DNA of 30,241 nucleotides from a virus, in IMG/VR virus record IMGVR_UViG_3300032242_002535, positions 1 to 30,241 of that record. One strand, given 5' to 3'. Below, one piece after another: positions 1 through 30,241 of the stretch (position 1 is its first letter; the number at the start of each line of letters is the position of its first letter). The notes below the pieces were generated by a model, which had not been told where the DNA came from, made no database searches, and was given only the letters and a program-made list of their open reading frames with translations. Position numbers and translations under genes: made by a program.

Positions 1-2
1 TA

Positions 3-31
3 TTGACTTTTACATTTGATTGTGTTATACT
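3..31 (+). promoter_or_regulatory. sigma70-type promoter
   Basis: TTGACT at 3-8 and TATACT at 26-31, separated by exactly 17 bases, match the bacterial sigma70 -35/-10 consensus with one mismatch each. A start site about 7 bases downstream falls at 38-39, on the ATG of the first gene, so the transcript would have almost no leader. This is inferred from sequence alone. Confidence 0.65.
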
Positions 32-38
32 ATACATT

Positions 39-602
39 ATGAATATATTTTTTATACACCCCGAACCTAAAATCTGTGCAGAAATGCACGTTAATTCACA
101 CTCAAGCAAGATGTGTATTGAATATGCACAATTGCTTTCTACTGCACACCGTGTCATTGATGGCGTAGAATACTATGGCAAGACTGCCAATAATCGCAAT
201 ATCAAACGCTGGAAGTTACCAGATGAACGTGAGAATGAGTTGATGTTGGCATCTCATATCAATCATCCAAGCGCAATCTGGTGTCGCCAATCAAAAGAAA
301 ACTATCTCTGGTTATATTCACTATGGAAAGAATTACTTTCAGAATTTACCTATCGTTATGGTAAAGTCCATGCGTGTTCTCGTTTGTTAGATACCTTGAG
401 TAAGGCGCCCAATAATATTTCAGATTTGCCATTTACTGAACCTACTCCTGCTATGCCTGACGAGTGTAAAATACCTGGTGATTCTCTTGCTTCGTATCGT
501 AACTACTACAACCTAAATAAGGTTCACTTAGCAACTTGGCAAGGAAAAGTAAATGCAAGACCCGTACCTTCTTGGTTTACTCCTAATCAATCTTATAAAT
601 AA
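39..602 (+). CDS. Conserved T4-like phage protein of unknown function
   Basis: A 187-residue protein starting at the ATG at 39; an in-frame ATG at 3 would lie inside the promoter. The N-terminus, with PEPKICAEMHV followed by KMCIEYAQLLSTAHR, and the later NHPSAIW and YRYGKVH segments resemble a hypothetical protein I recall as conserved in T4-like cyanophages. No catalytic motif can be named and there is no signal peptide or membrane segment. Conserved His, Cys, Trp and Arg residues suggest a compact soluble enzyme or nucleic-acid-binding protein, but this is speculation. No Shine-Dalgarno sequence precedes the start, in line with a leaderless transcript from the promoter at 3-31. Confidence 0.75.
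   Translation: MNIFFIHPEPKICAEMHVNSHSSKMCIEYAQLLSTAHRVIDGVEYYGKTANNRNIKRWKLPDERENELMLASHINHPSAIWCRQSKENYLWLYSLWKELLSEFTYRYGKVHACSRLLDTLSKAPNNISDLPFTEPTPAMPDECKIPGDSLASYRNYYNLNKVHLATWQGKVNARPVPSWFTPNQSYK
594..601 (+). promoter_or_regulatory. T4-type late promoter (TATAAATA)
   Basis: An exact match to the T4 late promoter element TATAAATA, which in T4 is recognised by gp55 with gp33 and the gp45 clamp. It ends five bases before the ATG at 607. With the usual T4 spacing, transcription would begin at or next to that ATG. It is the nearest recognisable promoter upstream of the accessory operon at 908-6043. Confidence 0.65.
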
Positions 603-606
603 TATT

Positions 607-888
607 ATGCCTACATACGACTTTAAAAATAAAGAAACTGGTGAAATCTCTGAACATAGAATGTCATATACTGTTCTTGACCAGTTTAAAAAAGATAATC
701 CCCACTTAGAACAGTATCATTCTGCTGAAAATTTACCACGATTTGGTGACGGAATCAGAATGTCCACACCTGGAACTGGTCAACCAGATTCTACCTTTGA
801 AAAATATGTTATTCAAAGAATGGCGGAAACAATACCAGGTAATACAATTAAAGCAACCAATAAAACTAAACGACCGAAAGAATTCTAA
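607..888 (+). CDS. Small conserved T4-like phage protein (PTYDF family)
   Basis: A 93-residue soluble protein beginning MPTYDFKNKETGE. This resembles short hypothetical proteins of T4-like marine phages and superficially the start of FmdB zinc-ribbon proteins, but no cysteines are present, so a zinc ribbon is excluded. The ATG at 607 is preferred over an in-frame ATG at 553: the upstream codons overlap the previous gene and encode an atypical hydrophobic stretch, while the conserved block begins at 607. There is no Shine-Dalgarno; an exact TATAAATA element ends five bases upstream. The C-terminus is basic (KATNKTKRPKEF). Function unknown. Confidence 0.75.
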   Translation: MPTYDFKNKETGEISEHRMSYTVLDQFKKDNPHLEQYHSAENLPRFGDGIRMSTPGTGQPDSTFEKYVIQRMAETIPGNTIKATNKTKRPKEF

Positions 889-907
889 CTAACCTTAAAG
901 GAGCATT

Positions 908-1075
908 ATGTCAATTAAAAGAGAAATGTCAAAAAAACAAAGACTCTATTATGAACATAACAATAAGGAAAAAGTATTACAAGAATTACAAGATAAAGCA
1001 AAAGAAACAAGAAATTACGAAGAAGTGATATTAACATCACCATTTGACCCACACAGGAATTCGTTTTATAACTGA
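908..1075 (+). CDS. Small charged hypothetical protein
   Basis: A 55-residue reading frame from ATG 908 to TGA 1073-1075. A strong AAAGGAG ribosome-binding site lies just upstream (897-903). Its last base is the first base of the next gene's ATG (TGATG), indicating translational coupling with the 2OG oxygenase. The protein is rich in Lys, Glu and Gln and is predicted helical in its first 40 residues, with the tail SPFDPHRNSFYN. I recognise no family. It could be a small partner of the downstream modification enzymes or an ordinary phage small protein. Confidence 0.7.
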   Translation: MSIKREMSKKQRLYYEHNNKEKVLQELQDKAKETRNYEEVILTSPFDPHRNSFYN

Positions 1076-1671
1076 TGATTAATGATATATTATGTATTGA
1101 TAATGTTTTTGACGAACCTAAAAAAATTGTTGAATTGGCCAAAAAACAAGAATACTACTCTTGCGAAGAAAATCCAACGTTAAAAAATACAAAAATAAGT
1201 TATAAAGGTAAAAGAACTAAACAATTATTTGAGTTGTTAGGTGATAAAGAATATTATGATTTGACTAGTAAAATAATTAAAAAAATATTTAAAGATGTTT
1301 CACAGACGGTGGTTAAATTACAACCTGTTTGTTTATTTCACTATCTAACAGAATCAGATGTGCCAGATAATTCTTGGTATCACCGAGATACTTCTTTATA
1401 TTCTGGTGTAATATATTTGAGTGAAAATTTTACTGATAGATTTAATAATCACGGTACAATAATAGTAAAAAACCAAGAAAGATTACACATAAGAAATGAA
1501 TTTAATAAATTGGTTTTATATCGTGGAGATTATTTGCATTCTGCCAACTTTGGTTTCGGAAAAACAATTGATGATGCTAGATTAACATTGAATTTTTTTA
1601 TCAATGAGATTAATATAGATTTAAAAAATGAAAATAAAGTAAAAGAAAAACACTATGAATACGAAAATTAA
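1075..1671 (+). CDS. 2-oxoglutarate/Fe(II)-dependent oxygenase-like protein
   Basis: A 198-residue protein with the facial-triad pattern of non-haem Fe(II)/2OG oxygenases. The HxD pair is H103 and D105 (WYHRDTSLYSGVIYLS). The distal histidine is H155 in a GDYLHS block, and R169 is placed to bind the 2OG carboxylate. The fold order (HxD strand, variable loop, YRGDYLHSANFG, DDARLTLNFF) fits the double-stranded beta-helix core and is close to small phage and bacterial oxygenases acting on amino-acid side chains or peptides. The substrate is not visible. It opens a run of modification enzymes around the Cys-rich protein at 3244-3915, so hydroxylation of that protein, for example on its many Asn residues, is a reasonable inference. 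Confidence 0.8.
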   Translation: MINDILCIDNVFDEPKKIVELAKKQEYYSCEENPTLKNTKISYKGKRTKQLFELLGDKEYYDLTSKIIKKIFKDVSQTVVKLQPVCLFHYLTESDVPDNSWYHRDTSLYSGVIYLSENFTDRFNNHGTIIVKNQERLHIRNEFNKLVLYRGDYLHSANFGFGKTIDDARLTLNFFINEINIDLKNENKVKEKHYEYEN

Positions 1672-1676
1672 AAAAT

Positions 1677-3233
1677 ATGTCTAACTGTATTATAATCACC
1701 GGCGGAACTTGGAATAAAGATGACTGGAGTAAACTACAACGTAATGTTGGGTCTTACCGAATTGCATCTGCATTACAGGATTCCGGTTATTCAACTTTTG
1801 TTTTTGACTACATCATAAATTTTTCCTATGATGAAATTATTGAAGTTTTAGATAAACATTTAGGTGATGATACGATATGGGTTGGTTTCTCGTCAACCTT
1901 TTTCTGGTTTCCAGAACACGGAGCAACATCAGGAAATGGCGATATCTTAAAATTAAAAGAGATGTGGTGGACATATGATGATGATGCCAAAAAAATCATA
2001 AACTACATTAAAAGTAAATCCAAAGCCAAAATTCTATATGGCGGAACAAAATCTGAATTTTTTGTTGGTAAAGATCCGGACATTGATTACTATGTATTGG
2101 GATTAGCTGATACCGCAGTTATAAATTTAACAAAACACATTGAAACTAATGATATAACATATCTTGATCCTCATCATGAAATATTAAATTATGACGATGG
2201 TAGAAAAGGTTATTTCATAGACGCTATGAAATATCCTCAAGCAGAAATGGATAACATTAGAACGCATTGGTGGAAAAAAGAATTTAATATTTTACCAAAA
2301 GAAGCTCTATCATTAGAGTTCGCTCGTGGTTGTATATTTAAATGTAAATTCTGCACTTACCCACTCTTAGGTAAAGCAAAAGGTTCTTATCTAAGACAAG
2401 CAAAAGAAATTCGTGATGATATGATATTAAATTATGAAGCATACGGCACAACGGATTACTTTATTACAGATGATACAGTCAATGATGATAATGACAAACT
2501 AGAAGAATTACATAAACAATTTCAAACACTACCATTCAAACCAAAAATAACTGGATTTTTTAGACTGGATTTAATAAATAAACACCGACATCAAGCTGAG
2601 TTGTTAGTTGAAATGGGTTTAGTTGGTGTTTTCTTTGGTATAGAAACATTACATCCAAAAAGTGCTATTTCTATAGGTAAAGGATTACATCCTAATAAAG
2701 TTAAAGATTGCTTGAATTGGTTACATGATGGTCCATGGAAGAGAAAAGTTAACATTGGTGGTGGTATAATACTTGGTTTACCACACGACACCTTTGAATA
2801 TTTTGATGAGATAAATGAATGGGCAGCGGATAAATATTGTCCTATGGATCATGTGCAATTTTATCCTTTACATTTAAATGATATGAGTAAAAAGGATAAA
2901 CCTGGTCTCTATGTTTCAGAATTTAACTTGCATCCAGAAATATATGGCTATAAATTTCCAGGTGAAGATAATTATATGCGTTGGGAATTGCCAGAACAAG
3001 GTTTAAGTTATACATTATGTAATGAAATTTCAAAAGAGTTTAACAAAAATAGAGCTTTATATAATAAAGTCTCTGGTTTTGAGATACCAAAATGGCTAAA
3101 TTTAGGTATACCAATGGATGATTTATATGATTTGCCTGCATGGAAACTTATAGAAAAATATAATGTAAGTGATTTAAATAAAAAACGATTAAACGAGTAT
3201 AAGAAAATGCTCGGTGTATCAAATATAAAATAA
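1677..3233 (+). CDS. Radical SAM enzyme with N-terminal B12-binding-like domain
   Basis: A 518-residue protein. Residues 1-155 look like a Rossmann domain of the B12-binding type (N-terminal CIIITGGTW strand, VGFSSTFFW, KILYGGTKS, DYYVLGLAD), but I do not see the DxHxxG signature that supplies the cobalt ligand. The radical SAM core follows, with CxxxCxxC at C219, C223 and C226 (RGCIFKCKFC) for the [4Fe-4S] cluster, later strands FITDDT and VFFGIET, and a C-terminal part resembling B12-type radical SAM proteins. Such enzymes perform methylations or other radical chemistry on peptides and metabolites; the reaction here is unknown. No clear Shine-Dalgarno; the gene starts 5 bases after the oxygenase, so coupled translation is likely. 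Confidence 0.88.
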   Translation: MSNCIIITGGTWNKDDWSKLQRNVGSYRIASALQDSGYSTFVFDYIINFSYDEIIEVLDKHLGDDTIWVGFSSTFFWFPEHGATSGNGDILKLKEMWWTYDDDAKKIINYIKSKSKAKILYGGTKSEFFVGKDPDIDYYVLGLADTAVINLTKHIETNDITYLDPHHEILNYDDGRKGYFIDAMKYPQAEMDNIRTHWWKKEFNILPKEALSLEFARGCIFKCKFCTYPLLGKAKGSYLRQAKEIRDDMILNYEAYGTTDYFITDDTVNDDNDKLEELHKQFQTLPFKPKITGFFRLDLINKHRHQAELLVEMGLVGVFFGIETLHPKSAISIGKGLHPNKVKDCLNWLHDGPWKRKVNIGGGIILGLPHDTFEYFDEINEWAADKYCPMDHVQFYPLHLNDMSKKDKPGLYVSEFNLHPEIYGYKFPGEDNYMRWELPEQGLSYTLCNEISKEFNKNRALYNKVSGFEIPKWLNLGIPMDDLYDLPAWKLIEKYNVSDLNKKRLNEYKKMLGVSNIK

Positions 3234-3243
3234 GGAAAGAAAA

Positions 3244-3915
3244 ATGACTTTACCTTCCAGTGGTATAATAGGATTTTCTGATATAGAAAATGAAGTTGGT
3301 ATAGCCGTAGGCACAGCTTTAGATATGTCTTGGGTCAGAAGCAATTCAAAAGGAAACATTACTAATATGGATTCTTTACATGGTCTTGCTTGGTATCAAA
3401 GAAATGTAGACGGAAACTGCGATAATGGAAATTGTCCAAATAACTGTAACTGTGGTAATGTAAATTGTGGTAATTGTATCATTACAGGCGGAGTAAATTG
3501 CGCAAATTGTGATGGCCAAGCTTACTTGCAAGGAAATTGTAACTGTGCTTGTGCATATAATTGCACAACAGCAGAAACCTCCTATAATTGTAATTGTGCT
3601 TGTTCTTGGATTTGCGCTTGTGCCTGTTCAGATAAGAGTTTAAAAGAAGATGTCACAAATATTACAGGTGCATTAGAATCGGTCAGACAATTACAAGGCG
3701 TTTATTATAAATGGAACAATTCCGCAGGAAGTTACGGTAAAGTTCCAGGTAAAGAAACGATGGGTGTTATAGCAAACGATACACAAAAAATTGTTCCTCA
3801 GGTTGTAGGAAATTATAAAGATGTATTAACCGTGGATTATGAATCTATGAATGCATTATTGTTAGAAGCGATTAAAGAATTAGATTTTAAAATTGAAAGT
3901 TTAAGAAAGGTTTAA
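3244..3915 (+). CDS. Cys-rich virion-type protein with S74 chaperone domain; putative substrate of radical SAM enzymes
   Basis: A 223-residue protein in three parts. Residues 1-55 (MTLPSSGIIGFSDIENEVG) match the start of many T4-like phage fibre and structural proteins. Residues 59-128 hold 18 cysteines, largely as NC, CNC and CAC units separated by Asn, Gly and Ala. Residues 129-223 (SDKSLKEDVTNI, ALESVRQLQGVYYKW, MGVIANDT, VDYESMNALLLEAIKEL) form a Peptidase_S74 intramolecular-chaperone domain like those ending phage tail spikes. In that family autocleavage occurs before a Ser at the domain start; Ser129 is the candidate, which would leave the Cys-rich block as the mature C-terminus. It has a good AAGGAAAG ribosome site and is flanked on both sides by radical SAM genes. 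A modified adhesin tip is the favoured inference; a metal-binding domain is the alternative. Confidence 0.85.
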   Translation: MTLPSSGIIGFSDIENEVGIAVGTALDMSWVRSNSKGNITNMDSLHGLAWYQRNVDGNCDNGNCPNNCNCGNVNCGNCIITGGVNCANCDGQAYLQGNCNCACAYNCTTAETSYNCNCACSWICACACSDKSLKEDVTNITGALESVRQLQGVYYKWNNSAGSYGKVPGKETMGVIANDTQKIVPQVVGNYKDVLTVDYESMNALLLEAIKELDFKIESLRKV

Positions 3916-3916
3916 T

Positions 3917-5359
3917 ATGAATTTTTATGTTGCAGCTGCCAAATCTGGCGACCCGAGTGATATACAATATTTTTCTTATGACAATGAAAAAAATATTTTG
4001 TCTAGAAAAGATGGTTTTGTTTTTGAATATTCCGAAATCAGTAAAAATGAAATAGAACCAGCAAAAATATTTGATAAAAACAATCCATTAAAAAAATCAA
4101 AATTAGTAACATTTTTAAAGATTCAGTTAGGTTTATCATGTAACTATTCCTGTGACTATTGTTCACAAAAATTTGTTGAACGTGCAGAAGAAACGACATC
4201 AAAAGATATTGATAATTTTCTAAAAATGTTAGATAGTTTGGAATTTGATGAAGAATCTGGATTAAAAATAGAATTTTGGGGCGGTGAGCCTCTAGTTTAT
4301 TGGAAAACATTACGTCCATTAGCAGAGGCGATAAAAGAAAAATTCTACAATTGGAGTAAACCACCACTTTTCTCAATGATAACCAATGGTTCTATCTTAA
4401 CAAAAGAAATGTGTGCATGGTTATACTATATGGGATTTAGTGTCTCTATAAGTCATGATGGACCAGGACAATCCGTTCGTGGTCCTGATCCATTTGATGA
4501 CCCAAAACAAAAGAAAATCATATTAGACTTTTATAAAACTATGAGTAAAAATTATCGTTTTAGTTTTAATGCTATGTTAAACAATAAAAATAAAAGTAGA
4601 AAAAAAATATATGAATGGTTTGTTGATTTAACCGGAGACCCCGGTGTTGCCTTGGGAGAAGGCGGTATTGTTGATGCATATGATGAAGATGGTTTAGGAA
4701 ATTCATTAAGCACAAAGCAGGATCATTTTGATTATCGTAGGCAAAATTTTAATGATATTTTTGAAACTCAAGGTCAAATAGGATTTAGACAACAATTAGG
4801 AAAAATTGACGGGTTTACTCAGTCTATATTGACACACTCACATTCCGATACTCTAGGACAAAAATGTGGTATGGATGATGAACATACCGTAGCAATTGAT
4901 TTGCGAGGAAATGTCATAACTTGTCAGAATGTTAGTTCCGTTGAAATTGGTATGAATGGTGAGAACCATTTAAGTGGCCATGTGACTGATATGGATAATG
5001 TTTCAATTAAAACAGCAACGCATTGGAAAAATAGAAAAGAGTGTTCTTCTTGTCCGGTAGTGCATCTGTGTAAAGGCTCTTGTATGTTCTTGGAAGGAAA
5101 ATATTGGGAAGCTTCTTGCGATAATGCCTATTCGGATAATATAGTTATGTTTGCACTTTCATTTGAAAAGATTACAGGTTATATACCTTTTTTAATAAAA
5201 TCCGAAAATTTACCACTAGAAAGACAAGATATTTGGGGTAATGTTTTCAAACATGAAGAAAAGAAAAAACAAAAGATTATACCAATTAAAGTTGTAACAG
5301 AAAAGAAATTAAAAATTGATGATGTTGAAGTTTATGCAAAAAGTGTTATAATGGAATAA
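3917..5359 (+). CDS. SPASM-type radical SAM peptide-maturase-like enzyme
   Basis: A 480-residue protein. The radical SAM CxxxCxxC motif is at C75, C79 and C82 (LSCNYSCDYCSQ), followed by the WGGEP SAM-binding motif at 121-125 and the ITNGS strand. A C-terminal SPASM domain supplies cysteines for auxiliary clusters: C317, C336, the spaced set C376, C379, C385, C389 (C-x2-C-x5-C-x3-C), and C401. Known SPASM proteins (AlbA, anSME, PqqE, ranthipeptide maturases) modify peptides or proteins through thioether bonds, C-C bonds or Ser/Cys oxidation. The gene begins one base after the Cys-rich S74 gene, with AAAGG upstream, so production of enzyme and putative substrate is tightly linked. The chemistry is not predictable from sequence alone. 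Confidence 0.92.
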   Translation: MNFYVAAAKSGDPSDIQYFSYDNEKNILSRKDGFVFEYSEISKNEIEPAKIFDKNNPLKKSKLVTFLKIQLGLSCNYSCDYCSQKFVERAEETTSKDIDNFLKMLDSLEFDEESGLKIEFWGGEPLVYWKTLRPLAEAIKEKFYNWSKPPLFSMITNGSILTKEMCAWLYYMGFSVSISHDGPGQSVRGPDPFDDPKQKKIILDFYKTMSKNYRFSFNAMLNNKNKSRKKIYEWFVDLTGDPGVALGEGGIVDAYDEDGLGNSLSTKQDHFDYRRQNFNDIFETQGQIGFRQQLGKIDGFTQSILTHSHSDTLGQKCGMDDEHTVAIDLRGNVITCQNVSSVEIGMNGENHLSGHVTDMDNVSIKTATHWKNRKECSSCPVVHLCKGSCMFLEGKYWEASCDNAYSDNIVMFALSFEKITGYIPFLIKSENLPLERQDIWGNVFKHEEKKKQKIIPIKVVTEKKLKIDDVEVYAKSVIME

Positions 5360-5362
5360 AAA

Positions 5363-6043
5363 ATGAATACACAACAAATTTTAGAATTGATTAAATCGCA
5401 CCCAGCTTGTGTTTCTGTTGAAACGTATAACGTTCCTAATTTTTTACAAAACCAAATTACAGATAATGATATAATTTTATTTGATATTATTTTTCAAAAA
5501 AATGAAATAAAAAGAAAAATTATAATTTTATTAAATTTAGATTACATAAAAAATATAGATTTAAATATATCTAATGTTGACCATTTAGTTGATGATTTAA
5601 CTTTTTGTGATAAAGGATCATCATGTTTTGATGATGGTTGTGATATTTGTATTGATGGTGGGCCAGGGTCATACGGCAATATATCTCAAAATATGGGAGA
5701 ACCACCCACCTACTACATAGAACCTACTCAATCGCTAGCTATTAGGTTAAAATCTTTTGAAGTTCCTGAGGTTGAGATAACGGAAGAATTGCAAGAGTTA
5801 ATAAACCGCATACTACAAGTTCAATATATTACTGGCGTATCAATAGAAAATGTTCGCCATACACGAATAACTGAGAAACTTAACCGTGACGATGGAGTAG
5901 TTCTAATATTAGATAGACCGGACCACCACACAAAAATTAATATTTTTTACCCATTAAGTGTTCTACAAAATGTAGATAATCATAACTCAATTATTGAAAA
6001 TATAATTTTTGTAGTAGACACACATAAAAATATAGTGTTTTAA
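5363..6043 (+). CDS. Unknown protein with a four-Cys cluster, last gene of the radical SAM operon
   Basis: A 226-residue protein that I cannot assign. It starts three bases after the SPASM enzyme. The N-terminal ~75 residues alternate hydrophobic strands and charged turns. A motif at residues 82-105 contains C82, C88, C93 and C96 followed by a Gly-rich GGPGSYGN stretch. The C-terminal half is Glu/Ile-rich and ends in beta-strand-like segments (GVVLILD, NIIFVVD, KNIVF). There is no signal peptide. In this context it could be a peptide-recognition or scaffold partner, a second modification target through the Cys/Gly segment, or a zinc-binding protein. None of these can be preferred from sequence. 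Confidence 0.75.
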   Translation: MNTQQILELIKSHPACVSVETYNVPNFLQNQITDNDIILFDIIFQKNEIKRKIIILLNLDYIKNIDLNISNVDHLVDDLTFCDKGSSCFDDGCDICIDGGPGSYGNISQNMGEPPTYYIEPTQSLAIRLKSFEVPEVEITEELQELINRILQVQYITGVSIENVRHTRITEKLNRDDGVVLILDRPDHHTKINIFYPLSVLQNVDNHNSIIENIIFVVDTHKNIVF

Positions 6044-6064
6044 AATTAATATGAAAAGTGAAAT

Positions 6065-6724
6065 ATGTTTAATTATTGCACCCCTAAAGAATTAGTAGAC
6101 CTTCAATCGGAAACTTTTCCTGATGGTAAGCGTTTCTATACCTTGCCTGATGGTTCTAAGTTACCCTCAATTACCACAATACTCTCAGCACAAAGCAAAG
6201 CTGGTATTGCTGCTTGGCGTAAGAGAGTAGGTGAAGTAGAAGCAAATAGGGTGTCATCCAAAGCATCTGGACGAGGCACCAGAGTGCATAATCTATGTGA
6301 AGATTTCATACAGAACAAAGCACTTAGAGAATCAATGCCTGACGCTTTGGAGATGTTTAGAACAATTAAACCTGTTCTACAAGAGAGAGTGAATAACATC
6401 CATTATGTTGAACAATCTTTCTATTCTACCAAAATAGGTTCAGCAGGTCGTTCTGATTTAATTGCTGAATTTGATGGTGAATTGTCCGTTATGGACTACA
6501 AAACGTCATCAAAAATCAAACTAAGGAATAATATTCTTTCTTATTTCTGGCAATCAACCTTCTATGCTCTTGCTTATGAAGAATTAGTTGGTACACCAAT
6601 CAATCAAATTGTTATCATTATGGCAGTTGAAAATGAAAAACAACCATTAATCTTCATTGAAAAAGTGGAAGACCACATACAAGGCCTTGTGAAAGCTATC
6701 CAATTCTATAAAAATACCATATAA
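6065..6724 (+). CDS. PD-(D/E)XK exonuclease, RecB/Cas4-like
   Basis: A 219-residue nuclease-fold protein. Motifs in order are GTRVHNLCEDF with H75, E116 in the VEQSFYS strand, GSAGRSDLIAEFDG with D131, and VMDYKTSSK with D144 and K146. This is the H...E...D...DxK pattern of RecB-family PD-(D/E)XK nucleases, with a helix carrying Gln after the core (FWQSTFYALAYEE) as in the family's QxxxY motif. Homologues are common in T4-like marine phages and are usually annotated as exonuclease; the role is probably in recombination or DNA degradation. The gene lies just downstream of the modification operon but belongs to the DNA-metabolism module on its right. Confidence 0.88.
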   Translation: MFNYCTPKELVDLQSETFPDGKRFYTLPDGSKLPSITTILSAQSKAGIAAWRKRVGEVEANRVSSKASGRGTRVHNLCEDFIQNKALRESMPDALEMFRTIKPVLQERVNNIHYVEQSFYSTKIGSAGRSDLIAEFDGELSVMDYKTSSKIKLRNNILSYFWQSTFYALAYEELVGTPINQIVIIMAVENEKQPLIFIEKVEDHIQGLVKAIQFYKNTI

Positions 6725-6729
6725 ATTGC

Positions 6730-6758
6730 TTGACAAGTGATAAATAAACCTCTATAAT
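6730..6758 (+). promoter_or_regulatory. Perfect-consensus sigma70 promoter with embedded late-like element
   Basis: TTGACA at 6730-6735 and TATAAT at 6753-6758 are both exact consensus hexamers with 17-base spacing. The spacer contains GATAAATA at 6739-6746, seven of eight matches to the T4 late element. Transcription starting near 6765 would give a leader of about 15 bases carrying the GGAGG ribosome site of the 43-residue gene. Confidence 0.85.
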
Positions 6759-6779
6759 AGAATTTTACTGGAGGTCATT

Positions 6780-6911
6780 ATGAAAGTTAAGAAATTAATC
6801 AAAAAGATGTATAAGGCTTGTATTGAGCATAACAAAGAGAAAGAAAAGAAACTTTGGTTCAAAGCTATTAAGAAGTCTTTAAAAGGCAAGAAAACCGAAG
6901 CGATTAAGTAA
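6780..6911 (+). CDS. Small, very basic 43-residue protein
   Basis: The reading frame from ATG 6780 to TAA 6909-6911 encodes 43 residues, of which 18 are Lys (start MKVKKLIKKMYKAC, end KKSLKGKKTEAIK). A strong TGGAGGT ribosome site lies 5-6 bases upstream, and the gene is the first behind a perfect-consensus sigma70 promoter, so it should be made early and abundantly. One amphipathic helix is likely. Comparable tiny basic proteins occur in T4-like phages, some of which bind host RNA polymerase, DNA or ribosomes; no specific role can be read here. A GC-rich structured RNA candidate follows at once. Confidence 0.75.
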   Translation: MKVKKLIKKMYKACIEHNKEKEKKLWFKAIKKSLKGKKTEAIK

Positions 6912-6961
6912 TTCGTAAGAATCGGCAATGCGGAAGCCGTTAGGGTTGAGGACACTCGGCC
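6911..6961 (+). ncRNA. GC-rich tandem-hairpin RNA element (candidate)
   Basis: Three consecutive stems can be drawn. The first is ATTC/GAAT (6911-6914 with 6919-6922) around a GTAA GNRA-type tetraloop. The second is CGGC/GCCG (6923-6926 with 6936-6939). The third is a 7-bp helix GGTTGAG/CTCGGCC (6944-6950 with 6955-6961, including two G-T pairs) closed by GACA. The segment is clearly richer in G and C than its surroundings. It lies between the small basic gene and the ribosome site of the SleB-like gene, so it may control or stabilise that mRNA. Short stretches (GCGGAAG, CCGAAG) recall the glutamine riboswitch family, but the full consensus is not met. Confidence 0.45.
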
Positions 6962-6991
6962 GAAGAAGCACCAAAAAAGAAAGGAGTTTGA

Positions 6992-7519
6992 ATGTTTATC
7001 GCAAATAAACTTAAAACCACAGCAGTAATTTTATTAACAAGTAGTTTAACATTTTCAACATTACCTTCAGCAGAAGTTACACAAGAGGATAATATTGAAC
7101 AGGTAGTAAAAAATGAAGTAAATTCAAAAGATTTAAGTTGTCTATCAAGAGCAATATATTATGAAGCCTCAGGTGAACCAAGAGCAGGCAAAATCGCTGT
7201 AGCAAATGTAGTGATAAATCGCCTCAATGACCCAAGATTTCCAAAAACAATATGTGAAGTTGTCTATCAAAAGTCAATTGTTAATGGATTTTTTATTTAC
7301 CAATTCTCATGGGCAGCATTTAAAGAGTTGGTACAACCAAATAATAATGCTTGGAAGGAATCACAAGATATTGCTCTAGAAGTGTTGACAAAAGGTCAAC
7401 CTGATGATATAGTTAGAAGAACTAATGCAATGTATTTTCATAGCATTGATGTAAATCCAGGTTGGAGATTACGAAAAGTTATTCAAATAGGAAGACACAT
7501 TTTTTACAGCAACATCTGA
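6992..7519 (+). CDS. SleB-like cell wall hydrolase, probable endolysin with signal peptide
   Basis: A 175-residue protein with an N-terminal Sec-type signal: Lys at 6 and 8, hydrophobic core to about residue 24, and a likely cut near PSA-E. A Hydrolase_2/SleB domain follows. The signature AIYYEASGEPRAGKIAVANVVINR contains the expected catalytic Glu at E58; downstream are PKTICEVVYQ, YQFSW and AMYFHSIDVNPGW. The family usually has Cys before QFSW; here it is Tyr103, while C50 and C88 remain. The enzyme should cleave peptidoglycan glycan strands in the periplasm, fitting a secreted phage endolysin. An AAAGGAG ribosome site precedes the start. Its position among early and middle genes rather than virion genes supports lysis over entry. 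Confidence 0.85.
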   Translation: MFIANKLKTTAVILLTSSLTFSTLPSAEVTQEDNIEQVVKNEVNSKDLSCLSRAIYYEASGEPRAGKIAVANVVINRLNDPRFPKTICEVVYQKSIVNGFFIYQFSWAAFKELVQPNNNAWKESQDIALEVLTKGQPDDIVRRTNAMYFHSIDVNPGWRLRKVIQIGRHIFYSNI

Positions 7520-7527
7520 AAGAACTT

Positions 7528-7713
7528 ATGCCAACATTTAAAATAAAAGAATACGCTAACAGTAGTATTATGTTGGTAAGGACACACGAAACAGGTGGGA
7601 AACCACCTGAGTGGTCTCAATGTATTACGATGGAAAAAGATGAATTGGATTATTTAATTATCACATTGGAGAATTACCGTGGCGAGCAAAGAAGAACAGA
7701 TAGACTTCAGTAA
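7528..7713 (+). CDS. Small hypothetical protein
   Basis: A 61-residue protein starting MPTFKIKEY at ATG 7528; an in-frame ATG at 7462 lies inside the SleB-like gene and is less likely. The ribosome site is weak. The sequence has short beta-like segments, one Cys, and a C-terminal acidic/helical part (EKDELDYLIITLENY). It overlaps the gp33-like gene by 35 bases, so the two are probably co-translated. No family recognised. Confidence 0.6.
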   Translation: MPTFKIKEYANSSIMLVRTHETGGKPPEWSQCITMEKDELDYLIITLENYRGEQRRTDRLQ

Positions 7714-7900
7714 TTTTATTGAAAAACTAGCATTGGATGAAAATTTAGCATTGATGGATGCTATCTGTCATCATTGCAAAGTCACAGGGCTTGAAATAGA
7801 AGTGGCTGCTACTTTAATTAGTGCACCACTTAAAGCTAAAATTAAAATAGAAGCAGAAGAACTTAATTTGTTAAAGAAAGTATCTCGTTTACCTATATGA
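7679..7900 (+). CDS. 33: gp33-like late-transcription co-activator
   Basis: A 73-residue protein whose pattern (FSNFIEKLALDENLALMDAI, CKVTGLEIEVAATLI, PLKAKIKIEAEELNLL) resembles gp33 of T4-like marine phages. That protein links sliding clamp gp45 to RNA polymerase for late transcription. The start is a GTG at 7679, chosen because GGAG lies about eight bases upstream and no ATG precedes the conserved part. Gene order supports the call: it sits directly before gp59 and near gp32, as in T4. Its stop overlaps the next ATG (ATGA). The presence of exact TATAAATA late promoters in this window is consistent with a gp33/gp55 late system. Confidence 0.75.
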   Translation: MASKEEQIDFSNFIEKLALDENLALMDAICHHCKVTGLEIEVAATLISAPLKAKIKIEAEELNLLKKVSRLPI

Positions 7901-8505
7901 CAGATTCAACAGGATTTGAAGCGTATGCTTTATGGAATGCTTTAAAGTTACATTTCACCAGCGATAGTTATGATTATATTAAGTATCATGGTAAAACAAA
8001 TGTATCAAAGCAATCTTTCATGCAGAATAAATTTAGATGGCACTTCAGTAAACTGTCTCGTAAATATAATGTAGAAGAATTAAAAGACTTTTATATTTCT
8101 AATTTTATAGAAGGTAAAGGCGAATACGTTATGGCCTTATTACAAGATGGTCCTGAGAATTATGCTAAATGGAAAAAGCGTATGCAGTCATTATCATACA
8201 ACTTTGCAAACGATACTGAATTTTTATTGAGTGCGTATGAAGATGACCGTGAAGCGCCATTTAAAGTATTCTTTGGTCAACATCCAGATTTATTAGGTTT
8301 GATGTTAAGAGGTAAGATTACATTAGAAACTGTTTGTATATTAGATGATATACTGAACTTTACACAAAGATGGAATAAAGAAATTGTTGATGATGTAATT
8401 TGGCCATCTCACTATAGGTTAATTCATAAATATAAACCGCTGATACAATACGATAAACAAAAATTTAAACAAACACTAAAAGAAAAGATAAAGTCATATG
8501 CATAA
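7897..8505 (+). CDS. 59: gp59-like loader of the gp41 replicative helicase
   Basis: A 202-residue protein close in length to T4 gp59 (217). Shared features include the early YALWNALKLHF..DSYDYIKYHGK segment, QNKFRWHFSKLSRKY, LKDFYISNFI, the central FANDTEFLL..FKVFF block, and the C-terminal ITLETVCILDDILNF..VIWPSHY. In T4, gp59 binds fork DNA and gp32 and loads the gp41 helicase. It starts in an ATGA overlap with gp33 and is followed two genes later by gp32, its known partner, reproducing the T4 33-59-32 order. Confidence 0.88.
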   Translation: MTDSTGFEAYALWNALKLHFTSDSYDYIKYHGKTNVSKQSFMQNKFRWHFSKLSRKYNVEELKDFYISNFIEGKGEYVMALLQDGPENYAKWKKRMQSLSYNFANDTEFLLSAYEDDREAPFKVFFGQHPDLLGLMLRGKITLETVCILDDILNFTQRWNKEIVDDVIWPSHYRLIHKYKPLIQYDKQKFKQTLKEKIKSYA

Positions 8506-8989
8506 ACCTAAAATAGAATGTATCTACTTAGATATGGATGGCGTGATTGCAGACTTTGTAAAACGATATGAAGAATTGTTTGGTATGAGTCCAAACAAAG
8601 CAGAAAAAGATAAACGTTTCAATAAACTCTTTGATATGTTTATACAAGATAATAATTTTGCTACATTAGATTTAATGTCAGGTGCAATGGAAGGTATTGA
8701 ATTTCTCCGTAAATCAAATGTGCCAACGCAAATGCTTACCTCTACTGCCAACGAAAGAAGGCATGAAGAAATAATGAAACAAAAAAGTATTTGGTTACAA
8801 AGTCACGGAATCACATTTAATCCTATTTTTGTTCCAGGTAAACACTTGAAACAAAATTATGCCACACCACAACGTATACTTATTGATGACACCAGCTCAA
8901 ATATTACTGATTGGAAAAAAGCAGGTGGTATTGGTATACTTCACTTAGATTGGGCGACAACCTTAACTATTTTGCGTATGTATGTTTGA
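8498..8989 (+). CDS. HAD-superfamily 5'(3')-deoxyribonucleotidase-like phosphatase
   Basis: A 163-residue protein with HAD motifs: IYLDMDGVIADF (nucleophile D12, acid D14), the motif II threonine/serine in MLTSTAN (81-82), Lys119 as motif III candidate, and ILIDDTSSNITDW with D130/D131 binding Mg2+. The small helical cap between residues 20 and 70 fits cytosolic 5'(3')-deoxyribonucleotidases (NT5C type), which remove phosphate from dNMPs. Phages use such enzymes to adjust nucleotide pools. It overlaps gp59 by eight bases. Confidence 0.8.
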   Translation: MHKPKIECIYLDMDGVIADFVKRYEELFGMSPNKAEKDKRFNKLFDMFIQDNNFATLDLMSGAMEGIEFLRKSNVPTQMLTSTANERRHEEIMKQKSIWLQSHGITFNPIFVPGKHLKQNYATPQRILIDDTSSNITDWKKAGGIGILHLDWATTLTILRMYV

Positions 8990-9014
8990 CAAACGCCTAA
9001 ATATATGATATACT
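8986..9014 (+). promoter_or_regulatory. sigma70-type promoter for gene 32
   Basis: TTGACA at 8986-8991 and TATACT at 9009-9014 are separated by 17 bases, overlapping the last codons of the nucleotidase gene. Transcription from about 9021 would give a leader of roughly 58 bases to gp32. A second TTGACA at 9038-9043 has only a poor -10 (GTTAAT at 9061), so I treat it as doubtful. Confidence 0.75.
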
Positions 9015-9078
9015 AGCAGTTGATTATGAGAAGTAACTTGACATATTCCGTTTATACACCGTTAATAAGGAGCATTAC

Positions 9079-9969
9079 ATGAGTTTTGAAAATCTAAAAC
9101 GCCAATCAGGCAACCTTGATAAGCTAACAAAAGCAATTGAGGCACTCAACACAACATCAGAAGGTTCAGACAAATCCGATAATTTTTGGAAATGTGAGAC
9201 CGACAAATCAGGCAATGGCCAAGCAGTCATTCGTTTTCTTCCAGCACCAGCAGATGATGGTGACGATGGACTTCCGTGGGTAAAAGTATTCTCACATGGA
9301 TTTCAAGGACCTGGTGGTTGGTTAATTGATAATTGTTTAACAACAAAGAATCAAACTTGTCCTGTATGTGAGCATAATTCTACATTATGGAATTCAGGTA
9401 TTGAAGCAAACAAAGAAATCGTCCGTAAACAAAAACGTAAATTAAATTACATTGCGAACATTTATGTTGTTGCTGACCCTAAGAATCCAGAAAATGAAGG
9501 CAAAGTATTTCTGTATAAGTTCGGCAAGAAAATCTTTGATAAGATTACAGAAGCAATGAATCCAGCATTTGAAGATGAAACAGCAATTAATCCATTTGAT
9601 TTATGGAAAGGCGCTAACTTCAAGTTAAAGATTCGTAAAGTAGAAGGTTATCAGAATTATGATAAGTCAGAATTTGATTCTCCATCTCCTTTGGCTGCTG
9701 ACGATAAGTTAGAAGCAATCTATAAGAAAGAGTATTCTTTAACCGAGATGGTTGGTGATAAAGAGTTTAAGTCTTATGATGTATTGAAAGCTCGTCTTGA
9801 CAAAGTATTAGGTTTAAATGGTGAAGTACCTACACCTAAGACTACTGTAGAGCAAATCAAAGAAGAAGTAAAGAAAGCACCTAAGGTTGTTAAAGAAGAA
9901 GTTCCTTTTGACACCGATGTTGAAGATGATGACTTAGCATACTTCGCTAAGTTAGCTGAAGAAGATTAA
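9079..9969 (+). CDS. 32: gp32 single-stranded DNA-binding protein
   Basis: A 296-residue protein, near T4 gp32 (301). The basic N-terminal segment (FENLKRQSGNLDKLTKAIE) corresponds to the cooperativity domain. The zinc site is H73, C86, C94 and C97 (SHGFQGPGGW...NCLTTKNQTCPVCEHN), matching the His-Cys-Cys-Cys ligand set of T4 gp32. The OB-fold core contains NYIANIYVV and FLYKFGKKIFDKI. The C-terminus is strongly acidic (DTDVEDDDLAYFAKLAEED), as expected for the domain that recruits replication partners. It coats ssDNA in replication, recombination and repair. AAGGAG at 9067-9072 is its ribosome site, and it has its own promoter and a terminator. Confidence 0.95.
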   Translation: MSFENLKRQSGNLDKLTKAIEALNTTSEGSDKSDNFWKCETDKSGNGQAVIRFLPAPADDGDDGLPWVKVFSHGFQGPGGWLIDNCLTTKNQTCPVCEHNSTLWNSGIEANKEIVRKQKRKLNYIANIYVVADPKNPENEGKVFLYKFGKKIFDKITEAMNPAFEDETAINPFDLWKGANFKLKIRKVEGYQNYDKSEFDSPSPLAADDKLEAIYKKEYSLTEMVGDKEFKSYDVLKARLDKVLGLNGEVPTPKTTVEQIKEEVKKAPKVVKEEVPFDTDVEDDDLAYFAKLAEED

Positions 9970-9992
9970 TACTTCTAAATAGTTTTGATACA

Positions 9993-10034
9993 CCCGCCAT
10001 GCCTCTCAACGATGCACACTTTGGCGGGTTTTTT
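9993..10034 (+). terminator. Rho-independent terminator after gene 32
   Basis: CCCGCCA (9993-9999) pairs with TGGCGGG (10022-10028) and is followed by six T residues (10029-10034). Inner TGC/GCA pairing can extend the stem. It ends the rightward early/middle transcript and reaches the stop codon of the convergent minus-strand gene. There is no matching T-run on the other strand, so it appears to act in one direction. Confidence 0.85.
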
Positions 10035-11781
10035 ATACCATCCTTAAATTCTGTCTGATAGTTTTCTCAAAAGAACTTTCATACTCTCTCACAGCAACCA
10101 ATTGTTCTACCATTAATCCATCATTATTATTATTAATGATGTTTATCTTCTTTGAATTATCAGCAATTATTGCACTACCTGTTGAACCGGTTTGAGATAC
10201 TCTATTATCAACATATTCATTATTTACGCTTTGCATTTTAGTTGACAATGAATTAACATTTGGTTGTAACGAAGCAGTTTGCATTGAATTATTAATTGTT
10301 GTTGCAACTTTTTTTACTTCATTTTCTGATTCTGAACTTTTGTTTTCTTTTGAAATTTTTTCTGGCTCAACAACAGGAGAAACTGGTTTTGATGGAGCTT
10401 GCCTTGTCATTTTTGAAAAATCATCTTCAGACAAATTTGAATTTTTTAATAATTTGTTAAACTCTTCCTTATTATCAATTATACCTGAATGTAATACTTC
10501 TCTTGCTTGTTCTGGCGTTTCTATTTTTTTAATTTTTCTCGCATTTTTTGTTCTTGTTCCTTTAGGAACATATTCCAATACTCCTGATTTTTCATTTTGT
10601 GGATTATCTAAGAATTCTTTAATATCTTTATCGCTTTTGCCAGTCTCATCAATTAAACCGGATTTATCTTTTTGATATCTTTCTTTAACTTCACCATAAC
10701 GCATTTTTGTGGTTTGGTTATCTATCACAGCTTGGTCATTTTTCGGTGCATTTGGATCTTTTGATGATTCAAACAATTTAGCTAAGCCGTATGCCGTTAA
10801 TCCAATACCTGCAATTCCAGCGGCATATGGAAATAATCTAGTCATTCCCGTAACCAAAGTTCTCATACCTAATTTTGAACCTATTGAAGCAATACCTTCG
10901 CCTAATCCTTCGGTTATTTTATAAATTTGTTGTCCTTCTTCGGACATATCTCTAGGATTTAATTTGCCGGATTTATTCTTTTTTACTTCTTTAAGGGTGG
11001 AATTTAATTTTCCACCTTTTGTTTTCATGCCGGTGATTGCTTCAATTAATTCTTGATTCCACTTATCTTTTTCTTTTTCTTTTTGTTTTTTAAAATTGTT
11101 TTCTAATTGACGATGTTTTTTATCGTCATCAAAACTTTTCTTGATAAGATTATACATTTTAGCAAGAACATCTGATAGACTATCTTTATTTTTTAAATCA
11201 GAAACCCGACCAGAAGAAACTTTCGTTGACGTTGCATCTTCAATTTTTTTCAAACTATTAGGATTAATTTTGGTTGAAACAGGAGAAGCACTTCTTTTTT
11301 TACTCTTAGTACCTGTAAAATATTCCATATCTTCTTTGCTTCTTCCAGTAATTTTACCAAGCAAAGCTGCACCTACATTTCCTGTTAATTTACGAGCAAC
11401 ATTCAAAGGATCCAATCTTTCTTTTAATCCGGTTAATTTTGCCTTCACACTTTCAGATATTCCTTCTTTAATAGAATCACCAATATTTCCACCAGAAATA
11501 ATTTTGCCTGCAATTAAATTTCTTAATCCACGTTCTCTTATTTTTGAAGCTTGTTGATAAGACATACCTTGATTTTTTTCTTCAGGTTCGTCAAATACTT
11601 TAGGTGATTCTGGAATAGTTTCCTTTTCATTTGGACGACCTAATTCAGCAAACTCTTTTCTACTTGCAGGTCTTCCATAGGCACCTTTTTTACCTAGAAT
11701 GTACCAGTAACCTTTACCCTTGTATGTTGTTGGATCCCATACAAAGATTTCATTGCGGAGTTTTTTAGTTATTGTTTTCAT
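10033..11781 (-). CDS. Large tail-associated protein, paralogue of the 870-residue tail enzyme; tape-measure-like candidate
   Basis: A 582-residue protein of unknown function. A block at residues 98-157 (from GNIGDSIKEGIS to KEDMEYFTG) aligns without gaps to residues 47-106 of the upstream 870-residue protein, and a second shared block is at 199-252 (charged, coiled-coil-like). A Gly/Ala-rich hydrophobic stretch at about 290-335 could be membrane-active. The rest is Lys/Glu/Asn/Ser-rich and low in complexity. Length close to T4 gp29 (590), the hub/tape-measure protein, and location behind the gp26 hub-assembly gene suggest a tape-measure role, but no direct motif proves it. It follows the 870-residue gene with no gap and ends the leftward late operon. 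Confidence 0.7.
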   Translation of the reverse strand: MKTITKKLRNEIFVWDPTTYKGKGYWYILGKKGAYGRPASRKEFAELGRPNEKETIPESPKVFDEPEEKNQGMSYQQASKIRERGLRNLIAGKIISGGNIGDSIKEGISESVKAKLTGLKERLDPLNVARKLTGNVGAALLGKITGRSKEDMEYFTGTKSKKRSASPVSTKINPNSLKKIEDATSTKVSSGRVSDLKNKDSLSDVLAKMYNLIKKSFDDDKKHRQLENNFKKQKEKEKDKWNQELIEAITGMKTKGGKLNSTLKEVKKNKSGKLNPRDMSEEGQQIYKITEGLGEGIASIGSKLGMRTLVTGMTRLFPYAAGIAGIGLTAYGLAKLFESSKDPNAPKNDQAVIDNQTTKMRYGEVKERYQKDKSGLIDETGKSDKDIKEFLDNPQNEKSGVLEYVPKGTRTKNARKIKKIETPEQAREVLHSGIIDNKEEFNKLLKNSNLSEDDFSKMTRQAPSKPVSPVVEPEKISKENKSSESENEVKKVATTINNSMQTASLQPNVNSLSTKMQSVNNEYVDNRVSQTGSTGSAIIADNSKKINIINNNNDGLMVEQLVAVREYESSFEKTIRQNLRMV

Positions 11782-14394
11782 TTAAAAGGTTACTTTCATG
11801 AATGGAGGCAAATCATCTTTTGTAGAAGCAATCAATATTCTAGGATCACTTTTTTTACCAATTTGTGTTGTAGTAGAAGAATTATTAACAAAAGAAACTG
11901 GTTTAACATTATCTTTCAATTGTTGATTTTCTTTTGTTTTATCGTTTAACATACTGCCATTATTATTTGAAGCTTGTTGGCTTGATTTATTTTTTTGTAA
12001 ATCAGCAAGAATAGTAGGTAAAACTTTTTGTGGCATCGCTGCGTGTTCTGTCATGGTTGCTGGACCATTAATAGGTATAAATTGAATGTTGCCTTGAGAA
12101 GTTAATTTTCCTTGCAAACCATATTCTTTTAAATACGGCCAATTTGGATTATACCAAACAATAAACTTATCAACATTTTTAGGAGGATTATCTAATAACA
12201 TTTTTAAAGAATCGCCATAAGGGTCTACAAGATATGCAGTTGAAAATTTAACATTTTTATTTTTATTTGCAAAATCTAAAACTGATTTACCACCTAAACT
12301 AAAACCATATAATGGTGAACCATCTTTTGCTAAAGAAGATGGTGCTGAGAATGAATTAAATGCTTTTGCTTTGAATCCAGCCTCATTTAGAGCACCAGCG
12401 GATGTATCAACGCCTTTACTTGTTCCCGATTCAGGATTTAAACCTCTAAACATAACAAAATCGGTAGAAGTATTCATATTGTTAGCTTCAACTTTAGTCG
12501 CCTTATCTGTAACGGTACCCTCTAATTCTTTTATTTTATTTCTAATATCTTGTTGTAATTTATTGGGGTCTTTTGGATGTATTTGGTCCTTACCAGGTTC
12601 AAAACTAACTGTAGAATCTCTATTCTCATTAGCAAAAGCTTCTACAATTTTTCTTGCACCAGAAATATTTTTTCCATCAGGCATTGTGTTGGCAGGCAAT
12701 ACCCAAATATATTTCTTTGCGTTGGTAACTTTTCTTAATTCAGCCAAATCATTTTTTAAATTAGTTAAATTACCCCAATCGTTTGAGCCGGCACTAATAA
12801 CAGCAATATCCGAATTAGTTACATCACCTTGATTTTTACTAGTACCCGCCATACCCTTTTTACTAAGGTCTGATGTTGTTTTAGTTTTAACTGCCGAAAT
12901 AATTTCTTTTGTGGATAGACCTACAGTTGCTTGCGTTTTTGCTTCTTCACCCAATTTGGTTTTACCTACACCATAAGCAATACTATCACCAGCAATAGCT
13001 AATTTTTGATTTGACTGAACATTTGCAGTTTCGTTTGAAACTTTTTTATATTGCGGTTCTTCCATGTTTTCACCTTTATTCACCATAGATTGAACTTCGG
13101 CATAATATTGATTTCTATATTCATTATGTTTTGCATACACCGGATCGGTTCTTCTCCATTTTATATACTTATCACCTAAAACTACTGCAGCATCATCACG
13201 GGAAATATCCGGTTTATCTAAAAACTCACGTTTAACTGATTCAAAACCTTTTGATTGCATTTCACTACGAATAAATTCAGCCTGAGCATCCAAAGAAGCT
13301 TGTGACCTTTGAAAAACTTCTTTACCATCTTTCATTTCAGTCAATCCACGGGCGGCCATAAATTTTCTTAAATTTTTGTTTCTTCCTTCAGCAAAACTAA
13401 ATATTCCAACATTTTCTCTACCTTTTGCTTGTTCTGCTTGTTCCGGATGTGTGCCAAACATAATTTCTGGTCGGAAACCATTTTCTCTTCCCACTTCAGC
13501 TGTCAAGGCTAGTGCCTGATTTTTACTAAAACCTGCTCGGGCAAAAGAATTAAAAACTCTTTTTTGAACTTCACTCCTTTTTTTAAATTCATCGTTTTTA
13601 TTTTCTTTAAAAGTATTTGTTTTTTGTGAAAATATGTCACCACCAACTACAGCTGCACCGACAACAGCAGCTGCCGTACCTGCATCTTTAATAACTGAAC
13701 CAATTTGACTAATTAATCCTGGTTTCATATCTTCTTTAGAAACATTCAGTTTTTTTGAACCAGTAATACGTTTTTTTGGTTTATTTTTTTCTTTATTAAT
13801 TTTATCAAGGGTAGATACTAAATCTTTGTGACGCCTTGCATCTTCATTATGAATTTCTTTTTCAAAATTACGAGATAACTCCATCTGCAATTTTTTTTCA
13901 TCAATATTTTTTTTGTAGAGGCTGAATAGTTTTGCAGCAACATTAGAAACACTATCGCCCTTTTTTACTGATTGTTTTCCTACGACAGTAGTATAAAAAT
14001 TGGTATCAACATTACCTAATTTTTTTGTGGATTTTATGGATTGCGGAGAAGATTTTTGTTTAATTGATTTTTTTATACCAGAAAAATATTGCATCTCATC
14101 TTGGGTTCTATTTGTCAATTTACCAACAACGGCAACGCCTAAAGTTCCGGCAAGCATTTTACTGATGTTTAATGGGTCAAATTTTTCTTTGAACCCCATA
14201 ATGCTTGATTGTGTTGTTTTTGAAATTGTACGTTTTACACTATCACCTTGTATTAGGCTTTGTGTAATATTTTTAAGTAGACCAGTTTCTCTAAACTTTT
14301 TAGCTTCTTCTTTGGTAAGAGGTCGTTTTTCTTCAATCAACTTATCAAGTTGTTTTAGTTCTTTTTGAAGTTGTTCAAGTGTTTTTTGTGTCAT
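11782..14394 (-). CDS. Multi-enzyme tail protein: lysozyme-like, SGNH esterase and alpha/beta-hydrolase domains
   Basis: An 870-residue protein. The N-terminal ~200 residues share two blocks with the 582-residue neighbour, and a short Ala/Val-rich hydrophobic segment lies at 238-252. Residues ~275-440 resemble a phage tail lysozyme (FARAGFSKNQALALTAEVGREN, with E300/E304 as candidate acids, then GIFSFAEGR and QASLDAQAEFI). Residues ~463-625 form an SGNH/GDSL hydrolase: GDSIA with S471, GSND with N538, DQIH with D603 and H606. Residues ~645-800 look like an alpha/beta hydrolase: nucleophile elbow GFSLGG with S699, acid D724 or D728, H784 in MTEHAAMP. The likely role is cutting peptidoglycan and cell-surface esters or lipids during entry. 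The start ATG overlaps the stop of the gp26 frameshift extension (ATGA). Confidence 0.85.
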   Translation of the reverse strand: MTQKTLEQLQKELKQLDKLIEEKRPLTKEEAKKFRETGLLKNITQSLIQGDSVKRTISKTTQSSIMGFKEKFDPLNISKMLAGTLGVAVVGKLTNRTQDEMQYFSGIKKSIKQKSSPQSIKSTKKLGNVDTNFYTTVVGKQSVKKGDSVSNVAAKLFSLYKKNIDEKKLQMELSRNFEKEIHNEDARRHKDLVSTLDKINKEKNKPKKRITGSKKLNVSKEDMKPGLISQIGSVIKDAGTAAAVVGAAVVGGDIFSQKTNTFKENKNDEFKKRSEVQKRVFNSFARAGFSKNQALALTAEVGRENGFRPEIMFGTHPEQAEQAKGRENVGIFSFAEGRNKNLRKFMAARGLTEMKDGKEVFQRSQASLDAQAEFIRSEMQSKGFESVKREFLDKPDISRDDAAVVLGDKYIKWRRTDPVYAKHNEYRNQYYAEVQSMVNKGENMEEPQYKKVSNETANVQSNQKLAIAGDSIAYGVGKTKLGEEAKTQATVGLSTKEIISAVKTKTTSDLSKKGMAGTSKNQGDVTNSDIAVISAGSNDWGNLTNLKNDLAELRKVTNAKKYIWVLPANTMPDGKNISGARKIVEAFANENRDSTVSFEPGKDQIHPKDPNKLQQDIRNKIKELEGTVTDKATKVEANNMNTSTDFVMFRGLNPESGTSKGVDTSAGALNEAGFKAKAFNSFSAPSSLAKDGSPLYGFSLGGKSVLDFANKNKNVKFSTAYLVDPYGDSLKMLLDNPPKNVDKFIVWYNPNWPYLKEYGLQGKLTSQGNIQFIPINGPATMTEHAAMPQKVLPTILADLQKNKSSQQASNNNGSMLNDKTKENQQLKDNVKPVSFVNNSSTTTQIGKKSDPRILIASTKDDLPPFMKVTF

Positions 14395-14582
14395 CTACTA
14401 TTTTGTCTTTGCTTAATTTTTTCATTTTCTTCTTCAATGTATTGTATAAGCATAGCAATGTAGATATCACGTTCCCACGGTATCATATTTTCAAGTTCTG
14501 ACAAACTATATTTGTGATGCTGTATCAATGAAAAGTTTGTCGTGTAGTAATTCTTCAGATTGTCATGACGAAATGTTAAACG
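14391..14582 (-). CDS. Candidate -1 frameshift extension of gp26 (gp51/chaperone-like tail)
   Basis: After the gp26 stop, the -1 frame stays open for 63 codons and closes in an ATGA overlap with the next gene. There is no start codon near its beginning. At 14582-14588 the gp26 frame reads T TTT TTC (minus strand), a classic X XXY YYZ slippery heptamer three codons before the gp26 stop; slipping there enters this frame exactly. The extension contains YSLSELENMIPWERDIYIAMLIQ followed by an acidic/basic helix, compact and protein-like. An internal Met in ENMIPWER could also start a short protein. This resembles the G/GT-type tail assembly chaperone arrangement. Frameshifting is inferred, not shown. 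Confidence 0.65.
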   Translation of the reverse strand, partial: RLTFRHDNLKNYYTTNFSLIQHHKYSLSELENMIPWERDIYIAMLIQYIEEENEKIKQRQNSR

Positions 14583-15301
14583 AAAAAAGAGTCTAGACCC
14601 TCCACATCAATTGTATGTTCAAAACCACACTTTTTACAGGTCATCTCTAATTTTTTATTTAATTTAGGAAGATGATTAAAAAATTCTTCAATTTTATTAA
14701 ATTGTTCTTGATTGAGAGATTCAATAAAATCAACCAGTTCTTCTGGTGTTGTTTCATTAGCATAATAAAATTGTTGACCATCATAAATGTATTCAACAGA
14801 ATCAACAATCATATCAAATGCCATATCTGTTACATTTTCAAATTTTGAAGCTCTTTGTAAAACAGAAAATTCTGGATATTTTAATTTCATAACAATTTGT
14901 GATGTTAATTGTATTTCATCTTTTATATCTTCATTCATATCAACTTTAATATCCAATAAATTGATTGAAGTTTCCATTAAATTGCCACAAGTTTTACCAT
15001 CAACTTCGTTTTCACAACGGTATTTGTTTTCTACAACTTCACCTACAGAGCGAGCTCTTAGATTTAAAAAATAAAATTCAACATCAATAATAGGCAACTT
15101 ATCAATATCAAGGTTTTCCGTCAATGTGCAATTATGTAACACTTGACGAATATTCTTTTCAATTGTTTCTTTGTCATCGGATTCCATTGCCATCATGAGA
15201 TTGCGTTGTTCTTTGACGAGAAAAGGTCTAAAACGAATATGTTTTTTAGATAAAGGTAAATCAATTTCATAAACAGGTGTATCAATTCGGGGTAAAGCCA
15301 T
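14576..15301 (-). CDS. 26: gp26-like baseplate hub assembly protein (T4_baseplate family)
   Basis: A 241-residue protein beginning MALPRIDTPVYEIDLPLSKK, followed by IRFRPFLVKEQRNLMMAME, the typical opening of the T4-like baseplate hub subunit family. Zinc-type Cys pairs are visible: C119 region CENEVDGKTCGN, and CKKCGFEHT close to the C-terminus, which ends GLDSFFV. In T4, gp26 is needed for hub assembly. A GGAG ribosome site lies upstream. Just before the stop is the slippery heptamer TTTTTTC, giving a possible longer product. The next downstream genes encode the large tail proteins, the position held by tail assembly chaperones in many phages. Confidence 0.85.
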   Translation of the reverse strand: MALPRIDTPVYEIDLPLSKKHIRFRPFLVKEQRNLMMAMESDDKETIEKNIRQVLHNCTLTENLDIDKLPIIDVEFYFLNLRARSVGEVVENKYRCENEVDGKTCGNLMETSINLLDIKVDMNEDIKDEIQLTSQIVMKLKYPEFSVLQRASKFENVTDMAFDMIVDSVEYIYDGQQFYYANETTPEELVDFIESLNQEQFNKIEEFFNHLPKLNKKLEMTCKKCGFEHTIDVEGLDSFFV

Positions 15302-15321
15302 GATTAAATCTCCATTTTATA

Positions 15322-16026
15322 TTAACGTATTAAAGGTGTAAAATTTGGACCAACTCGTCCAGGTGTTCTATTTAAATCTTGACCTTCAATTGAAATTTTA
15401 GATACGGATGCTCCAGGTGTCTTGTTTTCAATTTCAGTAGATTTTACAGTTTTTGTAACTTGACTAGGTTGAAGTGTATTTGTTCTCGTTGGTTCTGCGT
15501 TTAAATTTAACGAAGGTTCCCAATATGTATATGCAAAGACTACAGTTAGTTTATGATAACCTTCTGACGACCAATCTAAATCTAATTGATTGACTGTAAT
15601 AGGATACGCATCAATCAACTCAATTGCATATGTAGCTTGATTTAATGAATTAAATTGTCTAATTGTTATAGAAGCCGTATATTGGTCTTTATACTGCATA
15701 TTATAACTTGAAGAAGGTGAAATTTTTTCCATCCATGAATCAAAAAACTTTTTTTCTGACATATCACCAGAAACAATAAAGGTTAAAGACAAGTCATTAA
15801 ATTGCACCTGATAAGGATATTTTTCAATTGGATTTGAACCAAATTTTTGTTCTAATGTTGAATATGTTTTACTTGGTAACTCCGCCGTTTCACATCTGTA
15901 GGTCAAAGAAGTGTTTAAAGGAGTTAATCCAACTAAATTTCTAGGCTCAATTGATACCTCAAACCTGCTAGGTTTTGCAACATCGTTTTTAAAACTACCT
16001 ATAAAATCTACAATACTTTGTGGCAT
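15322..16026 (-). CDS. gp19-fold tail tube protein, probably baseplate tube initiator gp54-like
   Basis: A 234-residue protein. The pattern at the start (FIGSFKNDVAKPSRFEVSIEP), then TYRCETAELPSKTY, the YPYQVQFNDLSLTFIVSGDM strands, FFDSWMEKI, and the C-terminal YAIELIDAYPITVNQLDLDWSS..KLTVVFAYTYW is the tail-tube fold of T4 gp19 and its paralogues gp48 and gp54. Because it lies among hub genes rather than next to a sheath gene, and has a Thr/Pro-rich 45-residue tail, the tube initiator gp54 is more likely than the main tube protein gp19. AGAGG precedes the start; the ATG overlaps the stop of the upstream gene region closely. Confidence 0.75.
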   Translation of the reverse strand: MPQSIVDFIGSFKNDVAKPSRFEVSIEPRNLVGLTPLNTSLTYRCETAELPSKTYSTLEQKFGSNPIEKYPYQVQFNDLSLTFIVSGDMSEKKFFDSWMEKISPSSSYNMQYKDQYTASITIRQFNSLNQATYAIELIDAYPITVNQLDLDWSSEGYHKLTVVFAYTYWEPSLNLNAEPTRTNTLQPSQVTKTVKSTEIENKTPGASVSKISIEGQDLNRTPGRVGPNFTPLIR

Positions 16027-16620
16027 TTAATTCCTCTTGATTTCTTCTACCGAATCTTTCCACACTTCGGCTGGTTTGGCACCCTTAAACTGGTGTACCG
16101 GAAGCATAATTGCCGTATCCCATTCGTCTGGTTGAACGGCAAGTAACTTAGACTTAATATGTGGCGTCAAATATCGTTTAATACAAGGCCTGAACTCTCT
16201 AAGGCGCTTGGACGCAACTAAAATATCGTATGTAATTCTCATTCTCTTAATTTCATCGTCTTTACCTGGCACTGCGTAAGGCATTAATTTACCTATAAAT
16301 GCCACTCGGTATTTAATAGGCAAATAATGCAAATTTAATCCTAAAAACCCATCTTGGTATTTTTCCAATGTTAATACCAACGGAAACTTATCATAATATG
16401 GCAAATCATCTTTACCTTTTGGGTCATAATAAAAGTAATATAACTGACCTAATTTAAATCTACCCGGTCTTAATTCTTCATCTTTAATCGTTTTTGCTAT
16501 AACAGAAGGATTTCTTAAGGCTGCAATTTTGGTTAAAAGCCATTGGTACGCTTCTCTGGAAGACATTTGTAGTCCTTCAGTTTTTCTTTCTTGTGCCAGT
16601 TCCGTTAGTTTAGATGTCAT
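16027..16620 (-). CDS. Conserved T4-like phage protein, virion-associated candidate
   Basis: A 197-residue protein with a distinctive central block, LGQLYYFYYDPKGKDDLPYYDKFPLVLTLEKYQDGFLGLNLHYLP split across residues ~58-103, seen in hypothetical proteins of many T4-like phages near head-completion and baseplate genes. The C-terminal part is basic and ends in VWKDSVEEIKRN. No catalytic motif is evident. It lies 12 bases after gp4 and directly upstream of the tube initiator, so a structural or assembly role is likely. No Shine-Dalgarno is present; ACTAAATA, a degenerate late-promoter-like element, ends five bases before the ATG. Confidence 0.75.
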   Translation of the reverse strand: MTSKLTELAQERKTEGLQMSSREAYQWLLTKIAALRNPSVIAKTIKDEELRPGRFKLGQLYYFYYDPKGKDDLPYYDKFPLVLTLEKYQDGFLGLNLHYLPIKYRVAFIGKLMPYAVPGKDDEIKRMRITYDILVASKRLREFRPCIKRYLTPHIKSKLLAVQPDEWDTAIMLPVHQFKGAKPAEVWKDSVEEIKRN

Positions 16621-16625
16621 AGGGT

Positions 16626-16633
16626 TATTTAGT
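16626..16633 (-). promoter_or_regulatory. Degenerate late-promoter-like element
   Basis: On the minus strand ACTAAATA (six of eight matches to TATAAATA) ends five bases before the ATG at 16620, the same spacing as the two exact elements at 594 and 23441. The match is weak and could be chance. Confidence 0.3.
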
Positions 16634-17070
16634 TAGATACCTAAATCGTTTTCTGTAATAATCTTAAACTCCCAGCCATGGTCTTTACAATATTCGTCTG
16701 CGGCCTTCCACTTGGCTTGGTTTACAGCATATGTTTTAATTTCATTCTTATAATTTTCTGTAATTCGCTGTCTAGGTTTAGGCATTTGAGTCTGAGCGAA
16801 AGGTTTTATCTCTAAAACCATTGTTTTTGTTTGTCCCGTTGCCGTTTTGACTTGAACAATGATATCAGGAAAGTATCGGTGAGGTCGTTTATCAACAGGA
16901 CTTAAATATGGAATATGAAATTCTTCTGAACCCCAACTAATCACATTTGGATTATTATCTAACCAAGAGAATACTTTTGCTTCCCACGAACTTCTATAGA
17001 TGACATTATCGGGGTCACCTTTGTATTTTTGTCTATTTCTAACTTTATAAATGCCTTGATAGTATTTCAT
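16633..17070 (-). CDS. 4: gp4-like head completion protein
   Basis: A 145-residue protein starting MKYYQGIYKVRN. The motif order (KYKGDPDNVIYRSSWEAKVFSWLD, then VISWGSEEFHIPY, HRYFPDIIV, VLEIKPFAQ) is that of T4 gp4, a head-completion protein with a nuclease-like E...D...ExK arrangement (E39-region, D79-region, EIK). Gp4 acts after DNA packaging so tails can join. I chose the ATG at 17070 because AAGGAAG lies just upstream; an in-frame ATG at 17115 would add 15 non-conserved residues and overlap the divergent promoter region. It heads the leftward late operon. Confidence 0.88.
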   Translation of the reverse strand: MKYYQGIYKVRNRQKYKGDPDNVIYRSSWEAKVFSWLDNNPNVISWGSEEFHIPYLSPVDKRPHRYFPDIIVQVKTATGQTKTMVLEIKPFAQTQMPKPRQRITENYKNEIKTYAVNQAKWKAADEYCKDHGWEFKIITENDLGI

Positions 17071-17087
17071 ATTCTTCCTTTTTTCTT

Positions 17088-17095
17088 CATAAATA
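17088..17095 (+). promoter_or_regulatory. Possible late promoter for the gp48 operon
   Basis: CATAAATA, seven of eight matches to TATAAATA, lies in the divergent gap between gp4 and gp48. Initiation near 17101 would give a leader of about 25 bases to gp48, which has no strong Shine-Dalgarno. Confidence 0.45.
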
Positions 17096-17125
17096 CTATG
17101 TATATCAATCAACAAAGTAACTTAA

Positions 17126-18235
17126 ATGCCGATACAAGAACCAATAGAAATAGAGATAACAGGTGTAAATAATAATACTAGAGGTCCATTATCTCCTTTG
17201 GAAATAGGAGGCTCTGGCGTAAGGCAGCATTTTTACCCACAAGAATTTTCAGGTAAAAATACAGCAAAAAACCAAAAAAGCCATAGTGTTCAATTTGTGA
17301 TAAAGGATATCAATACAACAGGTAGTTTTGAAAATGAAGAAAATAATAATACGAATATTGTAGAATTACCAACGACTGCAAATTTTATTAACCAAGTTGG
17401 TGAAAAATTAAGCAGTGAAACAATTAAATCAATCGGTATTAGTTTAAAATCTGGTTTGAGATTGGCACCAAAAACTGATAAAGTTGTAGCATACATTACA
17501 CTTTATATGCCAGACACACTTAATGCTACTTATAATGCAACGTATGATGAGATGAGTTTAACTTCCGATTTGGGTTCTTTAGTAACAACTTTAAGGTCAA
17601 TTGATTCCGCCGTAGGAAATATAAAAGGAGGAGATTTTTCTAGTATACAAAGTTCACTCAGTAGCTTAGGTAACAGCATAGGAAAAGATCCTAACGCTCT
17701 ACAAGCAATAGTTTCTGGTTTAGATGTTTTAGGACAGGGTATACCGGGAGTTGATAGTCAAAATTTAGCTACGCTTTTACAAAAAGCACAAGGTTTTGCT
17801 TTAAATCCACAATTACAAATGATTTATCGTGGCACAGCATTAAGAACTTTTCAATTGGTGTTTAATTTTACACCAAAAAATTCCGGCGAATCGCAACAAA
17901 TAAATGATATTATTGATTGTTTTAGGTTTTTTTCAGCACCATCTTTGAGTAACAGTAACGTTAGCTCAAATAATAATCAAAATATGTTTTTAATTCCTCC
18001 ATCAATTTTTGAGTTAAGTTTTAACATTAATGGTACCGAAAGTAGATATTTACCAAAATATGGAGATTGTATATTAGCAAGTGTAGATGTTAATCATAGC
18101 CCTAACGGATTAGCAGTATTTACAGATGGTTCTATGGTACAAACTCAATTAACCCTTTCATTTAAAGAATTGGATATTCTTACAAGAGATAAAATTTCCA
18201 AATCTTTCAAAGATGTCAAAGACGGAGCAAGATAA
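17126..18235 (+). CDS. 48: gp48-like baseplate tail tube cap protein
   Basis: A 369-residue protein, matching T4 gp48 (364). Visible features are the YPQEFSGKNTAKNQKSHSVQFVI start, KSGLRLAPKTDKVVAYITLYMPDTLNATYNATYDE, and the C-terminal tube-like half with NPQLQMIYRGTALRTFQLVFNFTPKN, DIIDCFRFFSAPS and the closing HSPNGLAVFTDGSMVQTQLTLSFKELDILTRD. The last half has the gp19-type beta fold that joins the hub to the first tube ring. The middle (~150-230) is a Ser/Gly/Leu-rich helical insert. It begins the rightward baseplate operon and its stop overlaps the start of gp53. Confidence 0.9.
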   Translation: MPIQEPIEIEITGVNNNTRGPLSPLEIGGSGVRQHFYPQEFSGKNTAKNQKSHSVQFVIKDINTTGSFENEENNNTNIVELPTTANFINQVGEKLSSETIKSIGISLKSGLRLAPKTDKVVAYITLYMPDTLNATYNATYDEMSLTSDLGSLVTTLRSIDSAVGNIKGGDFSSIQSSLSSLGNSIGKDPNALQAIVSGLDVLGQGIPGVDSQNLATLLQKAQGFALNPQLQMIYRGTALRTFQLVFNFTPKNSGESQQINDIIDCFRFFSAPSLSNSNVSSNNNQNMFLIPPSIFELSFNINGTESRYLPKYGDCILASVDVNHSPNGLAVFTDGSMVQTQLTLSFKELDILTRDKISKSFKDVKDGAR

Positions 18236-19308
18236 TGTTATACTTTAATGAATTTCCAAAAGTATTAGGTTCAGACTATAATAGTAACGGCATAGTCATG
18301 ACAAATATTATGGCCCGTGCTGAAATTATTCCTTCTTTATTAAAAAATCCTTTATTATTTTATTCATACGATATTAAAGAAAGTGACCGACCAGATACAA
18401 TAGCACACAAATATTATGGTGATTCAAATCGTTATTGGATGGTTCTTTACGCAAATCAAATATTTGATCCTCAATGGGAATGGCCATTGACTTCAAATGA
18501 ATTTAGTAATTATATTATAAAAAAATATAGTAACGATGCGGCAAATGCTTATAATATTTCAGCAAATACAAGCGTAGTACCTAGTGCATGGTACTCTACA
18601 GGTAGTGAAGCGCCTACTTGGTCCACTTTTTTAAATAATTATGGAATTTGGACAGGAGCAGCCAATAGTGTCACGACAAATACTTACCAAACAAATGTAA
18701 GTTTTCCTGTTAATGGAAATTATCAATTCAATCTATCTGTAGATAACTATGGTATATTATACTTAGATGGAAATTCTATATTGTCTACAGCAAACGGTGA
18801 TGGATTTCAAACTGTAAATACTACTAGTGTATATGTTACGGCAGGTCCTCATACTGTAACCGTTACAGGAACCAATTATGGCGGACCTGCAGGTATTGCT
18901 ACACAAATCATTAATCCCAACTCAACCGAATTATGGAATACTCTATCTGCTACGGCTAATACTTATGTTACAACAGGTAGTAATATAACCGACTCACAAG
19001 TTTTATCATACACACAATCTACGGTTTATCAATATATAAAAACAATCACAACAACAGATAGTGTAAGTAATGAAACGACAAGCAAAACGATTGTTATTGA
19101 CCAAAATACTTTTAACAATACTTTACAAGGAACAACTGTAAATACTTTTGCTGATGGTTCTAGTGTAACACAAGTGGTAACAGTTACTCCTGTTAGCATT
19201 TATGATTATGAACTTCAACAAAACGAAGCAAAAAGAAATATTAATTTAATTAATAGAACATATGCAGACCAATTTGAACGAGATTTTTCTACAATAATGA
19301 GAAAATAA
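18235..19308 (+). CDS. 53: gp53-like baseplate wedge protein with PA14-like insertion
   Basis: A 357-residue protein, far longer than T4 gp53 (196). Residues 1-100 are recognisably gp53: YFNEFPKVLG, IIPSLLKNPLLFYSYDIKESDRPDTIAHKYYGDSNRYWMVLYANQIFDPQWEWPLT, the LysM-like wedge domain. Residues ~128-228 look like a PA14-type beta-sandwich: WSTFLNNYGIW, GNYQFNLSVDNYGILYLDG, VTAGPHTVTVTGTNY. Residues ~320-357 (YDYELQQNEAKRNINLINRTYADQFERDF) restore the gp53 C-terminal helix. The insertion suggests a surface-exposed or glycan-binding module on the baseplate wedge. Its stop is two bases before gp27. Confidence 0.88.
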   Translation: MLYFNEFPKVLGSDYNSNGIVMTNIMARAEIIPSLLKNPLLFYSYDIKESDRPDTIAHKYYGDSNRYWMVLYANQIFDPQWEWPLTSNEFSNYIIKKYSNDAANAYNISANTSVVPSAWYSTGSEAPTWSTFLNNYGIWTGAANSVTTNTYQTNVSFPVNGNYQFNLSVDNYGILYLDGNSILSTANGDGFQTVNTTSVYVTAGPHTVTVTGTNYGGPAGIATQIINPNSTELWNTLSATANTYVTTGSNITDSQVLSYTQSTVYQYIKTITTTDSVSNETTSKTIVIDQNTFNNTLQGTTVNTFADGSSVTQVVTVTPVSIYDYELQQNEAKRNINLINRTYADQFERDFSTIMRK

Positions 19309-19309
19309 T

Positions 19310-20644
19310 ATGGCAGGTATAAAAAATTCTAAAGATTATTCATTAGAAACGTTAATAATTCATACATCCGTTGCATCTTTTGATTTAAAACTTTCTATGA
19401 TTGAAATGTCATATGTTGAAGATTTATTTGCAAGTGTATGTTCAGGATATGTTTTAATTGCTGAAGCTTCAGGTTTTATAGAAACTTTGGCATTAAATGG
19501 AACAGAATATTTAAGAGTTCGTTTTAGTAAATTTGGTGACGATAATAGCGTAATAGATAAATTATTTCGTGTTTATAAAGTCAGCAAAAGAAAATTAGAA
19601 GGAACAATGTATAAAGAATCTTATATCATTAATTTTTGTTCCGATGAATTGTTATTATCTGAGCAATATAAAATTAGTAAAAGATATAAAAATGCTTTTA
19701 TTTCTGATAACATCAATGACATACTTAAAAACTATCTACAAGTTCCCACAAAACGAATTGGTACGATTGAACAAACATACGGACAATATGATTTAATTAT
19801 TCCAACATTAAAGCCATTTGATGCTATTAATTTTATGTTAAATTATGCAAGACCTACACCACAAAATCCAGGTGCTGATATGATGTTCTATGAAGATAAA
19901 AATGGATTTCAATTTAGGTCGTTACAAACATTAATGAAGTTGCCTATTTACCAAGCGTATTCATATAAACCAAAAAATTTAAATTCAAATAATTTAGAGT
20001 TTGATTTGTATAATGTAATATCATATGAAATATTAGATTCATTTGATACATTAAATGGAATTACTAGTGGTATTTTTGCCAATCAATTAATTTCAGCTAA
20101 TCCAATAACAAGACAAAAAAAGACAACTAATTTTGACTATGCAGTTTATACACGACAATCAAAAAATTTAAATCGTTATCCTATTATAGATAATTCAACA
20201 AACCGTAAAGGTCACGGTATGAATGAGACATATCAAGCACAATTAAAAATGATATTCTCAAATTTTGATAGCAAAAGTTATAGTGCATTATCATCAATAC
20301 CTGGAGCGGTAGGTAATGATATTTACGCAGAAACTTTTATACCTTACAGAACGGCACAGTTAGGTTTAGCTAATTATACTAGGGTCCGTATTGTAGTTCC
20401 AGGAGATTGCAATTTAACTATAGGTAGAGTAATTACTTTCAATTTAGGCACAAGACAAACAAATAGTCCTGAGCTTGATAAATATTACTCAGGAAACTAT
20501 TTAATCACAGGTGTAAAACATATCATTGATTTAACAAGTTATCGCACTATCTTAGAGATTACAAAAGAAAGTAATCCTAAGCCTTATCCTAGTAATGATA
20601 ACAATAATCCTAAATGGAAGGCAGCGGTTGCTGGTAATATATAA
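19310..20644 (+). CDS. 27: gp27-like baseplate hub protein
   Basis: A 444-residue protein, somewhat longer than T4 gp27 (391). Blocks such as LKLSMIEMSYVEDLFASVCSGYVLIAEASG, RLYK-like FRVYKVSKRKLEGTMYKESYIINFCSDELLLSEQ, NDILKNYL, FDAINFMLNYA..PGADMMFYEDKNGFQF and the C-terminal LGTRQTNSPELDKYYSGNYLITGVKHIID are those of hub proteins that form the trimeric collar around gp5, shared with VgrG and gpD late-control proteins. It lies between gp53 and the gp5 OB-fold protein, its structural partner, whose ATG overlaps its stop region. Confidence 0.9.
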   Translation: MAGIKNSKDYSLETLIIHTSVASFDLKLSMIEMSYVEDLFASVCSGYVLIAEASGFIETLALNGTEYLRVRFSKFGDDNSVIDKLFRVYKVSKRKLEGTMYKESYIINFCSDELLLSEQYKISKRYKNAFISDNINDILKNYLQVPTKRIGTIEQTYGQYDLIIPTLKPFDAINFMLNYARPTPQNPGADMMFYEDKNGFQFRSLQTLMKLPIYQAYSYKPKNLNSNNLEFDLYNVISYEILDSFDTLNGITSGIFANQLISANPITRQKKTTNFDYAVYTRQSKNLNRYPIIDNSTNRKGHGMNETYQAQLKMIFSNFDSKSYSALSSIPGAVGNDIYAETFIPYRTAQLGLANYTRVRIVVPGDCNLTIGRVITFNLGTRQTNSPELDKYYSGNYLITGVKHIIDLTSYRTILEITKESNPKPYPSNDNNNPKWKAAVAGNI

Positions 20645-20982
20645 TGTCAAAAGGAACAAATAATTTTAATTTTGCTGGACTTAATGGTTTTGTTTGGTGG
20701 ATGGGTGAAATTGAAAACCGTGCAGATGCTGCTGGATTTAGTAGATATCAAGTTAGAATTTTTGGTTGGTACGGTGATGATATCAAAACAGATGATTTAC
20801 CGTGGGCAATACCACTCTTTTCAATAAATACTTGCAAAACTTTTGAATCTGCTCCTATAGGTGAGTGGGTTATAGGTTTCTTTTTAGATGGCGAAGCAGG
20901 ACAATTTCCTGTTATTTTAGGTGTAATGCCAGGTATTAAACAGTTACAGTCACAACTAAGCGAAATAAAAGCGCCAATATAA
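20644..20982 (+). CDS. 5: gp5 N-terminal OB-fold hub protein (spike base), lacking lysozyme
   Basis: A 112-residue protein corresponding to the OB-fold of T4 gp5: NGFVWWMGEIENRAD, RYQVRIFGWYGDDIKTDDLPWAIPLFS, and APIGEWVIGFFLDGEAGQFPVILGVMPGI. T4 gp5 (575 residues) continues into a lysozyme and a triple-stranded beta-helix. Here the protein ends after the OB-fold, and the beta-helix is a separate gene two places downstream. It should sit under gp27 and anchor the spike. It begins in overlap with the gp27 stop. Confidence 0.85.
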   Translation: MSKGTNNFNFAGLNGFVWWMGEIENRADAAGFSRYQVRIFGWYGDDIKTDDLPWAIPLFSINTCKTFESAPIGEWVIGFFLDGEAGQFPVILGVMPGIKQLQSQLSEIKAPI

Positions 20983-21003
20983 AATATAGCATAAGGACAA
21001 AAA

Positions 21004-21831
21004 ATGGCAGGAATTAATGGAACAATATTAATTGATTTAAAACCGGCACCAGGTAACGCAGCCAAAATTATTGAACTAAATCCTCCATCCGCTAATAATG
21101 CTGGTGATAGATTTTTAGCAAATGTGTCCTCTATTGCACAAACCGCAAGAGGTTACATACAAGGCACTAGTATTGATATTGCTAATGCTCAAATTTTCCA
21201 CGTTTGTGACCCAAAAGGTGTTGTTGCTGTAACTTTGGCAAATATTAATAAAACAATAGCAGAAACAATAGCAAAAACAATTAACAGTCTTGTTGCGTCT
21301 GTTATAGCAGATTCAACATTAGGACCAATATACAAAGCTGCAAAAGATTTGGTAAAAAAAGCATTATCATATCTCAAAACGATTAATAAAACTTTACAAT
21401 ATATTAATAAGGCAATTATAGAAACAAATAACCTTATTCTTTATGCTAAAGGCTTTATTGACTTAATTGCCACATTACCAGCAAAACTTGCACAAACTTT
21501 AGGACAATGTTTATCTGTGTTAAGAAATGCGTTAAAAACAGCACTTACAGTAAATTTAGGTGATATTGGTGGCGTAATTCAACAAACGCAACTTGCAATA
21601 CAACAAACACAAACAGCAATTTCTGGTGTATCAACAACTGCACAAAATTTAAATACTGTAGCAAAATCTTTGTCAGATTTACCTAGCACACTATCATCAA
21701 ATTTAAGTGGTGCTTCAGATACGTTAGCATCAAGTTTAAAAGGATTTACTGGTTCAACTACAAACTTATTAAGTTTTACTGCTAATAGTTCAAATTATGA
21801 TGCACCATTTGTCGGTAGGAATGGAGTATAA
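21004..21831 (+). CDS. Unknown helical hub-region protein
   Basis: A 275-residue protein between the OB-fold and spike halves of gp5. The first ~70 residues are extended. Residues ~75-190 are Ala/Ile/Leu/Lys-rich and strongly helical (repeated KTIN, KAI, LIATLPAKLAQTLGQCL segments). Residues ~195-265 are Gln/Thr/Ser-rich with heptad-like spacing (QQTQLAIQQTQTAI). No enzyme motif. AAGGAC precedes the start. It occupies the position of the missing lysozyme domain and could be a hub lumen, tape-measure-related or membrane-interacting protein; I recognise no family. Confidence 0.7.
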   Translation: MAGINGTILIDLKPAPGNAAKIIELNPPSANNAGDRFLANVSSIAQTARGYIQGTSIDIANAQIFHVCDPKGVVAVTLANINKTIAETIAKTINSLVASVIADSTLGPIYKAAKDLVKKALSYLKTINKTLQYINKAIIETNNLILYAKGFIDLIATLPAKLAQTLGQCLSVLRNALKTALTVNLGDIGGVIQQTQLAIQQTQTAISGVSTTAQNLNTVAKSLSDLPSTLSSNLSGASDTLASSLKGFTGSTTNLLSFTANSSNYDAPFVGRNGV

Positions 21832-22545
21832 ATGCCTGATTTAATTTATCCTGGAGTTTGGACTTCATCATCAAATACGCAACTTGGTAAATATCCTTAC
21901 ATCAACGTAAAACAAACTGAAGCAGGTCACCAAGATATATCTGATGATACCCCAGGTAATGAATTTAGAAGATGGTCACATGGAATTTCAGGAACAAGTG
22001 AACAATGGAATAGAAATGGTGACAGAGAAGTAACTGTTCAAGGTAACAATTTTACAGTTATAGTAAAAGATAACTCTGTAATTGTTCAAGGAAATTGTGT
22101 TGTTGAAATCCACGGCAACTCAAGCCTTCATGTATATGGTGATGTTTATTCACAGATAGATGGTAATTTAAATGCTGTTGTTACAGGTGATTCTAGTGTA
22201 TATTCAGGCGGAGAAACTGATATTACTTCAAATGATGATGTAAATATTACCTCAGCTTCAGGAGATATTCACATAAAAACACAAAATGACATTATTATGC
22301 AAGGAAGTTTACACGTTCATGGTGATATTACTTGTGAATCTTTATATTCTAGTGGCACAGTTATATCAAATAGTAGTATGTTGGCCGCAAAAGATATAAC
22401 CTTTGGAGGTACATTATATGGACCAACGGCACAACTTGGAGTGATGAATGCTACGTTGATGACGGATACAATTAACACAGGTATTTTTAATGTTCATGTT
22501 CATCCAACAGGTAAACCTCCAATACCTAAATTCATGGGAATCTAA
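21832..22545 (+). CDS. Tail spike needle, gp5 C-terminal beta-helix-like
   Basis: A 237-residue protein. From about residue 64 it has short strands with regular Gly/Asn turns (VTVQGNN, VIVQGNC, VEIHGNS, VYGDV, DITSNDDVNITSASGDIHIKTQNDI), typical of the triple-stranded beta-helix of T4 gp5, P2 gpV and VgrG spikes. The end contains an HVH motif at 222-224; in P2-type spikes an HxH near the tip binds iron. The N-terminal ~60 residues (FRRWSHGISGTSEQWNRNGD) would connect to the OB-fold protein. It punctures the outer membrane at infection. Confidence 0.85.
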   Translation: MPDLIYPGVWTSSSNTQLGKYPYINVKQTEAGHQDISDDTPGNEFRRWSHGISGTSEQWNRNGDREVTVQGNNFTVIVKDNSVIVQGNCVVEIHGNSSLHVYGDVYSQIDGNLNAVVTGDSSVYSGGETDITSNDDVNITSASGDIHIKTQNDIIMQGSLHVHGDITCESLYSSGTVISNSSMLAAKDITFGGTLYGPTAQLGVMNATLMTDTINTGIFNVHVHPTGKPPIPKFMGI

Positions 22546-22547
22546 TT

Positions 22548-23360
22548 ATGGCATCAGTTAATAATGCTTCAGGTGTTTATACAACATTAGGATACAATTT
22601 TAGTGACCCCAATGGATATGTTACCAACTTATCCGATAGCACACAAACACATTTAAGTAATCAACCTGCATTTATTTCTTCTTGGCAAGCACAAGACATT
22701 GTTAGTGGGTTGGCATCAAATAATACAAACTATTATCAAAATCCAGTTAGTGATATTGTCAATAAATTAAAAACAAATGTAACCTTAATATCAACGGTAA
22801 TTACTTCAAACGACGTAACTAGTTTATCTGACGTAGCAAATATTGCAAATTCTTTGATTATCACGACAACTTCATTTTTGAATCATACAAATAGAATTTC
22901 TGGTGTTACTGTTTTTAACGGAGATACTACTGTTCCTTATTATACTACAGCAATGTCATACGGTAAAACCGCAATGTATATTGTTAATCAAACCGATGGT
23001 ATCAGTAATAATTCACCAATATTAGGAAGTTTTACGAGTTTATTAGTTACTCCTCAAATTAATGTCTATTCAAATATTGTAACGACCTCAGCAAATACAA
23101 TTACATATAGCATTAGTGGTAGTTCAACATCATTAACCACAAATCAAATTAATAAAATTTATAGCGACTTATCAAATACAAATACTTTTTTAACAAATCA
23201 ACAAAATTCTGATGTTACTTTTTTTACTAATTTACAAACAATGGTCAATAATTACAATAACGTAAGGCAATTCAGTAATTTAGGTGATACGGCTAATTAT
23301 TTGTTGACAAATTTTATAGGAACTCCACATTTAGTAACAAATTTGAAAAATACTTCCTAA
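22548..23360 (+). CDS. Unknown Asn/Thr/Ser-rich structural-type protein
   Basis: A 270-residue protein with no recognised family. It is rich in Asn, Thr, Ser and Ile. The N-terminal third contains YNFSDPNGYVTNLSDSTQTHLSNQPAFISSWQAQDI; later parts alternate predicted helices (NKLKTNVTLISTVI, NKIYSDLSNTNTFLTNQQ) with beta-like stretches. There is no signal peptide. Location between the spike and gp25 and composition like its neighbours suggest a virion component. It ends the gp48 operon before a 93-base gap. Confidence 0.6.
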   Translation: MASVNNASGVYTTLGYNFSDPNGYVTNLSDSTQTHLSNQPAFISSWQAQDIVSGLASNNTNYYQNPVSDIVNKLKTNVTLISTVITSNDVTSLSDVANIANSLIITTTSFLNHTNRISGVTVFNGDTTVPYYTTAMSYGKTAMYIVNQTDGISNNSPILGSFTSLLVTPQINVYSNIVTTSANTITYSISGSSTSLTTNQINKIYSDLSNTNTFLTNQQNSDVTFFTNLQTMVNNYNNVRQFSNLGDTANYLLTNFIGTPHLVTNLKNTS

Positions 23361-23440
23361 AATTCAAAATTTTGCGTTCCGGCCTAAAAATAATTTAACC
23401 GTTATCCAAGATTCCAAAAAGCGTTTTCAGTCCTAGGCTC

Positions 23441-23448
23441 TATAAATA
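23441..23448 (+). promoter_or_regulatory. T4-type late promoter (TATAAATA) for gp25-gp6-gp7
   Basis: An exact TATAAATA, ending five bases before the gp25 ATG at 23454. The 93-base gap around it (23361-23453) holds no gene; it also has a weak AAAATT/AATTTT hairpin near 23363 and GCCTA/TAGGC repeats flanking its centre. Predicted initiation falls at the ATG, so gp25 mRNA may be leaderless. Confidence 0.75.
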
Positions 23449-23453
23449 TACAA

Positions 23454-23846
23454 ATGGCAAACTTACAAAAAATATACTCCGATTTGGATTTTACATTTAA
23501 AAAGACCCCTGTTACAAAGGACGTTGCTTTAAGTTATGATGACCAAGCGGTTATAAGGTCAGTAAGAAATCTTCTTTCAACTTCTTTTTATGAAAGATTA
23601 TTTCAACCGGACGTTGGTTCAAATGTAAATACCATATTATTTGAACCTATTTCTGAATTAAATTCTTCTATTTTAGAGAGTGAAATACGAATTACGATAA
23701 GAAATTATGAGCCAAGAGTAACAATTAACACGATTGATATATCTATTTTGCCAGATGATAATTCATATTCTGCCACAATTAGTTTTTTTATAGGTAATAA
23801 TACTACACCAACAGCAATTAATATGCTACTTCAAAGGTCAAGGTAA
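23454..23846 (+). CDS. 25: gp25-like baseplate wedge protein
   Basis: A 130-residue protein, matching T4 gp25 (132). It contains DLDFTFKKTPVTKDVALSYDDQAVIRSVRNLLST, ERLFQPDVGSNVNTILFEP and the family's EPR motif at 86-88 (NYEPRVTI). This protein family (also TssE in type VI secretion) joins the wedge to the sheath and starts sheath polymerisation. Its stop overlaps the gp6 start. There is no Shine-Dalgarno; see the TATAAATA element five bases upstream. Confidence 0.95.
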   Translation: MANLQKIYSDLDFTFKKTPVTKDVALSYDDQAVIRSVRNLLSTSFYERLFQPDVGSNVNTILFEPISELNSSILESEIRITIRNYEPRVTINTIDISILPDDNSYSATISFFIGNNTTPTAINMLLQRSR

Positions 23847-25912
23847 TGGCATCAAATACACAAATACAAATTGCAGATTTAGATTTTTCTAGTATTAAAT
23901 CTAATTTTATCAATTACTTACAAAAACAAGATACATTCAAAGACTACAATTTTACCGGTTCTGCCATGTCGGTCCTGTTGGATGTTCTTGCTTATAATAC
24001 CCAATATAATGCTTATTATCTAAACATGGTTGCAAATGAAATGTTTTTAGATTCAGCATTACAAAGAAGTTCTGTGATTTCTAGTGCTAAGTTATTGAAT
24101 TATGTACCAAAATCTGCCATTGCACCTACGGCCACCATATCTTTAACTTTAAATGGTGTTGCATCTTCTTCTTATACTATACCAAAATTTACAAATTTTA
24201 TGTCAGAAGCAATTGATAGTGTAAATTATAATTTTGTTACTACAGAATCGGTAACTGTCAATACAATTAATAACACAGCAACATTTAATAATGTAACAAT
24301 AAAACAAGGAATTCCTGTAACCTATACTTACACGGTTAACAGCACAACTAATCCAAAGTATACGTTTCAGTTGCCGGATGTTAATGTAGATACAACAACA
24401 ATTCAAGTTACTGTTCAAAAAATTAGCACACAAACGGCAACAACTATTTTTAATCCTGCAACGAATTATTTAAATTTAAGTAGTACGGACGATGTATATT
24501 TCATAGAAGAATCACTTAATGGTTATTATAATGTTATTTTTGGAGACGGAATACTAGGTTCAAAATTAAATGATGGTGCTATCGTAATTATTTCTTATAT
24601 TGTAACTGAAGGAAAAGCAGCCACTTATGCAAATAACTTTACCCTAATGAGTTCTTTAGGAGGATTTAATTCGTATACAATTACTCCTGTGATTAAAGCC
24701 TCATCAGGTGGCGATAAAGAAACTATTGATTCAATTAAATTTCAAGCACCAAAATCATATGCTGCACAAAATAGAGCAGTTACCAAAAATGATTATATTA
24801 CAGCAATTCAACAAAATAGCTTAGGATTTTCTTTTGATGCAGTAAACGTTTGGGGCGGAGAACAAAATGATCCTCCTGTTTATGGACAAGTTTTTATTTG
24901 TTTAAAACCTTCAGGCGGATACACATTAAGTAACGCACAAAAACAAAAATTAATTGGTGAAGTTATTAGTCCTCTTTCTGTTTTGACTATTGAACCTACA
25001 ATTATTACACCAGATTATACTTTTTTAAATTTTGATACGACCGTCTATTATAATCCGTCTAAAACTACTTTAACTGCATCACAATTAGAAGCAAATATTA
25101 TAGCCACAATTAAACAATTTGCAAAAGATACATTAAATACTTTTAATTCTTCTTTTAACACATATAATTTTTTAACTTACATACAACAAGTTGACCCTTC
25201 CATCAATAACGTCAACTTTGATTTGACTTTGGAAAAAAGATTTTTTCCAGTATTGAATAGTTCTTCAAATTATAAATTATATTATAGTAGTGAATTACAA
25301 AGAGGTATTTTGAATAGTGGCGTTAGTAGTTCTCCTTCTTATAATCTATCAACAAGTAGCGGAACAACCAATGGAATTTATATTGAAGAAGTTCCACAAA
25401 ATACATTTGGTATTGAAAGTATTTCAGTAAATAATCCAGGGTTTAGTTATCAATATACCCCGACAGTTAATATTATTGGTGATGGAAATGGAGCACTTGC
25501 GCATGCTGTCATCGTTAATGGAAGTATACAGAATATTGTTGTAGACTCAGCAGGTAATAATTACACACAAGCATATGCTACCGTTACTCCCCAAACAAAT
25601 GATACGACAGGAACAGGGGCTGTTTTAACTGTAAACTTACAAGGAAGATATGGAACATTGCGTAGTTATTTTAATTCAGCAAATACAGTAAAGACTATTA
25701 TCAACTCAAATGTTGGCCAAATTGATTATAGTAAAGGTATAATTATTTTAAATAATTTTGGTGTTTCTGGTGTTGATAATTATCTAGGAATACTTTCCAT
25801 TAAATCAAAACCAGTTTCTACAGCAATTAGTTCCACATATAATAGAATTATAACATTAGATGAAAATGATGTAAATGCTATTAAAGTTCATTTAATTGCT
25901 CAAAGTTCATGA
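23846..25912 (+). CDS. 6: gp6-like baseplate wedge protein
   Basis: A 688-residue protein (T4 gp6: 660). Recognisable parts are LDFSSIKSNFINYLQKQDTFKDYNFTGSAMSVLLDVLAYNTQYNAYYLNMVANEMFLDSA split over residues 8-75, the AAQNRAVTKNDYITAIQ block, and EEPT-like FDTTVYYNPSKTTLTASQLEANI, all of the Baseplate_J/gp6 family that forms the iris ring around the hub. Residues ~520-600 carry an inserted Gly-rich beta module (ISVNNPGFSY, IIGDGNGALAHAVIVNGSIQNI), also present in gp7. Its ATGA stop overlaps the gp7 start. Confidence 0.93.
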   Translation: MASNTQIQIADLDFSSIKSNFINYLQKQDTFKDYNFTGSAMSVLLDVLAYNTQYNAYYLNMVANEMFLDSALQRSSVISSAKLLNYVPKSAIAPTATISLTLNGVASSSYTIPKFTNFMSEAIDSVNYNFVTTESVTVNTINNTATFNNVTIKQGIPVTYTYTVNSTTNPKYTFQLPDVNVDTTTIQVTVQKISTQTATTIFNPATNYLNLSSTDDVYFIEESLNGYYNVIFGDGILGSKLNDGAIVIISYIVTEGKAATYANNFTLMSSLGGFNSYTITPVIKASSGGDKETIDSIKFQAPKSYAAQNRAVTKNDYITAIQQNSLGFSFDAVNVWGGEQNDPPVYGQVFICLKPSGGYTLSNAQKQKLIGEVISPLSVLTIEPTIITPDYTFLNFDTTVYYNPSKTTLTASQLEANIIATIKQFAKDTLNTFNSSFNTYNFLTYIQQVDPSINNVNFDLTLEKRFFPVLNSSSNYKLYYSSELQRGILNSGVSSSPSYNLSTSSGTTNGIYIEEVPQNTFGIESISVNNPGFSYQYTPTVNIIGDGNGALAHAVIVNGSIQNIVVDSAGNNYTQAYATVTPQTNDTTGTGAVLTVNLQGRYGTLRSYFNSANTVKTIINSNVGQIDYSKGIIILNNFGVSGVDNYLGILSIKSKPVSTAISSTYNRIITLDENDVNAIKVHLIAQSS

Positions 25913-28900
25913 CAGATAATAAAACTTCCGTATTAATAAAATCACAGATTCCTGAATTTATTCGGGATAATCCTGATTATGATAATTTTGTTTTATTTCT
26001 TGAGGCATACTATGAATGGTTAGAGCAGACAAATAATGTTCTAGATTATAGTAAAAATATTTTAACATATAAAGATATTGATAATACAACAGATGAATTT
26101 CTTAATTATTTTTATAAAGAATTTTTATCTTATTTTCCTGATGAAATACTAGTAGATAAAGAAAAAGCTATACGTTTAGCGAGAGATTTGTATCAAACTA
26201 AAGGAACTACTGCATCTTTTAGATTATTTTTTAAGGTTGTTTTTAATGTAGATGTAGAATTTTTCTTTACAAAAGATTCAGTTTTGAAGACCTCATCAGG
26301 TAATTGGTATGTTGCTCAATACCTTTCTGCCATTACAACCGATTCAAGTTTTTTTACAGCTTTAACAAATAAAGGTAATTATAAAGTTTTAGGTTCAACA
26401 TCAAAAGCGATTGCTGATATTGAAAATATTATTTTAGATGGCCCAAAAATTAGAATTTATGTTACCAATTTAATACGAGAATTTTCTTCAGGTGAAACAA
26501 TATCAATTGTTGATTCTAGTTATAGACAAGTATATGTAACAAAATATGATAGTTTAAATAATCCGTATCAATTTGCTCTACAGACGACAATTTCAGGTTC
26601 AATTAATTCGGTTATAGTAGACCCATTGAGTCGTGGTTTATTATATCAGGTTGGTGACCCTGTTGTTTTTTATGGTGGATTAAAAAGTCCATTAACACAA
26701 AATTCTGCAATCGCAAAAGTAGCTACAGTAACTTCAGGTTCTTTACAATATCTGATTTTACTTGAACAGGGTTACGGATACCGTGCAACACCAAATACAA
26801 TAATCAAATTTGATTTAAATGCTGGCGCTACAAGTCCTGTAGCAGAAGTTCCAAGTGTAGGCCTAAACACTTTTTATCCCGCAAACGTTATTTTTCTACC
26901 TTCCGATACTATTGGTAGTATAGCCGCAAACAATATTTACATTGGTAATACAACATTTAGTTCTGGTGCAAGGCCTATAGGTAATAGTGTTTATTATTTT
27001 GCAAATAATATAACAGCAAATGCAAATACAACTTTAGCGAATGCATTTAGTTTTAGTGCGTTTACAACTTATCCAATATCAGTTGTTAATCTTATTTCAC
27101 CCGGTTCAAATATTTCTAAGATTAATTCGGTTAAAGCACAATCATTATACAATACAAAAAATGTAATATCTTCTGTAGAATATACAGGCGGTCAAGCAGA
27201 TATAGAAAATATGGGTATGCTTGCTCCAATTGTGATTACTTCTGCTGGTGTAGGTTATACTAATAATGACATCATACAAATTGTTGGCGGTAATGGTTTT
27301 GGTGCATATGCAAACGTAAGGGTAAATAGTATAACGGGGGCTATTAATAGCGTTAATTACCAGTTTTCTCCTTCAGATACGGCTTTTTCACACCCATATC
27401 CTTTGGGTGGAATGGGTTATAAAAATATAAATTTACCTGTTGTTCAAATAAGTTCCGCAAATGTTAATGCTAGTGGAGCAATACTTACAATTCCTGGTGT
27501 ATTAGGAACCGGTGCAAAATTCTCAACAATTACAAATTATGTTGGAGAAATAAGAACCATCAATGTTACATATCCAGGTGTTGATTATACTTCAAAAGCA
27601 AATGTTTCTTTACGAATTCAAGATATCATAGTTACAGGTTTGGTGCCTACAAATTTACCACAAAAAGGAGATATTGTATACCAAGGAGGTAATTACTACA
27701 CATCTCAATATAAAGCTTTAGTAGATTCAATTACACTTGATAATTCAGTATATACATTAAGAGTCTATAATTATACTACAACTCCAGATTCAAGTTTACC
27801 TTTGCAAATATTTGGAAAAAATATTCCTATGAATATTGCAAGTAGTTATACGAGCGGTAGATATGTTAATGGTATTTTAACATACGGTGACGGTAACGCA
27901 AAAGCAAATGTTAAATTTGTTAGTTCTTTAACTAAATTGCCGGGAACTTATTTAGATAGTAAAGGTCAATTAAGTTCTTTTAGTGTTTTGCAAAGTAGTG
28001 TTTATAATAATTACACTTACGAACTTACTGTTCAAAAAGAAGTTTTTAAATATGCAAAACTATTAAAAGATTTAGTTCATCCTTCAGGAATGAATTTTTT
28101 AGGAAGATATCTTTTACAGTCAAGTAATAACATAAATTATATCGCTTCAGAAGCTTTGTATCAAGGACAAACTTTAACTTATTATACTGGTTTAGAAGCT
28201 TCTACCGTTTCAATTTATCCGGATCCAAATTTTAAAACTTTAAGTAATAATATTCTAGTTTATTCTAATATTGGTACTGATGTTGATGTTAATAACTTTG
28301 TTTTTGCAAATTCAAAAATTGAATTTTTTACACAAAATAGTTATAGTATTGCATCTGAAGTTGCAAGTCAATTTGGATTTGGAACTGGTTTTATAGCAAA
28401 TCCTTATACTACAACAGATTTACTTTCGGAGGATATTGCTTTATGGTTTGAAGTTCCTGGTTTAACTGACGATTTAATGGCCAATACAGCAAGAACTCCT
28501 CCTTACCAAGATTTATTATATAATAATATACCAATTACTATAGCTAAAGATAATGTCTGGACAACTTTTGCTAATGTTGCTAGAGTAACAGCAAATGCAG
28601 GAAGTAATGTGATAAATATATCATCATTGACAGGTTCTTATAATTTAATTAATGGTGGTGTTTATAGTAATGTAGCATACCCACTAAAAGATATTATACA
28701 AGTTGGTGATAGTGTTTTAGTTCGTTCTGACGCAAATACAAGTAATTCTAAAACTGTAACTCAAGTGGATTATGCCAATAATCTAGTTATTGTTTCTAGT
28801 AATTATACAAGTAATGTGAGTGGAGCAAACTCCTATATATCTGTAAATAGAACATATACTTCTAATACTGGTTCTTTTGTAAGAATTCTTGGACCATTAG

Positions 28901-28998
28901 GATTAAATTATATTCCTTACTTGTCAACAGAATATGCCAATCCAGGCGGAGATATGAATATTATTACAGAAGATGAATTTTCCATTTTAATAGGATAA
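25909..28998 (+). CDS. 7: gp7-like baseplate wedge protein
   Basis: A 1029-residue protein, almost the length of T4 gp7 (1032), in the expected place after gp6. The N-terminus (IPEFIRDNPDYDNFVLFLEAYYEWLEQ, then LARDLYQTKGTTASFRLFFKVVFN) is the form common in marine T4-like phages. The middle contains Gly-rich beta repeats at about residues 230-305, 434-485 and 545-570 (VITSAGVGYTNNDIIQIVGGNGFGAY). The C-terminal part mixes EVASQFGFGTGF helices with beta segments and ends EDEFSILIG. It should join gp6, gp53 and gp8 in the wedge. Sequence similarity to T4 gp7 itself is not visible by eye, so the name rests on length, order and N-terminal pattern. Confidence 0.75.
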   Translation: MTDNKTSVLIKSQIPEFIRDNPDYDNFVLFLEAYYEWLEQTNNVLDYSKNILTYKDIDNTTDEFLNYFYKEFLSYFPDEILVDKEKAIRLARDLYQTKGTTASFRLFFKVVFNVDVEFFFTKDSVLKTSSGNWYVAQYLSAITTDSSFFTALTNKGNYKVLGSTSKAIADIENIILDGPKIRIYVTNLIREFSSGETISIVDSSYRQVYVTKYDSLNNPYQFALQTTISGSINSVIVDPLSRGLLYQVGDPVVFYGGLKSPLTQNSAIAKVATVTSGSLQYLILLEQGYGYRATPNTIIKFDLNAGATSPVAEVPSVGLNTFYPANVIFLPSDTIGSIAANNIYIGNTTFSSGARPIGNSVYYFANNITANANTTLANAFSFSAFTTYPISVVNLISPGSNISKINSVKAQSLYNTKNVISSVEYTGGQADIENMGMLAPIVITSAGVGYTNNDIIQIVGGNGFGAYANVRVNSITGAINSVNYQFSPSDTAFSHPYPLGGMGYKNINLPVVQISSANVNASGAILTIPGVLGTGAKFSTITNYVGEIRTINVTYPGVDYTSKANVSLRIQDIIVTGLVPTNLPQKGDIVYQGGNYYTSQYKALVDSITLDNSVYTLRVYNYTTTPDSSLPLQIFGKNIPMNIASSYTSGRYVNGILTYGDGNAKANVKFVSSLTKLPGTYLDSKGQLSSFSVLQSSVYNNYTYELTVQKEVFKYAKLLKDLVHPSGMNFLGRYLLQSSNNINYIASEALYQGQTLTYYTGLEASTVSIYPDPNFKTLSNNILVYSNIGTDVDVNNFVFANSKIEFFTQNSYSIASEVASQFGFGTGFIANPYTTTDLLSEDIALWFEVPGLTDDLMANTARTPPYQDLLYNNIPITIAKDNVWTTFANVARVTANAGSNVINISSLTGSYNLINGGVYSNVAYPLKDIIQVGDSVLVRSDANTSNSKTVTQVDYANNLVIVSSNYTSNVSGANSYISVNRTYTSNTGSFVRILGPLGLNYIPYLSTEYANPGGDMNIITEDEFSILIG

Positions 28999-29003
28999 AA
29001 TTA

Positions 29004-30241
29004 ATGAGTACCATAAAGATTTCGCAACTTCCATTAATAACAGCGATTAATGCTAATACGGATTATAGTATTTTTTTAGGATTGGATATACCATCCGGAA
29101 AAACAGGAAAAATGACAGCCACTACATTAGCGGCAGGTCTTTATTCCAACAATCCTTTGAATGTTGGTATAAACCAAATTCAATATGATAATGTTATTGC
29201 TCAATTTTCAGGTAGTAGTAATACATATCTTCAAGTAAATTTACAAAATTTTAATTCAAACGGATCTTCAGATTTTGTTGCTTCAACCTCGGATAGTGAT
29301 AATTCTTCAAAATTTATTGATATGGGTATTGTTGGTGGAACATATAGAGATTTAAATGCCACATTATTTAATCCATACGATTCTTACGTCTATAGTGTAG
29401 GACAAACAACGACAGGTTCAAAAGGAAATTTAATTATTAATGCCGCATCCGCTGGTGCAAATATTCATTTGGCTGTAGGAGGTTCGTTTAGTAATAATAT
29501 AATTGCAACAGTTTCCAATAAAGGAATATCACTAAACACTTCAATGTCTTTAACCTTTAGTGACGGAACAAATCAAGCAACTGCGGCAACACCAGCCAAT
29601 TATTCTATTGCATCTTATAACCAAGCAAACTTAGCCAATTCTATTGCTAATACGGCAGTTCAAAATACAGCAACTATTCAATTACAAACACTAAGACTTT
29701 CTGGTAATTTGATTGCAAATACACCAGGTCAAAGTATTTCTGTTGATAGATTTACTTCAAATACAGCAACATTTAATCAAAATTTAGTAGTTCTTGGCAG
29801 CTTAACAGCAAACACTTTATTAGGTAATATTTTCTTTTCTAATGTTACTACAACAACTACACAGTCTAATTCTATTCTTTGGACAACACAAGCATCGCAG
29901 CCAGTACAACAAACTGCACAGTTGTGGTATTATAGTAATACACAATCGTTAATATTGGATACAGATATTCCTGGTGATAGACTTTCAATTTCTAAAGTTC
30001 TTTTCTTCCGTGCGTTTAATGCTACTGGTACAACAATTCCTGCTAATTCATTTGTTCGTTTAGTACCGGGTGTTACTGCAAATCAAATTCCTTATATTGC
30101 TTTGGCAGATGCTACCAATGCAGCGAACGCAACGGTTTCTGGTTTTGTAAAAAATGCAATTGCAAATTCATCATATGGATTTGCATACTCACAGGGTATT
30201 GTTGAAGATTTAAATACAACAAGTCTTGGTGTAAATGGTGA
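29004..30241 (+). CDS. Partial fibre-like structural protein (cut by window edge)
   Basis: An open frame from ATG 29004 to the window end, 412 complete codons with no stop. It begins MSTIKISQLPLITAINANTDYSIFLG, the opening of many structural or fibre proteins of marine T4-like phages, then continues with Asn/Ala/Thr/Ser-rich beta-type sequence (GSKGNLIINAASAGANIHLAVGG, GDGTNQ-like SDGTNQATAATPANYSIASYNQAN). Later residues (NSFVRLVPGVTANQIPYIALADATNAANATVSGF) resemble a short-tail-fibre or collagen-like adhesin part. It follows gp7 by five bases, the place of gp8/gp9-12 type genes. The C-terminus is unknown. Confidence 0.8.
   Translation, partial: MSTIKISQLPLITAINANTDYSIFLGLDIPSGKTGKMTATTLAAGLYSNNPLNVGINQIQYDNVIAQFSGSSNTYLQVNLQNFNSNGSSDFVASTSDSDNSSKFIDMGIVGGTYRDLNATLFNPYDSYVYSVGQTTTGSKGNLIINAASAGANIHLAVGGSFSNNIIATVSNKGISLNTSMSLTFSDGTNQATAATPANYSIASYNQANLANSIANTAVQNTATIQLQTLRLSGNLIANTPGQSISVDRFTSNTATFNQNLVVLGSLTANTLLGNIFFSNVTTTTTQSNSILWTTQASQPVQQTAQLWYYSNTQSLILDTDIPGDRLSISKVLFFRAFNATGTTIPANSFVRLVPGVTANQIPYIALADATNAANATVSGFVKNAIANSSYGFAYSQGIVEDLNTTSLGVNG

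Follow-up and report, generated by a model that had tools for sequence, protein, structure and literature searches.

A phage operon that pairs a SPASM radical SAM enzyme with a cysteine-rich protein and probably matures the phage's own tail-type protein

A radical SAM enzyme adjoining a tail-type protein with an alternating Asn-Cys run is present in hundreds of tailed phages, including the present one, and the pairing is almost exceptionless, so that chemical modification of the phages' own tail tip is very probable. The operon described here lies in a 30,241-base stretch (the window), which is a complete IMG/VR virus record and a fragment of a T4-like myovirus. We consider it likely, with a probability of roughly 0.7, that this operon matures the phage's own tail-type protein, probably by forming thioethers in a C-terminal Cys run. 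The linkage between enzyme and run is shown; the chemistry and the location of the protein in the virion are inferred.

Elsewhere in the window are genes for a single-strand binding protein, baseplate hub, tail tube cap, wedge subunits and tail lysozyme; in T4-like phages the operon sits outside the baseplate cluster, which counts against the proposal. The five genes from the oxygenase to ORF5 are separated by gaps of 5, 10, 1 and 3 bases (Table 1), and a Cas4-like exonuclease gene (phrog_298) follows 21 bases past ORF5. The architecture proposed by the initial annotation, namely five closely spaced proteins with a TGATG overlap, was confirmed to the base.

Table 1. Features of the operon in the window, with the tail fibre segment of phage JWF
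Feature	Position or accession	Strand	Basis or remark
55-aa ORF, first of operon	908..1075	+	Stop overlaps oxygenase start as TGATG; read from sequence; no known role
2OG-Fe(II) oxygenase-like protein, DUF6445 / phrog_1644	1075..1671	+	Pfam, PHROG
B12-class radical SAM enzyme	1677..3233	+	PF04055, NCBIfam
Cys-rich protein, 223 aa (N-terminal domain, Cys-rich segment, S74 chaperone); proposed substrate	3244..3915	+	
Cys-rich segment, residues 59-128, 18 Cys; proposed modification site	3418..3627	+	Ends NCNCACSWICACAC
Peptidase_S74 intramolecular chaperone, dyad S129/K134	3628..3912	+	PF13884
SPASM radical SAM enzyme	3917..5359	+	phrog_1802, TIGR04085, AF2 fold
ORF5, fast-evolving partner protein	5363..6043	+	Counterparts keep position
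JWF tail fibre	AJD82922		Segment NCNCDCNCNCSC

Close relatives of the SPASM protein were found among 50,697 phage records only in the Achromobacter phages JWF and 2-1 (42-43% identity). The single protein used as query against viral contigs returned nothing, and the alignment including the JWF and 2-1 sequences opened the family to 524 IMG/VR loci and 83 loci in bacterial genomes. Plasmids yielded no SPASM relative; three weak SPASM-like matches (20-34%) were seen in faecal phage scaffolds.

The association of enzyme and run was examined from three starting points. Starting from the enzyme, a same-strand ORF with an alternating Cys run is present in 203 of the 242 loci holding the SPASM gene, compared to 8 of 11,004 ORFs on the opposite strand of the same loci, and chance composition was rejected on this comparison. 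The 39 loci lacking a run are mostly truncated or contain a related, less regular Cys core; two of the 203 runs (L109 and L140) are visibly spurious ORFs. Starting from the motif, a DNA scan for NCNCxCNC codons that was blind to the enzyme placed the motif within an ORF at 105 loci, 80 of which have the enzyme in the locus of about 10 kb and nine more on the same contig (E < 1e-85). Among the remaining 16, nine break off no more than 2.5 kb past the gene, six are short or low-complexity ORFs discounted as spurious by judgement, and one, in a 27-kb record (L251), is a true exception. Thus, 89 of the 99 plausible proteins share a contig with the enzyme and nine of the other ten are cut off, whereas out-of-frame occurrences of the motif have the enzyme at 1 of 14. 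Starting from the Cys-protein family, the SPASM gene is found in 79 of 80 viral loci, and the exception ends 210 bases downstream. The initial annotation had held that regular occurrence of the Cys-rich proteins without radical SAM genes would refute its proposal, which is not the case, since the one unlinked locus among these 80 is truncated.

A bacterial check in 248 genomes of one family gave the same picture, in that all five intact or near-intact enzyme copies have a run 0.6-1.9 kb upstream. One of these five copies has an internal stop, and three of the enzyme-run pairs share one genome. A 197-residue enzyme remnant (G177) has no run, and the 11 other matches to a shorter pattern in those genomes correspond to the control rate (17). 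A few bacterial relatives of the enzyme, in Variovorax and Bacteriovorax, have no visible NC run. Many contigs are closely related, so these counts are not independent; no more than the 80 best loci were retrieved in each scan, and the records are often fragments. Collectively, the genomic data show that enzyme and run predict each other. Incidental linkage was rejected on the basis of the motif scan, the 79 of 80 loci and the diversity of the carriers.

This diversity is evident upstream of the run, where the sequences fall into 17 single-linkage groups, or approximately 15 unrelated carrier families once two spurious ORFs are dropped. The carriers comprise Cys-core proteins like that of the window, several tail fibres and short proteins. 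Of 777 alternate positions in the runs, 541 hold Asn, 127 Ala and 68 Asp. In 126 of 203 cases the run ends no more than 12 residues from the stop codon; where anything follows, it is an S74 domain (the window protein, L034, L073 and L197), a Hint domain (JWF, L142, L148 and L150) or a domain of about 180 residues starting SKIICAKL. In a quick tree of the enzyme, S74 and Hint each have at least two origins and all Cys-core rows form one clade with a support of 100, so that on this tree the enzyme agrees with the substrate type. The genomic evidence therefore shows a SPASM enzyme inherited with (Asn/Ala/Asp)-Cys run proteins across these carriers, and we infer that the Cys run is very likely the substrate of the enzyme.

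It could instead be proposed that the run merely binds metal or forms disulphides, and that the radical SAM enzyme has another target, either a cofactor or a host component. Runs of CxC are characteristic of peptides that bind metals, and the chemistry of the phage run is only inferred. However, this explanation appears unlikely, because it does not account for the occurrence of the same enzyme family with some 15 unrelated carriers, nor for an enzyme clade that follows substrate type.

Within the window, the Cys-rich protein was claimed to hold 18 Cys within 70 of its 223 residues, and this is exactly correct: all lie within residues 59-128 and Asn precedes 13 of the 18. The core of the segment is conserved in an alignment of relatives and in 89 related loci; the N-terminal domain has no match among cultured phages. 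A Peptidase_S74 domain is found at residues 129-188 (PF13884, 47.9 bits against a cut-off of 22); it begins at S129, immediately past Cys128, and the S-x4-K dyad of self-cleaving S74 chaperones is present as S129/K134, from which the cleavage itself is inferred. S74 domains cut before the Ser of this dyad, which is S587/K592 in MyRF and S911/K916 in endoNF, with the MyRF cut at P586|S587 (PMC8326128). If the same rule holds, a cut before S129 would make the Cys run the C-terminus, ending ...NCNCACSWICACAC. A close relative without S74 (L290) has a stop codon instead and ends ...NCNCACWICACACW. Hint cleavage at the first Cys of that domain would likewise leave the run as the C-terminus. The stop codon, S74 and Hint thus appear to be three routes to the same mature C-terminus, although this is inferred. 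Since, in unrelated proteins, the motif is either C-terminal or immediately followed by a self-cleaving S74 or Hint domain, the S74 domain here is likely a discarded chaperone that is cut off, with the cleavage again inferred. The initial annotation had spoken of an S74 Cys-rich protein; this is corrected here, as S74 does not belong to the conserved unit, most relatives lacking it, and the unit recognised is the C-terminal Asn/Ala/Asp-Cys run rather than the S74 protein.

The enzyme itself is a true SPASM radical SAM enzyme, as shown by its motifs, TIGR04085 and fold. It belongs to phrog_1802 (E=4e-61) and exceeds the cut-off of the TIGR04085 SPASM model (E=7e-8). The radical SAM cysteines are C75-C79-C82 (CxxxCxxC) and the seven SPASM cysteines are at 317, 336, 376, 379, 385, 389 and 401, meeting the pattern CX9-15GX4C-CX2CX5CX3C-C as C317-G331-C336, C376-C379-C385-C389 and C401; both sets are conserved in 64-65 of 65 diverse relatives. 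The AF2 model (pLDDT 93.7; all AF2 models are of single chains only) matches anSME, CteB, ChlB, TigE and SuiB in the PDB. No RRE or winged helix is present in this model, in which residues 1-62 form beta strands without helices. The nearest NCBIfam model is that of PapB, a ranthipeptide maturase, with 84.8 bits against a curated cut-off of 340; the SCIFF model gives 40.4 bits (cut-off 425) and the QhpD-type model TIGR03906 gives 64.8 bits (E=6e-18, cut-off 453). The protein thus falls far short of the curated thresholds of all NCBIfam maturase models, so that family assignment does not tell which reaction it catalyses.

In AlbA, a count of seven SPASM Cys led to the proposal of an open site on Aux I, and in CteB such a site was seen to bind a substrate Cys, whereas Aux I of anSME is ligated by four cysteines, 255, 261, 276 and 330 (PMC6231123). 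The phage enzyme lacks an eighth auxiliary Cys, the counterpart of anSME Cys261 being absent in all 65 sequences. Its seven SPASM Cys therefore probably leave an open site on Aux I, with the ligation inferred, which favours thioether over formylglycine chemistry without proving it. Formylglycine chemistry would have the enzyme oxidise Cys to formylglycine-like aldehydes, as do anaerobic sulfatase maturases, and so create a reactive tip. In its favour, the best fold match is the sulfatase maturase anSMEcpe (E=1.5e-12) and not a thioether synthase, and the JWF copy is annotated as an anaerobic sulfatase-maturating enzyme. Nevertheless, the missing Cys261 counterpart and the absence of any sulfatase gene observed near the enzyme make this alternative very unlikely, and sulfatase maturation was considered and rejected. 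As for the thioether reading, we regard a set of thioethers as about an even bet for the actual product, which remains an inference.

A further possibility is that the enzyme epimerises alternate residues of the run, giving an alternating D/L strand or beta-helix and possibly a pore at the tip of the tail. With its two-residue period (Asn/Ala/Asp alternate), the run resembles polytheonamide, whose epimerisation advances in steps of two (PMC8326336), and a B12 radical SAM enzyme is present in some loci; such enzymes also occur in polytheonamide clusters. However, proteusin epimerases contain only a radical SAM cluster and a C-terminal RRE (PMC8326336), whereas the phage enzyme is a full seven-Cys SPASM protein without an RRE, and epimerisation does not require conserved Cys. 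Epimerisation is therefore considered unlikely.

Additional tailoring enzymes accompany the pair. The oxygenase matches DUF6445 (32.6 bits, cut-off 24) and phrog_1644 (E=4.5e-19), and its homologues occur in operons with the Cys-protein and SPASM genes at 53% (L290), 68% (L297) and 60% (L355 and L357) identity. The B12-class enzyme matches PF04055 (E=1.6e-12), with its CxxxCxxC inside GCIFKCKFC, and its best NCBIfam models (TIGR04072, BzaD and PhpK) are all of the B12 class. Pfam detects no B12-binding domain in it; one relative (L059) has a PF02310 match under the cut-off (E=2.4e-6). No relatives were found in cultured phages or the PDB, and 11 of 12 viral relatives lie beside both the Cys-protein and SPASM genes, in two gene orders, so that by genomic linkage the enzyme is specific to this system. 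The fullest relative, L290, has the same flanks as the operon studied and the order oxygenase, Cys protein, SPASM enzyme, ORF5-like protein, Trp-halogenase-like protein, B12-class enzyme, second 2OG enzyme and exonuclease. Genes for 2OG-FeII_Oxy_5, Asp/Asn hydroxylase (PF05118) and Trp_halogenase (PF04820) recur near the enzyme in relatives, and several loci have a desaturase-like ORF overlapping the SPASM stop. On 23 large contigs, 32 of 48 2OG genes and 8 of 14 halogenase genes fall within 8 kb of the enzyme, a zone making up 13% of the sequence; these contigs are related and the p-values are indicative only. ORF5 has no family by PHROG or Pfam, and its AF2 model, with two similar alpha/beta halves (pLDDT 74), has no match in the PDB. 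Its 12 counterparts, all highly diverged, directly follow the SPASM gene in relatives. A role as an assembly or substrate-presenting partner is conceivable and no more than a guess. The initial annotation had listed the B12 enzyme, oxygenase and ORF5 as operon parts; the genes are confirmed, but they are optional across relatives. Its core claim, a phage radical SAM system aimed at the phage's own tail-type protein, is supported by the 79 of 80 and 11 of 12 linkages, with modification and presence in the virion undemonstrated.

Location in the virion is inferred mainly from relatives. In JWF and 2-1, the enzyme lies two genes after the tail fibre in the tail module, and the fibre carries NCNCDCNC(NC)SC directly before a Hint domain (CFPAGT; Pfam Hom_end_hint E=3e-12). 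The JWF and prophage carriers are tail fibres by PHROG. These tail modules, together with S74, make it likely that the Cys protein is a fibre or tip protein, in the absence of proteomics; that its modified end faces the host is likewise inferred. The competing view places the protein outside the virion, as a bacteriocin-like RiPP that is secreted or as a toxin directed at the host. SPASM enzymes mostly serve RiPPs, and the Variovorax relatives are not beside a tail gene. However, no leader-type N-terminus, exporter or dedicated protease is seen, other carriers are PHROG tail fibres in tail modules, and S74 and Hint fusions occur, which leaves this view very unlikely. A classical RiPP with leader and RRE was also rejected, given the lack of an RRE, the 223-residue length with a conserved N-terminal domain, and the absence of protease or transporter genes from the operon. 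Hence the label RiPP does not fit in its strict sense of leader, RRE, protease and exporter.

In the maturation model that we prefer, the SPASM enzyme would recognise the Cys run and modify it through a radical mechanism that draws on two auxiliary Fe-S clusters. The open site of Aux I may take the substrate thiolate, and thioether bonds would form between Cys sulphurs and carbon atoms of neighbouring residues, so that the C-terminal tip becomes rigid and stapled. S74, or in relatives Hint or a stop codon, would leave the run as the mature C-terminus of the fibre or tip protein, where it may contact the surface of the host or reinforce the tip. Hydroxyl and methyl-type groups are predicted to be added by the 2OG oxygenase and the B12 radical SAM enzyme, here and in some related phages. 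A bolder reading, which in our judgement could as readily fail as hold, is that virion maturation here is new in kind: tailed phages would share a mobile (Asn-Cys)n tag that any tail-tip protein can receive at its C-terminus and that is freed by stop, S74 or Hint and turned by the SPASM enzyme and an optional B12 radical SAM enzyme, hydroxylase, halogenase and desaturase into a stapled, highly modified tip peptide, in effect a RiPP worn on the tail. If the proposal is true, non-canonical chemistry on phage tail tips would change models of receptor binding and tail-tip stability, and a purpose would be given to oxygenase, halogenase and radical SAM genes now classed as auxiliary metabolic genes. 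It would also provide a defined enzyme-tag pair putatively acting on unrelated carriers; the enzyme-run pair is carried by the cultured phages JWF and 2-1.

Peptide natural products and a small number of cellular enzymes are known to be matured by radical SAM enzymes, and no such case was found for virus particles; no phage radical SAM system for tail proteins is described in the open-access literature searched, with subscription papers and preprints outside its scope. Several known systems share individual features with the one proposed here. The ranthipeptide/SCIFF and sactipeptide maturases (PapB, CteB and AlbA) also place a SPASM enzyme with seven SPASM Cys beside a Cys-rich substrate, whereas the phage system is without RRE, leader, exporter or protease and its substrate is a tail-type protein with a C-terminal alternating Cys run. 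QhpD is likewise a SPASM enzyme and forms thioethers within a functional protein, not within a peptide antibiotic (PMC8326336), but its substrate, the quinohemoprotein amine dehydrogenase gamma subunit, belongs to a cellular enzyme and not to a virus. Proteusin (polytheonamide) clusters similarly direct several radical SAM and tailoring enzymes to one core with a two-residue period; the phage system, in contrast, has SPASM, a tail protein as target, and neither the proteusin epimerase architecture nor a nitrile-hydratase-like leader. The anSME enzymes provide the best fold match but have eight auxiliary Cys compared to seven in the phage enzyme. The S74 domain resembles the endosialidase-type tail-spike chaperones in its PF13884 score over the cut-off and its S-x4-K dyad. 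S74 usually caps a long beta-helical fibre; here, unlike in the known chaperones, it comes immediately after a Cys run, which in relatives is terminated by a stop codon. Taken together, SPASM enzymes paired with Cys-rich substrates are already known; what is new is that the proposed target is a phage tail protein, that the C-terminal tag is portable and that leader and RRE are lacking.

A distinct carrier, which bears CQ-x-CQ repeats, adjoins a distant SPASM relative (26-27%) at its four loci. The Cys run of the L004 type is followed by a domain that matches nothing in Pfam or PHROG and has a hydrophobic helix close to its end. The desaturase-like ORF overlaps or abuts the SPASM stop at all seven of its loci, where it is flanked by the enzyme gene on one side and the Cys-rich gene on the other. 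Three separate pairs of Cys run and enzyme were found in one genome, G266 (C32 and C25), from the family of bacterial locus L120, the enzyme of one pair being interrupted by an internal stop.

Features and their coordinates
Feature	Position	Strand	Remarks
CQ-x-CQ carrier	L170:2383-2754; also L190, L221, L249		repeats (CQSCQTCQGCQKCQ...), then NCNCDCNCNC
Domain of ~180 aa, C-terminal	L004:9482-10378; about 50 similar loci		SKIICAKLYEFG...; downstream of Cys run
Fatty-acid-desaturase-like ORF	L017:1850-2575; also L031, L039, L040, L053, L061, L275		HRYLTH, HRKHHKYTD
Large proteins of 582 aa and 870 aa	window 10033-14394	-	adjoin baseplate genes
Enzyme relatives, Bacteriovorax	L152:7881-9242; L154:5663-7042
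Enzyme relatives, Variovorax chromosome	L138:7729-9278; also L143, L163

The first of the two large minus-strand proteins in the window has no PHROG match. At a further phage locus (L176:3051-11662), a 79-aa protein with a C-terminal HTHIFFDDYSTACNCNCNCNC adjoins a single run of several genes, apparently of radical SAM type as judged by CxxxCxxC; three matches likewise lie on the record of L256.

Contigs binned as Akkermansia muciniphila (L093), Klebsiella pneumoniae (L151) and Bacteroidetes (L084, L090) resemble phage or betaproteobacterial prophage DNA, and are likely mis-binned. The Bacteriovorax relatives adjoin ABC-transporter-like genes, and no Cys run is visible at either locus. The surroundings of the Variovorax relatives are not a tail context, and at L138 a 71-aa ORF containing LNCNVE and SDCGCF lies immediately upstream of the enzyme gene. 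Here the phage system, in which modification itself is inferred, possibly has a relative that is a true RiPP.

Follow-up and report, generated by a model that had tools for sequence, protein, structure and literature searches.

The gene at positions 3244–3915 of a viral contig probably encodes a tail adhesin of a T4-like phage, which would carry a Cys/Asn tip modified by radical-SAM chemistry, and an S74 domain acting as a removable C-terminal folding domain. The contig, a stretch of 30,241 bases which we analysed as a whole and call the window, contains T4-like baseplate genes (gp53, gp6 and a baseplate wedge subunit).

The gene is part of a tight run on the + strand (1075–1671, 1677–3233, 3244–3915, 3917–5359 and 5363–6043). 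It starts with ATG, codes for 223 amino acids, and is preceded by a Shine-Dalgarno-like sequence, AAGGAAAG, at 3232–3239. It sits between the gene of a B12-type radical-SAM enzyme and that of a radical-SAM/SPASM maturase. The product of the first gene of the run (1075–1671) is DUF6445/phrog_1644-like and is 32% identical to one protein of locus L055. The last gene of the run (5363–6043, + strand), directly behind that of the SPASM enzyme, codes for a 226-aa protein of unassigned function which includes a Cys/Gly/Asp stretch, CDKGSSCFDDGCDICIDGGPGSYG; it has no match in Pfam or NCBIfam, matches only phrog_28319 in PHROGs (E 0.065), and has no relatives in the loci searched.

The protein encoded by 3244–3915 consists of three parts, all on the + strand. 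The N-terminal domain (residues 1–56, 3244–3411), with the sequence pattern MTLPSSG.I..SDI..E, is modelled by AlphaFold with a pLDDT of about 90 for residues 1–50; it is homologous in relatives in which a stop codon follows the Cys/Asn block (referred to as bare), in those that continue with S74 and in those with a KIIC domain, and it is probably the part that attaches the protein to the virion. Then comes the Cys/Asn block (residues 57–128, 3412–3627): of its 72 residues, 18 are Cys, 16 are Asn and 8 are Gly, and Lys, Arg and His are absent. NC dipeptides number 13 in the block, versus 4.0 in shuffles of the same residues, none of which reaches 13 in 20,000 trials. An earlier note on this DNA had described a Cys/Asn/Gly segment of about 70 residues with NC repeats, ending at C128 and followed by an S74 domain from Ser129, and both the composition and the boundary are borne out. 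The block is not a product of chance, since dozens of homologous proteins have it; we find it conserved in about 98 distinct relatives. AlphaFold models it with low confidence (pLDDT mostly 38–56) and gives no fold; the needle of stacked turns suggested in the earlier note finds no support in this model. We propose that the block is both the substrate of the radical-SAM enzymes and the mature C-terminus of the protein. The third part, residues 129–223 (3628–3912), is the S74 intramolecular chaperone, or self-cleaving domain.

We infer that the protein has a role in the virion because S74 is a fibre domain, because the block ends fibre-like proteins, and because five bare genes trail fibre genes that end in S74. 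The fibre-like proteins that end in the block are found in the Achromobacter phages JWF and 2-1 and in prophages; that of JWF is encoded inside a run of tail genes, and one of these proteins has collagen repeats. In distant prophage lineages, the same pairing of enzyme and block is observed, the block being carried by quite different tail-fibre proteins. As for the five bare genes (in phages L044, L051, L053, L068 and L086), each lies directly behind a separate fibre gene whose product ends in S74. These observations speak against another explanation, which we consider rather unlikely, in which the product is a phage-encoded RiPP-like peptide (a bacteriocin or an exclusion factor, for instance) that is set free through processing by S74, Hint or other means and has no part in the virion. 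The small size of the protein in many phages (about 125–140 aa), the RiPP-like gene order, and the long C-terminal helix of the KIIC forms, which is hydrophobic by sequence, would all suit such a peptide, whereas the fibre domain, the C-terminal position of the block on fibre-like proteins (within a tail gene run in the case of JWF) and the five bare genes point to the virion.

The identity of the S74 domain is clear. The Pfam family Peptidase_S74 (PF13884) matches residues 129–188 with an E-value of 1.7e-12 and 47.9 bits, above the cut-off of 22, and the match starts exactly at S129. The cut is expected, from the sequence, between positions 3627 and 3628 (C128|S129), which would give fragments of 13.4 kDa (residues 1–128) and 10.6 kDa (residues 129–223); the latter is close to the C-terminal fragment of about 11 kDa anticipated in the earlier note. 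That note also gave the catalytic set as Ser/His/Glu, which is wrong: the published set is a Ser-Lys dyad, S911/K916 in endoNF and S587/K592 in MyRF (PMC8326128, PMC3742443), written SDxxxK for Bdellovibrio fibres (PMC10769870). The residues expected for cleavage are present in the protein studied here, as SDKSLK (S129, D130 and K134; 3628–3645, + strand). The S, D and K of the motif are invariant across 16 S74 domains from these phages (alignment A6), and the other two fusions of S74 to a Cys block keep it as SDDTLK (L035) and SDDRLK (L074).

Structure prediction gives the same picture. In the AlphaFold monomer model, residues 130–221 have a pLDDT of 94–97, and the modelled segment 122–223 matches the ICA domain of MyRF (7dc3) with a Foldseek E-value of 1.7e-5 and a VIA Z-score of 9.3; further matches are S74 domains of endoNF (3gw6, Z 7.8), of the GA-1 neck appendage (3gud, Z 6.9) and of the T5 fibre (4uw8, Z 6.6). 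The S74 domain is thus predicted to adopt the ICA fold. A profile built from the 16 S74 sequences matches PDB entries 6f45, 7dc3 and 3gud, and phmmer, run with the S74 domain alone against the PDB, returns no sequence match. A point against cleavage is that nothing in the protein corresponds to the oxyanion Arg located upstream in endoNF, since the block is devoid of Lys, Arg and His; MyRF, though, cleaves without this Arg (PMC8326128). The residues that precede S129 are Cys-Ala-Cys, and those that precede most of the other S74 domains considered here are an aromatic pair (for example YYS, FWS or LFS).

What follows the block in other phages is informative. Among the 98 distinct relatives, the block is followed by a stop codon in 39, by a helical domain starting with SKIIC in 51, by S74 in three (including the window) and by Hint in five (L001, L002, L192, L195 and L208; the N-terminal part differs in L001 and L002). 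Additional Hint cases occur in the prophage lineages L143, L148, L149, L151 and L156. Hint domains are self-cleaving, as is S74, and here they start at their own first Cys (CDC|CFPAD or NCS|CFPAGT). The block of the window ends in WICACAC before S129, and those of bare relatives end in FVCACACW, WICACACW or LVCACACW, followed by the stop. The tree of the radical-SAM enzyme implies three separate gains of S74 and at least four of Hint; grouping the three S74 cases in a single clade is rejected (AU p 3.8e-8). One of them, L074, is by its sequence a natural swap of the C-terminal domain at the junction. Before the junction, where the block ends, it is 75–78% identical to nine close KIIC relatives and 71.5% identical to a tenth (L190), but beyond it the identity to all of them is 11–15%; its flanking DNA is 82–87% identical to that of both L067 and L186, a resemblance that ends no more than about 60 bases from the junction.

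That two unrelated self-cleaving domains were recruited repeatedly, at the very site where relatives have their stop codon, would be hard to explain unless the block has to end as a free C-terminus. That the block is the mature C-terminus is therefore the best reading, given a genuine S74 domain with its SDxxxK motif, which begins where 39 of the 98 relatives stop and where five others have Hint. This was the central proposal of the earlier note, and it is favoured by the junction comparison and by the domain being a genuine S74, even if the catalytic residues named there have to be replaced. We think it improbable that S74 trimerises the protein and then remains joined to it in the virion, which would make the Cys block internal rather than terminal. 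It is true that SDxxxK is necessary while cleavage depends on context, and that the CAC on the P1 side is unusual and lacks a basic residue. However, relatives end or carry Hint at this junction, and none of the three independent fusions has lost its catalytic residues. The S74 domain is not essential to the block, since bare relatives do without it.

The commonest ending, the helical domain of about 170 aa that starts with SKI[IV]C (KIIC), is seen in L005 (7857–8375) and 50 other distinct proteins. It has a hydrophobic C-terminal helix and can be replaced by S74, as in L074. It has no match in Pfam or PHROGs, and no convincing fold match of its model was obtained in the PDB (best E 0.99).

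Directly downstream of the Cys gene, the ORF at 3917–5359 (+ strand) codes for a 480-aa protein of the family phrog_1802. It has the CX3CX2C motif at residues 75–82 (C75/C79/C82) and seven SPASM cysteines (C317, C336, C376, C379, C385, C389 and C401), which are invariant in alignment A1. It scores 32.7 bits against TIGR04085 (cut-off 27), and its nearest curated relatives are maturases of Cys-rich peptides, PapB among them. We call it PapB-like and not a PapB, because its score against the PapB equivalog NF047865 (84.8 bits) is far below the cut-off of 340. Judging from its cluster motifs and from the adjoining gene of a Cys-rich putative substrate, it is a putative radical-SAM/SPASM RiPP maturase.

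Used as a single-sequence query of viral contigs, the radical-SAM protein finds nothing; a three-row profile of the SPASM enzyme detects relatives both in viral contigs (524) and in bacterial genome contigs (83). A gene with the Cys/Asn block is near the enzyme in most of the SPASM loci that we read; such a gene is absent from five of the 80 viral loci retained, all five being cut off beside the enzyme. Conversely, a search with the Cys-S74 protein as the only query gives 76 loci, 74 of which are new; the SPASM enzyme is within about 5 kb in 73 of these 74, and the exception ends at a contig edge. Altogether, 97 of the 98 distinct viral relatives of the Cys protein have a SPASM maturase nearby. 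The comparison with RiPPs made in the earlier note, which did not cite the flanking radical-SAM genes, is strengthened by them. In isolated phages, the full Cys-S74 protein is not found (223 records match partly, none covering 80% of the query), nor is the B12-type enzyme. Bacterial contigs of Limnohabitans, Comamonadaceae and Rhodobacter type (L088–L136) encode longer fibre-like proteins that end in NCNCNC stretches, near enzymes of the same family as the SPASM enzyme; that of L122 has collagen repeats. It is doubtful that the cysteines simply bind metal or form disulfides while the radical-SAM/SPASM enzyme acts elsewhere: CxC motifs are common metal ligands, and the missing fold of the block in the model counts neither for nor against this idea, but the enzyme accompanies the Cys gene in nearly all relatives, the pairing recurs with different tail-fibre proteins in distant prophage lineages, and the nearest curated relatives of the enzyme modify Cys-rich peptides.

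The ORF at 1677–3233 (+ strand), upstream of the Cys gene, codes for the 518-aa B12-type enzyme (Radical_SAM in Pfam, E 1.6e-12), which we propose is a second tailoring enzyme. Its best matches in NCBIfam are B12-binding radical-SAM families, all below their cut-offs; the best is TIGR04072, with 70.3 bits (cut-off 360) over residues 26–372. Relatives that are 46–52% identical lie beside other Cys genes. Of the 18 distinct loci whose block has [FWL][VI]CxC as its ending, 12, including the window, carry such an enzyme at more than 40% identity, compared with none of the 79 others. In the window this terminal motif is WICACAC (residues 122–128, 3607–3627, + strand), common to the bare relatives that end in [FWL][VI]CxC..W-stop. 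The association has a P of 2.6e-11 in Fisher's test and is not significant in a tree-aware test, since there are only two or three independent lineage pairs. We take it as a lead that the B12-type enzyme may modify the terminal WICACAC-type motif.

The mechanism that we propose is as follows. The N-terminal domain would attach the protein to the virion, and the Cys/Asn block would be the working tip, modified by the neighbouring radical-SAM/SPASM enzyme. The most likely modification would be thioether or similar crosslinks from Cys to a backbone or Asn/Asp carbon. A second enzyme, that of the B12 type, would probably act on the terminal WICACAC motif. The S74 domain would trimerise the chains, help folding, and then cut itself off between C128 and S129, so that the modified block would become the free mature C-terminus, at the outer end of the tail adhesin, as in the bare relatives. 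The finished virus probably carries the modified tip, considering that a dedicated radical-SAM enzyme adjoins the gene and that self-cutting domains were repeatedly attached at the end of the tip.

We are evenly divided about a broader hypothesis, according to which this is a widespread phage system of radical-SAM-crosslinked Cys/Asn adhesin tips, with interchangeable, self-removing follower domains (S74, Hint and perhaps KIIC) that help the tip to fold or shield it before setting it free; such a receptor-binding tip, RiPP-like and crosslinked by enzymes, would be the first on a virus. Our searches of open-access papers on radical-SAM and phage tail proteins, on NCNCNC and on Hint domains of tails returned no description of the system. 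The removal of an S74 chaperone and maturation by a SPASM enzyme are both known processes; the combination of the two on a phage tail protein is undescribed in the open-access papers searched. If our reading is correct, it links RiPP chemistry with phage host recognition, two fields that have not yet met, and it gives a purpose to the phage radical-SAM family phrog_1802, so far annotated by domain only. It would also mean that phages alter their receptor-binding tips by chemistry as well as by sequence, and the protein described here would be a substrate that can be tested directly and that brings its own release domain.

Several known systems share features with this one. The S74 (ICA) domains of endosialidases, MyRF and the Bdellovibrio MAT have the same fold and SDxxxK dyad, but what lies upstream of S74 here is a Cys/Asn block with no basic residue, not a triple beta-helix. 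In the long tail fibre of phage S16 (gp37 and gp38), whose PDB entry 6f45 is matched by our profile, an S74-type chaperone is removed from the C-terminus, as we propose here, which exposes a functional end: the last 113 residues of gp37 autocleave, exposing the surface on which the adhesin docks (PMC7917993). The S16-type adhesin gp38 has a polyglycine domain, equally odd in composition (PMC6851490), and the gene order in the five phages with a bare gene behind a fibre gene resembles gp37-gp38. No match to gp38 was found in Pfam, PHROGs or fold searches, the latter being weakened by the block having been modelled without a fold. Contrary to S16, what would be exposed here is the Cys/Asn block, which is part of a small protein and is accompanied by dedicated radical-SAM enzymes. 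In ranthipeptides (freyrasin/PapB, SCIFFs, NxxcA), as here, a SPASM-type radical-SAM enzyme adjoins a Cys-rich substrate, and NxxcA links Cys to Asn (PMC8326336); the substrate here differs in being a phage tail-type protein with a folded N-terminal domain and CxC/NC spacing. Last, in the Achromobacter phages JWF and 2-1, a Cys/Asn stretch also precedes a self-cleaving domain (NCNCDCNCNCS|CFPAGT in JWF gp28), and the SPASM enzyme, encoded two genes downstream of the fibre gene, is 43–44% identical to that of the window; in these phages, however, Hint takes the place of S74, the Cys stretch is short and borne by a 480-aa fibre protein, and the B12-type enzyme was not found.
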